Shown in pieces: positions 1-64,000 of a DNA stretch of 64,000 bases. The translations under genes were made by a program, and so were the position numbers. The notes under the pieces were generated by a model. It was not told the DNA's origin. It saw nothing but the letters and a program-made list of their open reading frames with translations, and searched no databases. Numbering within the stretch: the stretch's first letter is position 1; each line of letters begins with the position of its first letter. Source of the DNA: Bacillus sp. F19 (GTDB taxonomy: Bacteria; Bacillota; Bacilli; Bacillales; Bacillaceae); the NCBI GenBank assembly GCA_023823795.1, contig CP085710.1, positions 2,754,001-2,818,000 on the forward strand, given 5' to 3'.

Positions 1-478
1 TGACGACTAAAGGCAAAGACGTTGTATCGGCGATAAACCCACTTGCGATGATAAATGGAAACACCATTTTCTCTTCAAAGTTCAGGTTTCGAACCATTGC
101 AAGAACAATGGGAGTTAAAATGAGAGCTGCACCGTCATTCGCAAAGAACGCAGCTACCAGTGCTCCTAAAATCGATACATAAACAAACATTCTAACGCCG
201 TTTCCTCTTGCTGCTCTCGCCATATGTAGAGCAGACCATTCAAAGAAACCAATCTCATCTAAGATCAGAGAGATGATAATAATTGCAATAAATGCAAGGG
301 TTGCATTCCATACAATCGACGTAACATCAATGACGTCACCAAAATCAACTACTCCAACTAATAAAGCAACGATAGCTCCCCCACAGGCTGACCACCCTAT
401 GGAGAGGTTTTTTGGCTGCCAAATCACCAAGATGAGAGTTAAAAGAAAAATGATGGAAGCTAAAAGTACTGAAGTCAA
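1..478 (-). CDS. arsB: Arsenite efflux pump ArsB, N-terminal part (runs off left edge)
   Basis: Reverse-strand translation gives a very hydrophobic protein that begins L-T-S-V-L-L-A-S and contains a long run of membrane segments, an N-D-G-A-A motif and an I-A-D-T-T-S-L-P motif typical of ArsB-family arsenite permeases of the inner membrane. The chosen start is TTG at 476-478, which has the purine-rich sequence AGAGAGGGG just upstream; the arsR stop codon lies only 15 bases before it, so the two genes form an operon. About 159 codons are visible and the C-terminal half lies outside the window. It should expel As(III)/Sb(III) when ArsR is released. Confidence 0.88.
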
Positions 479-493
479 TCTTTCTTCCCCTCT

Positions 494-841
494 CTATTCA
501 CATGTAATACGTAAACCTTGTGCTTCTAAATCTGTTAGTAAGTTATCTTGTGCAGGTAAATAATCTAATAATCCTTTTATGAATGGATAGTATTCACTTT
601 CTTTATTCATTGAATAAAAAATCCACTGACCTTTGCGTTTTTCTTTCACCAATCCTGCATCACGAAGTTTACGCAAATGCTGACTGATCGCAGGCTGACT
701 TGTTTTAAAAATCGCTGTAAATTCACAGACACAGCATTCGTTTGTCTCAAGCATCTTCACCATGGTGAGCCTTGTCTTATCCCCAAGCAATTTAAGGATT
801 TGGGATACTTTTTGAATATCGAGCGTTGAAGTCACTTCCAT
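494..841 (-). CDS. arsR: ArsR-family arsenic-responsive repressor
   Basis: A 115-residue winged-helix repressor. The metalloid-binding site is visible as E-C-C-V-C-E-F (Cys36, Cys37, Cys39) in the first part of the recognition region, followed by S-Q-P-A-I-S-Q-H-L-R-K-L, the DNA-recognition helix of the ArsR/SmtB family, and a beta-wing ending K-G-Q-W-I-F-Y. Arsenite binding to the cysteines releases the operator. The ATG has GGAGGTG 7 bases upstream. It is first in an operon with arsB and its own promoter contains the probable operator. Confidence 0.93.
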   Translation of the reverse strand: MEVTSTLDIQKVSQILKLLGDKTRLTMVKMLETNECCVCEFTAIFKTSQPAISQHLRKLRDAGLVKEKRKGQWIFYSMNKESEYYPFIKGLLDYLPAQDNLLTDLEAQGLRITCE

Positions 842-864
842 ACCAACACCTCCATGTCGAAATC

Positions 865-893
865 ATTATATAATAATTCACTTATGTATGCAA
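865..893 (-). promoter_or_regulatory. arsR promoter with probable ArsR operator in the spacer
   Basis: On the minus strand TTGCAT (888-893) and TATAAT (865-870) are separated by exactly 17 bases, a good SigA promoter. The spacer reads ACATAAGTGAATTATTA and continues into the -10; nearly the same sequence occurs upstream of the neighbouring XRE gene, which points to a shared operator. Confidence 0.75.
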
Positions 894-954
894 AAGATAA
901 ATATCAAAACTTTCGTCTTAATTCATGAGATATCGGCTTTTTGGAAGTATAACC

Positions 955-1209
955 TTATTCAGGACAAGGAAAGGATGGAGGGTTACACCAAATCTTTAAT
1001 TTCAGGTCATCGAAGGGGATGCTAAGTACGTTAGAAATCTCAGCAATTAACGAATCCGTTGGATGTACCTCTCCTCGTTCCAGTCGTCTAATAAATGAAA
1101 CAGATGTTTTTAATAGCAATGCAAATTTCTCTTCTGAGATGTAACTCCTTTCTCTCGTATGATTAATAAACTCACCAAATTCCTCACAAGGTTTCTGCAG
1201 CATAAACAT
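955..1209 (-). CDS. Small XRE-family HTH regulator beside the ars operon
   Basis: An 84-residue protein with a Cro/C1-type helix-turn-helix (residues about 23-72: S-E-E-K-F-A-L-L-L-K-T-S-V-S-F-I-R-R-L-E-R-G-E). An AAGGAGG ribosome binding site precedes the ATG. The C-terminus carries two cysteines (W-C-N-P-P and F-P-C-P). It is transcribed in the same direction as arsR, just upstream of it. Its promoter region carries a near copy of the arsR operator, so it is probably part of the arsenic response; its own targets are unknown. Confidence 0.75.
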   Translation of the reverse strand: MFMLQKPCEEFGEFINHTRERSYISEEKFALLLKTSVSFIRRLERGEVHPTDSLIAEISNVLSIPFDDLKLKIWCNPPSFPCPE

Positions 1210-1227
1210 CCTCCTTAATCACCATAT

Positions 1228-1262
1228 AACATTACACTTATATAATAAGACACTTATGTATA
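1228..1262 (-). promoter_or_regulatory. Probable ArsR-type operator and promoter of the XRE gene
   Basis: The minus strand reads ACATAAGTGTCTTATTATA, matching the arsR promoter spacer in all but two positions, followed by TATAAG as a possible -10. The element ATAAGTGT is repeated directly within this site. The -35 equivalent is poor. Confidence 0.55.
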
Positions 1263-1436
1263 GGGATTATGTAGAGAATGTAAATTTAGTGTAAACCTTT
1301 TTACCATTCAAACTTAAAAGGTTTTTAGCATTTATCATAAGAATCACCTAAGGTTAATTCTAAAACTTGGTATTAAGACAGTAACTAGAATTGGGCTTTT
1401 TTGTTATATAATAAAAAGAAAAAAGGGGGGAAACTA

Positions 1437-1760
1437 ATGGCTCCAAAAGATGAACATTTAGCTCTTAGTTCTGGAATTGGCTTAGCAGGATTTGCTGTTT
1501 CAAATTTCTGGGACTATAGTTCAGAAGTATTTGAGATTTATAAAGATGAAATTATTGATTGTATTGTCAAACCAGATAAAATGACAGCTGTTCATTGGTA
1601 TATGCATTTCTTTCAAGATATTAAAGAAGAGTTGCATAAACTTTGGAACAATGTTGAAGTGGAATGGGTTTATAGTTATATAGAGAGAACGCTTGATGAA
1701 GTTAACTTACATCCAGACCTTCCAAAACCTGACTTTGACAGTTGTATAGATGAGTATTGA
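1437..1760 (+). CDS. Hypothetical protein, probably the N-terminal half of a split HNH gene
   Basis: Translation from ATG 1437 gives 107 residues starting M-A-P-K-D-E-H-L. The run AAAGGGGGG 6 bases before it is a strong ribosome binding site, whereas the longer upstream TTG start has none. The protein is acidic and Trp-rich with no family I recognise. The stop TGA at 1758-1760 is followed in the same frame, without further stops, by the HNH open frame at 1800. This fits one gene interrupted by a single nonsense codon at least as well as two separate genes. Confidence 0.6.
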   Translation: MAPKDEHLALSSGIGLAGFAVSNFWDYSSEVFEIYKDEIIDCIVKPDKMTAVHWYMHFFQDIKEELHKLWNNVEVEWVYSYIERTLDEVNLHPDLPKPDFDSCIDEY

Positions 1761-1799
1761 CATCATAATTGTGGTTGTAGTGAGATAATCCATGAATGG

Positions 1800-2249
1800 A
1801 TGGATTATATTAAAGAGAATCAAGATAAAATAGATGAGTTAATTGTACATTCAGCATTTCAATTTATCTTTCAGGATAGAAAATTCTTACACGATTTTCA
1901 TTTAGAGTTAGCGGAATTTCTTATAAAATATATGGATGATATCGAGAGTAAATATCCTCAATTTGTAACAAATAAAAAACGAATAGCACGTAGATATTTT
2001 CCTACTTGGTTAACTTCAGCAGTTTTTTACAGAGATAAGGGAACTTGCTCTAATGCTGACTGTCGATGTGATCTGTCTAATTTAATTAGAACACAAAATA
2101 AAATACATATAGATCATATTGTCCCCTTAGAGCTCTTTGGTAGTAATGATGCTTCAAATTTTCAGCTTTTATGTGAAACTTGTAACACTACCAAAGGGGC
2201 GAGGTCAACTGCTACCAGCTCTATAAACGTCCCTTTTTGGAATTTATAA
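1800..2249 (+). CDS. HNH endonuclease domain protein
   Basis: A 149-residue open frame with a C-terminal HNH nuclease fold: C-S-N-A-D-C zinc-type cysteines, I-D-H-I-V-P-L-E (catalytic His), N-F-Q-L-L-C-E-T-C-N and a basic tail K-G-A-R-S. No convincing ribosome binding site precedes ATG 1800. The frame is continuous with the upstream gene except for TGA 1758, so the HNH domain may be translated only by read-through or reinitiation, or may be inactive. HNH proteins act in defence, in mobile elements or in phage; no partner gene nearby settles the role. Confidence 0.65.
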   Translation: MDYIKENQDKIDELIVHSAFQFIFQDRKFLHDFHLELAEFLIKYMDDIESKYPQFVTNKKRIARRYFPTWLTSAVFYRDKGTCSNADCRCDLSNLIRTQNKIHIDHIVPLELFGSNDASNFQLLCETCNTTKGARSTATSSINVPFWNL

Positions 2250-2299
2250 AGATTCTTTAGCTAACAAGTGGCGTAAGTAAAAGATGCTTACAAAATTTA

Positions 2300-2326
2300 A
2301 AGCCTGAGGGAAATATCCCTCAAGCT
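2300..2326 (+). terminator. Rho-independent terminator after the HNH gene
   Basis: An inverted repeat AGCCTGAGGGA / TCCCTCAAGCT with a short AATA loop is followed by TCTTTC. It lies between the HNH gene and the converging MFS gene and could serve both. Confidence 0.6.
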
Positions 2327-2371
2327 TCTTTCTATGTAATTCATTTAATATTACTTCAACACAACTGGAAC

Positions 2372-3637
2372 TTATTTAGATATTGAGTTTCTTGATTCTA
2401 TAGGATTCAAGGCTGAAGCCTTTTCTTGAAAATAAAGGATCATCCAAAATGAGGCTAACACAATAAAGATTCCTGCCCCACCCCAATAGAGATATGTAAA
2501 GCCATTTTCAATTTCAATTAACATGTAACTAATAAACGGGCCTAATGCCGCCCCAACATCTTGAACAATTGAGTATAGAGTAAGAAAAGAAACAACATTT
2601 GCAGTCCTTGCAACATCAATCGCTATGGCATCAGTTACTGTAGAAATAGCTATCGCACCGATCATCACCAACAACGTAATTAAGATCCATCCAATTAACG
2701 GTAATTCAATCGAGATTATCCCAAATGTCACCCCAGTAATAATGAGTGAAAAGACGAAAATAGGGACTCTTCCATTTGGTCCATCCGACCAGATTCCAAA
2801 TCTTCTGCCTAAGAAAGGTTCCCACATCCACCTAGCAGATTGTATGAGACCAGATAAAAAAGTCACGCTAATAATGAGACCGAATAGATTGATATGCTGA
2901 CCATAATTACGTTCGATGAGAGAACTTAAAGTAGAAGTAAGGACACCTTGGAATAACATAGTGGTTAAAAATCCACTTACAATAAGGAGATTCTTTTGTT
3001 TATGAGCAAATGACAAATGAAAAGTGGATTGTGCTCTAGGCTTCTTTTCAACCTGTGTACTAAATCCTGTACCAAAGGTATAAAAAATGAATGGCAGACC
3101 TATTAGAGTAAGACAGCCAAATAAAATGGAAACGGATTGTAAACCTACAATGGGTACAAGGATTCCCCCAAGCAGCATTCCAATTAAACTGCCTAAACGA
3201 TATATGCCATTGTATATACCCATTGCTTCACCGCGACGGTTCTCATCCGCATAATAAGCCACACTAGAAAGTCCACCAATTCGGAAAAAAGACCAGGCAA
3301 TACCCCATATCCCACGTAAAATAATCCAGGCAATAAACCCTTTAAATAATCCATACCCTAATGTGGTAAAAGCTCCTATCAAAATAGCAATGATTAGTCC
3401 TGTCCGTAATGAGATCTTTTTATAAATCCATCCCACAATGGGGTTAAAGGGCAATCGAATCAACCGATTGATGGAAAGAAGAATTCCTACTTGCCAAATG
3501 GAATCCAATCCAGCTTCTCTCCAGAAAATTGGCAAGGCAATATATAGCATGGAATCTCCCAATAAACTTAATGCAGTAATGATTGCGACAATCACAATGA
3601 CGTTTGAATTACGGGATTTGCTTATTGAATCCTGCAT
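2372..3637 (-). CDS. MFS transporter (probable exporter of the arsenic/thiol-stress operon)
   Basis: A 421-residue protein with about 12 hydrophobic segments. It has an MFS-type loop after TM2 (N-R-L-I-R-L-P-F-N-P-I-V-G-W-I-Y-K-K) and a conserved R-G-I-W-G-I-A-W-S in TM4. It is the last gene of a reverse-strand series: MarR, ArsO-like monooxygenase, flavoprotein, 65-residue protein, MFS. The context suggests efflux of an arsenical or oxidised xenobiotic, but the substrate cannot be read from the sequence. Confidence 0.8.
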   Translation of the reverse strand: MQDSISKSRNSNVIVIVAIITALSLLGDSMLYIALPIFWREAGLDSIWQVGILLSINRLIRLPFNPIVGWIYKKISLRTGLIIAILIGAFTTLGYGLFKGFIAWIILRGIWGIAWSFFRIGGLSSVAYYADENRRGEAMGIYNGIYRLGSLIGMLLGGILVPIVGLQSVSILFGCLTLIGLPFIFYTFGTGFSTQVEKKPRAQSTFHLSFAHKQKNLLIVSGFLTTMLFQGVLTSTLSSLIERNYGQHINLFGLIISVTFLSGLIQSARWMWEPFLGRRFGIWSDGPNGRVPIFVFSLIITGVTFGIISIELPLIGWILITLLVMIGAIAISTVTDAIAIDVARTANVVSFLTLYSIVQDVGAALGPFISYMLIEIENGFTYLYWGGAGIFIVLASFWMILYFQEKASALNPIESRNSISK

Positions 3638-3693
3638 GCAGCATATCGCCTTCTTTCAAATATGAAGATTTAACCTCTCTTCTTAAGGTAAAT

Positions 3694-3891
3694 TCATTGT
3701 TTTATTTCTTCATATGCCTGAAGAAATTGCTGATAGCTTTCTTTGCCTAAATAATCTTCTTTTAATCGAAACAAGCGTTCAAACGTTAGGTCACGAGCCT
3801 GTTCAATCGGACATTCGAACGCATTCATAATCAGCTTCATATAGGCAATAAAATATTCTTTTCTCAACGCTCCTGCATGATTAATGACCAT
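3694..3891 (-). CDS. Small hypothetical protein between flavoprotein and MFS
   Basis: A 65-residue, probably all-helical protein (V-I-N-H-A-G-A-L-R-K-E-Y-F then K-E-S-Y-Q-Q-F-L-Q-A-Y-E-E-I-K-Q). Codon use fits its neighbours, a weak GGTGAAAT site precedes the ATG, and it sits in the operon 56 bases before the MFS start and 70 after the flavoprotein stop. I recognise no family. It has one cysteine. Confidence 0.6.
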   Translation of the reverse strand: MVINHAGALRKEYFIAYMKLIMNAFECPIEQARDLTFERLFRLKEDYLGKESYQQFLQAYEEIKQ

Positions 3892-3961
3892 ATTTCACCA
3901 CACTTCTTTCTAAATTATATTCCAGAAAGGGAGAATAGTTAGATCTCCCTTTCTGCATGTT

Positions 3962-5332
3962 TTAACAGCAAGAACTAGTTTCGTCACATGAGGATGTGGA
4001 TTTAATATTAACACTGCAAACACCAGTTTCAGGGAGGTCTAATTCCACTTTTTCAGCTGCATCATGGTCACCGCTAAGGGATGCAACTACAGACCGAACT
4101 TGTTCATAACCTGTTGCCATCAGGAAGGTAGGAGCACGTCCATAACTTTTTGCACCCACAATATAAAAATTCTTTTCCGGCTGACGAAGTTCCTTTTCCC
4201 CATGCGGACGAACTGTTCCGCAGCTGTGGAGATTCGGATCAATCAGTGGTGATAACGCTTCAACACTTTCGGTAGCAGAATCAATGGATGTCCGAATTTC
4301 ACTGATCATAGCAAGATCTGGACGGCTGCCTGCGTTAACAATCAATTGATTTATTTCAGAGAGTGATCGCTGTTTTCCATGTTGGGTACCTACAATGTCC
4401 ATTCCTTTGTCAGATTTTTTAAGGAACTGAATAAGAAAAGGAGTTTCAACGGTAATCAGGTTTGCATCAACCAGCTGATGGATGCGGCTGCCTAGGGCTC
4501 CTCTGGCAGCAAGAGCATCTTTTTCTTCACCGCCATATGCATCTTGAACATTCTGTCTTCTCATTATCCAAATGATCTCCGTTTCCGGGTAGGATTCTTT
4601 CAGTTTTGCCAGATCCAATAATGCATTAATTGCTGAATGACCGCCGCCTACAACTGACACCCGTTTATTGGCATAGCGTTCTTTTTCTTTTCCTAAAATG
4701 TCAGGTATTCCGTAAAAGATTTGATTTTTAAGAGTTTTTTCCTCTTTAAGCCATATTCCATTTGAATTTGATGGATTTGGATTTCCCCATGTACCAGTAG
4801 CATCTAACACAGCTCTCGCTTCAAACGTCTTAAACTCGCCATTTATTTCTGCGTAAATGATAAACGGCACATGATCACGATTCGCCGTTTTCATTTTATC
4901 GGTATCTTTTTTCCCAATGGACAAAACCTTTGTATTTAGATGTAAAAACGGTTTAATTTCAGGAAGGTTGGAAAGAGAATGCAAATATTCTTCAACGAGT
5001 TCTTTTCCTGTTGGCAAAGCTTCTAAATCCGGTTGAGTCCAGTCATGCTTTTCGAGTAAGGCTGACGCAGCTTTATCAATGTTATATCGCCATGGTGAAA
5101 ATAACCGCACATGTCCCCATGATAATATATTTGCCCCTACTTGATTGCCAGCTTCTAATAGGAAAAAGGATTCTCCTCTGCTTTCTAGATGGGCTGCGGC
5201 TGCAAGACCTACAGGTCCACCGCCTATAATCGCAACAGGCAACTTGTTTGTTTCTTGAGTAACCTCAGAATTTGTTGGTGCATTTTGAGCTGTTGGGGCA
5301 CAGCACCCATTTGATATATTTAATTCGTTCAT
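3962..5332 (-). CDS. FAD/NAD(P)-dependent flavoprotein with cysteine-rich ends, ars-linked
   Basis: A 456-residue two-dinucleotide-domain flavoprotein. It has an FAD Rossmann motif (I-I-G-G-G-P-V-G-L-A-A-A) near residue 35 and a second motif S-V-V-G-G-G-H-S-A-I-N near residue 230, plus an ATG-type motif (L-D-A-T-G-T-W-G). Unusual are G-C-C-A-P at the N-terminus and a tail with C-S, S-S-C and S-S-C-C, which could bind As(III) or accept thiols. Start ATG 5332 is preferred because AGGAGG sits inside the longer ATG-AGG-AGG start. The role is probably reductive or oxidative chemistry in arsenic resistance. Confidence 0.75.
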   Translation of the reverse strand: MNELNISNGCCAPTAQNAPTNSEVTQETNKLPVAIIGGGPVGLAAAAHLESRGESFFLLEAGNQVGANILSWGHVRLFSPWRYNIDKAASALLEKHDWTQPDLEALPTGKELVEEYLHSLSNLPEIKPFLHLNTKVLSIGKKDTDKMKTANRDHVPFIIYAEINGEFKTFEARAVLDATGTWGNPNPSNSNGIWLKEEKTLKNQIFYGIPDILGKEKERYANKRVSVVGGGHSAINALLDLAKLKESYPETEIIWIMRRQNVQDAYGGEEKDALAARGALGSRIHQLVDANLITVETPFLIQFLKKSDKGMDIVGTQHGKQRSLSEINQLIVNAGSRPDLAMISEIRTSIDSATESVEALSPLIDPNLHSCGTVRPHGEKELRQPEKNFYIVGAKSYGRAPTFLMATGYEQVRSVVASLSGDHDAAEKVELDLPETGVCSVNIKSTSSCDETSSCC

Positions 5333-5367
5333 AATAATCCTCCTCATAATTTTGTATTTAGAATAAA

Positions 5368-5383
5368 ATCAAAGAAAATTGAT
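5368..5383. promoter_or_regulatory. ATCAA-N6-TTGAT inverted repeat upstream of the flavoprotein
   Basis: The sequence ATCAA AGAAAA TTGAT lies 36 bases upstream of the flavoprotein start. Short inverted repeats of this kind are typical of ArsR-family operators, so the flavoprotein-MFS segment may have its own metalloid-responsive promoter. Support is only the dyad and its position. Confidence 0.4.
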
Positions 5384-5418
5384 ATTGATGAAAAAAATAC
5401 AAATAAACGTTGTTGAAA

Positions 5419-6476
5419 TCACTTATTCAGATGTTTCAAAAGCTTTTGCAAAACATACTTAGCGTCTCCTCCCACCCCCCTTAAAGTAGCGGAAGAAAAG
5501 GAACGCTGACCTTCAAACCGACATAGTAAATACCGGGGACCGACGTACTTACGCCTGCTACCTGTAATGGATTCCCTTCGGAGTCCAACGCCCCAATAGG
5601 GTTAAGGTAGGAAAGATTGAGACGATACCCAGTTGCAAAGATGACCGTATCCACTGGCTCCATCTTTCCGTCCGACCAGATCACACCATCAGTGTAAAAG
5701 GATTTAAACATGGGCAGTTGATCCGGCTTTCCCTCAGCTAGTCGTGACTTGTATTCACCTAAATCTGCGGCCGCATCTGGACTTGGCGCCTTTTTGCCAA
5801 ATCTCCAAAATGGGAAGGTGTCTAAGCCGATAACCCTAATCCAAAAATGTAAATCTTGCCCTAATACCCGTTGTTTCACGAGTTGAACGGGCTGCCGTAC
5901 AGCTAAAGACGTTCGGCTTAATTCACCCAGTTCAATTGCAATTTGAACGGCGGAATTCCTACGCCCCACAACCACAACCCTTTGATCAATAAAAGGTTCC
6001 GGATTCCGATATGTTGAAGAATGTAGGACATGACCCTTGAATGTCTGTTGTCCCTTTATTACAGGGATAAATGGACTGTGAAAAGAACCGGTTGCATTGA
6101 TGATGGTTCTGGTCTGAAATGTATCCCCAGAGATCGTTCGAATTCTAAACACTTCACCGTCTTTCTCTACAGACTCAACTCGCTGATTTGTAATGACCGG
6201 CAACTGAAATTCTTTCATGTAATCTTGCAAGTAATGAATCACTTCATCTCTAGACGGATAATGATCAGGGGGTCCCGGGAATTGCATGCCAGGTAACGAA
6301 GAAAAACGTGCTGGAGAAAACAATTTCAGACTGTCATAATAATTAGGCCAAGAGCCCGTTGCCTGCTCACTCGCTTCTAAAATCAGAAAGTGTAGCCCTT
6401 TCTTTTGTAAATGATGTCCGGATGCAAGGCCTGCTTGCCCTCCTCCGATTACAACGGAATCCAATATTCCTTTCAA
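5419..6476 (-). pseudogene. arsO: ArsO-type NAD(P)H-dependent flavin monooxygenase, frameshifted near its C-terminus
   Basis: The open frame (5481-6476, 331 residues) has the FAD motif V-I-G-G-G-Q-A-G-L-A, the FMO-like F-S-P-A-R-F-S-S-L-P-G and F-A-T-G-Y-R motifs, and ends abruptly after Y-Y-V-G-L. Shifting by one base near 5515 recovers the expected family ending G-Q-R-S-F-S-S-A-T-L-R-G-V-G-G-D-A and runs to a TGA at 5419. One base appears lost in GGTTTG(G)AAGG. The second nucleotide motif reads G-R-R-N-S-A instead of the usual G-x-G-N-S-A. ArsO-type proteins are flavin monooxygenases found in ars clusters. It is either recently inactivated or carries an assembly error. Confidence 0.75.
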
Positions 6477-6500
6477 CTTAAATCCCTCCTATAAATTTAT

Positions 6501-6513
6501 TTGCATTTTGCAA
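6501..6513. promoter_or_regulatory. MarR operator upstream of the monooxygenase
   Basis: TTGCATTTTGCAA is a perfect TTGCA-N3-TGCAA dyad between the marR stop and the start of the monooxygenase gene. The same dyad occurs in the marR promoter at 7018-7030. Confidence 0.6.
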
Positions 6514-6530
6514 GTATTGATTAAAAAGAA

Positions 6531-6980
6531 TTACCCCAATGGCGGTGTGCAGCAAACGCTGGATTTTGCCATGGAGTCATTCAACAGCTTAATGGAGCGT
6601 ATGACTGTTTCTTTTTCAAATTCGTTCATATGAGAGAAAACTTCATTTAAATAAGCATTCATCTGATGATCAATCGTTGTTGCAATATACTTACCTTCAG
6701 TAGTTAAAGAAAGAACGTAAACTCTTCTATCATCAGGATGAGTCGTTTTTTTGACTAAGTTCATCTTAATTAATGATTGGATTTGTCTGCTGAATGTCGT
6801 AATATCCGTCCCCAATGCATCTGCTACTTGTTGAATAGAAGGTTGATGCATATGGTCGATTTCATAAAGGATATGGCTCTGTATTAATGAAATATCAATT
6901 CCTCCTGCTGTACAGCAGTTTTTATTAAGTAAACCAAAGCGTCTGGTCATGATTTGAAATAATTCGCGTGTGTTTTCCAT
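6531..6980 (-). CDS. MarR-family regulator with two Cys-Cys pairs
   Basis: A 149-residue MarR protein. A winged helix is visible (Q-Q-V-A-D-A-L-G-T-D-I-T-T-F-S-R-Q-I-Q-S-L, then D-D-R-R-V-Y-V-L-S-L-T). Vicinal cysteines occur near both ends (Cys22-Cys23 in N-K-N-C-C-T-A-G-G and Cys143-Cys144 in S-V-C-C-T-P-P), a layout suited to arsenite binding or thiol oxidation across the dimer. It heads the operon with the monooxygenase and is probably autorepressed through the TTGCA-N3-TGCAA dyads. Confidence 0.85.
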   Translation of the reverse strand: MENTRELFQIMTRRFGLLNKNCCTAGGIDISLIQSHILYEIDHMHQPSIQQVADALGTDITTFSRQIQSLIKMNLVKKTTHPDDRRVYVLSLTTEGKYIATTIDHQMNAYLNEVFSHMNEFEKETVIRSIKLLNDSMAKSSVCCTPPLG

Positions 6981-7001
6981 GTAAATTCACCTCATAAGAT
7001 A

Positions 7002-7030
7002 GTTATACACTTATTATTTGCAAAATGCAA
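7002..7030 (-). promoter_or_regulatory. marR promoter with overlapping TTGCA-N3-TGCAA operator
   Basis: On the minus strand TTGCAT (7024-7029), a 17-base spacer and TATAAC (about 7001-7006) form a promoter. Its -35 lies within the palindrome TTGCAAAATGCAA (7018-7030). A repressor bound there would block polymerase. Confidence 0.6.
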
Positions 7031-7137
7031 GTAATTTATTTGAATTTTTCAGTTTATTCTTTATCTTGATGATTAAAGTAACTCATTACTACTTATTGTT
7101 GTTCACTATACTAAATGCATTCATTGGAGTGAAGTAC

Positions 7138-7283
7138 ATGAAAGAAAGGCTTGGACAGCAGATAAGGGACTTACGATGCAGAAAAGGTATGAATAATAAA
7201 GAACTTGCTAAAGAGTTTGGTGTTTCTACAGGTACTTAAGTCAATTAGAAAACGGTAAACCCCTTATAACTAGCCGGTAGGTT
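7138..7283 (+). pseudogene. Remnant of an XRE-family HTH regulator
   Basis: ATG 7138 opens M-K-E-R-L-G-Q-Q-I-R-D-L-R and continues K-E-L-A-K-E-F-G-V-S-T-G-T, then a premature TAA. Inserting one T restores T-L-S-Q-L-E-N-G-K-P, the standard end of an XRE helix-turn-helix, before a second stop soon after. The remainder of the gene is missing, so this is a decayed regulator next to the IS110 element. Confidence 0.65.
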
Positions 7284-7537
7284 AAGGAAAGTTCTAAACT
7301 AACTGGAGTTCCCTAAATTTTTACCGCAATAAAATTAAGTCCCATACAATCAAACTAAGAGGAAAGAGATATTAATTCTGGACTCTCTGCATTTCTTATT
7401 CCACAATACCAGCTACTAGGAGGTCAAGAACTTATTAAAAAATGAACTAATTTCCGTGATATAATAATTTTAGACATACCAAATAGCCTTCTCAAACTCG
7501 TTGGAAGGTCTTGGTTCTATAGTATTTTATTGTTTAT
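7284..7537. other. Gene-free stretch downstream of IS110
   Basis: No open frame, terminator or repeat is convincing here. The left end of the IS110 element must lie in this segment or just before the transposase stop, but I could not fix it. Confidence 0.4.
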
Positions 7538-8731
7538 TTACCTAAAAGCCTCTTTACGTTTCAAAATGTAGAAAATCCATTGAATGAGCTTATTAGCACA
7601 AGCTATCATGACGACTTTATGAGGTTTACCTTCTTCTCGTTTTCTCTGATAAAACTCTATTAGCTTACCATTTCGAGATTTTCTTAAACCGCATAATACC
7701 GCACTGTAAAGAACCTGACGAAGCCTACTTGAACCTCTTTTTGTTATTCGGTTATATGTCGCTTTAAATTTCCCCGATTCGTGAACTCTTGGATCAATGC
7801 CTGCGAAGGCTACAAGTTTTTTCGGGTGTATAAAGCGATCTATCTCCCCAATTTCAGAGATGATTGTTGCCGCAATCTTATCTCCTATACCGGGAATAGA
7901 ACGAATAATATGGTAGTCTTCCATGTCTTTTGCCAGAGTATCTATCTCTTCTTTTAACTTGGATAGATGCTCTTGGTATTCCAATAGAATTTGAATATAC
8001 ATTTTCAGACTGATTAGATTACTCTGATAGAGATTCTGTTGAAATGGGTCTCTAGATGCTGCTCCCTTTAATTCTTCAGCTTTCTTTATTGCCCAGTTAT
8101 AAGACCTAGTTGGACAAAGTTCTTTGATCGTTTCAGCTAAGTGCTTATGCTCCTCATTTAATACCTTTTCTGAAGTAGGATATAATAATAAAGTTTTCAA
8201 CGATACCCTAGAATACGTATCCCCGAATACCTTCTTGTACTCTGGAAATACCTGGTCTAAATTAGCTTGAAATTGTAGCTTCATTTGCACATAGGAGCTT
8301 GTTATCGCGTCGTGTTGCCTTGTCAAATTGCGTAGGTTCAAAACCTGAACACTTTTCTTATGATAAGGCTCTAGATCCTCTTTATAGTACAGTTCACATA
8401 GATGGGAAGCATCAATTGCGTCTGTTTTCACCTTTCTCATACTCGACTTTTTTGCACCATGAGAAACAATAGGATTAACCATGATATAGACGATTTCTTC
8501 CCTTTCTAAAAATTGCACTACTGGTTCATGATAATGACCTGTAGACTCAAAGATTACAATTGGAGGTTTGTCTGCCTCGGCTTCTACTTCTTTATAAAAC
8601 TTGTAAAATACATTCAATCCATCTAAATGATGTTCAAATTTGAAACTCTTTTTGAAAGGATGTTTCCTTTGTAAAAAGGCTTGAACCTGACTCTCTTCTT
8701 TTGCAATGTCCAGACCTATAACTGGATCCAT
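7538..8731 (-). CDS. IS110-family transposase (DEDD recombinase)
   Basis: A complete 397-residue IS110-type protein. The N-terminal RuvC-like domain shows V-I-G-L-D-I-A-K, I-F-E-S-T-G-H-Y and T-D-A-I-D-A, which hold the DEDD acidic residues. The C-terminal part has the transposase_20 signature S-I-P-G-I-G-D-K-I-A and L-V-A-F-A-G-I-D-P with the serine motif R-G-S-S-R-L-R. Coding is intact, so the element may still be active. IS110 enzymes use a bridge RNA made from a non-coding end of the element. Confidence 0.93.
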   Translation of the reverse strand: MDPVIGLDIAKEESQVQAFLQRKHPFKKSFKFEHHLDGLNVFYKFYKEVEAEADKPPIVIFESTGHYHEPVVQFLEREEIVYIMVNPIVSHGAKKSSMRKVKTDAIDASHLCELYYKEDLEPYHKKSVQVLNLRNLTRQHDAITSSYVQMKLQFQANLDQVFPEYKKVFGDTYSRVSLKTLLLYPTSEKVLNEEHKHLAETIKELCPTRSYNWAIKKAEELKGAASRDPFQQNLYQSNLISLKMYIQILLEYQEHLSKLKEEIDTLAKDMEDYHIIRSIPGIGDKIAATIISEIGEIDRFIHPKKLVAFAGIDPRVHESGKFKATYNRITKRGSSRLRQVLYSAVLCGLRKSRNGKLIEFYQRKREEGKPHKVVMIACANKLIQWIFYILKRKEAFR

Positions 8732-8985
8732 GCTCTAAACACTCCCTCTCTACTTCATCATTGCCGGTACCTCTAAACACCCTTGTAGTATCATTTCTTC
8801 GCTTGTTATACGAGATCTATGTCCCAACCAGCCTCACACATGTTTCTACAAGTAGAGGGTGAACAGTTTTGTGGACGGGATCTAGTCCCACTGGCCCGAA
8901 CGTTCTACCCCGGCTACTTCAAGAATAGTACCTAAAAAAAATAGGTCAACCAGAAATATAACTGGCTAACCTCATAATACGATCT
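8732..8985 (-). ncRNA. Probable IS110 bridge RNA region (non-coding element end)
   Basis: About 250 bases upstream of the transposase start carry no gene but contain several clear hairpins on the transposase strand: CCAG/CTGG around TTATATTT, ACCTA/TAGGT around a T-run, and GGGA/TCCC around CTAGA. IS110-group elements encode their bridge RNA in exactly this upstream end. The right boundary is placed where the dispersed CCCGATTG repeat begins (8986). Confidence 0.6.
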
Positions 8986-9000
8986 GGCCCGATTGTTGAA
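8986..9000 (+). repeat. CCCGATTG repeat copy abutting the IS110 end
   Basis: GGCCCGATTGTTGAA is one of four copies of a short element (core CCCGATTGYTG) within 900 bases. It begins directly at the edge of the IS110 non-coding end, as if the element inserted into it. Confidence 0.6.
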
Positions 9001-9006
9001 TAACAC

Positions 9007-9282
9007 TTACCTTGCTTTCAGGCCATTAATCATATTCTTAATTCTATGGACAATATCATAAAATCGATCACCAATTGTAGTTGGATAAATGTACGTATCA
9101 AAATTGATTGTAGTTCCTGTCAAATAGCAAAACTCAATAATGTCCTCATTGAAGGCAATATGTATACGTATGTGTATATTCTCTCTGCATAAAACCTTCC
9201 AATCTAAATTTATTCTTTGAACGTTTAAACCTCTACAAAAGGAGCTATCGCATTGTGCTGCAATTGCCCCCGATTGCTGCAT
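9007..9282 (-). CDS. Short hypothetical open frame
   Basis: A 91-codon frame with plausible composition (F-D-T-Y-I-Y-P-T-T-I-G-D-R-F-Y-D-I-V) but no recognisable family. Its first codons (M-Q-Q-S-G-A) are the translation of a CCCGATTG repeat copy, so the annotated start is doubtful and the frame may be a gene fragment joined to a repeat. Confidence 0.3.
   Translation of the reverse strand: MQQSGAIAAQCDSSFCRGLNVQRINLDWKVLCRENIHIRIHIAFNEDIIEFCYLTGTTINFDTYIYPTTIGDRFYDIVHRIKNMINGLKAR
9266..9280 (+). repeat. CCCGATTG repeat copy
   Basis: GCCCCCGATTGCTGC, the second copy of the dispersed element, which overlaps the start of the 9007-9282 frame. Confidence 0.55.
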
Positions 9283-9289
9283 AAGAAAA

Positions 9290-9697
9290 TTAAGTCTCTA
9301 AAAAATTCTCCCAAAATAAATGCCTTATATCATCTACCTTTAGAACTTCTCTCCTGAACCATTCCAAATTACCAGCAAATCTTTCGGAACAAAGGAACTC
9401 AATCCTACCCTCTCGATTCCCTTGTATACATCTAAGTACTCCTTTATAAATAGGCTGGCTATTAGCTTTTTCTTGATAGGTGATTGCATATGGGACAATT
9501 TCATAATGGTACTTAACTTCGAGTGAATCAAAATAATTCCTTGTCACTTTTTCTTTAATTCCTTTATAACTAAAATCATCTATTCCCCATCGAATTACGG
9601 AAGTTCCGTCTTGAAGCTGAACTTCCATTTTAATGTAGTTACCTACTTTATCCTTTGACACTTCAATGATTTGAAAATTGTTTAAAATAATATACAT
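9290..9697 (-). CDS. Hypothetical protein
   Basis: A 135-residue protein rich in Tyr, Phe and Glu, with beta-strand-like N-terminal character (V-G-N-Y-I-K-M-E-V-Q-L-Q-D-G-T) and W-F-R-R-E-V near the end. AAAGGGG sits immediately before the ATG with almost no spacing, so the start is uncertain. I recognise no family and no motif. It is followed closely by the 9007-9282 frame. Confidence 0.5.
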   Translation of the reverse strand: MYIILNNFQIIEVSKDKVGNYIKMEVQLQDGTSVIRWGIDDFSYKGIKEKVTRNYFDSLEVKYHYEIVPYAITYQEKANSQPIYKGVLRCIQGNREGRIEFLCSERFAGNLEWFRREVLKVDDIRHLFWENFLET

Positions 9698-9785
9698 CCC
9701 CTTTACTGGGCATATAAGCTAGACCTATTGATTCAAAATCATATTATCTAATTCATATGAAAGTGGCTTACCTTCTTCAACATAA

Positions 9786-9850
9786 GCCCCCGATTGTTGA
9801 AGATCATTTATGTTGTCTTATCGAAGAATAGCGCCCGATTGCTGAAGATC
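9786..9850 (+). repeat. Two tandem CCCGATTG repeat copies
   Basis: The copies at 9786-9805 and 9831-9850 share the form GCscCCGATTGyTGAAGATC, 45 bases apart. Together with the copies at 8986 and 9266 they define a short dispersed family. Confidence 0.65.
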
Positions 9851-9953
9851 GCTCACCCGTTTAAGTACAATCGTTACAATCCAGACCTCTAATGGTCGGG
9901 GCTATATAGTGGAAAAAGGAATGTGTAATCAATTTATTTCATTAAAATAATTA

Positions 9954-9976
9954 TGGATAACCCTCAAGGTTATCCA
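9954..9976. terminator. Hairpin downstream of the DUF2202 gene
   Basis: A perfect inverted repeat TGGATAACC / GGTTATCCA with loop CTCAA lies just past the restored stop of the DUF2202 gene. The T-tract is weak on either side. Confidence 0.4.
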
Positions 9977-9978
9977 CT

Positions 9979-10559
9979 TCATATGAATTTCATCGAAAAA
10001 TTTCCTTTAGGCTCACAAAGGAGACTATTTTTCCAAACATAATTTCGGGCTAGGCCTCTTTCGAATGCATCCAAATGGTTCAATGATGCATTTCTTAACT
10101 GTGTAAATACTGTTCTTACATCCGTTGGAAGATTTAAAGAAAGAAATTTATTATACATACTTATATTCTCTATCTCACCTTGTACTCAAAAGCAAAAGCG
10201 TTTTTTATTGTTTCTGGGGTAGTAACAAACATCCTTGAAATATCTTCTGGAATAGGTACTTGATATCGTTCAAAAAGAGGAAGTAACGCACTAATATGCC
10301 TTAATTCAGCTTCTTGGATTCGGGCAAATGTACGATTATAACCAAAGTTTAAAAGAATATTATTATACCTAGCCTGAGCAAGAAATTCGTCTTGTAAAGC
10401 ATAAGTTAGCATCTGAGGTAAGGTTAATGTTGGGGCATTCAAAGCCCCTTTGGCTCCATAGTCGTTAGCATTTTGTCTTTCCAATGATTGTTGCAAATTA
10501 TGATAAGGGGGTTGATTATGGGAGTAAAAATTTTTCGCATACATTGATTGTATTTTCAC
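9979..10559 (-). pseudogene. DUF2202 ferritin-like protein, frameshifted
   Basis: The open frame (10170-10559, 129 residues) has the DUF2202 core: L-Q-D-E-F-L-A-Q-A-R-Y-N and E-A-E-L-R-H-I-S-A-L-L-P-L-F, with likely metal-binding Glu and His, then P-T-P-type P-E-T-I-K-N-A-F. It stops early at E-Y-K-V-R. A shift near 10178 restores V-Q-G-E-I-E-N-I-S-M-Y-N-K-F-L and A-S-L-N-H-L-D-A-F-E-R-G-L to a stop at 9979. The family is a four-helix ferritin-like fold often found in spore-formers. The gene is disrupted by a small deletion. Confidence 0.72.
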
Positions 10560-10765
10560 CTCTTAAATTATTTTCCTGCTGCTGAGCAGTTGTTGTGGCT
10601 CATCGTGCTCCTAATTCCAAATTATTCTCGTAATAGAGTATATAAAAGGAATCGAAATGTACCTTGGATACTCGAAGTGGTCATTTAACATTAATAAGTA
10701 CATTCCTCTTCTACCGTACATAAGATAATTTATTAATAATAAATAATATGAAGGGATTGAGGAAA

Positions 10766-11576
10766 ATGTACTATGTGCCCTATACGTATCAATATCCTTA
10801 TTATGCAAATGTACCAACGCATACTTACGGAAATCCTACTGGTTATTGGGCTCTTCCTAATGAGTTGGCATTTAGTTCTTATCGGTCTTTTTATGGTGAT
10901 AGCAGAAACGTATTAAAAGATTATGGAGCAAACCCATTTGTTATAAATATCAATGAGGCCACCAAACAAAACAACACGTATCGTACTGCACTTTGGACAG
11001 GAAATCATTTGCAAGTCACATTAATGAGTCTCAATGTTGGTGAAGATATCGGATTGGAAATGCACCCTGATGTGGATCAATTCTTACGTGTTGAACAAGG
11101 TCAGGGGATTGTACAAATGGGCAAAAGTAAAGATAATTTAAGTTTCCAATGGAGAATCTTCGATGACTCTGCTATTATGATACCCGCTGGAATGTGGCAC
11201 AATATCACAAATACAGGAAATGTTCCGTTGAAACTATACTCAATATATGCCCCACCAAACCATCCATTTGGTACTGTTCATAAGACTAAGGCAGATGCAA
11301 TGGCTATGGAAGGAAGAAGGTTTGGGTAATGGAAATGGGAAAACAGTAATTTTCGGAAAGACTCCAGATGAATAGGTAAGACATACCGAGTTTTTGGTAA
11401 AAGAAGGCTTGGAGGACGTTAAAAGAGGAATTAATATGACACACATTCTTCAAGAGTTTATTCTAATGGGAGTTCTTGTAGGCAAGGGATATTCTCCTGA
11501 AAAAGCATATGAAACAGTGGAAGAATGGGAACGTACTGGAGAATCCAAACTTCTTCAGGAAAGCAAAAATATGTAG
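10766..11576 (+). pseudogene. Cupin-domain protein with frameshift and nonsense codon
   Basis: The first frame (stop at 11329) encodes a Tyr/Pro-rich N-terminus and a cupin barrel (G-E-D-I-G-L-E-M-H-P-D-V-D-Q-F, then P-A-G-M-W-H-N-I). ATG 10766 is preferred because TGAGG precedes it. After 11329 the coding sequence goes on in another frame (G-K-T-V-I-F-G-K-T-P-D-E), meets TAG at 11373 where Trp is expected, then continues V-R-H-T-E-F-L-V-K-E-G-L-E-D-V to 11576. The C-terminal 46 codons (ATG 11436, with AGAGG) may still be translated alone. Cupin proteins of this type are common in spore-formers. Confidence 0.68.
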
Positions 11577-11642
11577 AGCAACCGTAATTAAACAATCAGA
11601 TGCTTTTGTTGAAAAAAGGCTATATTATTTCCTGCCTGCATT

Positions 11643-11672
11643 AAAAACTCGCCGTGATCGGCGAGTTTTTTT
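11643..11672 (+). terminator. Strong terminator after the cupin gene
   Basis: AAAACTCGCCG / CGGCGAGTTTT with loop TGAT and seven T residues. Confidence 0.85.
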
Positions 11673-11768
11673 GTGTTATTATGAGATATTTTAATTGTCA
11701 ATTCATGTGTCAATTTAGCTTTAAATTTTAAAAATGCACCTCAAATGGAGTATCTAAAATCTTAATTT

Positions 11769-11969
11769 TCAATTTAAATTATTTGGGTTCTTCTTTAGCT
11801 GCTGTATCTGTTGTTGGAGCTGTGTAACATGTTGCATATGTTCATCCCTTAGTTGGGTGAACAGCTGTCTGACTTCAGAATTTGTAATCTGAAGCATATA
11901 TTTGTTATATAACATTTGGTCTGCTATTTCTGTTTCAACTATATCATGAAGCTTGTCTAATTTATTCAT
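11769..11969 (-). CDS. Small helical protein of the DUF421 operon
   Basis: A 66-residue, Gln-rich, all-helical protein (D-K-L-H-D-I-V-E-T-E-I-A-D-Q-M-L-Y-N-K-Y, then D-E-H-M-Q-H-V-T-Q-L-Q-Q-Q-I). It resembles a half ferritin-like or CotF-like helical hairpin. It lies 17 bases after the stop of a similar small gene and ends the DUF421 operon. A GGAGAG site precedes its start. The function is unknown; a spore-associated role is inferred from the partners. Confidence 0.62.
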   Translation of the reverse strand: MNKLDKLHDIVETEIADQMLYNKYMLQITNSEVRQLFTQLRDEHMQHVTQLQQQIQQLKKNPNNLN

Positions 11970-11986
11970 ACTTGCATCTCTCCTTT

Positions 11987-12205
11987 TTATACAATTCCTA
12001 ATCCTTTCATTTTTTGTGAAAGAACGTTATAACGCGTTCGGGCTGCCATTTCCAATCCCTGAAACATTTTCTGTATTTGAGGATCAGTAACTTCTTTTTG
12101 AAGTTCAGCATATTTCTTTGCCAACACTTCTTCATGGAAAAGTACATCTTTAAAGGCATTATTCATAATTTCTTTTTCGGATAGCATATATTTTCTCCCC
12201 TCCAT
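11987..12205 (-). CDS. Small helical protein of the DUF421 operon
   Basis: A 72-residue helical protein (S-E-K-E-I-M-N-N-A-F-K-D-V-L-F-H-E-E-V-L-A-K-K-Y) starting 1 base after the DUF421 stop, so co-translation is likely. The true start may be M7 (M-L-S-E-K). With the next gene it forms a pair of short helical proteins, which suggests that they interact. I assign no family with confidence. Confidence 0.6.
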   Translation of the reverse strand: MEGRKYMLSEKEIMNNAFKDVLFHEEVLAKKYAELQKEVTDPQIQKMFQGLEMAARTRYNVLSQKMKGLGIV

Positions 12206-12206
12206 T

Positions 12207-12929
12207 TTATGAGCTGCTTTTTACAGAATAATAGAATTCTCCGTTTGGACTGATCGTTGCTAAATACACATCTTCTATATTTATAATCCCAAGTTTATTA
12301 AGTTGCTCTTGTAACCATTCTTCCTTATAATTTAACGATTTCAAATTGTCATACATGACTTTCCCATTATTGACGAGAACTTTCGGCAGACCACCAGAAG
12401 GTATAGGAATTTGAAAATCAACTGGAGTAGGTGGAATGTGTCCCGATTTTTTTATCACACTCAAATGTCCGCTGGTCTCCAGAATGACTTGATCCACTTC
12501 AGTTAAATCAGGCGCATCCGATAATCTCATTTCTGAAAGCAGTAAATCGGTACTAAAAAATGAACGACGCATATTTACTTCATTCATTTTTCCTTTTTCA
12601 ATCAAAACGGTTGGTTTTCTAGTAAGAAGTGCTGCAAAAGCATGATTTTGAACGGATAACCAAGAAAGAGCAAAGTGCCAAAAATAAAGAGTTGCAGTTG
12701 CGAGGATCGTTGTTGTAAACAAAATTTTTCCATCGAGTACAGGAGCAACAGCTAATGCCCCCAGCATCCATAGAAATGTAAAATCAAATGCGGTAAATTG
12801 TCCAGCAGCCCGTTTCATGAGAAATCGGCTCATAAAATAAATTAATATAACCGATACTACTGCTCGAACAGCGAACCCCGCAGTGCTTAGTTTTTCTGTT
12901 AGCTTAAAAAAGTCCAGTAATTGATTCAT
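12207..12929 (-). CDS. DUF421 (YetF-like) membrane protein 2
   Basis: A 240-residue DUF421 protein. It has three N-terminal membrane segments (V-S-V-I-L-I-Y-F-M-S-R-F, then F-T-F-L-W-M-L-G-A-L-A-V) followed by a cytoplasmic two-part domain (P-T-V-L-I-E-K-G-K and L-P-K-V-L-V-N-N-G-K-V). Its start overlaps the stop of the preceding DUF421 gene by 4 bases. DUF421 proteins such as YetF and the 2Duf protein of spoVA2mob operons are linked to spore membranes. Confidence 0.85.
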   Translation of the reverse strand: MNQLLDFFKLTEKLSTAGFAVRAVVSVILIYFMSRFLMKRAAGQFTAFDFTFLWMLGALAVAPVLDGKILFTTTILATATLYFWHFALSWLSVQNHAFAALLTRKPTVLIEKGKMNEVNMRRSFFSTDLLLSEMRLSDAPDLTEVDQVILETSGHLSVIKKSGHIPPTPVDFQIPIPSGGLPKVLVNNGKVMYDNLKSLNYKEEWLQEQLNKLGIINIEDVYLATISPNGEFYYSVKSSS

Positions 12930-13651
12930 GTTGCTTTCACACTCACATGGATATTTCCTGTTGATTCTAACGTTGCCAACATCACTTGAGGAATCGAATA
13001 TCCTTTCTTGGAAATTTCAGCTTCTAACCAATTTTCTTGAAATCCAAATGCGTTCAGTTCTTCTCTCTTAACCTTTCCGTCATAGATGAGAATTGTTGAC
13101 ATACCCATTGGTATTTGGGGAAGATTCAACAGACTTCTTGTTATAGGAGAAGATTCAGGATTCTTTATGATACTTAATTCTCCCATCGGCTCTAAGATCG
13201 CTTCTGCTACATCTGATAAGTTATGTACTTTTTTTAGCCGTAGTTGAGCTAACAAATCATCAATTGTAATATGAGCCTTTTTTAAGTTTGACCAAGAAGG
13301 TTGTCCATTTTTCACTAAAGAGAAAGGACTTGTTCCCACCAAAGAAGGAAATTTAAAATCAATCCAAGAAAGAAGTAGGCTTAAAGAATAAGCTACTATA
13401 ATAATAAGGAGAGCAGCAGCAAGTGAAGATTCGGGGTTAACCATACGAGCAGTAGCCACATGAGCCATCCCCGCATGGGTAATAAAATTAAAAGCTGAAA
13501 CAATTCCAACTTGACGGGGACCCATTAACCTTGTCATAGACAATATTAAAAAATAAAGCATGGTTACTCTTAAACAAATTTCCAATGGATTTAAAGAAGT
13601 TCCACCATTCCAAAAAGTATTCCAGTCCATTACTCTTCTCCTATTCGCCAA
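12926..13651 (-). CDS. DUF421 (YetF-like) membrane protein 1
   Basis: A 241-residue paralogue of the next gene. It has membrane segments L-E-I-C-L-R-V-T-M-L-Y-F-L-I-L, F-N-F-I-T-H-A-G-M-A-H and A-A-L-L-I-I-I-V-A-Y, then the DUF421 soluble part (S-L-V-K-N-G-Q and S-T-I-L-I-Y-D-G-K-V). A possible alternative start lies a few codons in (M-D-W-N-T-F-W). The two DUF421 subunits probably form a complex. Confidence 0.85.
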   Translation of the reverse strand: MANRRRVMDWNTFWNGGTSLNPLEICLRVTMLYFLILSMTRLMGPRQVGIVSAFNFITHAGMAHVATARMVNPESSLAAALLIIIVAYSLSLLLSWIDFKFPSLVGTSPFSLVKNGQPSWSNLKKAHITIDDLLAQLRLKKVHNLSDVAEAILEPMGELSIIKNPESSPITRSLLNLPQIPMGMSTILIYDGKVKREELNAFGFQENWLEAEISKKGYSIPQVMLATLESTGNIHVSVKAT

Positions 13652-13751
13652 CTAGTTAAGATTCCATTTATTATTTTTATCTAACTAAAAATTAATAAAC
13701 TGGTAATGAAATCCAAAAGTAGATACTGATAACACTTTAATATTGTAATAC

Positions 13752-14593
13752 GGTTCTGGTGCAAGAAATCTATAAAACTGAGATATACTGATACTATTAC
13801 TCTAAAAAAGGAGCATGATCAGTATGGACAACCAAAATGCATTCAAATGGAAACAGTATCAGCCTGAGATTATCCTTCTTACAGTGAGATGGTACCTACG
13901 GTACAAATTAAGCTTTCGGGATTTAGTGGAAATGATGGAAGAGCGAGGTCTATCGATAGTTCACACAACGATTATGCGCTGGGTTCATCAATATAGTCCT
14001 GAGTTGGATAAGAGAATTCGGTGTCACCTTAAGCAGACCAATGACTCGTGGAGAGTAGATGAAACATACATAAAAGTAAAAGGTCAATGGATGTATTTGT
14101 ATCGTGCAGTCGATTCCAAAGGTAATACCATTGATTTTTACTTAAGTGAAAATAGAAATACCAAATCAGCCAAGCACTTTTTCAAAAAAGCCTTGGCTTC
14201 TTCACATGTATCCATTCCTCGTGTCATTACTGTAGATAAGAATCCGGCTTATCCAGCAGCCATTGATGAGCTAATAGAAGAAAAGAAGATGCCGGAAGGC
14301 ATCCAAATAAGACAAATCAAATATCTGAACAACATCGTGGAACAGGATCATCGGTTTATTAAGAAACGAGCCCTTCCTATGTTAGGATTCAAATCCTTTG
14401 ACACAGCTACATCCCTTCTTTCTGGAATAGAAGCCATGCATATGATCAAAAAAGAACAGATTGATATACAGGATCAGTCTGTCCAAAATCAGCAAGCATT
14501 CATCCATCAATTGTTCGGACTTGCAGCATAAGATTCGATTCCGTTAGGAATATATGAGCTTTATTCTTTTAATTTTATTTTTGCACCAGAACC
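13752..14593 (+). mobile_element. IS6-family insertion sequence (IS240/IS26-like)
   Basis: The terminal inverted repeats GGTTCTGGTGCAA (13752-13764) and TTGCACCAGAACC (14581-14593) match perfectly over 13 bases and enclose one transposase gene, for a total of 842 bases. The flanking 8-mers TGTAATAC and ATATTTAC do not match, so there is no target duplication; the element may have recombined since insertion. Confidence 0.92.
13824..14531 (+). CDS. IS6-family transposase
   Basis: A 235-residue DDE transposase: W-R-V-D-E-T-Y-I-K-V (first Asp), V-I-T-V-D-K-N-P-A-Y (second Asp) and the N-I-V-E-Q-D-H-R (Glu) segment, with the G-F-K-S-F region near the end. ATG 13824 has AAGGAG 10 bases upstream; an in-frame ATG at 13815 is too close to that site. 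The frame is intact, so the element could be active by replicative transposition. Confidence 0.9.
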   Translation: MDNQNAFKWKQYQPEIILLTVRWYLRYKLSFRDLVEMMEERGLSIVHTTIMRWVHQYSPELDKRIRCHLKQTNDSWRVDETYIKVKGQWMYLYRAVDSKGNTIDFYLSENRNTKSAKHFFKKALASSHVSIPRVITVDKNPAYPAAIDELIEEKKMPEGIQIRQIKYLNNIVEQDHRFIKKRALPMLGFKSFDTATSLLSGIEAMHMIKKEQIDIQDQSVQNQQAFIHQLFGLAA

Positions 14594-14724
14594 ATATTTA
14601 CCCTTCTGTTTCTCACTAATACTAGATTGTTTATTTGACAATTACTTTTACCTCCAAAAATTTAAAATATTTTACCTCATAAGGATTAGAAGGCAAGCAT
14701 ATAACACTGCTCTGCCTTCTTACT
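14594..14724. other. Gene-free flank right of the IS6 element
   Basis: About 130 bases between the IS end and a small gene. No promoter, repeat or coding signal is convincing. Confidence 0.35.
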
Positions 14725-14898
14725 CTAACGACGATGCTCTACAAGGTCAATTACGCCTAATACTACGTGTGCTAAACCGAAACCAAAAACGGTATTTGCA
14801 ATCATTTTGTTTGACCCGCGATTTTGTTTCATTGCGAAACCTGCAGCCGTTACAGCTGAACCTAATGCAGTTGGTATTAGACCTTCACGAATATTCAT
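14725..14898 (-). CDS. Conserved-looking small protein, 57 residues
   Basis: ATG 14898 is preceded by GGAGGGATT. The product has Gly/Ala-rich hydrophobic stretches (L-I-P-T-A-L-G-S-A-V-T-A-A-G-F-A, then N-T-V-F-G-F-G-L-A-H-V-V-L-G-V-I-D-L-V) and ends E-H-R-R. It is probably a small membrane-associated protein with two short helices. I cannot name its function. Confidence 0.72.
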   Translation of the reverse strand: MNIREGLIPTALGSAVTAAGFAMKQNRGSNKMIANTVFGFGLAHVVLGVIDLVEHRR

Positions 14899-15004
14899 AG
14901 TAAAATCCCTCCTACATCGCAGTTATTTGGTGTTTATCCACCACCGTTATTGTTACCTTCAAAAGTGTATATATGCTAACTTTAAGTCCGAAAAAATCTA
15001 AACT

Positions 15005-16033
15005 TCATGTGAAATATTCCAATTTTGCATTTGGGAATAAATTTTCCATATAGCGATATAGGTGAGATTTCAAGTCCTCTTCCTCTTCTTTTTGATAGAT
15101 GTATTTTCCAATACCATATTTCCCCCACTTGTACCGTCTTTTTTCTTCATCTAATTCTAATTTTGTCATGGGATAGTTTTTTTCGATTACTTTCTTTGCT
15201 GGCTTTGTAAAACGATGTTGAATAAACTCAAATGTTAAATCCTTTTTCGCCTCCTGAGGCAATTCCGCATCCAACCTCTCAAACATTTGACGGTATCCTT
15301 CCTCCCATCCTTCGTGCAGATAAATAGGGGCTACAATAAATCCAAGTGGATACCCAGTTCTTGCTACTTTTCCTGCAGCCTCAATTCTTTTTTCTAATGG
15401 AGAAGTCCCTGGCTCAAAGTTCTTAATCACATAATCAGCGTTAACACTAAATCGAAATCGGGTTTTCCCGTTATGTTTGGCATCAAGTAAGTGATCTACA
15501 TGATGAAATTTCGTAACAAATCTTAATTTTCCATACTCCGATTCTCCAAAATGTTCTATCGCCCGTTTTAAGGTATGTGTCAAATGATCAATTCCAACAA
15601 TATCGGATGTACAGGATGCTTCAAACCTTGTCAGCTCGGGAGCACGTTCCTCCATGTATTTGTCGGCAGCTTCCAAAATTTCATCGACGTTTACATATGT
15701 GCGGATATATGGCTTGCTTCCCATCGTAGTTTGTAAATAACAATAATGACAATGACCCATACAGCCTGTTGCAAAAGGAATGGCATATTCTGCTGAAGGC
15801 TTTGATGTGTCAAATTTAAGTGTTTTTCTAATCCCAACTACTAGTGTTGACTTGGCAACCCGATATCTTTGAAAATCGTTGTCACCAGGTAGATTCCTTA
15901 CTTGATTATGGGAAGTGGTATAGCCAATTTCAACATCCATCTTTTCAAACTTTTCTTGAAGCTCTCTTCCTAATGGATAATCTAATGCTTTTGGTTCGAT
16001 ATATACAAGCTTTGGTGTAAAAGGGTTATTCAT
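15005..16033 (-). CDS. splB: Spore photoproduct lyase
   Basis: A 342-residue radical-SAM enzyme that reverses the spore photoproduct 5-thyminyl-5,6-dihydrothymine during germination. The cluster motif C-M-G-H-C-H-Y-C (Cys91, Cys95, Cys98) and the conserved Cys141 in A-S-C-T-S-D, which donates hydrogen in the mechanism, are both present, as is the C-terminal E-Y-F region. It overlaps splA by 4 bases. The length matches the family. In B. subtilis the operon is made in the forespore. Confidence 0.96.
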   Translation of the reverse strand: MNNPFTPKLVYIEPKALDYPLGRELQEKFEKMDVEIGYTTSHNQVRNLPGDNDFQRYRVAKSTLVVGIRKTLKFDTSKPSAEYAIPFATGCMGHCHYCYLQTTMGSKPYIRTYVNVDEILEAADKYMEERAPELTRFEASCTSDIVGIDHLTHTLKRAIEHFGESEYGKLRFVTKFHHVDHLLDAKHNGKTRFRFSVNADYVIKNFEPGTSPLEKRIEAAGKVARTGYPLGFIVAPIYLHEGWEEGYRQMFERLDAELPQEAKKDLTFEFIQHRFTKPAKKVIEKNYPMTKLELDEEKRRYKWGKYGIGKYIYQKEEEEDLKSHLYRYMENLFPNAKLEYFT

Positions 16034-16293
16034 TCCAATATCCCCTCTGCAGCATTCCCATAATAGTAATTATAGGCTTGGTTGGCCTCTTCTTCTGTAG
16101 AATAAACAGCCATTTCATTTGAAAGTGGATAATACGTTTCATACAGAAACAATGCTAATTCATTCAAATTTTCAGGGTTATTTACAACTGCTGCTGCCTG
16201 TATATTTGCTACATCCTGAGTGTGTGGATTTCGGTAAAATACATAAACAATATCTCCTGCACGATACTTACTGTTTTCGTTATTCAGTTCCAT
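16030..16293 (-). CDS. splA: Transcriptional regulator SplA
   Basis: An 87-residue protein beginning M-E-L-N-N-E-N-S-K-Y-R-A-G-D-I-V-Y-V-F-Y-R-N-P-H, the SplA beta-rich fold, with Tyr-rich C-terminal part Q-A-Y-N-Y-Y-Y-G. AAGGTGAT precedes the ATG. It overlaps splB by ATGA. In B. subtilis SplA is a negative regulator of the operon. Confidence 0.88.
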   Translation of the reverse strand: MELNNENSKYRAGDIVYVFYRNPHTQDVANIQAAAVVNNPENLNELALFLYETYYPLSNEMAVYSTEEEANQAYNYYYGNAAEGILE

Positions 16294-16482
16294 CCCATCA
16301 CCTTTTTTCTTATTTAGGGCTAAATTATTCGTTATTAAAATTTTGCCTTTAATTCCTAAAATTATGTTTTCATGATTATGGAAAAGGTTTAAAGATTTAT
16401 ATTTGGCTCATAATAACTTTTGATGTACATAATTTATCGAAATAGGAAGTTTAATCGCAAATGAAGGGAGAGACTTTTTTTA

Positions 16483-16755
16483 TTGATGAAAAATATCTAC
16501 TTGTGGAAAATGGCGGTAGCTAAGCTTCTGCTAATTCCTTTACTATTACTCCCTTTTGCAGCTTCATCTGTACCTATTCCAATATTTGTTATTTCTGTAA
16601 TAGTTTCTGTGATGCCTTCTGCCCCAACGATTTCTCTATATTCACAAAAATATGGTGCAGACACTTGTTTTGCCTCATTAGGAGTACTATTAACTACCTT
16701 GTTATGTATCATTACCATTCCTTTTCTTTATATAGTCTTACATTTTTATAAGTAA
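16483..16755 (+). pseudogene. C-terminal fragment of an AEC-family (auxin efflux carrier-like) permease
   Basis: Ninety residues with two to three membrane segments and the AEC ending V-M-P-S-A-P-T-I-S-L-Y-S-Q-K-Y-G-A-D then L-T-T-L-L-C-I-I-T-I-P. Full AEC permeases have about 300 residues, so about two thirds are missing. A short purine-rich site (AAGGGAGAG) precedes ATG, but the product would lack most helices. Confidence 0.6.
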
Positions 16756-16783
16756 TAAAAAAGAAATGACATGACCTTCTATA

Positions 16784-17212
16784 CTAGTGGACTAATCGAT
16801 TTAAGAAATTTACATGCTCTCTGTCCTTATCTAAAATCTCTTCAATTAATTGCCGGCTTTCAGGGTCTAAATCTCCTTTTACAATTTCTTCTGATATTTG
16901 TATCCCATAGTAATCTTCTCCCTTTAATACACTTTCGATGATTCCAGCCGAATTATCAGGAATCATAAATTGACCCATAAAGCCTTGGACTGAACCAATT
17001 AACCCCTCATCATCCACTGGGGTTCCTCCCAGATTTTGAATTCTTTCTGCAACTTTTAAGGCATGATTCTTATGATCTTGTTGAATTCTTTGAAATTCAT
17101 TTTTTAAGTAAGGATCTTTTAATTTCTGTATGTGGTGTTCATAAGCATGGATACCCATGTATTGCCCCTTTAAAAAGTTATTTAATGTTTTTACTACATC
17201 GTTAACTGCCAT
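16784..17212 (-). CDS. DUF2383 ferritin-like protein
   Basis: About 142 residues forming a four-helix bundle: F-L-K-G-Q-Y-M-G-I-H-A-Y-E-H-H, I-Q-Q-D-H-K-N-H-A, E-D-Y-Y-G-I-Q-I-S-E-E and D-K-D-R-E-H-V-N, with Glu and His placed as in diiron or ferritin-like proteins. The start at 17212 leaves AAGGAG at a good 9-base spacing; the ATG two codons earlier is too close. The function is not established; similar proteins occur in spores and stress regulons. Confidence 0.8.
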   Translation of the reverse strand: MAVNDVVKTLNNFLKGQYMGIHAYEHHIQKLKDPYLKNEFQRIQQDHKNHALKVAERIQNLGGTPVDDEGLIGSVQGFMGQFMIPDNSAGIIESVLKGEDYYGIQISEEIVKGDLDPESRQLIEEILDKDREHVNFLNRLVH

Positions 17213-17289
17213 TATCATCCACTCCTTTTTTATTTATTATTTTCTTAGTAGTAATGGTTATCCTTCGCATAGTTTAGTAAATTTTCACA

Positions 17290-17316
17290 GTTTATTTACA
17301 ATAATTTAGAGGGAAA
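17290..17316 (+). promoter_or_regulatory. Possible SigB promoter of the ydaG-like gene
   Basis: GTTTAT (17290-17295), a 15-base spacer and GGGAAA (17311-17316) resemble the SigB pattern GTTTAA / GGGTAT, 34 bases before the start codon. B. subtilis ydaG is a general-stress gene, which agrees. Confidence 0.45.
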
Positions 17317-17349
17317 TTAAACATAACTTATAAAAAAGGAGTAGAATTA

Positions 17350-17793
17350 ATGAGCGATCAAGATTTAAAGGAGCAGGTTGTTAAAATTATCTCTGATCAC
17401 AGAAAGGGTATTCTTTCATCGGTTGAAAATAACAAACCCCATTCACGATATATGACGTTTTATAATGATGACTTAACATTATTTACACCAACGCAAATGG
17501 ATACTGAAAAAATAGAAGAAATAGAAAAAAATCCATCCGTTTCTGTACTGTTAGGTTATGAAGAAAAAGGACTAAGCGATGCCTATGTTGAAATTTTAGG
17601 AACATCTGCCATTAATGATTCGCAAGCTTTGAAAAAACAATACTGGGACGAATCATTTAATAAATGGTTTGACGGCCCTGAAGATCCGAACTACGTGTTT
17701 CTTCAAATACAACCTGAAACTGTCCGTATCTTAAACATCCATGGTGAGCCACCGCAAGAACTTACTATAGAAAATGAAGGTAAATCAAATTAG
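17350..17793 (+). CDS. ydaG: General stress protein 26-like, pyridoxamine 5'-phosphate oxidase family
   Basis: A 147-residue split-barrel flavin-binding-type protein: G-I-L-S-S-V-E-N-N-K-P-H-S-R-Y-M, L-F-T-P-T-Q-M-D-T-E-K, V-L-L-G-Y and W-F-D-G-P-E-D-P-N-Y-V-F-L-Q-I. These features match the YdaG/GSP26 group. AAAAGGAG lies 7 bases before ATG. It is probably induced by general stress. Confidence 0.82.
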   Translation: MSDQDLKEQVVKIISDHRKGILSSVENNKPHSRYMTFYNDDLTLFTPTQMDTEKIEEIEKNPSVSVLLGYEEKGLSDAYVEILGTSAINDSQALKKQYWDESFNKWFDGPEDPNYVFLQIQPETVRILNIHGEPPQELTIENEGKSN

Positions 17794-17827
17794 TCTGACT
17801 TCCATACAAATCATTATATCCGTCCTT

Positions 17828-17868
17828 TAGCTCTTCTTTTCATTTACTTCAAGTGAAAAGAAGAGCTA
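17828..17868. terminator. Perfect 15-bp hairpin between convergent ydaG and uvsE
   Basis: TAGCTCTTCTTTTCA (17828-17842) and its exact complement (17854-17868) enclose an 11-base loop. The structure includes the last codons and stop of uvsE. The T-tracts are poor, but a stem of this length can end transcription from both sides. Confidence 0.55.
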
Positions 17869-18809
17869 TCAATGGTATCAACATCCTCCCTTGTTTTGAC
17901 TTCTTCCATTAATTTAAAAAGTGCCTCATCTTTTCTCTTGGCTTCAATCATACAGTCAATTTGTGAAATACTTCCCTTTATCTCTTTAAGAAATTTGAAA
18001 AACATATCGGTGTCTACATAATCTGAATGATGGCGAAACTCTTTATCACTTTTTGGACTTGAAATGTGCATTTTTATAGGAAGTGGAGAATGTCTCCAGG
18101 TTTGCACAACTCTATTCCAGTTGACTTCCCAATTTGCATTTTGATGATGGGCAAGGTGATGATGATAATCGAATACAAGAGGAATATTCAGTTTTTCACA
18201 TAAGTAAAGTGTATCTTCTAAGGTAAAAGAAGTATCGTCATTTTCAAGCATGATCATTTTTTGAATGGGTCTTGGGATGACCATCCAATTTTCAACAAAA
18301 CGTTCAAGTGAATTTTCGGTATCCTTATAATTACCACCTACATGCATGACACAGCGATGAGTCGAGTCAATCCCCATAGCCTTTAGTAATAAATAATGCA
18401 GCTTTAAAGTATTTATTGAGTTTTTCAAAATGTGTTTCTGCATAGAATTAATAAGGACAAAGTGATCTGGATGAAAGTCAATTCTTATATTATGTTTTAT
18501 GGCGAAATCCCCAATCTCACGCAGCAGTCCTTTTAGTGGCCTCATATAATTCCAATCGAGAAGCTCTTCATGGTTCGCCAAAGGAATAAGACGGGAGGTT
18601 AAACGATAAAAATGAATGTCAGAAGCTACATTATGTTTTAATAGCCTTAATGTATTTTGTAGATTTAAAAGCGCTATACGCTCCAATTTTCGAATGGCAG
18701 CTTCCCGGTCATCAATTTTCTGAAATTGGGCAAAAGTCATCGTTTTCGATGGAGACGCGTTGTTTAGTTCCATACTCATAGCAACATAACCAAGACGTAC
18801 AATCGTCAT
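17844..18809 (-). CDS. uvsE: UV damage endonuclease UvsE (copy 1)
   Basis: A 321-residue UVDE-family TIM-barrel nuclease that nicks 5' of cyclobutane dimers and 6-4 photoproducts. Conserved blocks are R-L-G-Y-V-A-M-S, R-I-D-F-H-P-D-H-F, M-H-V-G-G-N-Y, L-E-N-D-D (metal Glu), V-F-D-Y-H-H-H and H-I-S-S-P-K-S, ending M-I-E-A-K. The metal-binding His, Glu and Asp positions are intact. A paralogue lies about 550 bases upstream. Confidence 0.94.
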   Translation of the reverse strand: MTIVRLGYVAMSMELNNASPSKTMTFAQFQKIDDREAAIRKLERIALLNLQNTLRLLKHNVASDIHFYRLTSRLIPLANHEELLDWNYMRPLKGLLREIGDFAIKHNIRIDFHPDHFVLINSMQKHILKNSINTLKLHYLLLKAMGIDSTHRCVMHVGGNYKDTENSLERFVENWMVIPRPIQKMIMLENDDTSFTLEDTLYLCEKLNIPLVFDYHHHLAHHQNANWEVNWNRVVQTWRHSPLPIKMHISSPKSDKEFRHHSDYVDTDMFFKFLKEIKGSISQIDCMIEAKRKDEALFKLMEEVKTREDVDTIDSSSFHLK

Positions 18810-18820
18810 TTATTCCACCA

Positions 18821-19222
18821 TTATTCCATTAGCAAAGTTGTTTCAAGCTTTTGTACTATCGACTTTCCATTATCAATCAATTTTTCTGGGAAGCTTGCAT
18901 CCTTATCAACAGGTTCAGAAAATTGATTAAACGTAGCTGAGATATTACCAATATTCGATTGATCATCCAATCCTATCCGGTATTTATGTGATAGTAAAAA
19001 CGGTTTACCTAATTCAACAGTGCATTCTCTTGAATCTAATTGACCATCAATTGCTTGAAATGGTAATCTTAAGAATTGATAACCAATATCATCATCTATT
19101 TTGTAGTCAAAATAACCATGATCGTAATCCTAATTTCCTCCAATTGTATAACCAAGTGGTTTCTGTTCAAGTTTATACAAATCAAAATGCTTGCCATCAA
19201 TTTTTGAAGGTATTTCAATCAT
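18821..19222 (-). pseudogene. yugN: YugN-like protein interrupted by an in-frame stop
   Basis: The reverse-strand frame reads M-I-E-I-P-S-K-I-D-G-K then P-L-G-Y-T-I-G-G-N, hits TAG at 19130-19132, and continues D-Y-D-H-G-Y-F-D-Y-K-I-D-D-D and H-K-Y-R-I-G-L-D-D without another lesion for 134 codons. A TGG-to-TAG change explains it (N-W-D-Y-D-H-G). AGAGG lies 7 bases before ATG 19222. The YugN-like family has no known role. Confidence 0.72.
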
Positions 19223-19363
19223 ATACATACCTCTTTTTAATTTTTTGTTTAGTGTGTATCAAAAAATGATATTCTATTCTGTGCTTGTTACGTCCTGACA
19301 ATGAATGAAAATATAAATGAAATAAGACTAATATAGTCATCCATTAAATCTATCCATCAAAAT

Positions 19364-20317
19364 TCACCATTCCACAGCAGAGCTTGATATACGTTTAACC
19401 CCTCTAAGAGAAGCGACCTCTTCTATCAGTTTTTGCATGGCAAGGTTTTTTTGTTTCGCTTCGATCATTATGTCTAAGTCCTGATTCAGTTCCTTTGCCA
19501 ATGTTAAAAAAGGAAGAACAAATTCCAGAGAGACATAATCAGCATGGGAACGATATTCTTTTTCTGATTTTGGAGAGGATAGGTGAACTTTTGGAACAGA
19601 ATCGGTTTTACTCCAAGTGTTAAAGATGCGTTGTAAATAAAGAGTAAGGTCGATCTCCTCTTTATTGGCCATATGATGGTGATAATCCAGGATCATTGGT
19701 ATTGTTTCTTTTTCACAAGTGATAAGGGTTTCTTCAATATTATAGGTCTTATCATCATTTTCAAGCGTCATATGCATTTTAATTTTATTAGGTAATTCCT
19801 TTACATTTTTATGGAAGCGCTCTAATGATGTGTGTTTATCCCCGTATGCACCACCAATATGAATATTAATAATTCCATGTTGTAGTGCATTCATCGCTTC
19901 AAGCATCTTAAAATGATACTTCATGTCCTTCACTGCATTCTGGGTCACTTCTTTTCGCGGACTTGTGAAGAGTGTGAATTGATTTGGGTGAAAACTAGGG
20001 CGAAGCTTAAATTGTTGTATTAATTGTCCAAGTTCTTCCCACTCGGTTTTGAAAGGGGTAATGAAATTCCACATCACTTCCGGATGGGTTGCTAAGGTGA
20101 CAAGTGAGCTTGAAAACCGATATAATTCTATTTCATGCGCGATATTATAAAACAAAATTCTTTTAGTATGATGTAAATTTTGTGCGGTAACAGATTTAAG
20201 CTTTTCCATTCGCTCGTTTTTAGGAAGAGCTGAATACCGTGCAAAAGTTAAAGTCTTTGAAGGACTTGCATCCCATAAGCCTAATGCATTCGCCACATAG
20301 CCAAAACGAATCTTCAT
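19364..20317 (-). CDS. uvsE: UV damage endonuclease UvsE (copy 2)
   Basis: A second complete UVDE protein, 317 residues: R-F-G-Y-V-A-N-A, R-P-S-F-H-P-N-Q-F, I-N-I-H-I-G-G-A-Y-G-D-K, L-E-N-D-D, I-L-D-Y-H-H-H-M and H-L-S-S-P-K-S. It is clearly diverged from copy 1 (for example at the N-terminus and the C-terminal tail), so it is an old duplication or a separate acquisition rather than a recent copy. Metal ligands are conserved. Confidence 0.94.
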   Translation of the reverse strand: MKIRFGYVANALGLWDASPSKTLTFARYSALPKNERMEKLKSVTAQNLHHTKRILFYNIAHEIELYRFSSSLVTLATHPEVMWNFITPFKTEWEELGQLIQQFKLRPSFHPNQFTLFTSPRKEVTQNAVKDMKYHFKMLEAMNALQHGIINIHIGGAYGDKHTSLERFHKNVKELPNKIKMHMTLENDDKTYNIEETLITCEKETIPMILDYHHHMANKEEIDLTLYLQRIFNTWSKTDSVPKVHLSSPKSEKEYRSHADYVSLEFVLPFLTLAKELNQDLDIMIEAKQKNLAMQKLIEEVASLRGVKRISSSAVEW

Positions 20318-20650
20318 CTATATTCCCCTTAATTTAGTACCTTGCTATTAATACCTTATTTGATAGATTATTTACAAGAAAACTTTTAGACATTAAAATG
20401 CAGTAAATTAATTAATTCCCCTTATGTTATACGAAATCACTTTTCGGTATACAAATTCTTGTGTTATTCAAATAGCAGACTTTATAACTCTGATATTAAT
20501 CTTTCTAACAAAACAGGCTACTAAAGAAGTTTATTGGTCCCATTGCTTATGTTTCCCTGATTTCAAATCACTTCACCTTATTGAAAAGTGTAGTTTTATT
20601 CAGCCTCTTATTTCACTATATGGCCCTTTTCTGAAACAACTTTATTAACA
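20318..20650. other. Gene-free stretch between uvsE and the IS1182 remnant
   Basis: About 330 bases of AT-rich DNA. A 74-codon plus-strand frame is present but has no ribosome binding site and unconvincing composition. The IS1182 remnant breaks off at its edge, so this segment may mark a deletion junction. Confidence 0.4.
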
Positions 20651-21569
20651 TTAAACATCTAGTGTATAAGGAAAAACCGGACGAATTTCTTTTTCGTTCA
20701 AATAGTGAGCAAGAGCAGGGTTCTTGTAAGCAGCATCGGCAGCAACAGCAGCAGGTTTCTTGTGAAGCTCAGTTACTTGATCAAGTAGAGGCTCGAATAT
20801 TGCACTGTCGTGCACGTTACCAGGCGTAACGATTGTCCCCAGAACAAATCCTTTTTCGTCAGAGGCTGCGTGAAATGAGTAAGCGAACTGTTTTGTTCTT
20901 TCATCTTTTACGTAATAGCCACTTTCCGGATCCGTCGTACTTTCTTTAATCTCTTTCTCTTCCGGTTCAAATTTATCTGGGGGAAAAGGCTTTTTTCCGT
21001 TTTCTTCGCGGTCTAGATTGAGTTCGTTTTGGAGCCTTTCCTCATATGATTTCGTTTCTTTTCGTACGATTTTTTTCTGATACTTTCGTTTATTAGCACT
21101 AGCCTTTACGTGAGTTGAATCAATAAATACCTGTTCTCCATTGACCAGTTTCTTATCAATCGCCTCTTTTAAGATGCGGTAAAATATCTGCTCAAACAGA
21201 TCTGTATCCTTAAAGCGCCGTTCATAGTTTTTACCGAATGTTGAGAAGTGGGGCACCTTGTCATGAAAACCAAAACCCAAAAAACCAACGGTAGGCTAAG
21301 TTGGTTTCAATCTCTTCAATGGTTCTTCTCATGGATCGAATACCGAAAAGGTATTGGATGAAGGTCATTTTAATCAATATGACCGGATCAATACTTGGAC
21401 GACCTCGATCTGCGGAATAGACTTTCTCTACTAATGGATAGATGAAAGAAAAATCGAGAGCTTGTTCAATTTTACGGACTAAGTGATCTTCCGGCACCAA
21501 CTGTTCAAGTGTAATCATTTCTAGTTGATCACGATTCATTTGATTATTTTTAGACAACATCCAAATCAC
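20651..21569 (-). pseudogene. IS1182-family transposase, frameshifted and 3'-truncated
   Basis: The first piece (21261-21569) has the IS1182 N-terminus (E-Q-L-V-P-E-D-H-L-V-R-K-I, R-P-S-I-D-P-V-I-L-I-K). The second (20651-21280) continues after a frameshift in the R-W-F-F-G-F-G region with T-F-G-K-N-Y-E-R-R-F, V-F-I-D-S-T-H-V-K-A and A-A-D-A-A-Y-K-N-P-A. It stops after V-F-P-Y-T where about 150 further residues are expected. It is therefore inactive. Confidence 0.88.
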
Positions 21570-21602
21570 CTCTTTATTGTTCTATTTTCATTATATAAAA
21601 AA

Positions 21603-21645
21603 ACTGCCGACAAATCCCCCAGAAAGGGGGGGATTTGTCGACAGT
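21603..21645. repeat. IS1182 terminal hairpin abutting a terminator stem-loop
   Basis: ACTGCCGACAAATCCCCC and GGGATTTGTCGACAGT form a long imperfect hairpin at the upstream end of the IS1182 remnant. It is followed at once by CTGAG and the hairpin GAGTGAAAC / GTTTCACTC (about 21650-21675), which looks like the terminator of the next gene. Confidence 0.65.
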
Positions 21646-21684
21646 CTGAGAGTGAAACCATTCAAGTTTCACTCTTTTTATTAT

Positions 21685-21984
21685 TTAATGCCTATGGCTG
21701 CCTTTACTTGAATTTGTAATGACAAACCCTGCCTGCGGCACATAAAAATACTGAATCCAGACGCCGTCTAAAAAGTCTTCGCGCTGATCCAGCAGCACGT
21801 CAATTTCTTTGTCTGTTTTCACAATTTCATCATGCTCAGTCGGTGTATCAAGCGTGATATCATAATGTGCGTGATCGCCGTGCATTTCTGTCACAACAAC
21901 ACGTATCATTTTGCCTTCAGCTTCTTCTCCGGCAAGGAGCTCTTTTAATTCTTTAGCTGCATTGCGGTTGATTTTGCATTTCAT
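21685..21984 (-). CDS. HesB/IscA-like iron-sulfur biosynthesis family protein
   Basis: A 99-residue HesB-like fold: I-N-R-N-A-A-K-E-L-K-E-L-L, K-M-I-R-V-V-V-T, then D-G-V-W-I-Q-Y-F-Y-V-P-Q-A-G-F-V-I-T-N. The three cysteines of IscA are absent (only one Cys, near the start), so cluster carriage is doubtful, as in other cysteine-free members. AAGACAACGGAGGC lies upstream of ATG. The terminator at 21650-21675 is now separated from its T-tract by IS DNA. Confidence 0.72.
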   Translation of the reverse strand: MKCKINRNAAKELKELLAGEEAEGKMIRVVVTEMHGDHAHYDITLDTPTEHDEIVKTDKEIDVLLDQREDFLDGVWIQYFYVPQAGFVITNSSKGSHRH

Positions 21985-22004
21985 GATCTTGCCTCCGTTG
22001 TCTT

Positions 22005-23006
22005 TTACTTAAAAAGCTGTGAAACAATTTCAAAGGAACGCAATCGTTCTTGATGATCATAGATTGAGGCGTTGACCATAATTTCGTTTGCCCCTGTCTC
22101 TTCTATGAATTTTTCAAGTTTCTCATTAACAGTACTTTTACTTCCGACAATTGATGATCCAAGCTGCTGATGAATGGCTGCTTTTTCATACGGTGTCCAT
22201 AGTTCTTCCATATTTTCTACCGGCGGCTGCATTTTCCCTGGGCGATTGCGGACAAGATTCAAAAATTGCTGCTGCATGGTAGTAGCTAAATATGCTGCTT
22301 TTTCATCGCTGTCTGCGGCTATTACGTTTGCGCCTACCATTGCATAAGGTTCTTGAAGTACATTAGACGCTTTGAAGCTGCTTCTGTACAGGCGCATGGC
22401 AGGAATAGTGTGCTCTGGGGAAAAATGACTTGCAAATGCAAATGGCAATCCTAATCTTCCCGCTAGCTGAGCACTGAATCCGCTTGAGCCGAGCAGCCAG
22501 ATTGGCACGTTCAGGCCTTTTCCTGGAACAGCGCTGACATGTTCTGCTTCAGCAGGCTGAAAATACCCCATAAGTTCATTAAGCTGTTCTGGGAAATCCT
22601 CTCCATTGCTCATGTTTTCTCTGCGGAGCGCTCGGGCGGTGAGCTGATCGGTTCCCGGAGCGCGTCCAAGCCCAAGATCAATTCTGCCTGGATAAAGGGA
22701 TTCAAGTGTTCCAAACTGTTCTGCAATAACTAAAGGTGCATGATTAGGCAGCATGATACCGCCTGATCCTACGCGAATATTTGTCGTACCCCCTGCTACA
22801 TGTCCAATCAAAACAGCTGTGGCTGAACTCGCAATTCCCTCCATATTATGATGCTCTGCAAGCCAAAAACGGTTATAGCCCCATTTATCAGCATGCTGAG
22901 CAAGATCAAGAGTGTTTTTAAAAGCTTCGCTCGGTGTGCTCCCTTCTACTACAGGCGCAAGATCCAATACGGACAGCTTTACATCTTTTATAGTTTCACT
23001 GGACAT
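22005..23006 (-). CDS. LLM-class flavin-dependent oxidoreductase (luciferase-like)
   Basis: A 333-residue bacterial-luciferase-like TIM-barrel enzyme: [38 protein letters not shown] and [13 protein letters not shown]. It uses FMNH2 or F420-type reduced flavin on an unknown substrate. ATG 23006 has AAGGAGG 6 bases upstream; the longer frame (to 23042) has none. Confidence 0.9.
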
Positions 23007-23121
23007 TTTTTGTCCTCCTTCATCTAAACCTTGAATATTCAAATAAACAACGTCATTGTATCAAGTTTTATTGATGAATGAAAACAAAACGACTTGTATT
23101 TGCTGATGATTTTCCCTTGCC

Positions 23122-24116
23122 TTATAGATCAAACACTTCTGCAAGAAGCTTATAAGAATCCAGTTTTGCTTTAAAATCAAATATATTTGTAATGATCATA
23201 ATCTCATCAGTCTGATAATCTGAAGCGATAATTAGCAATTCTTCTTTTACCTTATAAGGAGTGCCAACTACCATGCGTTTTCGATTTCTTTTTATTTTCT
23301 CTAATTCCACCTCAGAAAAAACCAGCCTTTTCACTTCTTCAGGAGAGGGATTTTTGCATTTTCTCCTTTTTCTACATTTAACAGCCATGAATCCTGGCTT
23401 AGTGCAAGGAATTCAGCCTCTTCCTCGGAACTGGCGCACACAACAAAAATACAGAAATTGGTTTTTGGCTCAGGCTGATGACTTGAAGGCTTAAATTGCT
23501 CCATGTAATTTTTCATTGCCTTTTTTCCTCTTAATGGATTAATAAAATGACCATATGTAAATGCCATACCATGCTCAGCAGCTGTCCTGGCACCGCGATG
23601 TGAAACCCCAAGCAGCCACATTTCCGGAAATGCAGCTGAATCAGGCATGGCTTGTACATCTGAATAAACATGCTTCTCAGGCAAAGCTTTTCTCAAGAAT
23701 CCCTGTAAATCCTTCAGCTGTCTTGGGAATTCGTTTAAACTTTTTCGCAGCCCATCTGTTAGAGCCAGACGTGTTTCAGCAGATCCTCAAGGTGAACGGC
23801 CAATTCCAAGTCAATTCGATTTGGAAAGAGCGTTTCAAGAGTGTTGAATGTATCAGCCACTTTTAATGGACTGTATTGCGGCAGCAGGCCCCCTTCAGAA
23901 CCGGCTTTAATTCGGCTTGTAAGCGATGCAATATGTGATATTAATATTTCAGGAGCTGTGCTTGCGAGCCAGTTTGTATTATGATGCTCTGCAAGCCAAA
24001 AGCGAGTATAGCCAAGTTCTTCAGCTGCTTTTGCTAACTAAAGTGTGTGCTTCAAGGGCATCACTTGCTTTGGTACCTTCAGAAATCGGTGACTGATCTA
24101 GAATACTTAGCTTCAT
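23122..24116 (-). pseudogene. Second LLM-class oxidoreductase, degraded by several frameshifts
   Basis: Pieces of one luciferase-like gene lie in different frames: M-K-L-S-I-L-D-Q-S-P-I-S-E-G at the start (24116), then [37 protein letters not shown] (23331-23696) and a C-terminal piece at 23122-23388. At least four frame changes are needed. It is a paralogue of the intact neighbour and no longer functional. Confidence 0.85.
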
Positions 24117-24143
24117 TGCTTCATCTCCTCATATGCGTAATTC

Positions 24144-25583
24144 TTATTTTTGCTCAAACAGCGCATCTGAAAATGCAGCAATGGCTGTGTCGATTGATTG
24201 CTTAGCAGCTCGTCCAAATGTAAACCTGACACAGCCTTTTTTCGAACCAAGAGCAATTCCAGGCGTATAGATTACCCCTTTATCCACTGCACGATTAAAT
24301 AGTTTTTCATCATGATGATTTTGTCTAATCCGGCACCATAAGTGAATACCGCCTTTTGGCACTGAATATTCCACTTGACCAGGAAGATGCTTTTCAATAG
24401 CTGAAACCAACAAATCTCTTCTATTTTTCAATTCAATTTTCAACTGGCAAAGATGTGGTTCAAAAAAGTCTGAATTCAAAAACTCACTTGCCAGCCAATC
24501 CGAAAAAATGCTAGATCCAAAATCGATTTGCTGTCTGGCATCTGATAATCGTTCAATAATTTGCTTTGGAGCCAATATCCAGCCGATTCTTATGCCTGAG
24601 GATACCATTTTTGACAGTGAGCTGATATAGATAACAACGCCATGAGAATCTTCGGATTTTAAGGTTGCTGCTCTTTCATTCTCAAAAGACAGTAAAGAGT
24701 AAGGATCATCTTCAACGATTGGAATGCCAAACTCAAAAGCAGTTTTGAGGATTTTTTTTCTCCGCTCAGGATGTAAGACGGCACCAGTTGGATTTTGATA
24801 AGCCGGACTTAGAAAAATCATCCGAATTCTGTGGTTTATATATGCATTATGAATATCATTTGGATGCACACCATTTTCATCCACTTCGAGTAAAATTGTC
24901 TTAATGCCAAGCGATCTGAAAATAGGCAAGGAATATGTATATGAAGGATCTTCTATTGCAACAGCATCGCCAGGTTTCAATAAACACTGAATGATAAGGT
25001 GAAGAGCTTGCTGGGCTCCTGATGTAATTAGAATGGATGATGGTGTACATTCTATTTTTTTATCTATTTTCAGATGTCTGGCAATGGTTTCCCTCAATTT
25101 CAAATTACCGTGCGGATGATCATAGCTTAAGGGATGATCGAAGGTCTGATTCTTTAATATGTGCTGAAATTGCTGATTTGGGAACAATTCAGGCGATAAT
25201 TGCCCTGTAGCTATATCAATCAGATGTTTATGATTGGTTTCTTCCGCAATTCTCTGAATGATCGGTACATTTGGCAGCAGTGTTCCAGCTATCAGCATGC
25301 GGTTCCAGTTTGGCATCCGTCCGCCTTGATAGGCACGATTTGACCCGCGGACAACTGTACCGCTTCCCTTTTTGCTGATAATTAAATCGGACGCACTAAG
25401 TTCAGCATAGGCTGTTGCTACCGTGCTTCTGTTTACCCCTAAGTCCTTTGACAGCTTTCGTTCAGAAGGCAATTTGCTTAATGGAGGCAGTTCCCCGTTT
25501 CGAATCTGCTTTTCAAAATAATGAACGATCTGTTTATAGATTGGCTGCTCACTAGAACGATCGGGCTTCCATTCATTTGCCAT
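24144..25583 (-). CDS. MocR/GntR-type regulator with aminotransferase domain
   Basis: A 479-residue fusion: an N-terminal GntR winged helix (Q-P-I-Y-K-Q-I-V-H-Y-F, L-P-S-E-R-K-L-S-K-D-L-G-V-N-R-S-T-V) and a fold-type I aminotransferase domain with T-S-G-A-Q-Q-A-L-H, F-L-S-P-A-Y-Q-N-P-T-G, V-E-D-D-P-Y and S-S-L-S-K-M (PLP lysine). MocR proteins sense PLP or an amino compound; the target is unknown, but the adjacent genes or the divergent small gene are candidates. Confidence 0.92.
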   Translation of the reverse strand: MANEWKPDRSSEQPIYKQIVHYFEKQIRNGELPPLSKLPSERKLSKDLGVNRSTVATAYAELSASDLIISKKGSGTVVRGSNRAYQGGRMPNWNRMLIAGTLLPNVPIIQRIAEETNHKHLIDIATGQLSPELFPNQQFQHILKNQTFDHPLSYDHPHGNLKLRETIARHLKIDKKIECTPSSILITSGAQQALHLIIQCLLKPGDAVAIEDPSYTYSLPIFRSLGIKTILLEVDENGVHPNDIHNAYINHRIRMIFLSPAYQNPTGAVLHPERRKKILKTAFEFGIPIVEDDPYSLLSFENERAATLKSEDSHGVVIYISSLSKMVSSGIRIGWILAPKQIIERLSDARQQIDFGSSIFSDWLASEFLNSDFFEPHLCQLKIELKNRRDLLVSAIEKHLPGQVEYSVPKGGIHLWCRIRQNHHDEKLFNRAVDKGVIYTPGIALGSKKGCVRFTFGRAAKQSIDTAIAAFSDALFEQK

Positions 25584-25723
25584 AATATAAACTACTCCTT
25601 ACTATTTAGAAATTCTTTAAAAGTGGATGGCATCAAATTCTGGAAATTGGATGGCCCTATCTCTTAGATCATATGTAAAATGATTAATAAAAGCAGGGAT
25701 TTTATACAAAAGGGGTTATTACA

Positions 25724-25924
25724 GTGTCAATTTGGATCAGTGTCATAATTATTTCAATCATTAGTATTGTCGGCTTAATAGTAACCATATTAATCGGTAA
25801 GAATCAAGCAGTTGAAACTTACCGTGATTCAACGAAGGCCAGAATGAAGAATTTATCCGCCATATATATCGTCAGTCTTGTTCTCGCTTTGATTTTACTT
25901 GTTATATTTTTTGTGTATAGATAA
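25724..25924 (+). CDS. Small two-helix membrane protein
   Basis: A 66-residue protein with a GTG start and AAAGGGG 8 bases upstream. Two membrane segments (W-I-S-V-I-I-I-S-I-I-S-I-V-G-L-I-V and I-Y-I-V-S-L-V-L-A-L-I-L-L-V-I-F) flank a polar loop G-K-N-Q-A-V-E-T-Y-R-D-S-T-K-A-R. It is divergent from the MocR gene. The function is unknown. Confidence 0.62.
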   Translation: MSIWISVIIISIISIVGLIVTILIGKNQAVETYRDSTKARMKNLSAIYIVSLVLALILLVIFFVYR

Positions 25925-25940
25925 TTTAAAGGGCGAAGAA

Positions 25941-26153
25941 ATGACTACTGAGCTTACGTCAAAATGGCTAGACCTATTAAAACGGCATCATAGAGAGACG
26001 TTCCACCATTCATTCAGGTTTGCTTCTCTTTCAGGGCAAAAGCATAAGAAATGGGATTTTGTCTTAAAGTACAGCATCTATTCTTAAAGGGAGCGCTTCT
26101 ACAGGATATCGGAAAATTGTTGTAGTTGATGCCGAAGAATTTACTGATTAATC
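25941..26153 (+). pseudogene. Fragment of an HD/HD-GYP-type phosphohydrolase
   Basis: ATG 25941 opens L-L-K-R-H-H-R-E-T-F-H-H-S-F-R-F-A-S-L-S-G and stops. In the next frame the text continues E-M-G-F-C-L-K-V-Q-H-L-F-L-K-G-A-L-L-Q-D-I-G-K, the HD motif with H replaced by Q, and stops again. Only the first third of such a domain remains. Confidence 0.5.
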
Positions 26154-26199
26154 AGACCTGATAATCATGTTTGAGTACCAGCACCTTTTTGAATCAAAA

Positions 26200-26235
26200 A
26201 AAGACCAAGATCCAGCATATACGATCTTGGTCTTT
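26200..26235 (+). terminator. Terminator hairpin
   Basis: AAAGACCAAGATC / GATCTTGGTCTTT with a 10-base loop, between the HD remnant and the converging HxlR remnant; it can serve both directions. Confidence 0.75.
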
Positions 26236-26269
26236 CTTATATTAAGGGGAAATTACTTAATCTACTCAC

Positions 26270-26503
26270 TTATTTCCGGCTTTTCTTCAGCGAATTTTCC
26301 ATATAGATCTTGCCCCATTCATACATGGCGTCAAGAATCGGCATCAGCGTTCTGCCTTTGTCAGTCAGTGAATATTCCACTAAAAGAGGAACAACAGGAT
26401 GTACCTTGCGTTCAGCGATTAAGTCTTCTTTAAGCTCCCGCTGCTGATTGGCAACGCTGGGTAATCCCCGGCATAAGTGAATTTCGTTCCTGGGGATCTG
26501 CTT
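26270..26503 (-). pseudogene. 3' remnant of an HxlR-family regulator
   Basis: Downstream of the yitT-like stop the reverse strand encodes L-K-K-Q-I-P-R then, after degenerate codons, [30 protein letters not shown], which is the wing and C-terminal helix of an HxlR protein. The 5' half is missing and a frame lesion lies in the middle. Confidence 0.65.
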
Positions 26504-26505
26504 TT

Positions 26506-27084
26506 TCAGTGTTCAGAAGGTTTCATTATAATGTGTGTTATTAAACCAATTATTCCAATAGTGACACATGAAAAGAAAAAGCTTCTCAATCCCAGTGTTT
26601 TATAACCTGCCGCTGCTACAAGCCCGTCTATCATTAAAATCGAAATGCCAATATTTAATTTTGTACTGTCTGAAATAAGCCGTGCCAATAAATCCGTTCC
26701 CCCTGTGCTTGTATCATTTCGGAGCATGACTCCGATGCCAATTCCTATTAAAGCTCCTCCTATCAGGGAACTTAAAAAAATCGGCAGAGTAAATTGAGTT
26801 CTCAGTGGATCCAGCAAATCAATAAAAAATGCAGATATCAATAAACCGTGGATACTGCTGTACAAATAGACCGGCTTGAAAAACCACGAAAAAAAACAAA
26901 GGGGCAAGCTTAAAAATAGAATGCATAAACCCGTTTTATAATCAAAATAGTAATGTAATATCAAGGCTATTCCGTCGACCCCGCCATCAATCAAATGATG
27001 CGGAACTAAAAAGCCATTGATGCCAATACTGATCAATAAGCTTCCTATTAAAATCGCTGCTAATTTTTGAGTGATAATAATCAC
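26506..27084 (-). CDS. YitT-family membrane protein, possibly 3'-truncated
   Basis: A 192-residue protein with about five membrane segments: [23 protein letters not shown], then [20 protein letters not shown]. These are hallmarks of the YitT family. Most members have about 280 residues with a C-terminal DUF2179 domain, which is absent. The stop codon abuts an HxlR remnant, which suggests a deletion that fused two genes. Some natural short members exist, so function is possible. Confidence 0.72.
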
Positions 27085-27226
27085 CTTGCCTAAGTAAAGA
27101 GTCTTCTAAATATATGTCCAAGCATGAAGATTCAGAAGTATCTTTTTCCTAAGGCTATTCAGCCAAAACGCGATTATTATGTATCAAGAGAATCAAAACA
27201 AAGACTCTTTCATAATATCCAAAGCC

Positions 27227-28102
27227 TTATTTTCGAAGCTCTGTCCGTTTTTCATAAGCAACTTCATTCGTTGAATAAATGGTGACCATCACACTTGCCC
27301 CATAAACAGCCGCCCTGATCAATACAGGCTCGCTATATTTGTTCGTGAACCGAAAATCGGGTCCATACCAGCTGACGGTAGCATCTCTTCCGACGGGAAC
27401 ATAAGGGACTCGCCTGCTGTGAGAATACCGCTCGATCACTTTTAATCCGGCATTGTCGATGGCATTAAATAAGGTTGAGGAAACTTGACAAATGCCCCCT
27501 CCAATTCCTTCAGACAGTTCTCCTCTAATAATGATCGGAGCCCGCAAATAGCCCTTCGCTGCTGTCCGGTTGCCGACCACGCCGTTGAAAGAAAACGTCT
27601 CGCCAGGAAAAATAACTGTGTTATTGATCGCTTCTGCAGCAAGATATATGTTCTTTGTACGTTGTTTATTATTCTTGTTAAAAAAAGTTACATAGGTCCC
27701 AATCCTTTCAGAGCGAATACTGGCAAGCAATTCTTTATCTACTCTGGGATACAATTTTATTCTTGGTGCTTCCACACTTGCTGCACCGCTCCCAAAAAAG
27801 TAAGCGTGGAATTTTCCCCTGAAGATCTCACGATTCAATCTGTAGCCGGTTTTTTCGGGCATTATTTTTCCGCTCTTGTCGATTTCAGCATTTACTGGAG
27901 CCTTATACATTTGATGATCCAAATGATTCATGAGTTTATCCAATTTTATTTGGTCAATTAGTAATGTCTCTGGCATCAGCATTGCCGCATCATTCCGGTC
28001 CAATTTTCCTATAACATGATTATTATGGGTAATCGTCAAGCTGTCATCTGTTGGTATTTGCTGGGCTAGCAGGAGAATAGCTCCAATTAAAAAGAATTTC
28101 AT
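27227..28102 (-). CDS. VanW-family protein (YoaR-like)
   Basis: A 291-residue exported protein with a signal-like N-terminus (F-F-L-I-G-A-I-L-L-L-A), a central region (E-K-T-G-Y-R-L-N) and a C-terminal VanW domain: F-P-G-E-T-F-S-F-N-G-V-V-G, G-G-G-I-C-Q-V-S-S-T-L-F-N-A and R-H/S-R-R-V-P-Y-V-P-V-G-R-D-A-T-V. VanW domains are envelope-associated and linked to wall stress or glycopeptide clusters; the biochemical role is unknown. Confidence 0.85.
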   Translation of the reverse strand: MKFFLIGAILLLAQQIPTDDSLTITHNNHVIGKLDRNDAAMLMPETLLIDQIKLDKLMNHLDHQMYKAPVNAEIDKSGKIMPEKTGYRLNREIFRGKFHAYFFGSGAASVEAPRIKLYPRVDKELLASIRSERIGTYVTFFNKNNKQRTKNIYLAAEAINNTVIFPGETFSFNGVVGNRTAAKGYLRAPIIIRGELSEGIGGGICQVSSTLFNAIDNAGLKVIERYSHSRRVPYVPVGRDATVSWYGPDFRFTNKYSEPVLIRAAVYGASVMVTIYSTNEVAYEKRTELRK

Positions 28103-28238
28103 TCATAATCACCCCCAATTTTACTATGTATAAGGAAGAGGCTTTTTATGTAACCAGTCTGATGAATTGTTATGGAAAATAAGTCTAATCTCTTAATGAT
28201 AATTTAATAGATGCAAGATTAATTGAATAGTTAAAAAG

Positions 28239-28268
28239 TTGACTTTTAGTCCCTCTTTGCGTTATGAT
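28239..28268 (+). promoter_or_regulatory. Promoter of the ltaS gene and leader hairpin
   Basis: TTGACT (28239-28244) and TATGAT (28263-28268) with an 18-base spacer. About 100 bases of leader follow, including the hairpin CCTGTT / AACAGG near 28297-28320. Confidence 0.6.
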
Positions 28269-28373
28269 GACTCTTATCTTTTGCTGAACAAATTCCTGTT
28301 TATAATCTATGAACAGGGTACTGAACATGACCGTTAAAATACGAATTTAACTGATTACTAGAGGTGAAAAAAA

Positions 28374-30311
28374 ATGAAAAATGTATTTGCTAAGAGTTTT
28401 TTGAATAAGCATCTTGGCTTTTTTCTGTTAGCAGTCGTTATGCTATGGATAAAGACTTATACTGCTTATCGCGTCGAACTGAATTTAGGAATTGATAATG
28501 CCATTCAGCAGTTCCTGCTGTTCATCAACCCGATCAGCTCTGCTGTGCTGTTTTTAGGTTTAGCCTTATTCGCCAAAGGAAGAAAGGCATTTATTTGGAT
28601 GATTGTCATCGATTTTCTTCTTTCTTTCCTATTATATGCCAACCTTGTGTATTACCGATTCTTCAACGATTTTATTACAGTGCCAACATTGACACAGACT
28701 AAAATGAATGCTGGAGACTTGGGACAAAGTACCATTGCTTTGATGAAACCATACGATGTCCTTTACTTCCTGGATGTCATCATTTTAATGGTTCTTGTTT
28801 TTGGGAAGTTCATTAATCCTGAAAATGTAAAAATGAAAAGCAAAAGAGTTTCGGCAGTCCTGATTTCAGCTGTGATTATGTTCGGAATAAACCTTGCTTT
28901 AGCTGAAATGGACCGTCCGCAATTATTAACGCGCACGTTTGACCGCAATTACATTGTTAAATATTTAGGCATGTATAATTACACGATTTATGATGTGATT
29001 CAAAGCTCTAAATCATCTGCCCAGCGTGCACTTGCTGACGGCAATGATGTAACGGAAGTTGTAAACTATTCAAAAGCAACACATGCTGAACCTAATCCAG
29101 AATACTTTGGAAAAGCAAAAGGCATGAACGTTATTTATATTTCACTTGAATCATTGCAGACATTCGCCATTGATTATAAAATTAACGGTGAAGAAGTAAC
29201 ACCGTTTTTAAATTCTTTAACAAAGAACAAAAATACACTGTACTTTGACAATCTATTCCATCAGACAGGCCAGGGAAAAACGTCTGATGCTGAGTTCATG
29301 GTTGAAAATTCACTATTCCCTCTTCCGCAGGGAGCTGTTTTTACAACAAAAGCAGAAAACACATATCAGGCAGCACCAGCAATCCTTGATCAAAAAGGGT
29401 ACTCAACAGCGGTTTTCCACGGCAACTATAAATCATTCTGGAACCGCGATGTGATGTACAAATCATTAGGCTATGAGCAATTCTTTGATGCAGCCTATTA
29501 TTCAATGAAAGATGAAGATGTTGTGAATTATGGACTAAAGGATAAACCGTTCTTTACCGAATCCATTCCGCTGCTTAAATCAATGGAGCAGCCATTTTAT
29601 TCAAAATTCATCTCATTAACAAATCATTTCCCTTACCCAATTGATGAGGACGAAGCTACTATCGATCCTCATACAACAGGTGATGATTCTGTAGACCATT
29701 ATTTCCAGACTGCACGTTACATGGATGAATCCTTAAAACAGTTTTTCGAAGACCTGAAAAAGTCAGGGTTATATGACAACACAATGTTTGTGATGTATGG
29801 TGATCACTACGGAATCTCTGAAAACCACAACAAAGCGATGTCTCAGGTAATGGGCAAAGAGATTAATGGGTTTGAAAATGCTCAGCTGCAGCGGGTTCCT
29901 CTTTTCATTCACGCTCCAGGCCTTGAAGGCGGAAAACAGCACCAGTTCGGCGGACAAGTTGATATTCGCCCTACTCTCCTTCACCTGCTTGGAATAGATA
30001 CAAAAGATTACGTTCAAATGGGTACGGATTTATTATCAAAAGACCATCAGCAAGTGGTTCCTTTCAGAAACGGCGACTTTGTAACGCCTGAGTTTACTTC
30101 AGTTGACGGAAAGTTCTATGATACTGCTACTGGAGAAACAGTTGAGGAAAACGAAGAAATTAAACAAACAGAAGAAATGGTCGATAAAAAATTGACCATT
30201 TCAGACAAAATTGTATACGGAGATCTATTGCGTTTCTATACGCCTAAGGGATTTGAACCTGTAGATCCAACTAAATACCGTTATATGGGTCCTGAAGAAA
30301 CAGAAAAATAA
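28374..30311 (+). CDS. ltaS: Lipoteichoic acid synthase (LtaS family)
   Basis: A 645-residue polyglycerolphosphate polymerase or primase. Five N-terminal membrane helices are followed by an extracellular sulfatase-like domain: Y-I-S-L-E-S-L-Q (metal Glu), H-Q-T-G-Q-G-K-T-S-D-A-E (catalytic Thr), F-H-G-N-Y-K-S-F-W-N-R, and M-Y-G-D-H-Y-G (Asp, His). An A-x-A-type signal peptidase site lies before the domain (Q-R-A-L-A-D). AGAGGTG lies before ATG. Which of the four B. subtilis paralogues it matches best cannot be decided by eye. Confidence 0.93.
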   Translation: MKNVFAKSFLNKHLGFFLLAVVMLWIKTYTAYRVELNLGIDNAIQQFLLFINPISSAVLFLGLALFAKGRKAFIWMIVIDFLLSFLLYANLVYYRFFNDFITVPTLTQTKMNAGDLGQSTIALMKPYDVLYFLDVIILMVLVFGKFINPENVKMKSKRVSAVLISAVIMFGINLALAEMDRPQLLTRTFDRNYIVKYLGMYNYTIYDVIQSSKSSAQRALADGNDVTEVVNYSKATHAEPNPEYFGKAKGMNVIYISLESLQTFAIDYKINGEEVTPFLNSLTKNKNTLYFDNLFHQTGQGKTSDAEFMVENSLFPLPQGAVFTTKAENTYQAAPAILDQKGYSTAVFHGNYKSFWNRDVMYKSLGYEQFFDAAYYSMKDEDVVNYGLKDKPFFTESIPLLKSMEQPFYSKFISLTNHFPYPIDEDEATIDPHTTGDDSVDHYFQTARYMDESLKQFFEDLKKSGLYDNTMFVMYGDHYGISENHNKAMSQVMGKEINGFENAQLQRVPLFIHAPGLEGGKQHQFGGQVDIRPTLLHLLGIDTKDYVQMGTDLLSKDHQQVVPFRNGDFVTPEFTSVDGKFYDTATGETVEENEEIKQTEEMVDKKLTISDKIVYGDLLRFYTPKGFEPVDPTKYRYMGPEETEK

Positions 30312-30323
30312 AAATAAAAATTT

Positions 30324-30360
30324 AAAAAGCTGATGAGACAACAAGTCTCATCAGCTTTTT
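30324..30360 (+). terminator. Terminator of ltaS
   Basis: AAAAAGCTGATGAGAC / GTCTCATCAGCTTTTT with loop AACAA, a strong bidirectional hairpin. Confidence 0.88.
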
Positions 30361-30397
30361 TATTTCCGATCCAATTTGTCAAAACGGCTTTGTTTTT

Positions 30398-30964
30398 CTA
30401 GTTTACGAGGGCCCCGCAAGCAATCCGGTTCCCTGAGTTTCCTGCAGGATCAGTCATGTAGTCATCCACTCTTTCATGGATAATGATCGTACTGCCGTCT
30501 TCATCAAGCAGCGAATTTTTCTTAGCCTGCTTCAATGTCACGTCAGCTGCATGCAGCTCGACATCCAAAGTGCCATTCTCGTCAATTTCGATGTTAGGCA
30601 GGTCTCCGGCATGAAAGCCTTTTGGATTATCAAACCCATGCTGCTTTTTGGAAGGATTAAAATGCGCTCCGGCAGATGTGAAATCAGGCTTTTCGCATTT
30701 CCCCGTCTCATGAAGATGAATGGCTTTCTTTCCAGGCTCTAAACCCTCCGCTTTTAATCGGATTGTCACTCCTTTAAGCGCTTCAGTCAGAGTAGCTGTA
30801 CCAATTTCAACTCCCTCGCTGTTGATCATATCAATGTTTACCGGTGCAACTGCTTTTTCACTGACCGGCAGTGATTCTTCTTTCGACTCAAATTCTGTTG
30901 AAGCCTGACAGGCGCTCAAGCCTAAAGAAGCTGCGATTGCTGTGAAAATTATTTTTCTGTTCAT
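30398..30964 (-). CDS. sodC: Cu/Zn superoxide dismutase-like lipoprotein (YojM)
   Basis: About 188 residues with a lipoprotein signal (A-A-S-L-G-L-S-A-C; Cys is the lipid site). Metal ligands are visible: I-H-L-H-E, G-A-H-F-N-P, Q-H-G, F-H-A-G-D-L-P-N and I-I-I-H-E-R, a full SodC set, and both disulfide cysteines (G-K-C-E, I-A-C-G). ATG 30964 has GGAGGG 7 bases upstream; the longer frame lacks a site. It is placed as in the B. subtilis yojM region. Confidence 0.9.
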   Translation of the reverse strand: MNRKIIFTAIAASLGLSACQASTEFESKEESLPVSEKAVAPVNIDMINSEGVEIGTATLTEALKGVTIRLKAEGLEPGKKAIHLHETGKCEKPDFTSAGAHFNPSKKQHGFDNPKGFHAGDLPNIEIDENGTLDVELHAADVTLKQAKKNSLLDEDGSTIIIHERVDDYMTDPAGNSGNRIACGALVN

Positions 30965-31040
30965 AAGCAATCCCTCCATCTTAAAATTCTTTAGCATGAT
31001 AGCCATAAAAGCAGAATTTTAAAACGGAGGATACAAACAA

Positions 31041-32691
31041 CTACATTTTTTCAGGAGCCTTGATTCCAAAGATGCTCAGTCCATCCTTAAGAACATCTCT
31101 TGCGGATTGAACTAGGAGAAGTCTGGACGTGAGGGTTTGATTTTCTTCCAGGATTTTCACTTTAGCATAATAAGAATTAAACGCTCTGCATATCTGCAGT
31201 AAATATTTATCAAGTATGGATGGGTCATACTTCTCAAATGAAGATTGAATGACTTGCCCGTACTGAACAAGCACTTTTTGCACTTCCCAGCTGTGCTCTT
31301 TTTTTCTCTGACTTGATCCCGCTGACTTTGCTTAATATAGAGCAGGCTCTTGCATGTGTATACTGCACATATGGACCTGTCTCCCCTTCAAATTTAAGCA
31401 TTTCATCCATTGAAAATTCAATCTTGTTCGTACGGTCATTTTTGAGATCATGAAAAATAATTGCTCCAACTCCAACCGCACTGGCAACTTCTTCTTTGTT
31501 TTCAAGCTGAGGATTTTTCATTTCAATATTTGCTTTTGCAGCAGATATAGTTTCTTTTATTACTTCATCTAGAAGAACGATTTTGCCCTTCCTTGTAGCC
31601 ATTTTCTTTCCATCCTTCAAAATGAATCCAAATGGAATATGTTGAATATCTTTATGCCAGCTAAAACCCATTTTCTCTACAACAGCAAAAACCTGTTTAA
31701 AATGAATCGTTTGTTCCATTCCTACTACATATAAAGATTGATCAAACTTGTATGTTTCCTTCCTGTGGAGGGCGCAAGCCAAATCTCTTGTTGCATAAAG
31801 GGTCGCTCCATCACTTTTTCGGATCAGGCATGGCGGCAGCTTCACGTTTTCCAAAGGAACTACCATTGCACCTTCAGAATGTTTAAGCAGCCCTCTTTTC
31901 TCAAGCAAATCAGAGATAGGCGATAACTGATCATTGTAGAATGCTTCTCCATTATACGCATCAAATTGAACGCCCAATAACTTATAAACCCTCTGAAAGT
32001 CCTCCAGTGTTACTTCTCTGAACCATTTCCACAGTTTTAATGCTTCTGTGTCTCCATCTTCCAGACGTTTAAACCAGCTTCTTCCCTCTTCAATTAAGTC
32101 AGTAAGGACTGCAGCTTCTTCATGAAACTTTACATAAAGTCTAAAAAGCTCCTGTATTGGGTGCTCCTTGACAGATTCTTCAGTCCCCATCTTTTATAAG
32201 CTGCAATCAGCTTACCGAATTGTGTGCCCCAGTCTCCTATATGATTGATTCGGATTACGTTATAGCCACATTTCTCTCCAAGATTGGCAATTGCCTGGCC
32301 AATGACCGATGAGCGCAGGTGTCCCATTGAGAATGGCTTCGCAATATTTGGAGATGAAAAGTCAATGGTCATTACTTTTGTTTTTTCTGGGCACTGATAT
32401 GGTCCATTTGTCTGCAGTCATTCCCTGCTTACAATCTCCCGGTTAAGGTGGAAGTTAATGTAGGGTCCAGCAGCTGCTGCTAGTGTAATAAATTCATCAT
32501 TAAACTTCCCTGCAAGCTCCAAAGCAATTTGATGAGGATTTTTATTATAGACAGCAGCAAGAACGAAACAAGGAAAGCTGCAATCCCCTAATTGTTTTGC
32601 TTTAGGAATCTCAGGTGACCTCCACTATCTCATCAAGGGTAAGATCGTTTTTTAAGGTCCCATAAATAATCGCCCCAAGTCTCTTTTTCAT
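31041..32691 (-). pseudogene. argS: Arginyl-tRNA synthetase, degraded by multiple frameshifts
   Basis: Fragments of class I ArgS are spread over several frames. M-K-K-R-L-G-A-I-I-Y-G-T starts at 32691 with AGAGGAGG upstream. The signature [17 protein letters not shown] lies at 32130-32372, the catalytic and stem-contact region (Y-A-T-R-D-L-A, G-K-K-M-A-T-R-K-G-K) at 31234-32190, and the anticodon-binding end at 31041-31283. At least four frame lesions plus stops are needed, so it cannot make enzyme. Another argS must supply this essential activity. Confidence 0.9.
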
Positions 32692-32703
32692 AAGTCGTCC
32701 TCC

Positions 32704-32963
32704 TCTAAATAAAATAAAACGCCCGTCTCTTTTCAATAAAAGAGACGGGCGTTTTCCCGCGGTACCACTCTGATTGTTCATTACTGAACCACTCGAAGCG
32801 TTTTAACGGCCAGCCGACCGGCATGCCCTACTATCCAAGTTCAGGCATGCTCCTAGAAAGTGCGTTTCACCATCCCGTTCATTTTAGGCTTTCACCTTCC
32901 CTAAATCGCTGATTCAAGAACTGGATATGATTACTCTCTTCCTCATGGGATTTTTTTCTATTA
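32704..32963 (-). promoter_or_regulatory. T-box riboswitch leader of argS, probable Arg specifier
   Basis: The reverse strand has the T-box sequence AGTGGTACCGCG (about 32758-32770), then a strong terminator (GCCCGTCTCTTTT and complement, 32717-32754). Upstream is a long stem I with GGTG and a specifier loop reading A-CGC-A; the CGC (32862-32864) is an arginine codon. The promoter TTGCAT (32992-32997), 16-base spacer and TATAAT (32970-32975) drives it. Uncharged tRNA-Arg would be sensed, but the gene behind it is broken. Confidence 0.9.
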
Positions 32964-33008
32964 AGAGTTATTATATGCGAATCTTTGAGGAATGCAAGAT
33001 TTTTTTAT

Positions 33009-33611
33009 CTATCCATATAATCTGGGGAGAGGACCATCTGGATTGATGATATCCTGCAGATCATAAATGGAGAGGGGAAAGTACAGAAATCCATAGGCAT
33101 AAGCTGCAATTTCATAGAGCTGAAAATAGAGGACAAGCGATTTATCAGCTAAATAAAAATCCTGATCAGGGCGAATCGATTTAAAGGGAGGATCGAGTAA
33201 GGTAATCTCTCTTTCCTTAAGCTGCTCATCAATAATGGAAGATAATCGTTCTGTATAGTTGCTGTCTTTTTTAAAAAGGTCCTGAAGCTTATACTTCCTG
33301 CCTGTCTTGGTATCGTATGTCAGCCCTTTTAAATAAGACATGCCATGAGCGCCGCCGCTATACACATAATTCAGCAGCGTTAAGCTTAACAAGTCCCGCT
33401 CATTCGTCTTGAGTTCATAGGTACCCTGCATGTCCGTTTTGACTCCCCCGTCATACCCTCCAAAACGAATTTGATTCTGAACGTTTTTAAGGATGTCCGC
33501 ATTGATTTTCTGCTGACTGAATGACTGCGGACCAGTTATTGAAGGATACAATATCGAAAGCTTTTTCCCTGCTATCTTATGAGTCGTGACACCTACCGGC
33601 AATGCCGTCAT
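33009..33611 (-). CDS. DUF4163/DUF3298 (RsiV-like) domain protein
   Basis: A 200-residue protein: V-Q-N-Q-I-R-F-G-G-Y, N-Y-V-Y-S-G-G-A-H-G-M-S-Y-L-K-G-L-T-Y-D and G-R-K-Y-K-L-Q-D-L-F-K-K, then F-Y-F/L-A-D-K-S-L-V-L-Y-F-Q-L-Y-E-I-A-A-Y-A-Y-G. This is the two-domain fold of RsiV-type extracellular regions, but no signal peptide or membrane segment is seen, so it may be cytoplasmic. The function is unknown. Confidence 0.8.
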   Translation of the reverse strand: MTALPVGVTTHKIAGKKLSILYPSITGPQSFSQQKINADILKNVQNQIRFGGYDGGVKTDMQGTYELKTNERDLLSLTLLNYVYSGGAHGMSYLKGLTYDTKTGRKYKLQDLFKKDSNYTERLSSIIDEQLKEREITLLDPPFKSIRPDQDFYLADKSLVLYFQLYEIAAYAYGFLYFPLSIYDLQDIINPDGPLPRLYG

Positions 33612-33700
33612 CCAACCCGCCTCCTGATTGCTTTTATTTCAATCATATGAATGGATTTGTTCATTCATCCATCTGGAAGGCAGATTGTTTTTTGCAAAAA

Positions 33701-33722
33701 AAAGAAGCCATGATGGCTTCTT
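33701..33722 (-). terminator. Terminator of the LysM endopeptidase gene
   Basis: AAGAAGCC / GGCTTCTT around ATGAT, just downstream of and touching the stop codon, with T-rich sequence on the minus strand. Confidence 0.6.
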
Positions 33723-34740
33723 ACTTTAAATATCGTTTTGCTCCAAGGTATCTTGCCTTCCAGTAGGAATTATCCAATTTAGAGATGGTAACACCTGATG
33801 AACTTGCATGAATAAATTCTCCATTGCCAAGATAAATTCCCATATGTGACGGGCCTGCCTTATATGTAGTGAAATAAACTAAGTCACCTTTTTGCGGAGA
33901 GCTGACCGGCGTCATGATGTCCCAATACCCAGCAGTGCTGAGACGGGAAACAGACGTCACTTTGTTCAGTACATAATACATGAATCCGCTGCAGTCAAAT
34001 CCAGAAGGAGTATTTCCAGCCCATCTATAAGGCACTCCAACATGTTTCTTGGCTTCAGCAATCATCGTATCAATTTTACTGTTTGCAGATGGCTTTGTTT
34101 CTTCCACCTTACTAGGCGGTGCTGCGCTTGAACCTTGCACTTTAAGGGTCTGGCCTGCGTAAATCACAGCGGATTTGAGATTGTTCATCGCTTTTAACTC
34201 TGCGACGGTAAGATCGAATTGATTAGCAATCTTTCCGAGGTAATCACCAAGCTTTACTTTATAGGTTGATGCCGCGGGCTGATTAGCAGCTGGTTCAGGC
34301 GCTGCTGCAGCCGGAGCTTTTCCAGTCGTCTTGCTTACTTTTAAGGTTTGTCCGGGTCGAATAAAATCGGACTTCAGCCCATTTAAACTTTTCAGCTCAT
34401 TTACAGATACATTATGTTTTCGTGCAATGACCCAGAGGGAATCGCCTGATTTCACTTTGTATGTAGAGACAGAGGTTTTAGCGGGTGCAGCAGGTTTTTG
34501 AACACTAGATGCAGGTTTTTCAGCAGTTCCTGATATCTGCAGAACTTGTCCTGGAATAATCATATCTTTAGAAAGCTTGTTTCTCAGTTTAATCGTTTCA
34601 ACTGTTGTTTTATACTCGCGTGACAACTTCCATAACGAATCGCCTTTTTTAACGGTTATGCTGTCTGCAGAAGCTGCGGAACCAATTAAAGTGGAACCGA
34701 TGACTGCTGAAGCAGCTAAACCAATAATTTTCTGTTTCAT
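33721..34740 (-). CDS. cwlS: LysM x3 plus NlpC/P60 D,L-endopeptidase (CwlS/LytE-like)
   Basis: A 339-residue secreted autolysin with a signal peptide (G-S-A-A-S-A-D), three LysM repeats (K-K-G-D-S-L-W-K-L, K-S-G-D-S-L-W-V-I, K-L-G-D-Y-L-G-K-I) joined by Ala/Pro-rich linkers, and an NlpC/P60 domain with catalytic F-D-C-S-G-F, S-H-M-G-I-Y and F-I-H-A. It cuts the gamma-D-Glu to mDap bond in wall peptides. It matches the position of cwlS in the B. subtilis yoj region, although that protein has four LysM units. Confidence 0.9.
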   Translation of the reverse strand: MKQKIIGLAASAVIGSTLIGSAASADSITVKKGDSLWKLSREYKTTVETIKLRNKLSKDMIIPGQVLQISGTAEKPASSVQKPAAPAKTSVSTYKVKSGDSLWVIARKHNVSVNELKSLNGLKSDFIRPGQTLKVSKTTGKAPAAAAPEPAANQPAASTYKVKLGDYLGKIANQFDLTVAELKAMNNLKSAVIYAGQTLKVQGSSAAPPSKVEETKPSANSKIDTMIAEAKKHVGVPYRWAGNTPSGFDCSGFMYYVLNKVTSVSRLSTAGYWDIMTPVSSPQKGDLVYFTTYKAGPSHMGIYLGNGEFIHASSSGVTISKLDNSYWKARYLGAKRYLK

Positions 34741-34974
34741 TGTTCGCTAAGTACCTCCTTTTTTCTTACATGATTATTTTAATAGATTAGGGTATTAATT
34801 ACTACAAATTTCTAAAAATAGCACTATATTCTTACTAAAATAGCTAAAATTCTCTATTTTTATCCCGATTTTCTTGCGAATTATGACATTATGAGTTTTT
34901 TTTGGCCGGCTCGCGAGATAGCATATCCAACTTGGAATTCATATAGTATTAAAAAAGAAACAGGGTGTTTAAAG

Positions 34975-35130
34975 ATGGCGAAAAGATATCGGGGTAAGAC
35001 ATTATTAAAAATGGCCTCAAGAGGCCGCGGAACTTGTCCAATATGCGGGACAAAACGAATTAAACTGCTCTATCCAAATCTTCAGGCAGACGGACAAAAG
35101 CTTACAGTATGCAAGAAATGCAGAGACTAA
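34975..35130 (+). CDS. Small zinc-ribbon-like protein
   Basis: A 51-residue basic protein starting M-A-K-R-Y-R-G-K-T-L-L-K-M-A-S-R-G-R-G-T. Two CxxC knuckles (C-P-I-C-G and C-K-K-C) suggest one Zn site. GGGTG lies upstream of ATG 34975. The basic tail and zinc ribbon suggest binding to RNA, ribosome or DNA. No function is known to me. Confidence 0.72.
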   Translation: MAKRYRGKTLLKMASRGRGTCPICGTKRIKLLYPNLQADGQKLTVCKKCRD

Positions 35131-35165
35131 GAAAAGCGGAACCGACTGGTTAGCTCCAAGTCAGA
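35131..35165 (+). repeat. GAAAAGCGGAA dispersed repeat copy
   Basis: GAAAAGCGGAACCGACTGG followed by TTAGCTCC. It recurs in variant form at 39028 and 48352. Confidence 0.5.
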
Positions 35166-35298
35166 GGGCCATTCAGGATCGAATCCCATGAATGACACAA
35201 GTAAGGTGGATCATATAATATTCATTTAGCCGAAATCGTGAATTTAATTGCCAAAATTTGATTTTTTCTAGCCAAATTCCCGTTTTTAATAGCTGTTT

Positions 35299-35540
35299 CG
35301 TCGTGGCAATTGTCATGATAACGCGTGTATAGAAAGTTTCTTCTCACATTTAAAAACAGAGAAGTTATATTTGGTACGCCCAAAAACAGCAGAGCAAGCT
35401 TATGTAGCTATTCAGGAGTATATAGCCTTCTATAATACTGATCGCTTCCAAGAAAAATTTAACGGCCTTTCCCAGATTGAATACCGAGAAAAGGCCGTAG
35501 CTTGAAATACTCTTCTTTTATTGTCTACTTGACAGGGTTA
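35299..35540 (+). pseudogene. C-terminal fragment of an IS3-family transposase
   Basis: The plus strand encodes R-R-G-N-C-H-D-N-A-C-I-E-S-F-F-S-H-L-K-T-E-K, then F-Y-N-T-D-R-F-Q-E-K-F-N-G-L and a stop at 35503-35505, which is the end of an IS3 OrfB integrase (only the third catalytic residue, Glu, is present). The end sequence TGTCTACTTGACAGGG follows. All upstream parts are missing. Confidence 0.82.
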
Positions 35541-35558
35541 TGTGCATCTCCCTCTCTT

Positions 35559-36755
35559 TTACTTGCTTTCACTTAAACTGCTTACTTCTGTTTTCTGAAA
35601 ATACATCATTCCATATAATACGACCATTATGAGTGATAATGTTCCAAAGATAAGCACCATGAACTGCAGGCCGATTGTATCAAGGAAAAGACCCGTACCG
35701 AGGAGAACGACCTGGAACATAACACGATCAAGCATATTTCTAAACGAAAAAAAACGGCCGTGATATTCTTTTGGAATCTTCGTTTGAAAGATGGTCGAGA
35801 CAATCGGAAAAAAGCAGCCAACCCCAAGACCGAATACTCCAAATGAGATGAGCGACATCCACATGATATCACTAAAGAATAAGCTTAAATGTGCAATTGA
35901 AATTAATAGAGCAAAAGCAAAGAGCATGTGAACGGATGAAAATCGATGAGTAATTTTTTTTACAAAAAAAGCGCCGATCATAAATGCAATTCCTTCAACG
36001 GTGTAAAGAAGCCCTTTAATGGACGTGCTGTCCTGGAGCTCGCTTATGTTGATCACCATCAGATTAAATCCGCCGATAAACAAAACAGGAATGATTGTCA
36101 GAACAAGAGCTGTAATGGCAATAGGAGTCGCTTTTAATACAGGAAGAACATCTTTAAAGCTGCCGGACTTCCCTGATTTTGACTGCTCCCTCTTTTCTTC
36201 TTTAAAATCAAGCAGAAAAGTTGCTCCAAAAAGAACGGCATATGCAGCCATGGACAGTGCATAAATCGATGTCAGACTCATAAAGACAAGCAGCGCACCG
36301 GCAAGTGCTGTGCCAATCACCCTCGCCATGGTCGCAACATTCATATGGACCCCATTCATTTGTATCAAATCATTGTCCTTTACAATAATAGGTATTACAG
36401 CCTGAAGTGCAGGAAAATAAAAGGCTGCAGATAATTGAATACTGATCATAAACAGAATCATAAAGAAGAGAGAATCAAATTGTATTGCCATAAACATAAA
36501 GACAACACTGAGCATTCTTCCAAGGCCCGAATAAATAAGCACGGTCTTTTTGGAGCAGCTGTCAATCATTCTGCCGGCAAGAGGACCGACAAGCACCCCT
36601 GCAAGCAGTCCAATAAATAGAATAAGAGATTTCATGAAATCAGATGGTACATTTTTTTGCATAAATTCAAGGTTTCCGATAATGCCAAACCATAAACCAA
36701 GCCCTGCAATAAATTCACCGCTGAGCACAATCCAGACATTTTTATTTTTCCACAT
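35559..36755 (-). CDS. MFS transporter (MFS_3/EntS-like)
   Basis: A 398-residue protein with 12 hydrophobic segments. It has V-L-V-G-P-L-A-G-R-M-I-D-S-C-S-K-K in the TM2-3 loop, Y-F-P-A-L-Q-A-V-I-P and F-G-V-F-G-L-G-V-G-C-F-F-P-I-V-S-T. It is closest to exporters of the macrolide/enterobactin group. ATG 36755 follows GGGGAT; a GTG at 36785 is a longer alternative without a site. The substrate is unknown. Confidence 0.8.
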   Translation of the reverse strand: MWKNKNVWIVLSGEFIAGLGLWFGIIGNLEFMQKNVPSDFMKSLILFIGLLAGVLVGPLAGRMIDSCSKKTVLIYSGLGRMLSVVFMFMAIQFDSLFFMILFMISIQLSAAFYFPALQAVIPIIVKDNDLIQMNGVHMNVATMARVIGTALAGALLVFMSLTSIYALSMAAYAVLFGATFLLDFKEEKREQSKSGKSGSFKDVLPVLKATPIAITALVLTIIPVLFIGGFNLMVINISELQDSTSIKGLLYTVEGIAFMIGAFFVKKITHRFSSVHMLFAFALLISIAHLSLFFSDIMWMSLISFGVFGLGVGCFFPIVSTIFQTKIPKEYHGRFFSFRNMLDRVMFQVVLLGTGLFLDTIGLQFMVLIFGTLSLIMVVLYGMMYFQKTEVSSLSESK

Positions 36756-36864
36756 GGCGATATCCCCATTTTCTGTTTTTTTCACTATTTCTACTATAGC
36801 ACCGCTGCTATTATTTCGCCTAGCGAAATTTTTTCATTCAAAAAAAGCCCCCTTAAGGGAACCG

Positions 36865-38199
36865 CTAAATCATTGTATAGAAATTTATTAAAAAGGCTGC
36901 AGTAATGATATACATCATCCAGTGAAGTTCTTTTGTTCTGCCGGTAAAAACCTTTAATAATGTGTATGAGATAAAACCGAATGCTACACCTTCTGCAATA
37001 CTGAACGTTAATGGCATCATAATGAGGGTTAAAAATGCCGGGATCAATTCGGTCAAATCATCAAAATGAATTTCCTTCAGTTCTGTCATCATAAAGGCTC
37101 CAATAATAATTAAAACTGGACCTGTCGCAGCGTTTGGGATGAATTGAATCAGAGGTGTAAATAAAAGAGTCAGCAAAAACAGCAGAGCAGCAAATACTGC
37201 TTTTAAGCCAGTTCTTCCTCCTTCTGCAATTCCGGTTGCATTTTCAATATAGGTATTCATGGCTGTGCTTCCAAACACCGCACTGATCATTGTGCCGATC
37301 GCTCCGGTCGTCAATGCGCGTTTCATATTAGGTGTTTCGCCATTTTCATCATTCAGATTCGCTTTTTTTGTTAATCCGATCAAGGTAGCCAATGTATCGA
37401 ATAATTCTACGATCGTAAATGAAAAGATGACTGAGAAAATACCATATCCGATCGCAGCCATAATATCAAGCTTCATAAACGTTAATTCAACCGATGGCCA
37501 GTCAAAGGAAAGGATATCCCCTGCAGATTTTGGCACAGGCGAGTGACCGATCAGCATGGACAATGCCGTAATGACAAAGATGCTTAAAATCAATCCGCCT
37601 CTAATATTTCTGGATACAAGCACCGCTGCAAGGATCAATCCTGAAAGCGCAAGCCATGTTCCCTGATCTGCAATGTTTCCGAGTGCAACATAGGTTGCTT
37701 CATCGGGAACAATGATGCCTCCGTTTTTAAGGCCGATAAATGCTACAAATAATCCGATTCCTGCAGTAATGGAAGCTTTCAATGTTTTAGGAATTGCAGA
37801 GACAACTTTTGAACTGACTCCTGAAACAGATAATAGAAAGAAGACAAAACCTGAGATAAATACAGCCCCAAGAGCCGTTTCCCAAGATAATCCCTGGCCA
37901 AGGACGACAGTATATGTAAAAAAGGCATTTAACCCCATTCCGGGTCCGATGACAATCGGCAGGTTTGCCCATAACCCCATTAATAGAGTCGTAATGACAA
38001 TAGCTAAGATTGTACCGGCGAGTGCTGCTTCCTTTGGCATACCGGCTTCAGATAAGATAATCGGGTTAACAAGGATGATGTAGCTAACCGTCATAAAAGT
38101 TGTCAGGGCCGCAATAAATTCCGTTTTCACCGTTGTTTGCCGTTCATCTAAACGGAAAAACGAGTTTAAAAACGAAAGTAGGTTTTTCTTGTCTTGCAT
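36865..38199 (-). CDS. NCS2-family purine/nucleobase permease (PbuG/PbuO type)
   Basis: A 444-residue permease with 12 or more membrane segments: Y-I-I-L-V-N-P-I-I-L-S-E-A-G-M-P, G-P-G-M-G-L-N-A-F-F, T-A-G-I-G-L-F-V-A-F-I-G-L-K and G-S-T-A-M-N-T-Y-I-E-N-A-T-G-I-A-E-G-G-R-T-G. These are AzgA-like NCS2 signatures for hypoxanthine/guanine or adenine uptake. ATG 38199 has GAGGAGG upstream; the longer frame start is unlikely. No purine riboswitch is visible in the 130 bases upstream. Confidence 0.9.
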   Translation of the reverse strand: MQDKKNLLSFLNSFFRLDERQTTVKTEFIAALTTFMTVSYIILVNPIILSEAGMPKEAALAGTILAIVITTLLMGLWANLPIVIGPGMGLNAFFTYTVVLGQGLSWETALGAVFISGFVFFLLSVSGVSSKVVSAIPKTLKASITAGIGLFVAFIGLKNGGIIVPDEATYVALGNIADQGTWLALSGLILAAVLVSRNIRGGLILSIFVITALSMLIGHSPVPKSAGDILSFDWPSVELTFMKLDIMAAIGYGIFSVIFSFTIVELFDTLATLIGLTKKANLNDENGETPNMKRALTTGAIGTMISAVFGSTAMNTYIENATGIAEGGRTGLKAVFAALLFLLTLLFTPLIQFIPNAATGPVLIIIGAFMMTELKEIHFDDLTELIPAFLTLIMMPLTFSIAEGVAFGFISYTLLKVFTGRTKELHWMMYIITAAFLINFYTMI

Positions 38200-38325
38200 T
38201 TCTTCTTCCTCCTCATAAATAGAAGAGCGCTGTCTTATCATGCTGATGGCTGAAGCAAATAATGAAGGCATAGCTCATAAAGTAAAAACTACATTATAAA
38301 TGATAATTTTTATTATGAGAAGCAT

Positions 38326-38928
38326 TTATTCAGAGCTGAACGGGTACAGCCCCCCATTTATGGCAAATGACATCTTCCCTGTTTCTTCTGATACAACTAG
38401 CGCTATTGCATCTGTTGATTCTGTTATGCCAAGGGCAGCCCGGTGCCTCGTACCAATCTTGGCATCTGCGGTTTTAGTAGAAAGCGGAAGTACGTTTGCT
38501 GCAGAAATGATTTTTGTACCAGAAACAAGCACTGCTCCATCATGCAGAGGATTCCCTGGATAAAAAATACTTTCAAGCAATGACGCAGATAAATAAGCAT
38601 CAATCGGCACACCGTTTTGAAGAAAAGGGACAATGCTGTCTTTTCTCTCTATCACTATCAAACCTCCGTGTTTATGAGCAGACAGATGCTGAATGACTTT
38701 TGAGAGTAATGCGTAATGCGGAGTGTACTCTGTTAAATAAGTCTGCAAGTAAAAGGATGATGCCTGCGACTGCAGCTGCTGAAAAATCGTATGCAGATCT
38801 TCAAGCTCACAAAGCAGACAGTGGTCTTTCTTATGAAGAGAATTCATAAGCTGCTGAGATTCATTGATGATGTTTCCCAGCTGGTCATAAATGTATTTAT
38901 TAATGGGATCAATTATTTCTTTTTTCAA
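38326..38928 (-). CDS. cdaS: Diadenylate cyclase CdaS (sporulation-type)
   Basis: A DAC-domain enzyme making c-di-AMP. The catalytic motifs L-H-D-G-A-V-L-V and G-T-R-H-R-A-A-L-G are intact, preceded by two helical segments typical of the autoinhibitory N-terminus of CdaS. TTG 38928 (200 residues) has GGGGAGAGGAG at 9-base spacing and fits the family length. An ATG at 39009 would add M-E-N-Y-C-M-E-C-G and more but lacks a ribosome site. It is syntenic with B. subtilis yojJ. Confidence 0.88.
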   Translation of the reverse strand: MKKEIIDPINKYIYDQLGNIINESQQLMNSLHKKDHCLLCELEDLHTIFQQLQSQASSFYLQTYLTEYTPHYALLSKVIQHLSAHKHGGLIVIERKDSIVPFLQNGVPIDAYLSASLLESIFYPGNPLHDGAVLVSGTKIISAANVLPLSTKTADAKIGTRHRAALGITESTDAIALVVSEETGKMSFAINGGLYPFSSE

Positions 38929-39027
38929 AACGTTCAGCTCCTCTCCCCGTTTAACATCGCTTTTTTTATTGTTTGAAAAATCTCCGCATTCCATGCAATA
39001 ATTTTCCATTTGAAGTTCATACTACTA

Positions 39028-39145
39028 GAAAAGCGGAATTTCCTTGGTCAGCACGGAAAGGTAAATAAGGTTCTGATGGAAAACTTTTTTGTCGGAGCTG
39101 TTCTGACTGAGGTGTTACGCGCTGGAGCTGGATATCAAAGCGCAG
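39028..39145 (+). repeat. GAAAAGCGGAA dispersed repeat copy, two-part
   Basis: GAAAAGCGGAATTTCCTTGG, and about 60 bases later GTCGGAGCTGTTCTGAC. Both parts have counterparts around 48352-48430, and the first also at 35131. Confidence 0.5.
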
Positions 39146-39213
39146 CATTTTCATACTTTCGCTAAGTTTTAAAATAGCAGCTTAAATCCAGCTGCGTTAC
39201 GGAGGTTTGATTC

Positions 39214-39333
39214 ATGACGGCAGTTAAAATTTTTCAATACCTTTTTTCAGGATTAGGTGTGATGATTTTAAGTTATTTTTATTATCAAATGTTTAAGCCT
39301 GAGAAAAAAGAGCTTGAGGAGAAGTCGAAATAG
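39214..39333 (+). CDS. Small membrane protein, 39 residues
   Basis: ATG 39214 has GGAGG at good spacing. The product has one membrane helix (Y-L-F-S-G-L-G-V-M-I-L-S-Y-F-Y-Y) and a charged tail (P-E-K-K-E-L-E-E-K-S-K). It sits 63 bases before the MATE gene and might be its partner. No family is known to me. Confidence 0.6.
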   Translation: MTAVKIFQYLFSGLGVMILSYFYYQMFKPEKKELEEKSK

Positions 39334-39396
39334 TCACGCGATCCATTTTTCATGTTATAATTCTTTCGTTACTCTACGAAAACGAGGATATTTAAC

Positions 39397-40794
39397 ATGA
39401 AACAAACCTTTACACTTTCGGAGAAAGGCAAGCAATTTTCTCTCATCCTATTGCCGATTTTAATAACACAGCTCTCTCTTTATTCAATGAATTTCTTTGA
39501 TACGACCATGTCAGGAAAAGTAAGCCCCGGAGATCTTGCAGGTGTTGCAATTGGATCAAGTATCTGGGTGCCTGTCTATACCGGACTAAGCGGTATCCTG
39601 CTTGCAGTAACTCCGATTGTTTCACAGTATGTTGGTGCAAAGCAGAAGGAAAAAATCCCTTTTACAGTTATTCAAGGCTTGTACCTGTCTGTATTGCTGT
39701 CAATTATAGTGGGAGTTATCGGTATTTTTGTCATTGATCCAATATTAAATTCAATGACACTGGAGGATCATGTCAGAGAGACGGCTAAATTTTATCTTGT
39801 TGCTTTGGCTTTTGGAATTTTGCCTCTCTTTGCATATAATGTTTTGCGCTGCTTTATTGATGCTCTTGGGTTTACGAGAGTATCAATGTTCATCACATTA
39901 TTATCTCTGCCCATCAATATTGTATTTAATTATTTATTTATTTTTGGGAAGTTCGGTTTTCCTGCTCTCGGCGGAGTAGGATCTGGTGTTGCTTCAACCA
40001 TTACATACTGGTGTATTTTTCTGATTTCCGCTTTTGTCATTGTGAAAAAGCAGCCTTTTGTTGACTATGGTATTTTCAAGAAATTGTACAGCGCTTCTGC
40101 AAAAGCCTGGCTAAGTCTATTAAAAATCGGAATCCCTATAGGAATCGCAATATTCTTTGAAACTAGTATTTTTGCAGCCGTTACCTTATTAATGAGCAAT
40201 TACGACACGGTCACGATTGCCTCCCATCAAATCGCTATCAACTTTGCCTCTCTTCTGTATATGCTTCCGCTCAGCATTTCAATGGCGCTTACGATTGTCG
40301 TCGGATTTGAAGTTGGCGCGAAACGATACAGGGATGCAAAGCAATACAGTTATTTAGGGATTGTCATGGCTGTTATCCTGTCGCTTATTACCGCAGCGAT
40401 TATTTATTTCTTAAGAAGTGAAATTGCAGCGATCTATACGAATGAAGGCATTGTCATAAAGCTTTCAGCACATTTTTTGATCTATGCGATTTTCTTTCAG
40501 CTCTCAGATGCAATTGCCGCCCCTATTCAAGGAGCGCTGCGCGGCTATAAAGATGTAAATGTCACCCTGGTGATGGCGCTTGTTTCTTACTGGGTCATAG
40601 GACTTCCAACGGGATATTTGCTCGCAAACAATACGTCTTTCATGGCTTTCGGGTACTGGATTGGCTTGATAGCAGGCCTTGCCGCTGCTGCACTAGCTTT
40701 GTCTGCAAGACTGTGGTTTATTCAAAATAAGGTTTATACGCTTAGTGAAAAACAAAAGGGATCAACCTATAATATTAAGAAAGATGATCTCTAA
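39397..40794 (+). CDS. MATE-family efflux transporter (YojI-like)
   Basis: A 465-residue protein with two MatE halves: [23 protein letters not shown]-type TM1 region, [10 protein letters not shown], and in the second half [23 protein letters not shown] proteins export cationic drugs using Na+ or H+. It is placed next to cdaS as in B. subtilis. The stop codon lies within a terminator hairpin that has been duplicated by an inserted element. Confidence 0.92.
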
Positions 40795-40996
40795 TATAAG
40801 AGATCATTTCAGGCTGTCGACAAAGTCGACAGCTATTTTTATACCAAAAGTCAGGCACAAGATATTGTGGTCTTTTTACAAAAAGACATCTAAATATACG
40901 AATAAAACGAAAGAAAAAACCCTATTTCAACAATATGATATTAGAAAATAGGGTTTGTCTACACTCTGAGATGATCTCTAATATAAGAGATCATTT
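40782..40996 (+). mobile_element. MITE-like insertion flanked by a duplicated terminator hairpin
   Basis: A 28-bp sequence containing GATCTCTAATATAAGAGATC occurs at 40782-40809 and again at 40969-40996. The 159 bases between hold the hairpins GCTGTCGAC / GTCGACAGC and AAACCCTATTT / AAATAGGGTTT, and end TTTGTCTACACTCTGAG, close to the IS1182 end TTTGTCGACAGTCTGAG at 21634-21650. No gene is inside. Confidence 0.65.
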
Positions 40997-41018
40997 TTAT
41001 ATAGCGTATTTCCGGCAC

Positions 41019-41052
41019 AAAAAAACGAGTGACTTCTCACTCGTTTTTTTGA
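41019..41052. terminator. Bidirectional terminator between MATE and bshB2
   Basis: AAAAAAACGAGTGA / TCACTCGTTTTTTT with loop CTTC. Confidence 0.9.
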
Positions 41053-41071
41053 TCGTAACAGTTCTCGTTTA

Positions 41072-41737
41072 TCAGTCATTCCAATGATAAGTCCAGAAAA
41101 TCTCCTGCTCCACCCAATGCATGACTTCTGGTTCTTTGTTTTTGAACTTTTCTTCCATTTGCTTTAGCATACCTTCTGTCTGGCTTCGATGAGCGCGCAA
41201 TGCATTTAATTTCATTTCGGCTACGCTTGAGATATCAATTGTGACATCATGCTCGCCAAGCGCCTCTACCCGGTTTTTTGTGATGGCAACACAGTAAGTC
41301 TCAGGGCGGTCTTCATGCGGCATTCTGCTTAATGCACGAATGGTTGCAGCACCTGTAGCGTCATGATCAGGATGAACGCCATGTTCAGGATAAAACGTGA
41401 CAACAAGGGTAGGCTTCACATCTTGAATGATTTCTTCAATAATATCTGCAAAACGGTCGATGTCTTCAAATTCAAGAGTTTTGTCACGCAGACCCAGCAT
41501 TCTTAAATCCTGAACATCAAGTGCATCACATGCATCTCTTAGTTCTTTTTTACGGATTTCAGGCAGGATCTCCCGGTTTGCAAACAAAGGATTTCCCATG
41601 TTTCTTCCCATCTGGCCAAGTGTTGCGCAGGCGTAGGTAACAGGAATTCCTTCTTTACGTTTTAATGACATTAAACCCCCAACTCCAAATGACTCGTCAT
41701 CCGGGTGAGGCAGAACAACTAATACATGCTCTCTCAT
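41072..41737 (-). CDS. bshB2: Bacillithiol biosynthesis deacetylase BshB2
   Basis: A 221-residue LmbE/PIG-L zinc deacetylase. The motif P-H-P-D-D-E-S (metal His, Asp), H-P-D-H-D-A-T-G (metal His) and the R-S-Q-T-E-G segment are present. It removes the acetyl group from GlcNAc-malate in bacillithiol synthesis. ATG 41737 has AAGGGAG at good spacing; the ATG two codons upstream is too close. In B. subtilis it follows the same order (yojG-yojF). Confidence 0.92.
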   Translation of the reverse strand: MREHVLVVLPHPDDESFGVGGLMSLKRKEGIPVTYACATLGQMGRNMGNPLFANREILPEIRKKELRDACDALDVQDLRMLGLRDKTLEFEDIDRFADIIEEIIQDVKPTLVVTFYPEHGVHPDHDATGAATIRALSRMPHEDRPETYCVAITKNRVEALGEHDVTIDISSVAEMKLNALRAHRSQTEGMLKQMEEKFKNKEPEVMHWVEQEIFWTYHWND

Positions 41738-41752
41738 TTTCATTCTCCCTTT

Positions 41753-42103
41753 CTACTCTGCAAACGGAGTCTCGCTGATTTGAAGCGCAATGGCAAGCTT
41801 TCCTTCGCGGTCATGCCCTGCCATCAGCAGCTGATTCTTTTCATTGTACACCCAGTCTGTAAGGCCTTCTGCATAAATCCACCCGTGATCTATTTTGAGT
41901 CCGACACGGAATGGACCCTGTCCGGTGATCTTTGCCTGGTTAAAGGAAACTTTTGCATTTCTGATAAAAGCCACAACTGTCATATTATTTTCATTCATGT
42001 GGGCAGAATAAGCGCCTGTCGTCGTTTCCAGGTGAACATAAACTTCCTTCTTCACCAGAACGTCTAAATGTTTCTGAATATCATCTTTCGTAATGGGGAC
42101 CAT
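41753..42103 (-). CDS. yojF: YojF (DUF1806) family protein
   Basis: About 116 residues: V-P-I-T-K-D-D-I-Q-K-H-L-D-V-L, Y-V-H-L-E-T-T-T-G-A-Y, Y-N-E-K-N-Q-L-L-M-A-G-H-D-R-E-G-K-L. This is the DUF1806 protein regularly found before bshB2. ATG 42103 has AAGGAG 8 bases upstream. It is co-transcribed with bshB2 (15-base gap). The role is unknown, probably linked to bacillithiol. Confidence 0.85.
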   Translation of the reverse strand: MVPITKDDIQKHLDVLVKKEVYVHLETTTGAYSAHMNENNMTVVAFIRNAKVSFNQAKITGQGPFRVGLKIDHGWIYAEGLTDWVYNEKNQLLMAGHDREGKLAIALQISETPFAE

Positions 42104-42389
42104 CTTTCTGCTCCTTTTTATGTAGATTGTTGATTTCTTCATACGCTTTTATATGCAGGTCAATCAAGGTCATCTTTTCCTGATTGCCGAGCCTTGCCAA
42201 TGAAATCCGTTTGACTGCTGAAAAAAACTTCTGCTCTGTATTTTTCCGCAGGCGCGGATGCGTCATTTCATCCTGCAGTTCAATTTTAATGGCGCCGAGA
42301 AGTGTCTGCATGTCATCACCGCTGACCTCAAGCTGCCGATTTGACCAAAGCTTCCGGTATACCTCTAAAAGCTTGCGGTTCTCCGTCAT
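42081..42389 (-). CDS. Hypothetical protein overlapping yojF
   Basis: A 102-residue helical charged protein (L-L-E-V-Y-R-K-L-W-S-N-R-Q-L, then E-L-Q-D-E-M-T-H-P-R-L-R-K-N-T-E). Its end overlaps the yojF start by 23 bases, so the two are translationally coupled in one operon with bshB2. I recognise no family. Confidence 0.65.
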   Translation of the reverse strand: MTENRKLLEVYRKLWSNRQLEVSGDDMQTLLGAIKIELQDEMTHPRLRKNTEQKFFSAVKRISLARLGNQEKMTLIDLHIKAYEEINNLHKKEQKDGPHYER

Positions 42390-42479
42390 CTCCTGTCATC
42401 ATCCCTTTCCTGACTCTCTTATTGTATACTGAAAAATCATTTCAATGAAAGAAAAAAGCCTTGCACAAGGCAGGCTGTT

Positions 42480-43421
42480 TTACATTTCCATCGTTTTCTT
42501 TTTTTTCAGCTTCCATACATTTTCCTTTAATCCTCTAACGTGTGAAAAGGAAAAGAGCACAAGTGCACTCCAAATTAAGGAAAACGTAATGATTTCTGTA
42601 CTCGTAAACGATTCATTATAAATTAAAACTCCAAGTAAGAGAGTGATGGTTGGTGCGATATATTGCAGAATTCCAACCATAAATAAAGGAATATGCTGTG
42701 CCCCTTTTGCAAACAGCAGCAATGGAACCGCCGTTACGATTCCCGCTCCAATTAAGAATGCATTCGTTCCTAAACTCCATTCAAAAAAAGCAGACTCTCC
42801 TTTATTTGCAATCGTTGCTAAATAAATCAGGGCAACAGGCGTGACCATCATTGTCTCCAGTGTAAGTCCAATTGAAGCATTTAATTTGGTCACTTTTTTG
42901 GTTAAACCGTAAAAACCAAAGCTCAATGCAAGTATGATCGCTACAAATGGAAACTTACCATATTGCATCGTCATGAAAAGAACACCCGCCGCAGCAAGGA
43001 TGAATGAAGCATATTGCCATCTATTGAGCCGTTCTTTTAAAAACACCATACCAAGGAGAACGCTGATTAAAGGATTAATATAATACCCTAAGCTCGTTTC
43101 CAGGATATGATCATTATTAACGGCCCATATGTAAAGGAACCAGTTAATGCTGATCAGAACTGATGACAGGATAAGTGAAACCAGGAGCAGAGGTTTTTTC
43201 AGCATTCTATTGCAAACTTCCAGCAGCTGAGCCCACTGTTTATTAATCTGTATCAGGCTCATCATAAAAAGAAATGACCAAAACACTCGGTGTGCCAGGA
43301 TTTCTTCAGCCCCGACATGATCGATCAGCTTCCAATAAACCGGAAGGATACCCCATAAAAAATAGGCTAGTGCTGTGTGCATCAGGCCTGTGCGATATGT
43401 ATCTGAATTTCTTTGCTCCAT
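42480..43421 (-). CDS. rarD: RarD/EamA-family transporter (YojE-like)
   Basis: A 313-residue DMT permease with 10 membrane segments and the RarD N-terminus A-L-A-Y-F-L-W-G-I-L-P-V-Y-W-K, H-R-V-F-W-S-F and S-L-G-Y-Y-I-N-P-L-I-S-V-L-L-G. RarD proteins are putative small-molecule permeases of unknown substrate. A-rich sequence and AGGTGC precede ATG. Its position matches B. subtilis yojE. Confidence 0.88.
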   Translation of the reverse strand: MEQRNSDTYRTGLMHTALAYFLWGILPVYWKLIDHVGAEEILAHRVFWSFLFMMSLIQINKQWAQLLEVCNRMLKKPLLLVSLILSSVLISINWFLYIWAVNNDHILETSLGYYINPLISVLLGMVFLKERLNRWQYASFILAAAGVLFMTMQYGKFPFVAIILALSFGFYGLTKKVTKLNASIGLTLETMMVTPVALIYLATIANKGESAFFEWSLGTNAFLIGAGIVTAVPLLLFAKGAQHIPLFMVGILQYIAPTITLLLGVLIYNESFTSTEIITFSLIWSALVLFSFSHVRGLKENVWKLKKKKTMEM

Positions 43422-43557
43422 TTTACAGCACCTTCCTTTTCAAAACTCCATGCTCATTATAATCCCGATACAAGGTCTTCTACAAGAAAAAAAACTTAAC
43501 CAAGACCCATCCTTATACATATAGTGAATTATAACTGCAAAAAAGGGCGTGAACATC

Positions 43558-44034
43558 ATGTTTCCCTGGAAAAAAAACTTTCCATTTAATCAATCCGGGC
43601 AAATGCCTGATGCTTTTAAAAATATGAATCCTAAAAATGTTGAAGACTATATTCAAAATGTCATGGGAAATGTTTTCGGCGAGGGCTTTCCCCAGCAGTT
43701 CCCTTTTCAGGGCAATATGGCAGGAAATATGGCGTATAACAACAAACATACTCCTGCAAATCAAGGCAGTACAGAGCTATTTGAAACGAACGACCACATC
43801 TTCGTCAAAGTGCAGGCTTCAGAAGAACAGCTTGAAAATCTTCGAATACAGCACAGCAGCAATCAGCTTTTCATTTTGAACTTCCCTTCAATGGGTGAAC
43901 AGAAAAAACTCGTCCTTCCTTCCCTAGTTAAGCGTAAAGGTACAAAAGCATCTTACCGGAATGGAATTCTTGAAATAAAGCTTCATAAAAATGAGGACCT
44001 GCAAATATCCGAGATTGAAATAACTCAAGATTAA
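43558..44034 (+). CDS. Hsp20/alpha-crystallin-like protein (GerT/CotM-like)
   Basis: About 158 residues. The N-terminus is Phe/Asn/Gly-rich and disordered (P-F-N-Q-S-G-Q-M-P-D-A-F), then comes a degenerate alpha-crystallin domain (E-L-F-E-T-N-D-H-I-F-V-K-V-Q-A, then R-N-G-I-L-E-I-K-L). This layout is seen in spore coat and germination proteins. ATG 43558 is preferred, since AAGGG is 10 bases upstream; GTG 43549 is too close to it. Confidence 0.72.
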   Translation: MFPWKKNFPFNQSGQMPDAFKNMNPKNVEDYIQNVMGNVFGEGFPQQFPFQGNMAGNMAYNNKHTPANQGSTELFETNDHIFVKVQASEEQLENLRIQHSSNQLFILNFPSMGEQKKLVLPSLVKRKGTKASYRNGILEIKLHKNEDLQISEIEITQD

Positions 44035-44169
44035 CAGACTGTGTGGAATTTTGGCTGCGTATGTGCTGAATTCTGTAGTAAATAAACCGATTTTGGAATT
44101 TTATCTGCCTGTTTCCATAATTCATCTATTTTTAAATTTAGTATCAAAATAAACGATTTATCAAAAAAC

Positions 44170-44199
44170 AATGGACCAGAGAGCATGCTCTGATCCATT
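44170..44199 (+). terminator. Terminator between the Hsp20-like gene and the Gly/Pro-rich gene
   Basis: AATGGACCAGAG / CTCTGATCCATT with loop AGCATG; convergent genes on both sides. Confidence 0.65.
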
Positions 44200-44226
44200 T
44201 CTATTATGCTTTTTATATTGTTCTTT

Positions 44227-44484
44227 TTAATACGGACCTCCTTTATATGGTCCTCCCGGATAACCAGGATAACCAGGATAACCGCCTGGTCCAGGTCCTG
44301 GGCAGCATCCATAAAATGGAGCCGGCGGTGGCGGCGGATAATAATAAGGTCTTGGATAGTTAAAAAGGGCACTTCCAAGAAATCCACCCAATAAGCCTCC
44401 TACAAACGGTGCTCCAAATCCGAAAAAGAAAGGTCCTCTATTTCCTGCGCTGCGGTAGCCTCGTGCTACATAGTGCGGGTACAT
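44227..44484 (-). CDS. Gly/Pro/Tyr-rich small protein, possible coat component
   Basis: An 85-residue low-complexity protein with a hydrophobic Gly/Phe core (F-F-F-G-F-G-A-P-F-V-G-G-L-L-G-G-F-L), then Y-Y-Y-P-P-P-P-P and Tyr-Pro-Gly repeats. ATG 44484 has GGAGGGG upstream. Composition like this is common among spore surface proteins of Bacillaceae. Confidence 0.68.
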   Translation of the reverse strand: MYPHYVARGYRSAGNRGPFFFGFGAPFVGGLLGGFLGSALFNYPRPYYYPPPPPAPFYGCCPGPGPGGYPGYPGYPGGPYKGGPY

Positions 44485-44591
44485 GCATTCCCCTCCTCCA
44501 TAAGTCACTTACCTTATAAGGGTATTCACCTAAAAGGTTTTGGAGTGGGCGAATATCTTGAGAAAAATGAATTTAATGAAAAAGCATTCCT

Positions 44592-44954
44592 CTATTTATT
44601 TATTTTGCTTTCAATTGAGCTGTCTTTCAGATGGACAACCAGCGTGGAATTATTTTTCTTCACAAGCTCTCTTCCCTTTGTAAGAGCCTCCTGTTTTGTC
44701 TCAAATCGATAACTTGCACGTTTATTTCCCTCTTTTTTTAGCATCCATCCATCTTCATCTGACAACAGGAGATATTCATCTTTATCCGTGTCATTGTCTG
44801 CCCATTTTTCTGCCTGTGAAACGGCAATCGGAATGGCCCGCCCCTCTTCGTATCCATCATCAAGCAAGGCATTTCCGATCTCAATTGCTTTTTCAAGGGT
44901 TTCATCAGGAAGGTTTTTCATTGAATTTGGGTAATCTTGTTTTGTCCAAGGCAT
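44592..44954 (-). CDS. YdaT-like DUF2188 protein
   Basis: A 120-residue protein beginning M-P-W-T-K-Q-D-Y-P-N-S-M-K-N-L, with A-I-P-I-A-V-S-Q-A-E-K-W-A and a C-terminal DUF2188 segment (W-M-L-K-K-E-G-N-K-R-A, T-K-Q-E-A-L-T-K-G-R-E-L-V). B. subtilis YdaT is a general-stress protein. AAAGGAATGAG precedes ATG. Confidence 0.75.
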   Translation of the reverse strand: MPWTKQDYPNSMKNLPDETLEKAIEIGNALLDDGYEEGRAIPIAVSQAEKWADNDTDKDEYLLLSDEDGWMLKKEGNKRASYRFETKQEALTKGRELVKKNNSTLVVHLKDSSIESKINK

Positions 44955-45203
44955 TTCAACTCATTCCTTTCAAGGTTATTTATTCGTTCTTTACCCCGGT
45001 TATATGATTTCAAACGAAATTATGAAGATTTCAGATACAGAATATACCAAATAATCATAATCAAAATCAGTTAGAGAATTTTCTTCACCATCGAAAATAT
45101 TCTTATATTCCAATTCATTTTCTTTTTCTCCTGATTTCACCCAGCAGACAAAGTCCGGCAAACTGTTTGACATACCCGAGCATAATGGTAAAAGTTACAA
45201 AAA
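44955..45203. other. Gene-free stretch
   Basis: AT-rich DNA with no supported gene between the YdaT-like start and the SDR terminator. Short frames here lack ribosome sites. Confidence 0.4.
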
Positions 45204-45229
45204 AAGACTGCCTATGGGCAGGCAGTCTT
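45204..45229 (-). terminator. Terminator of the SDR gene
   Basis: AAGACTGCCT / AGGCAGTCTT with loop ATGGGC, followed on the minus strand by T residues. Confidence 0.8.
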
Positions 45230-45956
45230 AATGTTCATATATCATTTTTCTTGTCATCCCGCCATCTACGACAATATTTGATCCTGTTACAAAGTCGTTT
45301 TCAGGATCTGTTAAATAAAAACAGGCCTTGGCAATATCAGCAGGCGTGCCTACCCGTTTTGAAAGATGCTGATCATGATCGATCTGTCTCAGGTTCTCGT
45401 AATCCTTTGTTTCAATCCAACCAGGTGAAATGCTGTTCACTTTAATCCGCTCTTCACTAAAGGAAGCGGCAAGCGCATGAGTCAGCGCAACAATTCCGCC
45501 TTTTGTAGCGGCATAAGCCTCTGAACCCGGTTCTGACATCGATGCCCGTGTAGAAGCGATATTTACAATAAAACCGCCGGCAGAATTCTTCCTCATCACT
45601 TTCGCTGCCTCTTTTGAACAGAAGAACGTGCTTCTTAAATTCGTGTTCATAACATCGTCCCAATCCTCCAAAGTCAGCTCAAATGGGGATTTAAATCTGG
45701 ATACTCCCGCGTTATTAATTAAGATATCAATCCTTCCGGTTGTACGTTCTGCTTCTTGAATAAACTGTTTGATTTCCTGAACATTTCTTACATCCGTTTG
45801 AACGAAATAAGAGTTTTCATAATTACTTTTAATGCTTTTACCCTTTCTTGCATCAATATCAGCAAAAATAACCTTGTCGCCTTTAGCAGCATACTGTTTA
45901 ACTAGTTCTTCCCCTATCCCGTTGGCACCGCCTGTGATGATGACTGTTCGGTTCAT
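45228..45956 (-). CDS. SDR-family NAD(P)-dependent oxidoreductase
   Basis: A 242-residue short-chain dehydrogenase: T-G-G-A-N-G-I-G (nucleotide loop), N-N-A-G-V-S, I-A-S-T-R and the catalytic Y-A-A-T-K. A basic or acidic D at the end of beta-2 (A-D-I-D) suggests NAD(H). It overlaps the yodB stop by 4 bases, so it is probably controlled as one unit with the thiol-stress regulator. The substrate is unknown. Confidence 0.9.
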   Translation of the reverse strand: MNRTVIITGGANGIGEELVKQYAAKGDKVIFADIDARKGKSIKSNYENSYFVQTDVRNVQEIKQFIQEAERTTGRIDILINNAGVSRFKSPFELTLEDWDDVMNTNLRSTFFCSKEAAKVMRKNSAGGFIVNIASTRASMSEPGSEAYAATKGGIVALTHALAASFSEERIKVNSISPGWIETKDYENLRQIDHDQHLSKRVGTPADIAKACFYLTDPENDFVTGSNIVVDGGMTRKMIYEH

Positions 45957-46279
45957 TCCTTTTTCCCCTCCTCAAAGCAATAGCGATCTGCCCATTCTTT
46001 CACTTCTTTCATTACTTTTTCTAAAGAGTGGCCCATTTCTGTGAGCTGATATGTGACCTTTACTGGTGTATCAGGAATTACAACCCGCTGTACAATGCCC
46101 GCCGATTCCAATTCTTTCAATCGTTCCACAAGCATTTTTTGGCTAATACTAGGAATGGTATCTGTTAAATCCTTAAATCGTTTAGGTCCGTCTAACAAGA
46201 CATGGATGATTAAACCTGTCCATCTTTTTCCTAAAAATCCGAATGCTTTTTCCATTTTGGGACATAAATTAGATTCCAT
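45953..46279 (-). CDS. yodB: YodB-like HxlR-family redox repressor
   Basis: A 108-residue winged-helix repressor closely resembling YodB: M-E-S-N-L-C-P-K-M-E-K-A-F (the sensing Cys6), L-G-K-R-W-T-G-L-I-I-H-V-L-L-D-G-P-K-R-F and a second Cys near the end (R-Y-C-F-E-E). YodB is inactivated by quinones and diamide and represses the divergent nitroreductase gene yodC. Here it is also in an operon with the SDR gene. Confidence 0.9.
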   Translation of the reverse strand: MESNLCPKMEKAFGFLGKRWTGLIIHVLLDGPKRFKDLTDTIPSISQKMLVERLKELESAGIVQRVVIPDTPVKVTYQLTEMGHSLEKVMKEVKEWADRYCFEEGKKE

Positions 46280-46339
46280 CCTGAATCTCCTTTACCGTCT
46301 TTTTTCTTGACATATATTCTTAATCATTTTATGATAGCA

Positions 46340-46405
46340 AAAGTCAAACACTTAACTTACGAAAAGTTAGTCTGTAACTTTTTGTATATTATAACTTATT
46401 TGTAA
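46340..46405. promoter_or_regulatory. Divergent yodB/yodC promoter region with probable YodB boxes
   Basis: Contains AACTTACGAAAAGTTAGTC and TTTTTGTATATTATAAC with related TTGTA/TTACA-type half-sites on both strands. On the minus strand TTGACT lies at about 46346-46351 for yodB. YodB operators in B. subtilis lie in the same intergenic space. Confidence 0.5.
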
Positions 46406-46433
46406 ACGATATTCAACATTGGAGGTTTTTCAC

Positions 46434-47057
46434 ATGTCAACATCTACAACAGAAAGTATCTTGTCTATTATGTCTGAACGCAGCTCTGTGCGCAAATATG
46501 ATCCATCTGCAAAAATCAGCAAAGATGAACTCAGAGAAATTCTTGAGATTACTGGAAAGGCTCCATCTGCATGGAACCTTCAGCACTGGAACTTCATGGT
46601 TTTCCATAGTAATGTGTCTAAAGAAAGACTTCTTCCTATTGCTTATAACCAAAGCCAAATTACTGAAGCCTCTGCAGTAGTAGCCATTTTGGGCGATCTT
46701 GAAGCAAATAAGAACACAGATCAAGTTTATAATCCGCTTGTAGTAGCAGGTTTTATGAAAGAAGAAATTAAAGAAACACTTACAGGCCAAATCAATGGCG
46801 CTTATCAAAATCCGATTTACGCCCGCGATGCCGCTTTCAGTAATGCCTCACTTGCAGCTATGCAGCTAATGCTTGCTGCAAAAGCTAAAGGTTTTGATAC
46901 ATGCGCAATCGGCGGCTTTAATGCTCAGCAGCTGTCTGAAACATTTAAAATTGAAGACCGCTATGTACCAGTTATGCTCATCTCTATCGGAAAAGCAGCT
47001 AAACCTGCACACCAAAGCTCACGCATCAGCATCGATGAATTGAGCACATTTTTATAA
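46434..47057 (+). CDS. yodC: Nitroreductase-family protein YodC
   Basis: A 207-residue FMN-dependent nitroreductase: E-R-S-S-V-R-K-Y-D-P, T-G-K-A-P-S-A-W-N-L-Q-H-W (FMN loop) and G-F-D-T-C-A-I-G-G-F. YodC reduces quinones and nitroaromatics and is repressed by YodB. ATG 46434 has GGAGG at 8 bases; a start at 46419 would lie before this site. Confidence 0.92.
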   Translation: MSTSTTESILSIMSERSSVRKYDPSAKISKDELREILEITGKAPSAWNLQHWNFMVFHSNVSKERLLPIAYNQSQITEASAVVAILGDLEANKNTDQVYNPLVVAGFMKEEIKETLTGQINGAYQNPIYARDAAFSNASLAAMQLMLAAKAKGFDTCAIGGFNAQQLSETFKIEDRYVPVMLISIGKAAKPAHQSSRISIDELSTFL

Positions 47058-47064
47058 TTAGCAG

Positions 47065-47094
47065 ACCGGCAAAGGAAATTCTTTGCCGGTTTTT
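47065..47094 (+). terminator. Terminator of yodC
   Basis: ACCGGCAAAG / CTTTGCCGGT with loop GAAATT and a T-run. Confidence 0.9.
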
Positions 47095-47240
47095 ATTTTA
47101 TTTTTTGGCAGGAAATTAACGTTGGGTAAATAGACCAAAGGAGCTTTAGCAGCATGATAAAACATGTAATGTGGACTTGAAAAAGTGCTCGAAGAGGTCA
47201 TCTTCCCTTTTGTACCGCAAAAGCGCCTGCTATTAGTTAA

Positions 47241-48211
47241 GGGGAATCATACGCTCTCTATGTGTATCCAAATCCAGGATTGAGACTGTAAAGAGGAATC
47301 ATACGCTCTCTATGAGTATCCGAATCCAGGATTGAGACTGTTATGGGGAATCATACGCTCTCTTTGAGTATCCAAAACCAGGATTGAGACTGTTATGGGG
47401 AATCATACGCTCTCTTTGAGTATCCAAATTCAGGATTGTGCCTGTTATGGGGAATCATACGCTCTCTATGTGTATCCAAATCAAGGATTGAGACTGTTAT
47501 GGGGAATCATACGCTCTCTATGTGTATCCAAATCAAGGATTGTGCTTGTTATGGGGAATCATATGCTCTCTATGAGTATCCAAATCAAGGATTGAGACTG
47601 TTATGGGGAATCATACGCTCTCTCTGTATCCAAATCCAGGATTGTGCCTGTTATGGGGAATCATATGCTCTCTTTGAGTATCCAAAACCAGGATTGTGCC
47701 TGTTATGGGGAATCATACGCTCTCTATGAGTACCCAAAACCAGGATTGTGCCTGTTATGGGGAATCATACGCTCTCTTTGAGTATCCAAATCAAGGATTG
47801 TGCCTGTTATGGGGAATCATACGCTCTCTTTGAGTATCCAAATCAAGGATTGTGCCTGTTATGGGGAATCATACGCTCTCTTTGAGTATCCAAAACCAGG
47901 ATTGTGCCTGTTAAAGGGAATCATACGCTCTCTATGAGTATCCAAATCAAGGATTGAGCCTGTATAGAGGAATCATACGCTCTCTATGAGTATCCAAATT
48001 CAGGATTGAGCCTGTAAAGGGGAATCATACGCTCTCTATGTGTATCCAAATCAAGGATTGAGCCTGTAAAGAGGAATCATACGCTCTCTATGAGTATCCA
48101 AAACCAGGATTGAGCCTGTTAAGGGAAATCATACGCTCTCTATGAGTATCCAAACCAGGATTGAGACTGTTATGGGGAATCATACGCTCTCTATGAGTAT
48201 CCAAAACCCTG
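47241..48211 (+). repeat. Tandem array of about 19 copies of a 52-bp unit
   Basis: The core AATCATACGCTCTCT recurs at 47245, 47297, 47349, 47401, 47453, 47505, 47557, 47609, 47659, 47711, 47763, 47815, 47867, 47919, 47971, 48023, 48075, 48127 and 48178, that is, every 52 bases apart from one 50-base and one 51-base step. Units differ at a few sites (TGTG or TGAG, AATC or AACC, GAGACTG or GTGCCTG). There are no spacers, so it is not a CRISPR. 52 is not a multiple of 3, so it is not a peptide repeat. Confidence 0.97.
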
Positions 48212-48300
48212 TAGCAGGCTTTTTCAGGGAAACAACCGTCCGCCATGAATACCTAAACCCCTGTAGCAAGCGTGTTTAGGAAGATGAAATCGCTGACTAT
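48212..48300 (+). repeat. Degenerate repeats flanking the 52-bp array
   Basis: GAGTATCCAAAACCCTGTAG at the array end is echoed by GAATACCTAAACCCCTGTAG about 50 bases on, with TTTTCAGG / GTTTAGG after each. These are eroded or related units of the array. Confidence 0.5.
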
Positions 48301-48351
48301 CCTTTTTTCTTAGCAAGTAACAAAGCAAATGGCGTGTCAGGCCAGCGGGCT

Positions 48352-48430
48352 AGAATAGCGGAACCGACCGTTTAGCCCCGAAATACATAAATGTCCGGGT
48401 TTGACTCTTATGGCGGATCTGTTCTGGCGG
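48352..48430 (+). repeat. GAAAAGCGGAA dispersed repeat copy
   Basis: AGAATAGCGGAACCGACCG plus GGCGGATCTGTTCTGGC (48412-48428), matching both parts of the copy at 39028 and the first part of the copy at 35131. Confidence 0.5.
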
Positions 48431-48505
48431 TGGAGCCAAAAACCACGAAACGGAACTGCATAATCAGGTACATCAAAAAGGAGTGCCCAGCTGAACTGCC
48501 CCCGA

Positions 48506-48784
48506 TGGCACTATCAAATGAAGAAATACCGTCTGGCTTTGAAGAAAAAGGACATCATACAAAGCATGTCTCGTAAAGGGAACTGTTATGACAATGCGGT
48601 CATTGAAAATTTCTTTGGCATTCTAAAATCAGAATTCCTTAATTACCAAGACTTCAAAAATGTGGAACATTTCAAAGAAGAACTAAGGAAATACATCCAT
48701 TACTATAACCACAAACGAATTAAGACAAAATTAAAAGGCAAGAGCCCGGTACAATACCGGACTCCTGCCCAACAAGTAGCTTAA
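48506..48784 (+). pseudogene. C-terminal fragment of an IS3-family (IS150-like) transposase
   Basis: The frame reads W-H-Y-Q-M-K-K-Y-R-L-A-L, S-R-K-G-N-C-Y-D-N-A-V-I-E-N-F-F-G-I-L-K-S-E, H-Y-Y-N-H-K-R-I-K-T-K-L and S-P-V-Q-Y-R, the end of OrfB with the catalytic Glu. The frame starts abruptly, and an IS end like TGTCTAACTTTTAGGGGTCA follows at about 48795. It is distinct from the 35.3-kb fragment. Confidence 0.85.
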
Positions 48785-48846
48785 CGAAATCTTGTGTCTA
48801 ACTTTTAGGGGTCACTTCAAGCCGGCACTCCTTTCTGATGCATACC

Positions 48847-49452
48847 TTATCTTAAATTTAAATCATACCAAGCAGCTGCAGCCTCAACCTCAGATGACGT
48901 CAGCTGATGACCATGGTTTTCCCAGTGGATGACTACTTCCCCATTGGCTGCTTTCAGGATGTCTGCGAGATCACGCGTTTCCTGAGGCAGGCAGATTGGA
49001 TCATTCATGCCTGCACCAATGAAAATCGGTGTTCCGCTTAATGGTGGGATTTCAATATTTCTCCTCGGTACCATTGGATGATGAAGAATAGCCGCCTTCA
49101 AAGAGTTTTCATAATGGAATAGCAAGCTTCCTGCAATATTGGCTCCATTCGAATAGCCGACTGCAACAAGTTCTGAACGGTTAAATGAATACTTTTCAGC
49201 TGCTTCTATTAAAAAGTCATGTAATTCACCTGTTCGGAAAATCAGGTCCTCTTCATCAAATACGCCCTCTGCCAATCTTTTGAAGAAGCGGGGCATTCCA
49301 TGTTCGAGAACGTTTCCTCTGACACTTAAAATATTGGCATCTGCATCGATATGTTTAGCGAGCGGAATGAGATCATTTTCATCCCCTCCTGTTCCATGCA
49401 GCAGCAGTAATGTTCGATTGCGGTTTTTGCCTTTTTCAAAAATGTGTTTCAT
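48847..49452 (-). CDS. mhqD: MhqD-type carboxylesterase/hydrolase (YodD)
   Basis: A 201-residue alpha/beta hydrolase: L-L-H-G-T-G-G-D-E-N-D-L (oxyanion loop), G-Y-S-N-G-A (nucleophile Ser), a catalytic Asp in G-M-N-D-P and His in N-H-G-H-Q. MhqD belongs to the MhqR regulon of quinone resistance. ATG 49452 has AGGAG upstream; the longer frame is not preferred. It is downstream of wrbA, with a hairpin in between. Confidence 0.87.
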   Translation of the reverse strand: MKHIFEKGKNRNRTLLLLHGTGGDENDLIPLAKHIDADANILSVRGNVLEHGMPRFFKRLAEGVFDEEDLIFRTGELHDFLIEAAEKYSFNRSELVAVGYSNGANIAGSLLFHYENSLKAAILHHPMVPRRNIEIPPLSGTPIFIGAGMNDPICLPQETRDLADILKAANGEVVIHWENHGHQLTSSEVEAAAAWYDLNLR

Positions 49453-49481
49453 GGTTAATCGCTCCTGTTTTGAAATCAAAA

Positions 49482-49503
49482 GGTTTGGCATGTAAGCCAA
49501 ACC
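49482..49503 (-). terminator. Hairpin between wrbA and mhqD
   Basis: GGTTTGGC / GCCAAACC with loop TTACAT, followed on the minus strand by TTTT and on the plus strand by a T-run. It lies in the mhqD leader and may lower read-through from wrbA. Confidence 0.6.
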
Positions 49504-49535
49504 CTTTTTTTATTTTCATTAACGTTTTTTTCGTG

Positions 49536-50147
49536 TTATTGCATTCCTTTTTTAATGGATTCTGCAACTGTAACAGTTCTTTTAGCCTGATGCTTCACGG
49601 CTGCTTCAACATTTTCTTTTAAATTTCCGTTCTGATCGGCTGTAACAGAGGTACCGTACGGATTTCCGCCTGCTTCAAATAGAGACTGATCCGTATAGCC
49701 CGGTGCGGCTACAATTGCCCCCCAGTGATACATCGTTGTGTATAAGCTTAAGATTGTTGCTTCCTGACCGCCGTGGGGATTGCTTGCAGAAGCCATGGCA
49801 CTGACTACTTTATTGGCAAGCTTTCCTTGAAACCAGAGTCCGCCGGTTGTATCAAGAAATTGCTTCATTTGAGCAGGAACATTACCAAATCGAGTCGGGA
49901 CACTGAAAATGATGGCATCTGCCCATTCCAGGTCATTTAATGTAACTTCAGGAACATCTTTTGTCGCTTCAAGGTGCGCTTTCCAAGCAGGATTAGAATC
50001 AATCGCTGATTGCGGTGCAAGCTCAGGAACTTTAAGCACTTTTACCTCGGCGCCAGCTTCTTTTGCTCCAGCTTCAGCCCAAGCCGCAAGCTTGTGGTTC
50101 GTACCTGTAGAACTGTAGTAAATGACAGCTAATTTCACATTTGACAT
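49536..50147 (-). CDS. wrbA: NAD(P)H:quinone oxidoreductase WrbA
   Basis: A 203-residue flavodoxin-fold enzyme: Y-Y-S-S-T-G-T-N-H (FMN phosphate loop), S-V-P-T-R-F-G-N-V-P-A-Q-M-K-Q-F-L-D-T-T-G-G-type loop, N-P-H-G-G-Q-E-A-T and G-G-N-P-Y-G-T-S. It reduces quinones by two electrons, avoiding radicals. GAGGAGAGATC precedes ATG. It is the first gene of the probable MhqR-controlled operon. Confidence 0.92.
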   Translation of the reverse strand: MSNVKLAVIYYSSTGTNHKLAAWAEAGAKEAGAEVKVLKVPELAPQSAIDSNPAWKAHLEATKDVPEVTLNDLEWADAIIFSVPTRFGNVPAQMKQFLDTTGGLWFQGKLANKVVSAMASASNPHGGQEATILSLYTTMYHWGAIVAAPGYTDQSLFEAGGNPYGTSVTADQNGNLKENVEAAVKHQAKRTVTVAESIKKGMQ

Positions 50148-50205
50148 TCCGATCTCTCCTCGTGTAATGTACGTTATTTTCGAGAATGACTATCTTCAAT
50201 CCATA

Positions 50206-50252
50206 TATCTCGAATTCAAATTAATTATAGGTTGTTCCAATTTGAAAGTCAA
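50206..50252 (-). promoter_or_regulatory. wrbA promoter with MhqR-like operator
   Basis: On the minus strand TTGACT (50247-50252), a 17-base spacer and TATAAT (50224-50229) form a consensus SigA promoter. Just downstream, at about +1, lies ATTCGAGATA (plus strand TATCTCGAATTC, 50206-50217), which matches the MhqR operator pattern TATCTCGAATTCGAGATA in its left half and centre. Confidence 0.7.
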
Positions 50253-50320
50253 CTCATAACCGGTTGTTTTTCCATTATTACTTTACCCTTCCTATTATAG
50301 AAAAAACTCCTTATTATGGA

Positions 50321-50351
50321 AAAAAGCGCAGACAATGAAGCCTGCGCTTTT
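50321..50351 (-). terminator. Terminator of ctpA
   Basis: AAAAGCGCAG / CTGCGCTTTT with a 10-base loop, directly after the ctpA stop. Confidence 0.85.
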
Positions 50352-50364
50352 AAATCCTTTTTCT

Positions 50365-51768
50365 CTACATTTGTTCCTTTAATACTTTGATAGCTTCTTC
50401 CATCTGCGTATCATTTTCTTTCAGCTGTGCCTGCAGCGTTTCAAGCATTTTAATCGTGGTTTCTCCACTGATAGTTCCAGTAGATTTCAGGCTGTTCTTT
50501 GCTTGAAATTCTGTGACAGCATTTTTTGTTGTTTCTTCATAAAATCCGTTTGTTTTTATATTTTTGTAGCCTAATGCCTCAAGCATTTGCTGAGCTACTT
50601 TCACTTCAGCAGATGAATCTCCCTGCTTTAATTCTTTATCTGGATTTAAATATGGAAGATTTGCGTATGCCGGCAGAGAAACTTTATGCTGCGGTTCGAT
50701 TCCTTTTTTATGAATCCATGATCCGTCAGGCGTAAGCCATTTCGCGATCGTGTATTTAATCGAGGATCCGTCTTCAAAGCTTTTGGCTGTTTGGATCGTC
50801 CCTTTCCCAAACGTTTTTTCTCCGACAATTGGAATACCTGCAGATTGATTCAAAGCACCGGCCATAATTTCTGCAGCACTCGCGGTTCCATTATCTACAA
50901 CAACGACAACTGGAACATTCACGGCAGAATCATTTTGGGATTTTTGAACTTCTTTTGAACCATCTTTGTTTTCGATTTGCATGATGGTTTTCCCTTTAGG
51001 AACGAAAATATCACTCATTGCAATCGCCTGATCAAGCAGACCGCCTGGATTTTGTCTTAAATCAAGCACAAGTCCCTTTACTTCCTGATCATTCAGATCG
51101 TTTAATGCATCAGCCAGTTCTTTTCCGGTCGTTTCTGAAAACTTTGTAATCTGAACCTTGCCAATTCCGCTTTCAACCTCTGTATAAACGGTTTCTATAG
51201 GGATGGTATCTCTTGTCAGATTAAAATCGAGCTCACCTACACCGTCACGTTCAATAACGAGCTGAACCTTTGAGCCTTTTTCACCACGGATCAGCATAAC
51301 AGCTTCGTTGACTGTCATTCCTTCAACGCTTTTGTCATCGACTTTCAGAATTTTGTCTTTTGGCTTAAGGCCGGCTTTTTCAGCGGGTGAACCTTTAATA
51401 GGAGAAACAATCATAATTTTCCCGTCAGATTCTTGAACCTCAGCACCAATTCCTTCAAAAGATGATGAAATATTCTCATTGAAACCCTTTGCTTCCTCCT
51501 GATCCATATAAGTTGAATACGGATCATCCAAAGATTGAAGCATTCCTTTAATTGCTCCGTCTACAAGTTTTTCCTGATTTGTATCCTGATAAAATTCGCC
51601 TTTAAGCGTGTCGTATGTAGAATAAAGCTTTTCAAAGGGGTCATCGCTTTTCCCCTGGGCCTGACTCAGGCCGCTGTCTTTCTGAACGACCGCAAACGTA
51701 ATACCTGCGCTAATGATGGCAGTTAAAAGGATTGCAAACAGAAATTTCACATTGTTATTTTTAAACAA
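50365..51768 (-). CDS. ctpA: S41-family carboxy-terminal processing protease CtpA
   Basis: A 467-residue membrane-anchored protease. It has an N-terminal helix, a PDZ domain (G-I-G-A-E-V-Q and P-A-E-K-A-G-L-K-P-K-D-K-I), a tail-specific protease core with S-A-A-E-I-M-A-G (catalytic Ser) and G-E-K-T-F-G-K-G-T-I-Q (catalytic Lys), then a C-terminal peptidoglycan-binding_1 domain (E-V-K-V-A-Q-Q-M-L-E-A-L-G-Y). A TTG start has GAGGGTGGTG upstream. It probably processes envelope proteins. Confidence 0.94.
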   Translation of the reverse strand: MFKNNNVKFLFAILLTAIISAGITFAVVQKDSGLSQAQGKSDDPFEKLYSTYDTLKGEFYQDTNQEKLVDGAIKGMLQSLDDPYSTYMDQEEAKGFNENISSSFEGIGAEVQESDGKIMIVSPIKGSPAEKAGLKPKDKILKVDDKSVEGMTVNEAVMLIRGEKGSKVQLVIERDGVGELDFNLTRDTIPIETVYTEVESGIGKVQITKFSETTGKELADALNDLNDQEVKGLVLDLRQNPGGLLDQAIAMSDIFVPKGKTIMQIENKDGSKEVQKSQNDSAVNVPVVVVVDNGTASAAEIMAGALNQSAGIPIVGEKTFGKGTIQTAKSFEDGSSIKYTIAKWLTPDGSWIHKKGIEPQHKVSLPAYANLPYLNPDKELKQGDSSAEVKVAQQMLEALGYKNIKTNGFYEETTKNAVTEFQAKNSLKSTGTISGETTIKMLETLQAQLKENDTQMEEAIKVLKEQM

Positions 51769-52069
51769 ATTAACACCACCCTCATTATGTAATCATTATG
51801 AGTAACGAAAACAAAATCGTCAAGAACAAAAGTACAGGCGCCAGAGCTTGACGTCGATAAATTTATTTCATTACCCACAACCTTATGACCTTTATCATTT
51901 TCTGTATCTAAAACACAGCGAATCCCAGGTCCTTCACACAGTATTTACTATAAAGCTGAAACCATTCCAGTGTTTTAAAATTCAATTTTCATTTAATGTT
52001 TTCGGACAAATTGGAGAATCAACTTCACAGGAAGATGGAAATCCGCATAATTTAGTTTGAAAGGAGTTC
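51769..52069. other. Gene-free stretch between divergent ctpA and yodH
   Basis: About 300 bases with two divergent starts. A 70-codon plus-strand frame lacks a ribosome site. I see no structured leader. Confidence 0.4.
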
Positions 52070-52075
52070 ATGCAA

Positions 52076-52771
52076 ATGCCTGGCTATCTTGATTTACTTG
52101 CACAACTTGGAGTTGGGGGCGCCCATCCAGGCGGCTTCATGCTGACAAAGGAGATTATCGAACTTGAAATGATTCCTGAATCAGCAGCCATTCTTGACGC
52201 TGGCTGCGGAACCGGCCAAACCTTACAGTTTCTAAAATCGCTGAATTATAATGTGACCGGTTTAGATATTGACCCCATTATGCTTCTAAAAGCAAAAAAC
52301 AGATTAAAAGAAGATAAATGCCTTGTACAAGGATCAGTCGAGAACCTTCCATTTAAAGAAAAACAATTTGATTTCATTTTTTGCGAGTCTGTTTTGAGCT
52401 TCACAGATTCTATTCAGTCATTGAGAGAACTGAACCGGGTAATGAAAGATAACGGTGTTCTTCTCGCGATTGAAGTGACAGGTGCAGATCAGACTGACCG
52501 CAAACTAAAGGAAAAAATACAGTCATTTTATGGATTTCACCATCTATTTAATGAAGAGGAGTGGAAGTCCGCAATAAAATCAGCAGGCTTTCAAAAAATT
52601 GAAGTCCGCACAGAAGATGACTTTATAATAGAAAAAGATGAACCGACAACAGAGTTTGATATGTCAGAAAATCTTGAGCCCGTTTATTTTGACATGCTTG
52701 CTGAGCACGAAAAACTCCGTGAAGCCTATCATCTCGCAGTTGAATTTCGCATTTTCAGATGTGTGAAATAA
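52076..52771 (+). CDS. yodH: Class I SAM methyltransferase YodH
   Basis: A 231-residue methyltransferase: I-L-D-A-G-C-G-T-G-Q (SAM motif I), V-T-G-L-D-I-D (motif II), F-D-F-I-F-C-E-S-V-L-S-F and L-R-E-L-N-R-V-M-K-D-N-G-V-L-L. ATG 52076 has AAGGAG at 9-base spacing; ATG 52070 is too close to it. The substrate is unknown. It sits between ctpA and yodI as in B. subtilis. Confidence 0.85.
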   Translation: MPGYLDLLAQLGVGGAHPGGFMLTKEIIELEMIPESAAILDAGCGTGQTLQFLKSLNYNVTGLDIDPIMLLKAKNRLKEDKCLVQGSVENLPFKEKQFDFIFCESVLSFTDSIQSLRELNRVMKDNGVLLAIEVTGADQTDRKLKEKIQSFYGFHHLFNEEEWKSAIKSAGFQKIEVRTEDDFIIEKDEPTTEFDMSENLEPVYFDMLAEHEKLREAYHLAVEFRIFRCVK

Positions 52772-52852
52772 AGCATATCGGGGTAGACGTACAAACCCTT
52801 CTCCCTTATTTTTCATAGTTTATGAAGAGCAGGTAGAAGGGAGGAAAAAAAA

Positions 52853-53116
52853 TTGTCACAAAATTATTATCACCTTTGCTGTCAGTACCATGGTAAAGTT
52901 GTCCGCATCAGTGATCGATTTGGAAATCAGCATGTTGGCAGAATTACAAATGTTACACGGCACAAGGTTTATATTCAGCCCTTAGGAGGACGCGGGCGCG
53001 GCGGTTTCGGCATGGGATTCTACGGTGGCTATGGCGGCTATGGCTATGGTCGCCCTTATGGAATCGGCTTAGCGTTTGTAACAGGCGTAATTTTAGGCGG
53101 TTTGCTGTTCTGGTAA
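52853..53116 (+). CDS. yodI: YodI-like Gly/Tyr-rich protein
   Basis: An 87-residue protein with a TTG start and GGGAGG upstream. The N-terminal part has beta-strand character (H-G-K-V-V-R-I-S-D-R-F-G-N-Q-H-V-G-R-I), followed by a Gly/Tyr-rich segment and a final hydrophobic helix (A-F-V-T-G-V-I-L-G-G-L-L-F-W). B. subtilis YodI is a spore crust protein in this position. Confidence 0.78.
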   Translation: MSQNYYHLCCQYHGKVVRISDRFGNQHVGRITNVTRHKVYIQPLGGRGRGGFGMGFYGGYGGYGYGRPYGIGLAFVTGVILGGLLFW

Positions 53117-53131
53117 GAAATTGAAAGAACT

Positions 53132-53172
53132 AAAAAAGCAGTCTTTTCATTATTAAATGAGAGACTGCTTTT
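53132..53172. terminator. Bidirectional terminator between yodI and mug
   Basis: AAAAGCAGTCTTTTCATT / AATGAGAGACTGCTTTT; it overlaps the last codons of the converging glycosylase gene. Confidence 0.8.
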
Positions 53173-53677
53173 CTTTGATCAAATTAGCTAAACTTTTATA
53201 GATATCAACAATCTCATTCTGCTTCATTCTCACCAGTCCGCTTGAAGAAGGAGCAGTGAATTCCATAACGCCTTGAGCAACTGAATCGGGCTGCAGACCC
53301 CATTCTGCTTTCTGTTTTCCGCTATAGGATAAATAAACACCTTTACCGACGAAGCAGGCTATTTTCGGCTGATAGAACATCAGCTTATTCAATAGCACTT
53401 TTTTGCCTTCACGATACTCTTCAGCTGTTATTTCCGCAGCAGTCTTCGTTGGTCTGTGGACGATATTAGTAAAACCAAATCCTCTTTCAAGAAGCTTGAA
53501 ATCTTCACTAGGCAAATAAAGCCTGTCCGTTATTCCTGCATGAGAAAGAATTCTCCAAAAACGATTGCTTTTACTTGCATAATGATGCATGACTTCAGCT
53601 GAATACAAACTCGGATTAAACCCGATGAAGATGACATCCAGGTCGTGATTCAACAGATCAAGATCAGGATGACTCAT
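53153..53677 (-). CDS. mug: G/U mismatch-specific DNA glycosylase (MUG family)
   Basis: A 174-residue uracil-DNA glycosylase-fold enzyme: V-I-F-I-G-F-N-P-S (Asn motif), F-W-R-I-L-S-H-A-G and T-A-P-S-S-S-G-L-V (second motif). It removes U or ethenoC from mispairs. The start overlaps the yodJ stop by one base, so the two are co-translated. It is not part of the B. subtilis order and looks like an insertion in the yod series. Confidence 0.88.
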   Translation of the reverse strand: MSHPDLDLLNHDLDVIFIGFNPSLYSAEVMHHYASKSNRFWRILSHAGITDRLYLPSEDFKLLERGFGFTNIVHRPTKTAAEITAEEYREGKKVLLNKLMFYQPKIACFVGKGVYLSYSGKQKAEWGLQPDSVAQGVMEFTAPSSSGLVRMKQNEIVDIYKSLANLIKEKQSLI

Positions 53678-54483
53678 TACATTTTCTTCACTTTATCAAA
53701 AAATTCTTCAAGCGTCAGATCGTTTTCATAGATTTCCGCTGCTTCATTTACTCCTACATAGCGCAAATGCCATGGCTCATATGCAAACTGTGTAATATCT
53801 TCTTTTCCTTTTTGATAGCGGATAATAAAGCCGAATTTATGGGCATTCTCCTTAACCCATTTTCCTTCTGGCGTATCTCCGAATTTCTCGGTTATATCCA
53901 TACCGGCACTTCTGCTTGTAATATCCATTGCAAGGCCGGTCTGATGCTCGCTTTGACCTGGAAGAGCAACTGTTTCAAGTGCCACTTCATCGCCTTTACG
54001 TGCTTTCTCAACATTTAAAATGCCGGTTTGACGTTCATACGACCTGTATCCGGATACTGCAAATAGCTCAATACCTTCTTTTGTTGCCTGTGCAAACATT
54101 TTTTCAAGGGCAATAGCTGCTTCTTTACGAATGTAACGCTGCGGTACATCTGTATCTCCAAATGAGAACGCCACCTTAGGAGCAACAAGGTCAGCGGGCT
54201 CATATGCAGAAGGAAGAGAATATTCCTTATTCACGAGCACCATTCGATTCTCGGGATTTGTAATCGTCGGCTTTCCATTGACTTCTTGAATCTTGTTGAA
54301 AAATTGCTCTTCTAATTGGAACTGAGCGGTTTCTTCTTTTGGCTTTTCCTGTTTTTCCTGCTGGGTTTCAGATTGGCCTTCTTTAAATGGATTAAGATCC
54401 TTTGACAGTTGAATTCCGGTGCATGCCGAAAGTAAAAGCGTCATGGGAATAATAGTCATTACTTTTGCTTTTTTTACGTTCAA
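53677..54483 (-). CDS. yodJ: VanY-type D-alanyl-D-alanine carboxypeptidase lipoprotein YodJ
   Basis: A 268-residue lipoprotein (L-L-L-S-A-C), with a Glu/Gln/Lys-rich linker and a VanY Zn domain: S-G-Y-R-S-Y-E-R-Q, Q-S-E-H-Q-T-G-L-A-M-D (Zn His/Asp) and E-P-W-H-L-R-Y-V-G (catalytic Glu, Zn His). It trims D-Ala from peptidoglycan stem peptides. Confidence 0.92.
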   Translation of the reverse strand: MNVKKAKVMTIIPMTLLLSACTGIQLSKDLNPFKEGQSETQQEKQEKPKEETAQFQLEEQFFNKIQEVNGKPTITNPENRMVLVNKEYSLPSAYEPADLVAPKVAFSFGDTDVPQRYIRKEAAIALEKMFAQATKEGIELFAVSGYRSYERQTGILNVEKARKGDEVALETVALPGQSEHQTGLAMDITSRSAGMDITEKFGDTPEGKWVKENAHKFGFIIRYQKGKEDITQFAYEPWHLRYVGVNEAAEIYENDLTLEEFFDKVKKM

Positions 54484-54596
54484 AATTAGTTCACCCTACC
54501 TGCCTGTATGTCTTTCATACTTTCATTTTATCACTATCGCCTAAAATGAGAAAAACTATATCTGTCAATTGTGGCAGATCTTGTCGAAAAAAGGGA

Positions 54597-54625
54597 AAAC
54601 ACACGAAAAAATTTTCGTGTGTTTT
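54597..54625 (-). terminator. Terminator of deoD
   Basis: AAACACACGAAAA / TTTTCGTGTGTTT, strong hairpin with T-runs on both sides. Confidence 0.85.
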
Positions 54626-54632
54626 TCCTTTT

Positions 54633-55334
54633 TTATTTAATTGCTGCCTCTAATGCAATTTCCATCATTTCATTAAACGTCGTTTGACGCTCTTCAGATG
54701 TTGTTTCTTCGCCTGTTAAGATGTGGTCGCTTACTGTCAGCACGGATAATGCCTGACGGCCGAATTTAGCTGCAAGCGTATAGAGTGCTGCTGATTCCAT
54801 TTCAATTGCCAGAACACCGTATTTCGCCCATTTCTCAAGCTCGGAGTTGTCATTGTAGAACATATCTGCAGTAAAGACGTTTCCGACTTTCAGTTTTAAA
54901 CCTTTTTCAGTTCCGGCATCATATGCGTACTTCAGCAATTCAAAATCAGCAGTTGGCGCGTAATCGACTCCGCCGAAAGTCATTCTGTTCATTTGTGAAT
55001 CGGTGGACGCACTCATCGCCAGAATGACGTCTCTTACTTTAACGTCCTTCTGAATGGCACCGCACGTTCCAACACGGATTAATTTTTGAACATTATAGCT
55101 TTGCATAAGCTCATTTACATAAATCGCAATTGATGGAACACCCATGCCTGTACCCTGTACAGAGATGCGATGGCCTTTATACGTTCCAGTAAATCCAAGC
55201 ATCCCGCGTACTTCGTTATAGCATACTGCATCTTCTAAAAACGTTTCTGCTATATATTTAGCTCTAAGCGGATCTCCAGGCAAAAGAATGGATTCTGCAA
55301 TTTCGTTTGGTTTTGCTCCAATGTGAACACTCAT
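54633..55334 (-). CDS. deoD: Purine nucleoside phosphorylase DeoD
   Basis: A 233-residue trimer/hexamer-type [29 protein letters not shown] (phosphate loop), [15 protein letters not shown] (ribose Glu) and V-S-D-H (catalytic Asp). It cleaves purine nucleosides with phosphate. The length matches the family. AACTGGAGGTATG has the site before the start. Confidence 0.95.
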
Positions 55335-55514
55335 CTTTCATACCTCCAGTTATATGTATAAAAAGGTGCTTTTTCAATATACCATAATCAGCACTCAAAA
55401 TCTTTTCTCCTTCTACATTTTCCGATTTAACCAGCATCTTATACATGAAAATTATTTACTGTAGTGAAAACTGATCAGTTTGTAAAAAATATAGAGGACA
55501 AGGAGGGGTTACTT

Positions 55515-55658
55515 TTGGGCAAAAAACACCGTAATCGCATCAATGGGCAAAAAAAGAATAACCATATACCGCCTGAAGCTATTGAAGCAGAAGAAAATGC
55601 TCACGGCAAAGAAGAAACTTCAGCCAAACGAAAAAATGGGCCTGGTCATAACTTATAA
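55515..55658 (+). CDS. Small basic hydrophilic protein
   Basis: About 47 residues starting at TTG 55515 (AAGGAGGGG 6 bases upstream): G-K-K-H-R-N-R-I-N-G-Q-K-K-N-N-H, then E-A-I-E-A-E-E-N-A-H-G-K, ending N-G-P-G-H-N-L. It is disordered, with basic and acidic patches. An ATG at 55464 has no ribosome site. It resembles small spore proteins in size and composition, but I make no assignment. Confidence 0.68.
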   Translation: MGKKHRNRINGQKKNNHIPPEAIEAEENAHGKEETSAKRKNGPGHNL

Positions 55659-55663
55659 AATTA

Positions 55664-55694
55664 GAAAGGCAGCGATGTTAGATCGCTGCCTTTC
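55664..55694. terminator. Bidirectional terminator
   Basis: GAAAGGCAGCGAT / ATCGCTGCCTTTC with loop GTTAG, between the small gene and yodL. Confidence 0.88.
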
Positions 55695-55695
55695 T

Positions 55696-56010
55696 TTATC
55701 TGACATGAACCCTGTTAATCTTTGTCCAGCCGCCAGATAACAGCTTGTAGTATGTTTGTCCACGTTTTACTTCGTCAATTAAAAGAATATCTCCAGTTGA
55801 TATAAACCTTGCCTCATAATCATCCGGCACTCGGTCAGAAACGTTAAACATACAAAAAACATGTTGAAGAGCTTCGTTATGTCCTGAAGCCTTTATATTC
55901 AGACGGTATACTTGTTCATAGCCTTTTTCTTCACCAAATTTAGGTGTTTGGAAGATGGTGATGTCGTAATTCTGGCACCTCTTTTTTACCGTAAAAAGAA
56001 TCAAACCCAT
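55696..56010 (-). CDS. yodL: YodL-like protein
   Basis: A 104-residue protein (N-Y-D-I-T-I-F-Q-T-P-K-F-G-E-E-K-G-Y-E-Q-V-Y-R-L, then S-D-R-V-P-D-D-Y-E-A-R-F-I-S-T-G-D-I-L). Size and position between deoD and yodM match B. subtilis YodL, whose overproduction inhibits MreB-dependent elongation. GAAGGGGG precedes ATG. The identity rests on synteny and length. Confidence 0.7.
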   Translation of the reverse strand: MGLILFTVKKRCQNYDITIFQTPKFGEEKGYEQVYRLNIKASGHNEALQHVFCMFNVSDRVPDDYEARFISTGDILLIDEVKRGQTYYKLLSGGWTKINRVHVR

Positions 56011-56070
56011 TTTACGATTCCCCCTTCAATTCGATACATTATGTATTAGAGGGGAAAAGGCAAATTTCCT

Positions 56071-56691
56071 TCATCTAAGATAGTCTAGTTTTGTCGATTT
56101 TATCATTTCGTATACTTTTATTAGGATGAGCAGCCAGACCATACCAGCTGAAAATCCGGCCAGAACATCTACTAAGTAATGCACGCCCAGATAGATTCTG
56201 CTCATGCCGATTAAGCCTATCAAAATAACTGTGATTCCGATCCACCATGTTCTGCTTCTTTGCTTTGATGAAGTGAACGAAATCACCAAATAACAAAGAA
56301 ATCCATAAAAAGCAGTTGAATTCATTGCATGTCCGCTTGGAAAACTGTAATGCGCTGCATGGATAACTGCATCAAAGGACGGTCTTTCCCTATGAAAAAA
56401 ATCCTTTAGCTCATCATTGATAAAGCGAATGGAATAAAAAGTTCCCCACAAAAATATGACAGGCATAAACTTTCTAAAAAACAAAAGAACAATAGATGCG
56501 AAGATCATAATGGGAAATTCCACTTTGATTGACCCAATATCACTGACTGCGAGAAAAAAGAAATTTAAAGGCTCAGTCCGAAAATCCTCTGCACCTTTTA
56601 CAACTGCATTATCCATCTGCTGAATGCCTTCCATTTGATAAAGTACAGCTAGAAAGATAAAAAGAGAAAGAAAAAGAGGTATTTTTTTCAT
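56071..56691 (-). CDS. yodM: PAP2-family membrane phosphatase YodM
   Basis: A 206-residue lipid phosphatase with six membrane segments and the three-part PAP2 site: K-D-F-F-H-R-E-R-P, P-S-G-H-A-M-N and S-R-I-Y-L-G-V-H-Y-L-V-D. It likely dephosphorylates undecaprenyl pyrophosphate or PGP-type lipids. ATG 56691 has GGGGGAGGAG upstream; the longer frame to 56838 runs through another small gene. Confidence 0.9.
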   Translation of the reverse strand: MKKIPLFLSLFIFLAVLYQMEGIQQMDNAVVKGAEDFRTEPLNFFFLAVSDIGSIKVEFPIMIFASIVLLFFRKFMPVIFLWGTFYSIRFINDELKDFFHRERPSFDAVIHAAHYSFPSGHAMNSTAFYGFLCYLVISFTSSKQRSRTWWIGITVILIGLIGMSRIYLGVHYLVDVLAGFSAGMVWLLILIKVYEMIKSTKLDYLR

Positions 56692-56716
56692 TGAAACTCC
56701 TCCCCCGCTGCCATCT

Positions 56717-56860
56717 TTATATTTTTTTATGTTTTTTTTGCTCTTTGTGCCCAGGAGCCGGCTTTGCTTTATGAGCGATCTCGTTTGAAAACTCTTCCTG
56801 ATGCTTTGCAGGCTGTTTTTTCGCTTTCTGCTCTGCACTATTTTGATGTTTATGTGCCAT
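56717..56860 (-). CDS. Small His/Lys-rich protein upstream of yodM
   Basis: A 47-residue protein: M-A-H-K-H-Q-N-S-A-E-Q-K-A-K-K-Q-P-A-K-H-Q-E-E-F, then H-K-A-K-P-A-P-G-H-K-E-Q-K-K. AAGGAGGAAC lies 7 bases before ATG 56860, and the stop is 25 bases before the yodM start, so it is an operon partner. It is like the 55515 gene in being short, disordered and basic. Confidence 0.65.
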   Translation of the reverse strand: MAHKHQNSAEQKAKKQPAKHQEEFSNEIAHKAKPAPGHKEQKKHKKI

Positions 56861-57009
56861 ACTTGTTCCTCCTTCCCGAAAATTTGTCACCCTTTTATTT
56901 TTTCAAAACTCAGGAGAAACATTCACATAAACGCTTTGTCCATCAATGGCATATTATAGGACATAAGACTCTGATTCAGTCAGAAAGGATGATTTAACTG
57001 AAATATCTG

Positions 57010-57783
57010 GTGGTCATTGTATTTTTGCTTTCCTTCCTTGCTCATTATTTTCTGGCGGCTGATTCGCCATCCTTTGATGAAGAGCTTTTTATTGCACACC
57101 GCGGACTATCCTCTCTCGCTCCTGAAAATACGATGTCTTCGTTTAATTCTGCCGCCCGTGAAGGATTCAATATGATTGAGCTTGATGTTCAAATGAGCAA
57201 GGACAAACATTTGGTTGTCATTCACGACATTACCCTTAAAAGAACCGCAGGCCTTGATAAAAAAATTTCAGATCTGACATTGAAGGAGCTGAAAACTCTC
57301 GATGTCGGTGAATGGTATGACGAATCGTTCGCAGGCGAAAAAATTCCTACGTTAGATGAAGTTTTTATGAAATATAAAGGTCGCTATCATCTGCTCATTG
57401 ATTTAAAACGCCCCTCTATTTATCCTGGCATCGAAAAAGTCCTTACAGATAAAATATTGAACGCTTACTCTCCTCATGAGTTTTCTATGCTCTCGATTCA
57501 ATCAACTGAGCTTAAGAGCATTATGCTTCTTAATGCATTCCTGCCCCAAATCAAAAAAGGACTTGTTATCTCTTCTCCTATCCCCTATCATCAGCTAAAT
57601 GAGCTGGGAGCAAAAATTGATTTTATCACAATGCACAAACGATGCCTGAATTATTATTTTTATCAGCAGGCCAAACGGGCGAAACTGACTCTCTATATTT
57701 GGGGCATACACAATAAATATGATTATAAAAATGTAAAAAGACTAGCTGTTGATGGGGTTGTGGTGGGGAAAAGGTTTGATTAG
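57010..57783 (+). CDS. Glycerophosphodiester phosphodiesterase
   Basis: A 257-residue GDPD enzyme with an N-terminal membrane or signal segment (V-F-L-L-S-F-L-A-H-Y-F). The catalytic set is I-A-H-R-G, A-P-E-N-T, I-E-L-D-V-Q-M and V-V-I-H-D. It hydrolyses glycerophosphodiesters to glycerol-3-phosphate. GTG 57010 lacks a ribosome site, while CTG 56998 in the same frame has AAAGGA at 8 bases, so translation may begin at the CTG. Confidence 0.88.
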   Translation: MVIVFLLSFLAHYFLAADSPSFDEELFIAHRGLSSLAPENTMSSFNSAAREGFNMIELDVQMSKDKHLVVIHDITLKRTAGLDKKISDLTLKELKTLDVGEWYDESFAGEKIPTLDEVFMKYKGRYHLLIDLKRPSIYPGIEKVLTDKILNAYSPHEFSMLSIQSTELKSIMLLNAFLPQIKKGLVISSPIPYHQLNELGAKIDFITMHKRCLNYYFYQQAKRAKLTLYIWGIHNKYDYKNVKRLAVDGVVVGKRFD

Positions 57784-57838
57784 AAAACCGAGAATGTCCT
57801 TATTTCGCAGTTAAGGCGAAATAAGGACGTTCTCGGTT
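57783..57838. terminator. Long inverted repeat after the phosphodiesterase gene
   Basis: AAACCGAGAATGTCCTTATT and its complement, with a short spacer, form a stem of about 24 bp with one mismatch; a second small hairpin (GGCTTTTA / TAAAAAAAGCC) follows. Confidence 0.75.
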
Positions 57839-57862
57839 TGGCTTTTATATAAAAAAAGCCGC

Positions 57863-58735
57863 TCAATAGGAACGGATTTTATTTCGTCGGGTTATAAAGG
57901 ACGCTGCCATTTTAATGTAAAGTAAACCTAAAAATAAAAACAGAATAATCATGCCCAAAACTTCAAAGCCAATCAATTTCATGCCTACGCTCATTGCTGT
58001 GAAACAATACAGCATGCCAAGAAGCAATTTCATCTCTGCATGTTCGTATTTGGCTGTCATATAAGCACCGGCCTGAGCACCTGCAAGGCCTCCCGCTATC
58101 AAAAAAGCGCCTATCGATAAATCTATGGGAGATTTTATGAAATAAGTGATAAAGCCACTGCTGACAATAAATAATACACTGAGAAGACTTGTACCGATTG
58201 CGTCTTTAGGATGAAAACCGGATAACGAAATTAAGAGCGGCACGATGATAAACCCTCCGCCGACACCAAGCATAGTTGAGATAAATCCACCAATTGCTCC
58301 CGTAAGTACTAAAAGGACTATCGCCCATTTTTTAATTGGTTTTACCCCGATGCTCTTCTTTTTCTTTCTGAACAGCAAGCTCCAGGCAAAATAACTCAAA
58401 AGGAGAATATAAGTGACGGGAATAACGGTTTCATCATATCCATTATTATTCAAGTAATAGACAAAAGGATTGGCTGCCTGAGTTGCTGCCACTCCGCTTA
58501 GACCTATAATTATAGCTTCTTTCAATCTCAGGTTTTTCATTTTTAGATGAGCAATCATCCCCGAAACCGATGTTCCGATTGTATATAATAAACTGATCGT
58601 TATTGCAGTAATTGGCTCTGTATTCATCAGCAGCAAGACAGGGGTTAATATAAAACCGCCGCCGACACCGAAAAATCCGGATAAAATGCCAATCAGAAGG
58701 CCTACTGCGGCAAAAAGAAAGAAAATAAGAATCAC
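57863..58735 (-). CDS. TauE/SafE-family (DUF81) permease
   Basis: A 290-residue protein with eight membrane segments and paired motifs: G-I-L-S-G-F-F-G-V-G-G-G-F-I-L-T-P-V and F-I-S-T-M-L-G-V-G-G-G-F-I-I-V-P-L, with D-A-I-G-T-S-L. The family exports sulfite or organosulfonates and related anions. Coding is intact. The substrate is not known. Confidence 0.9.
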   Translation of the reverse strand: MILIFFLFAAVGLLIGILSGFFGVGGGFILTPVLLLMNTEPITAITISLLYTIGTSVSGMIAHLKMKNLRLKEAIIIGLSGVAATQAANPFVYYLNNNGYDETVIPVTYILLLSYFAWSLLFRKKKKSIGVKPIKKWAIVLLVLTGAIGGFISTMLGVGGGFIIVPLLISLSGFHPKDAIGTSLLSVLFIVSSGFITYFIKSPIDLSIGAFLIAGGLAGAQAGAYMTAKYEHAEMKLLLGMLYCFTAMSVGMKLIGFEVLGMIILFLFLGLLYIKMAASFITRRNKIRSY

Positions 58736-58900
58736 ACCTTAAGGCAGATTTACAACTCATTTCTTATTTTATAGATGGGTGCTGCAAAAGAAAAGGTCAC
58801 ACCTTATTTTCAGAATAAATACATTTCTGAGATGCGGCTTTAAAATGGTCACTAAAAAAAGGCTGATGTCACAGCCTTTTCAAAGTATTCCACTTATTTT

Positions 58901-59510
58901 TCAATCAGTCTCCCGGTTTTTCACTGAAACAAGAATAACACCGGCAATTATACAAGCTCCTCCCAGAAAAAAAGACGGACTCAGTTCTTCGTTCAAAAGC
59001 AGCCATCCTAAAAATGCCCCCGTCAATGGCTGGAAAAAGAAGAATAGGGAACCTGCTCCCGCTGTATTCCATGTTTTGCTTGTACCCAATGACTGTGATG
59101 ACCCCAATTGTCGCCAAAAGAACAGAGATCAGTTTTCTTGGCGTAATCTTTTCCTTAAGAATAACACCTGCAAACAGAACCACAAATGCAGGTGTGGCCG
59201 ATGTGAGCAGTGCTCCAGTATGAGCATCAGACAATTTTGTGCCGATGAACTGACATAGTATGGAAACGAAATAGCCAATGAATCCGATCCATGCAAAGAG
59301 AAGATAATCCTGTTTTGTATACTTAGGCTTTATGCCTTTTTGAGAATGCTTCAGCAGAGTGAATAAAACTGCCAACGCAATAATGAAACGCAGCCAGACT
59401 AATGTAAAAGGGGGAATGTACTCAAGCACGTATTTGCTGACCACATACATTCGGCCCCATATGCCTGCGGCAAGTGATAAACAGACCGCTCCTGCCCATG
59501 ATTTTTTCAT
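58901..59510 (-). pseudogene. EamA/DMT-family permease with internal deletion and frameshift
   Basis: The N-terminal half (L-S-L-A-A-G-I-W-G, F-T-L-V-W-L-R-F, Q-F-I-G-T-K-L-S-D-A-H-T-G-A-L-L-T) reads normally to I-T-V-I-G-Y-K-Q-N-M. Then the second half appears directly in another frame (S-L-F-F-F-F-Q-P-L-T-G-A-F-L-G-W, E-E-L-S-P-S-F-F-L-G-G-A). About 90 residues between are lost. About 200 codons remain of about 300. Confidence 0.82.
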
Positions 59511-59655
59511 TGATGACGCCTCAATCCAGTTAGGATTTTACTTTCCATATCCTAAAGACAGGGCTGGAATTCATCCTTTCCCTTCTTTAGGAAAGAATGG
59601 TTGGCTGGTCATTTTCAAATAGAGAAAAGAATAGCATTTTATTTTCCACCTTTTT

Positions 59656-60384
59656 TTAACGAGTTCTGGCAATAATTCCGTTATGAACTTTAATAAAACC
59701 GTGCCTTAAAATATCGAAACCATTTTCATAAATGTACATTCCCATTTGCTGAATCGTCATTAATTCCCTGTACGTATGATTCATGACATCAGCCATGATC
59801 TGATAATATAATTTGGATTTCAACTGAGCCCTCGGGGTAGTTAAGATCGCATATCCCCCATCTTTTAAAAACTTTCTGTGCCAATCAATGGACTCAGGTT
59901 TTTGGTCATCAGGAAAATGTTCAATCATGCCAACGCTTATGACGATGTCAAACTCTTTTCCAAATGGAAGATTTCGAATATCTTCGACAAGGTAAGTGAT
60001 GTTAAAATCGTTCTTATACCACACTTTGGGTGCGCCAGTCACAGGTTTTTCACCTAAAAAAGGGTAATGCTCAGGAAATTCGGCAAACCGGCCGTCTCGG
60101 CAAAAAGGATCATAGTCCACCATGACAATTTCACCGCCTGGATACATGGCAGCAAGCTGCATCGCTTCATTGCCTTCGGCAGCACCTAAAAATAGAATTC
60201 TTGGTTTTGAAACATGCAGCCCCTCAAACAGTGCTCTTTTCCCCCGCGGATCCCAGATGCCATCTTCAGTGCGGTGAATATAATTCCAAAGCCTGAGCTT
60301 CATTGATTTGCCTAGAACTTCTTTAACCTCAGCCGGACGGAATGCAGCAAAATTTTTCTTTAGTTCATCATTAAATGCATTCAT
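59656..60384 (-). CDS. Class I SAM-dependent methyltransferase
   Basis: A 242-residue protein with a Rossmann methyltransferase core: I-L-F-L-G-A-A-E-G-N-E-A-M (motif I variant), V-M-V-D-Y-D (motif II), F-D-I-V-I-S-V-G-M-I-E-H-F (motif IV) and L-K-D-G-G-Y-A-I-L-T-T-P-R. An N-terminal extension (Y-I-H-R-T-E-D-G-I-W-D-P-R-G-K) precedes the core. It overlaps the next gene by ATGA. The substrate is unknown and may be specified by its partner. Confidence 0.85.
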   Translation of the reverse strand: MNAFNDELKKNFAAFRPAEVKEVLGKSMKLRLWNYIHRTEDGIWDPRGKRALFEGLHVSKPRILFLGAAEGNEAMQLAAMYPGGEIVMVDYDPFCRDGRFAEFPEHYPFLGEKPVTGAPKVWYKNDFNITYLVEDIRNLPFGKEFDIVISVGMIEHFPDDQKPESIDWHRKFLKDGGYAILTTPRAQLKSKLYYQIMADVMNHTYRELMTIQQMGMYIYENGFDILRHGFIKVHNGIIARTR

Positions 60385-60695
60385 TTCTTCTGGTCATCTT
60401 TAACAAACCATTCATGGAAGGATTTATTAAAATACTGCCATGATGTATGAACAGGCATGGACTTTTGATTTTCTTTTTCCCAGTCCTTTCGATCTTTTGC
60501 AAATGTTTTGACTTCGTAAGGTTTTCCAACATCCTTCCACGTCAGCATCGACCAGTCCTGAACCAGATTTGTTGCAAAAAGCTCGCCTTTTTCTTCCTCT
60601 GTATAGGCGCGAAGATCAATTTTAAAGCTTTCAGATAAAGCTGTTTTTCCAATATCACTTTCTGTAAAAGGACGTACTTCAGCTTCTGTCGGCAT
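60381..60695 (-). CDS. Hypothetical partner protein of the methyltransferase
   Basis: A 104-residue acidic, Trp-rich protein (N-L-V-Q-D-W-S-M-L-T-W-K-D-V-G-K-P-Y-E-V-K-T-F, then W-Q-Y-F-N-K-S-F-H-E-W-F-V-K-D-D). Its stop overlaps the methyltransferase start, which means tight coupling. GGAGGTTTTCC precedes ATG. I recognise no family. It may be the substrate or a regulator. Confidence 0.65.
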   Translation of the reverse strand: MPTEAEVRPFTESDIGKTALSESFKIDLRAYTEEEKGELFATNLVQDWSMLTWKDVGKPYEVKTFAKDRKDWEKENQKSMPVHTSWQYFNKSFHEWFVKDDQKK

Positions 60696-60906
60696 GGAAA
60701 ACCTCCATTTTTTCTGAATTTTAAATTAATTTTATCAACCCTTGTCCGTATTAGCAAAGAATATTTAAGCACAGCAGAAAAATAAAAAAATGAAATTCAA
60801 TGAGAAACTAAGAAAAACAGAGAATTTGAGAGATTTACAAGTTGTAAACGCTTTATTTGACTTTATACAGATTATTCTGAATCTTTAATTATTGTAAAGA
60901 TTTTGT

Positions 60907-60912
60907 TAAGAT
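60907..60912 (+). promoter_or_regulatory. Possible -10 box of the tandem-module RNA
   Basis: TAAGAT with a weak -35 TTTAAT (60884-60889) at 17 bases. Further upstream TTGTAAACGCTTTA (60842-60855) resembles a CcpA cre site with two mismatches. Confidence 0.35.
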
Positions 60913-60938
60913 GAATTTACTCACTCATAGGAAGGCGT

Positions 60939-61158
60939 GATTCCAATGACGACGGTAAGCGAAGCATATCAGAATCACATCCAGTATAAAATCAGCCCGT
61001 GAAAACTGATTTTGAGGTGTGTGGATATGCGGGGAAACATGAATCTGACTAAGGGGATGATTCCAATGACGACGGTGAGCGAAGCATGCTAAGATCATGA
61101 TGCAGATGAAAATAGCCCGTGAAAACTATTTTCGCAGCATGTGGGTATGCGGGTAATC
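60939..61158 (+). ncRNA. Tandem pair of structured RNA modules, unknown class
   Basis: Module 1 (60939-61045) and module 2 (61059-61158) are offset by exactly 120 bases. Both start GATTCCAATGACGACGGT and contain AGCGAAGCAT, a hairpin with conserved loop CCCGTGAAAA, and a 3' part GTGG-TATGCGGG. Helices covary between copies: AAAATCAG/CTGATTTT against GAAAATAG/CTATTTTC, and CACATC/GGTGTG against CATGATGC/GCAGCATG. No long open frame is present. It matches no riboswitch class I can name. Confidence 0.7.
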
Positions 61159-61264
61159 AAAGCAAAAGAATAAACTGATCGAATCCGTGCAAGACATTAA
61201 TTGAAAGCAATCAATTGATTCACAGCAACGAATGGTTATTAGTAAGAAAGGAAAGAACAAAAAA

Positions 61265-61288
61265 GTGAATATGTTTGATTCAAGATAA
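61265..61288 (+). CDS. Possible leader-type mini-ORF, 7 codons
   Basis: GTG-AAT-ATG-TTT-GAT-TCA-AGA-TAA directly follows GAAAGGAAAG, just after the tandem RNA modules and right before the terminator. It is too short to judge; it might be a regulated peptide or chance. Confidence 0.25.
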   Translation: MNMFDSR

Positions 61289-61289
61289 G

Positions 61290-61330
61290 ACGCTGTTTAT
61301 GTTCTGTATACATAGACAGCGTTTTGTTTT
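61290..61330 (+). terminator. Terminator of the tandem-module transcript
   Basis: ACGCTGT / ACAGCGT with inner TATGT / ATACATA pairing, followed by TTTTGTTTTG. It defines an RNA of about 400 bases on the plus strand. Confidence 0.7.
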
Positions 61331-61385
61331 GAGCTTTTTTTCATAAAAAAACGTTTCTTTATAGAAACGCCTTCAGCTTGAATAT

Positions 61386-61607
61386 TTAGTTGCTTGCATT
61401 TTCTATAGACTTATATTCTTCCTCTAAATAATGAAGGAAGCGGTCTGCTGCATCATGCACCGGTCCATATTTCCCTGTATCTTGAACACGCTGTTTTGCA
61501 GCATCTAAATAAGGATAATAAGCTGCCTGAATTTCCAGGTCCTTGATTAATTGTTCCCGCGTTTTATCCAGTACTGTATACTTTCTAGTCCAAAGATTCT
61601 CACTCAT
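61386..61607 (-). CDS. Small hypothetical protein
   Basis: About 73 residues (M-S-E-N-L-W-T-R-K-Y-T-V-L-D-K-T-R-E-Q-L, then Y-Y-P-Y-L-D-A-A-K-Q-R-V). Soluble, helical, Tyr-rich. ATG 61607 has AAGTGG close upstream and a GTG at 61634 is the alternative. I recognise no family. It is followed by the hairpin AAACGTTTC / GAAACG. Confidence 0.6.
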   Translation of the reverse strand: MSENLWTRKYTVLDKTREQLIKDLEIQAAYYPYLDAAKQRVQDTGKYGPVHDAADRFLHYLEEEYKSIENASN

Positions 61608-61709
61608 ATCCACTTTCAACCCTTCCCTTTTCACAAGAAGCGCGGAGCTCGCTTCGATTCTTTATGTATATAGTTCGCCCGAAATTTATCTGCGGTATTT
61701 ATTATAAGT

Positions 61710-61997
61710 TTAAACAGTTTCTAATAATGCAGCAGACAAAAAAGGAAACTTTTCAGCTGTTTCCCCGCCGAATTCCTCTGTAAGAGCTGCTGCAAGCATG
61801 CTTGAGACCGTTTCTCTTTTTTGAATATCAAATGACATGATTTCATTGGCATTTAATCCGAATGTAAGGCCTGTATGCGTGTAGCCTATAAAAAAGCGGT
61901 CTGTCTGCAGACTGTTAATGACGTCTTCTTTCTCTAATCCGAGAGTGATTAAAGATAACTTTCCTTTTTCTGTGCCGATTTCAATTTCGTAGATCAT
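61710..61997 (-). CDS. Hypothetical protein
   Basis: A 95-residue protein (M-I-Y-E-I-E-I-G-T-E-K-G-K-L-S-L-I-T-L-G, then R-F-F-I-G-Y-T-H-T-G-L-T-F-G-L-N-A-N-E-I). An alpha/beta fold is likely. AAGGAGG precedes ATG. I know no function. Confidence 0.62.
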   Translation of the reverse strand: MIYEIEIGTEKGKLSLITLGLEKEDVINSLQTDRFFIGYTHTGLTFGLNANEIMSFDIQKRETVSSMLAAALTEEFGGETAEKFPFLSAALLETV

Positions 61998-62188
61998 GGC
62001 TGCATCCTCCTTAAATTGTAGTGCGTTAAAACTATGTAATGTTCATGACAAATCGTTTCCATTAAGTCAGAAATAAATTGTCTTTCTATACTATACGTTC
62101 CCTGCCGCTCTTTTTTTGTCTGTTCTATTAAAATGGAGGATTTTTTTAATGCTGAAACTCTTGTTGATTCAGTATTAAAATAGGCTCT

Positions 62189-62650
62189 TTACTCGTGCCA
62201 TGCCTTAACGGGCCGGTCATCAGGATACCCGAATGTTTCACGGTATTTCTTACGCTCCCCGGTAAAATCCCACCAGTTTTTATCACTGCCTGGATGATTT
62301 GCATGATAGACAGCACATCTCATGACGTCTTCTACACAAGGATCCATCCATACACCGTATTTTTTCTCAAGTTCATGAACAAGCTCTTCTCCTTTCCTGT
62401 TCTTTATATCCGCTAAAGCAGAGAAGCCAAAATCTACAGCCAAATTATGGGCAAGCTTTGGGCCCACTGACGGAATAGACTGAAAGACAGCAAGTCCAAT
62501 TAATTCCCCGGCACGTTCGTTTGGAACTTCAATTAAAGCAGCTAATTCGTTTGCCTTCATCTCTTTTATCTCTGAGAGTTTGATTTTGCCCTTTCTCAGG
62601 TGTTCCCTCTCCTTGTCAGTTAGGGGAAGTTTTGGTGATTTTTGCTTCAT
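62189..62650 (-). CDS. Helix-hairpin-helix protein of the Cdd1 (pathogenicity locus) family
   Basis: A 153-residue protein: L-A-A-L-I-E-V-P-N-E-R-A-G-E-L-I-G-L-A-V-F-Q-S-I-P-S-V-G-P-K-L-A-H-N-L (HhH motif), then C-V-E-D-V-M-R-C-A-V-Y-H-A-N-H-P-G-S-D-K-N-W-W-D-F-T. The Cdd1/PF11731 family has HhH DNA-binding character and no fixed function. AGGAGAG lies before the start. Confidence 0.8.
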   Translation of the reverse strand: MKQKSPKLPLTDKEREHLRKGKIKLSEIKEMKANELAALIEVPNERAGELIGLAVFQSIPSVGPKLAHNLAVDFGFSALADIKNRKGEELVHELEKKYGVWMDPCVEDVMRCAVYHANHPGSDKNWWDFTGERKKYRETFGYPDDRPVKAWHE

Positions 62651-62690
62651 TTCGTTTCTCCTCTCCTATTAAATTGGTTTTCTCAATCAA

Positions 62691-62720
62691 AAAACAGCAG
62701 TGATAAACTCTTCACTGCTG
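62691..62720 (-). terminator. Terminator of spo0M
   Basis: CAGCAGTGA / TCACTGCTG with an 8-base loop and A/T-runs. Confidence 0.8.
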
Positions 62721-62729
62721 TCACCTTGA

Positions 62730-63500
62730 TTAACTATACCGCTGTATGACATTTTCAAGCGTTCTTCTGATAGATGCCTGATCTTGCTGAGTAATCATAA
62801 CTTTTAACAGGGATTCATCCATTTCGAGGGCCTCAGATAAAAAGCCTCCGAGTCCCCTTGCCCGGCGATCTACTTCGAGCAGCAGCTCAACTCCGTGATG
62901 GCTTACATTTGAAATGACGACTTCCAGTTCATCGAGCTTGCCGCGGAATGGACCTGCGGTTGGATAGAACTCAAATTCCTGAATGAAAGGAAGCCTTTTC
63001 CTCAAATGATACGGAGCTGCCTCGTTTTCTACTTTTCTCAGGTTAAAGCCAAGGTCCCTTAGTGCGGAGAAAATTGTTTGCACGAGCGGCGGTGCTTCCA
63101 CAACTAAAATGTCTTTGTCACTCGGGTCAACTGCTCCTTTAATATCAAGCCCGGTTTCTAGCCAAACCTTTGATGAGCCGAGGGTGATTGGTGTGTCAGC
63201 AGGCAATGGAAAAGCAAATGGAATTTCTTTTATTTCATTTGCCATGATTACAAATGGTTCATTAATTTTCACCTTTGTAATGGTTGCAGACTGATGATAT
63301 TTTTTATCATCTGATTCTTTTAAATAAGTTGTTTGCAGAGAAAGGTAGATTTCATCGATCTGCTGTTCGATGTTTCCGCCTTGGACGTGAATGATCCCTT
63401 TCAGCTCTTCTCCCAAAACAATTTTATCAGAAGCTAATCGCGCATCCACTTTAGCTGCACCAATCCCTACACTTGAAAGAATCTTATTAAAAAATGACAT
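62730..63500 (-). CDS. spo0M: Sporulation-control protein Spo0M
   Basis: A 256-residue arrestin-like protein: M-S-F-F-N-K-I-L-S-S-V-G-I-G-A-A-K-V-D-A-R-L, G-E-E-L-K-G-I-I-H-V-Q-G-G, E-I-P-F-A-F-P-L-P-A-D-T-P and R-R-A-R-G-L-G-G-F-L-S-E-A. It is active at entry into sporulation and in cell division in B. subtilis. ATG 63500 follows GGGAGAG. It overlaps the upstream kinase gene by 14 bases. Confidence 0.9.
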   Translation of the reverse strand: MSFFNKILSSVGIGAAKVDARLASDKIVLGEELKGIIHVQGGNIEQQIDEIYLSLQTTYLKESDDKKYHQSATITKVKINEPFVIMANEIKEIPFAFPLPADTPITLGSSKVWLETGLDIKGAVDPSDKDILVVEAPPLVQTIFSALRDLGFNLRKVENEAAPYHLRKRLPFIQEFEFYPTAGPFRGKLDELEVVISNVSHHGVELLLEVDRRARGLGGFLSEALEMDESLLKVMITQQDQASIRRTLENVIQRYS

Positions 63501-64000
63501 TCTGTTCTCTCCCATCCGCACACTTCAATACTTCCACTATAAGCTCATCAATAGAATCATATGGCTTTAGAAGCTTGAGCATCCGTTTTATAATTTCTTT
63601 AGCAAACGATGATAATTCAAGTTCATCTTCCCAGCTTCTGCTCTTTCTTGAAGAAGGAACATAGCCTGAATACAATAAAAAAAGCACGAAATGTCCCAAA
63701 GCAAAAAAATCGCTCTGATAGGAAACCTCTCTGAAAAGAATCTTTTTTTCGGAGTATTTTGTTTCAGATTTGCATATTTCATAAGAATCCTTCAGTCTTC
63801 TGGCTAATCCAAAATCAATAATATGAATGGACTGATTTTTCATGAGAATGTTCGGTATTCTTAAATCCCTGTGAACAATTCCATTTTGATGAAGAATCTT
63901 TACTGCCTTTAATACTTTCAACAATATATGAAAGGATTCCTTCTCTCCATAAGCTTCTTTTTTAATAAATATTAAATCCTCGAATGTCTCGCCTTCTATA
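63487..64000 (-). CDS. Eukaryotic-type Ser/Thr protein kinase-like, 5' end outside the window
   Basis: The frame enters from the right edge (E-G-E-T-F-E-D-L-I-F-I-K-K-E) and carries the catalytic loop I-V-H-R-D-L-R-I-P-N-I-L (HRD), the Mg loop I-I-D-F-G-L-A-R and a C-lobe with Q-S-D-F-F-A-L-G-H. The ATP-binding N-lobe is not visible. The lack of membrane or PASTA domains in this part suggests a small soluble kinase coupled to spo0M. Confidence 0.82.
   Translation of the reverse strand, partial: IEGETFEDLIFIKKEAYGEKESFHILLKVLKAVKILHQNGIVHRDLRIPNILMKNQSIHIIDFGLARRLKDSYEICKSETKYSEKKILFREVSYQSDFFALGHFVLFLLYSGYVPSSRKSRSWEDELELSSFAKEIIKRMLKLLKPYDSIDELIVEVLKCADGREQNVIF

Follow-up and report, generated by a model that had tools for sequence, protein, structure and literature searches.

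What kind of RNA is made from two similar modules of ~114 nt that lie exactly 120 bases apart and are followed by a 7-codon frame and a terminator of their own? This question is raised by a locus in the window (the whole 64,000-nucleotide stretch of Bacillus sp. F19 DNA that was analyzed; we take the host genus to be Metabacillus). A first-pass annotation had described the repeated modules with their kept blocks, and they were found where it placed them, the block CCAATGACGACGGT starting at 60943 and again at 61063. In the host's own genome this 5' block has two copies only (at up to three mismatches), both in these modules. The terminator after the modules and the 7-codon frame before it are also present, and the nearest listed genes flanking the RNA in the window are both on the minus strand. 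The features of the locus are as follows.

60874..60890, + strand: promoter-upstream element ATTCTGAATCTTTAATT, with 4 mismatches to the family consensus ATTCTGAATATTTACAA
60884..60889, + strand: -35-like hexamer TTTAAT, for which many relatives have TTTACA; its spacing to the -10-like hexamer is 17 nt
60907..60912, + strand: -10-like hexamer TAAGAT
near 60919, + strand: inferred start of transcription
60929..60935, + strand: Shine-Dalgarno (SD)-like AGGAAGG of module 1, called from its sequence
60932..61045, + strand: structured module 1, with helices P1 (GCATATC/GATATGC), P2 (CACATC/GGTGTG) and P3 (AAAATCAG/CTGATTTT) and loop CCCGTGAAAA
60946..61002, + strand: micro-ORF of module 1, ATG and 18 codons in total, then TGA
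5' end of module 2, + strand: SD-like AGGGG
61052..61165, + strand: structured module 2, with P1 (GCATGCT/GGTATGC), P2 (CATG/CATG) and P3 (GAAAATAG/CTATTTTC)
61066..61092, + strand: micro-ORF of module 2, 8 codons (ATG ACG ACG GTG AGC GAA GCA TGC TAA)
61248..61252, + strand: SD-like AAGGA, 12 nt upstream of the start codon of the terminal micro-ORF
61265..61288, + strand: terminal 7-codon ORF (GTG AAT ATG TTT GAT TCA AGA TAA)
about 61289..61330, + strand: intrinsic terminator, which directly follows the stop of the 7-codon ORF

The RNA had been said to fit no familiar riboswitch class, and comparison with Rfam 15 agrees. In 441 bases of the window, four sub-threshold matches were obtained at E ≤ 5, and none is credible. 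Three of them lie on the terminator; the fourth, TtnuCD22 on module 2, scored 15.5 bits against a threshold of 85. When the loci of 18 relatives were compared with Rfam 15 at the gathering score, four matches were returned, none of them on the RNA, and stretches of L189 and L118 gave no match at E ≤ 1. Known RNAs do lie elsewhere in the relatives' loci: a cspA thermoregulator (L061:1927-2275, minus), RNase P (L059:4736-5124, minus), a T-box (L118:887-1139, plus) and a SAM riboswitch (L084:5939-6049, plus). No paper describing this RNA was found by title or abstract in the open-licence literature.

The structural case rests on comparison and not on energy, because single modules fold no better than shuffled sequences (z of -0.37 and -0.24 for stability); folding of a 418-nt stretch gave z -2.68 against shuffles. 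The compensating helix changes that the first pass had read from the two window modules were borne out among relatives. Across 16 modules of the host genus, 98.6% of cells pair and 52 cells changed on both sides, while slid controls reach at most 50.9% (these totals include a pseudoknot that was later rejected). Across 30 modules from Metabacillus, Fictibacillus, Rossellomorea and Paenibacillus, the paired fraction is 99.5% for P1, 90.0% for P2 and 97.1% for P3, and double-sided changes occur in 16 of the 19 pairs of these helices; overall, 129 cells changed on both sides vs 36.3 in shuffles, with slid controls at 48.5% or less (totals that again include the failed pseudoknot). By this comparison P1, P2 and P3 covary over diverse modules, and the alignment of relatives keeps all three, as homologues of a structured RNA had been expected to do. 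A further helix, P0, has two invariant C-G pairs and is weaker outside these (83.3%). The pseudoknot, between ACGG on the 5' side and CCGU in the loop, paired in 96.9% of cells within the genus but in 57.1% over the 30 diverse modules, with one pair at 8/30, and was withdrawn. The conserved unpaired letters of the module are AGCGAAG and GGG, and most of the 30 modules show good conservation of the apical loop YCNGUGAAAA. A covarying scaffold with conserved letters is what the core of a riboswitch would have; a ligand-binding part is putative.

The window RNA is, as its matches indicate, one member of a large RNA family of Bacillales and Paenibacillaceae. A BLAST-type search that covered 61 genomes detected it in each of the 8 from the host genus and in none of the rest. 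A covariance model (R1) built from 16 modules and searched in 397 genomes of the order matched 42 at E ≤ 0.003: 5 of the own genus, 27 with at least two full-length modules, which fall in two other families (Rossellomorea, Fictibacillus), 9 that have just one module, of a short form, and a single false positive in coding sequence. The short form, a feature of halo-alkaliphiles that was found among others in Halalkalibacter nanhaiisediminis and Bacillus solitudinis, retains the 5' strand (SD-like block, TCC, NTG, AGCGAA), P1 and GGG, and is without P2 and P3. In a named collection, 50 of 62 stretches from a pattern scan carried credible model matches, including four Paenibacillus species as well as short forms in Halalkalibacter and Alkalihalobacillus, and the other 12 carried none. 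A broader model (R3) gave matches in 122 of the 245 genomes searched in the family that we take as Paenibacillaceae, many with four modules per locus; these are model matches, from which 16 stretches were retrieved and 27 further short loci searched. By model detection, the number of modules per RNA ranges from 1 to 4.

Beyond these groups, matches thin out. Five of 299 genomes of the phylum matched, four of them already known and one weak; this weak match (G1282:C155:299-393, E 2.6e-4, in a genome that is 63% complete) is the sole one outside Bacilli. A class-level search with a short model gave raw matches in 20 of 398 genomes, and one exact pattern gave none in viral_contigs. Within the own family, a threshold of E ≤ 0.1 gave matches in 23 of 81 genomes; 8 of the 23 are of the own genus, and none of the 73 family genomes outside it gave an accepted match (12 of 15 candidate loci were read). 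The fifteen weak matches of 53 nt outside the own genus (12 loci read, 4 searched, 3 alignments) resemble one coding stretch, presumably argininosuccinate lyase, and were set aside as chance. The match in L067/G108 was also rejected, as by eye it sits within a protein-coding stretch. A third weak match, in G001, has E 0.07.

The RNA looks like a gene of its own, with a promoter-like element, its own terminator and no conserved neighbor. The element ATTCTGAATATTTACAA lies upstream with up to three mismatches in 49 of 99 loci vs 0.24 expected, and with up to four in 60 of 99 vs 2.3 expected; the shuffle controls for this element and for the terminal ORF below preserve base composition only, and since the loci are related by descent, counts overstate independence and excesses over shuffles are descriptive. 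Most loci that have the element show, by eye, the 17-nt spacing between -35 and -10. It is present in Fictibacillus, Rossellomorea, Halalkalibacter and some Paenibacillaceae, is weaker in most Metabacillus, and was not found in the four-module group of Paenibacillaceae (6-8 mismatches). Neighboring genes can be common within a genus and are not conserved between genera: over 84 loci they form 40 homology clusters downstream and 38 upstream, and the next downstream ORF of at least 80 codons is on the opposite strand in 46. The first-pass suggestion of a riboswitch did not survive in the form of a cis-riboswitch for a downstream gene, which is not supported by these loci, as no conserved class of downstream gene was found over the 84. 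Nor was readthrough into a constant downstream gene, as an attenuator would have, found over the same 84 loci.

Several other sites overlap or adjoin the promoter. A near-cre site that had been noted does lie upstream of the RNA, at 60842-60857; it is not conserved in more distant members of the genus (L006-L008) and was dropped as a lead. A TTAACA-N5-TTTACA direct repeat on the minus strand (60893-60909), which we take to resemble a PhoP box, overlaps the -10-like hexamer and may be a chance product of promoter letters. Overlapping the -35-like hexamer, ATTATTCTGAATCTT (60871-60885) resembles what we take to be the CodY operator, with an assumed consensus of AATTTTCWGAAAATT and 11 of 15 positions counted by hand; its most widely kept part is TGAATATTTACA. 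The CodY-like palindrome TTCTGAA is broken in several short-form loci and is a lead only.

What the first-pass annotation had not described is that each module spans an SD-like block, a start codon and an early stop. Of 238 rows, 203 modules were counted after removal of L067, L095, L140 and five further rows and after duplicates were dropped; the promoter, neighbor, terminal-ORF and folding counts draw on loci cleaned in this way as well. An NTG lies one base after CC in 202 of the 203 (ATG 182, TTG 19, GTG 1, CTG 0); the search fixed CC and TG and left the first base of NTG free, and loss of the start codon may be undercounted because the models that find modules reward conserved letters. 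The one module without NTG is L200 3100-3220. An SD-like string precedes the NTG by 8-15 nt in 191 of the 202, and the listed strings are absent from the other 11. Among 176 distinct starts, frame 0 meets a stop within 9 codons in 136 and within 20 codons in 174; the figures for the other frames are 59/108 and 86/160. The in-frame stop falls at codon 3 in 76 (TAA 13, TAG 54, TGA 9) and at codon 9 in 56 (TAA 23, TAG 20, TGA 13), so that the micro-ORFs are mostly 2 or 8 codons long, with a range of 2-25. Their second codon varies (AAG, AAA, ACG, CAA, ACA, GAC, TAC, GAA and others). Conservation of RNA letters could account for part of the early stops; GTNAGC by itself gives stops in both other frames.

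The 7-codon frame at the end of the RNA, which the first pass knew from the window only, recurs in relatives at constant length. An ORF of 6-9 codons stands at the base of the terminator in 66 of 91 loci, in 57 of them with exactly 7 codons, vs 9.06 of 85 in shuffles; a short ORF adjoining a terminator is also what an attenuator would have. Starts are TTG in 40, ATG in 14 and GTG in 12 of the 66, and stops are TAA in 38, TAG in 21 and TGA in 7. The peptides are diverse, with 57 distinct sequences in the 66 loci, such as VNMFDSR in the window, LNKVYLS in Rossellomorea, VNIVSIS and VNSKYIK in Fictibacillus, MNEESIV in Halalkalibacter and LNSKLNE in Paenibacillaceae. The first residue would be formyl-Met in each case, and the second is Asn in 54 of 66. 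As compared across these loci, it is the length and position of the terminal ORF that are conserved, not its peptide. The 25 loci that fail the test comprise 8 that were recovered when the stop was allowed to fall as far as 14 nt into the stem, 4 without a terminator call and 13 remaining. The window copy (L001) is among the 8 recovered, having been missed at first because its stem was over-extended. In L192, from the same contig region as L100, the terminal ORF is readable by eye. Spacing from SD to start is 10-14 nt in most of the Bacillales loci listed; the 12 nt of the window exceeds the usual spacing.

How might these parts work together? In the full module the order is SD-like block, TTCC (predicted to be paired in P0), start codon, micro-ORF, and then, ~18 nt past the first base of the start codon, the P1-P3 hairpin. 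Predicted folds of 29 modules from 15 chosen loci place TTCC (-5 to -2) in a helix and begin P1 at +18 or +19, and the predicted openness of the SD and start in this set is about the RNA average. A P1 that begins there is near the leading edge of an initiating ribosome. With P0 open, the micro-ORF would be free for initiation by a ribosome whose leading edge meets the hairpin; this ribosome would then terminate almost at once, or stall. With P0 closed, the stretch between SD and start would be locked and the site off. Because P0 is predicted to hold the TTCC between SD and start, ribosome binding and P0 closure should be mutually exclusive. The terminal unit repeats the plan of the module (SD, start, 21 nt, stop, hairpin), and its 7-codon ORF would serve as the final site of the series or as its read-out. 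Serial sites of this kind on one transcript would make it a capture platform or a sensor, either of initiating ribosomes or of initiation or termination factors; a transcript with several such sites and no protein-length ORF appears best explained by the ribosome as its partner. We put the chance that the RNA acts through ribosomes on serial micro-ORFs at a little under even. The fuller proposal, a new kind of non-coding RNA in which 1-4 switchable initiation modules and a fixed-length 7-codon ORF sense or capture initiating ribosomes and neither encode a protein nor pair with mRNAs, is more speculative, perhaps one to be held as a minority view.

There are other possibilities for these observations. 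CsrB and RsmZ are stand-alone sequestering RNAs made of small repeated GGA hairpins, and the present RNA, which is apparently stand-alone and has repeated units whose number varies (1-4 model matches), could likewise titrate one regulatory protein, with the modules as its sites and the GGA/AGG of the SD-like blocks as letters of the protein site. The conserved unpaired AGCGAAG and GGG, and the AGG/GGA seen by eye near module ends, agree with this, but a protein site would not demand that ATG/TTG/GTG or TAA/TAG/TGA interchange, or that a terminal ORF of constant length recur. Moreover, some modules have no 3' GGA (window module 2 has GGGTAATC), and the repeat unit is not a small GGA hairpin but a ~114-nt covarying domain over a start codon. 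Sequestration is, on this evidence, unlikely. The glycine riboswitch consists of tandem aptamers, and two similar aptamer-like domains in tandem are also seen here; the covariation, the conserved unpaired letters, the SD and start around P0, and the short ORF and terminator downstream would all suit a ligand-sensing tandem aptamer whose output is confined to the 7-codon terminal peptide or to early termination of the transcript that carries it. Unlike the glycine riboswitch, the RNA has no match in Rfam, no constant downstream gene and 1-4 modules. With the downstream gene not conserved, a conserved peptide product not evident among 57 distinct peptides in 66 loci, and P2 and P3 wholly missing from the short form, we consider an aptamer of this kind distinctly improbable. 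A gene that stands alone with its own promoter and terminator is the usual organization of an sRNA, and the promoter element, the terminator and the well-kept apical loop would fit a trans-acting RNA that pairs with target mRNAs through its SD-like and loop stretches, the micro-ORFs being incidental or protecting against decay. Pairing with targets leaves the constant 7-codon length and the interchange of starts and stops unexplained, however, and we rate it as doubtful as the aptamer.

Engagement of ribosomes by serial micro-ORFs was also compared with described RNAs that combine some of these traits. CsfG is a conserved sRNA of endospore-forming Bacillaceae from the ylbG-ylbH region, with conserved stretches in loops, described as CU-rich, and between helices (available text of PMC3574147, PMC9147052). 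The present RNA shares conservation in Bacillaceae and kept stretches in loops and between helices, whereas the ylbG-ylbH location and CU-rich loops belong, in that text, to CsfG. We rejected identity with CsfG, as its location and loops so described differ and cmscan of the window gave no match to the ylbH/CsfG family, which we take to be RF00516 (provided that the Rfam copy includes this model). SR1/SR1P, as far as its available description goes, is a dual-function sRNA with an ORF, as is RNAIII with hld, and ours too is an RNA that also contains ORFs; those RNAs encode a defined small protein, whereas here there are 2-, 8- and 7-codon frames with varying residues. The uORF motifs uORFC-6-1 and uORFC-8-2 lie upstream of a usual gene (hflX, cysS) in the available part of PMC8632094, and like ribosome-mediated attenuators they combine a short ORF with RNA structure. 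In the RNA described here, by contrast, no constant gene lies downstream and there are several micro-ORFs per RNA. As a structured stand-alone RNA it belongs, judging from its organization, to a known broad class, and the first-pass view that the product is the RNA itself, or else that a small peptide is under its control, appears right. We know of no counterpart to the serial start-stop micro-ORF plan.

Regardless of mechanism, a structured RNA without a match in Rfam 15 is found in 122 of 245 sampled Paenibacillaceae genomes (by model match) and in several genera of Bacillales. If the micro-ORFs are translated, this would be a natural RNA that conserves the act and geometry of initiation and termination and not the peptide, and it would offer a handle on RNA-based sensing of the state of the ribosome in bacteria. 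Otherwise it is still a structured RNA of wide occurrence, ready for experiments on its function.

Individual loci depart from the common plan. A divergent extra module with marginal model scores lies between the third and fourth in L189:3623-3667 and L190:3247-3346 (minus); it retains the SD and GATTCCAATGCAATAG, and its stem differs (GGCAGGCAGG...). Some Fictibacillus have a third, shorter and weakly scoring module ahead of two full ones (L069:3030-3112, L085:4647-4739, L128:1849-1950). In four Paenibacillus loci (L100, L119, L092, L114), the RNA by eye starts with a hairpin CATCACC...GGTGA upstream of module 1, the inner letters of which vary between species; CATTCCTAAATTTAG follows, and then the SD. 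In the short form of Alkalihalobacillus/Halalkalibacter, an extra ORF of ~11 codons with an SD-like block lies upstream of the module (L102:566-601 and its counterparts in L110 and L118), and its peptides, MKQFFLAGALP, MKRFFSAGASP and MKQFFLSGASP, look alike by eye.
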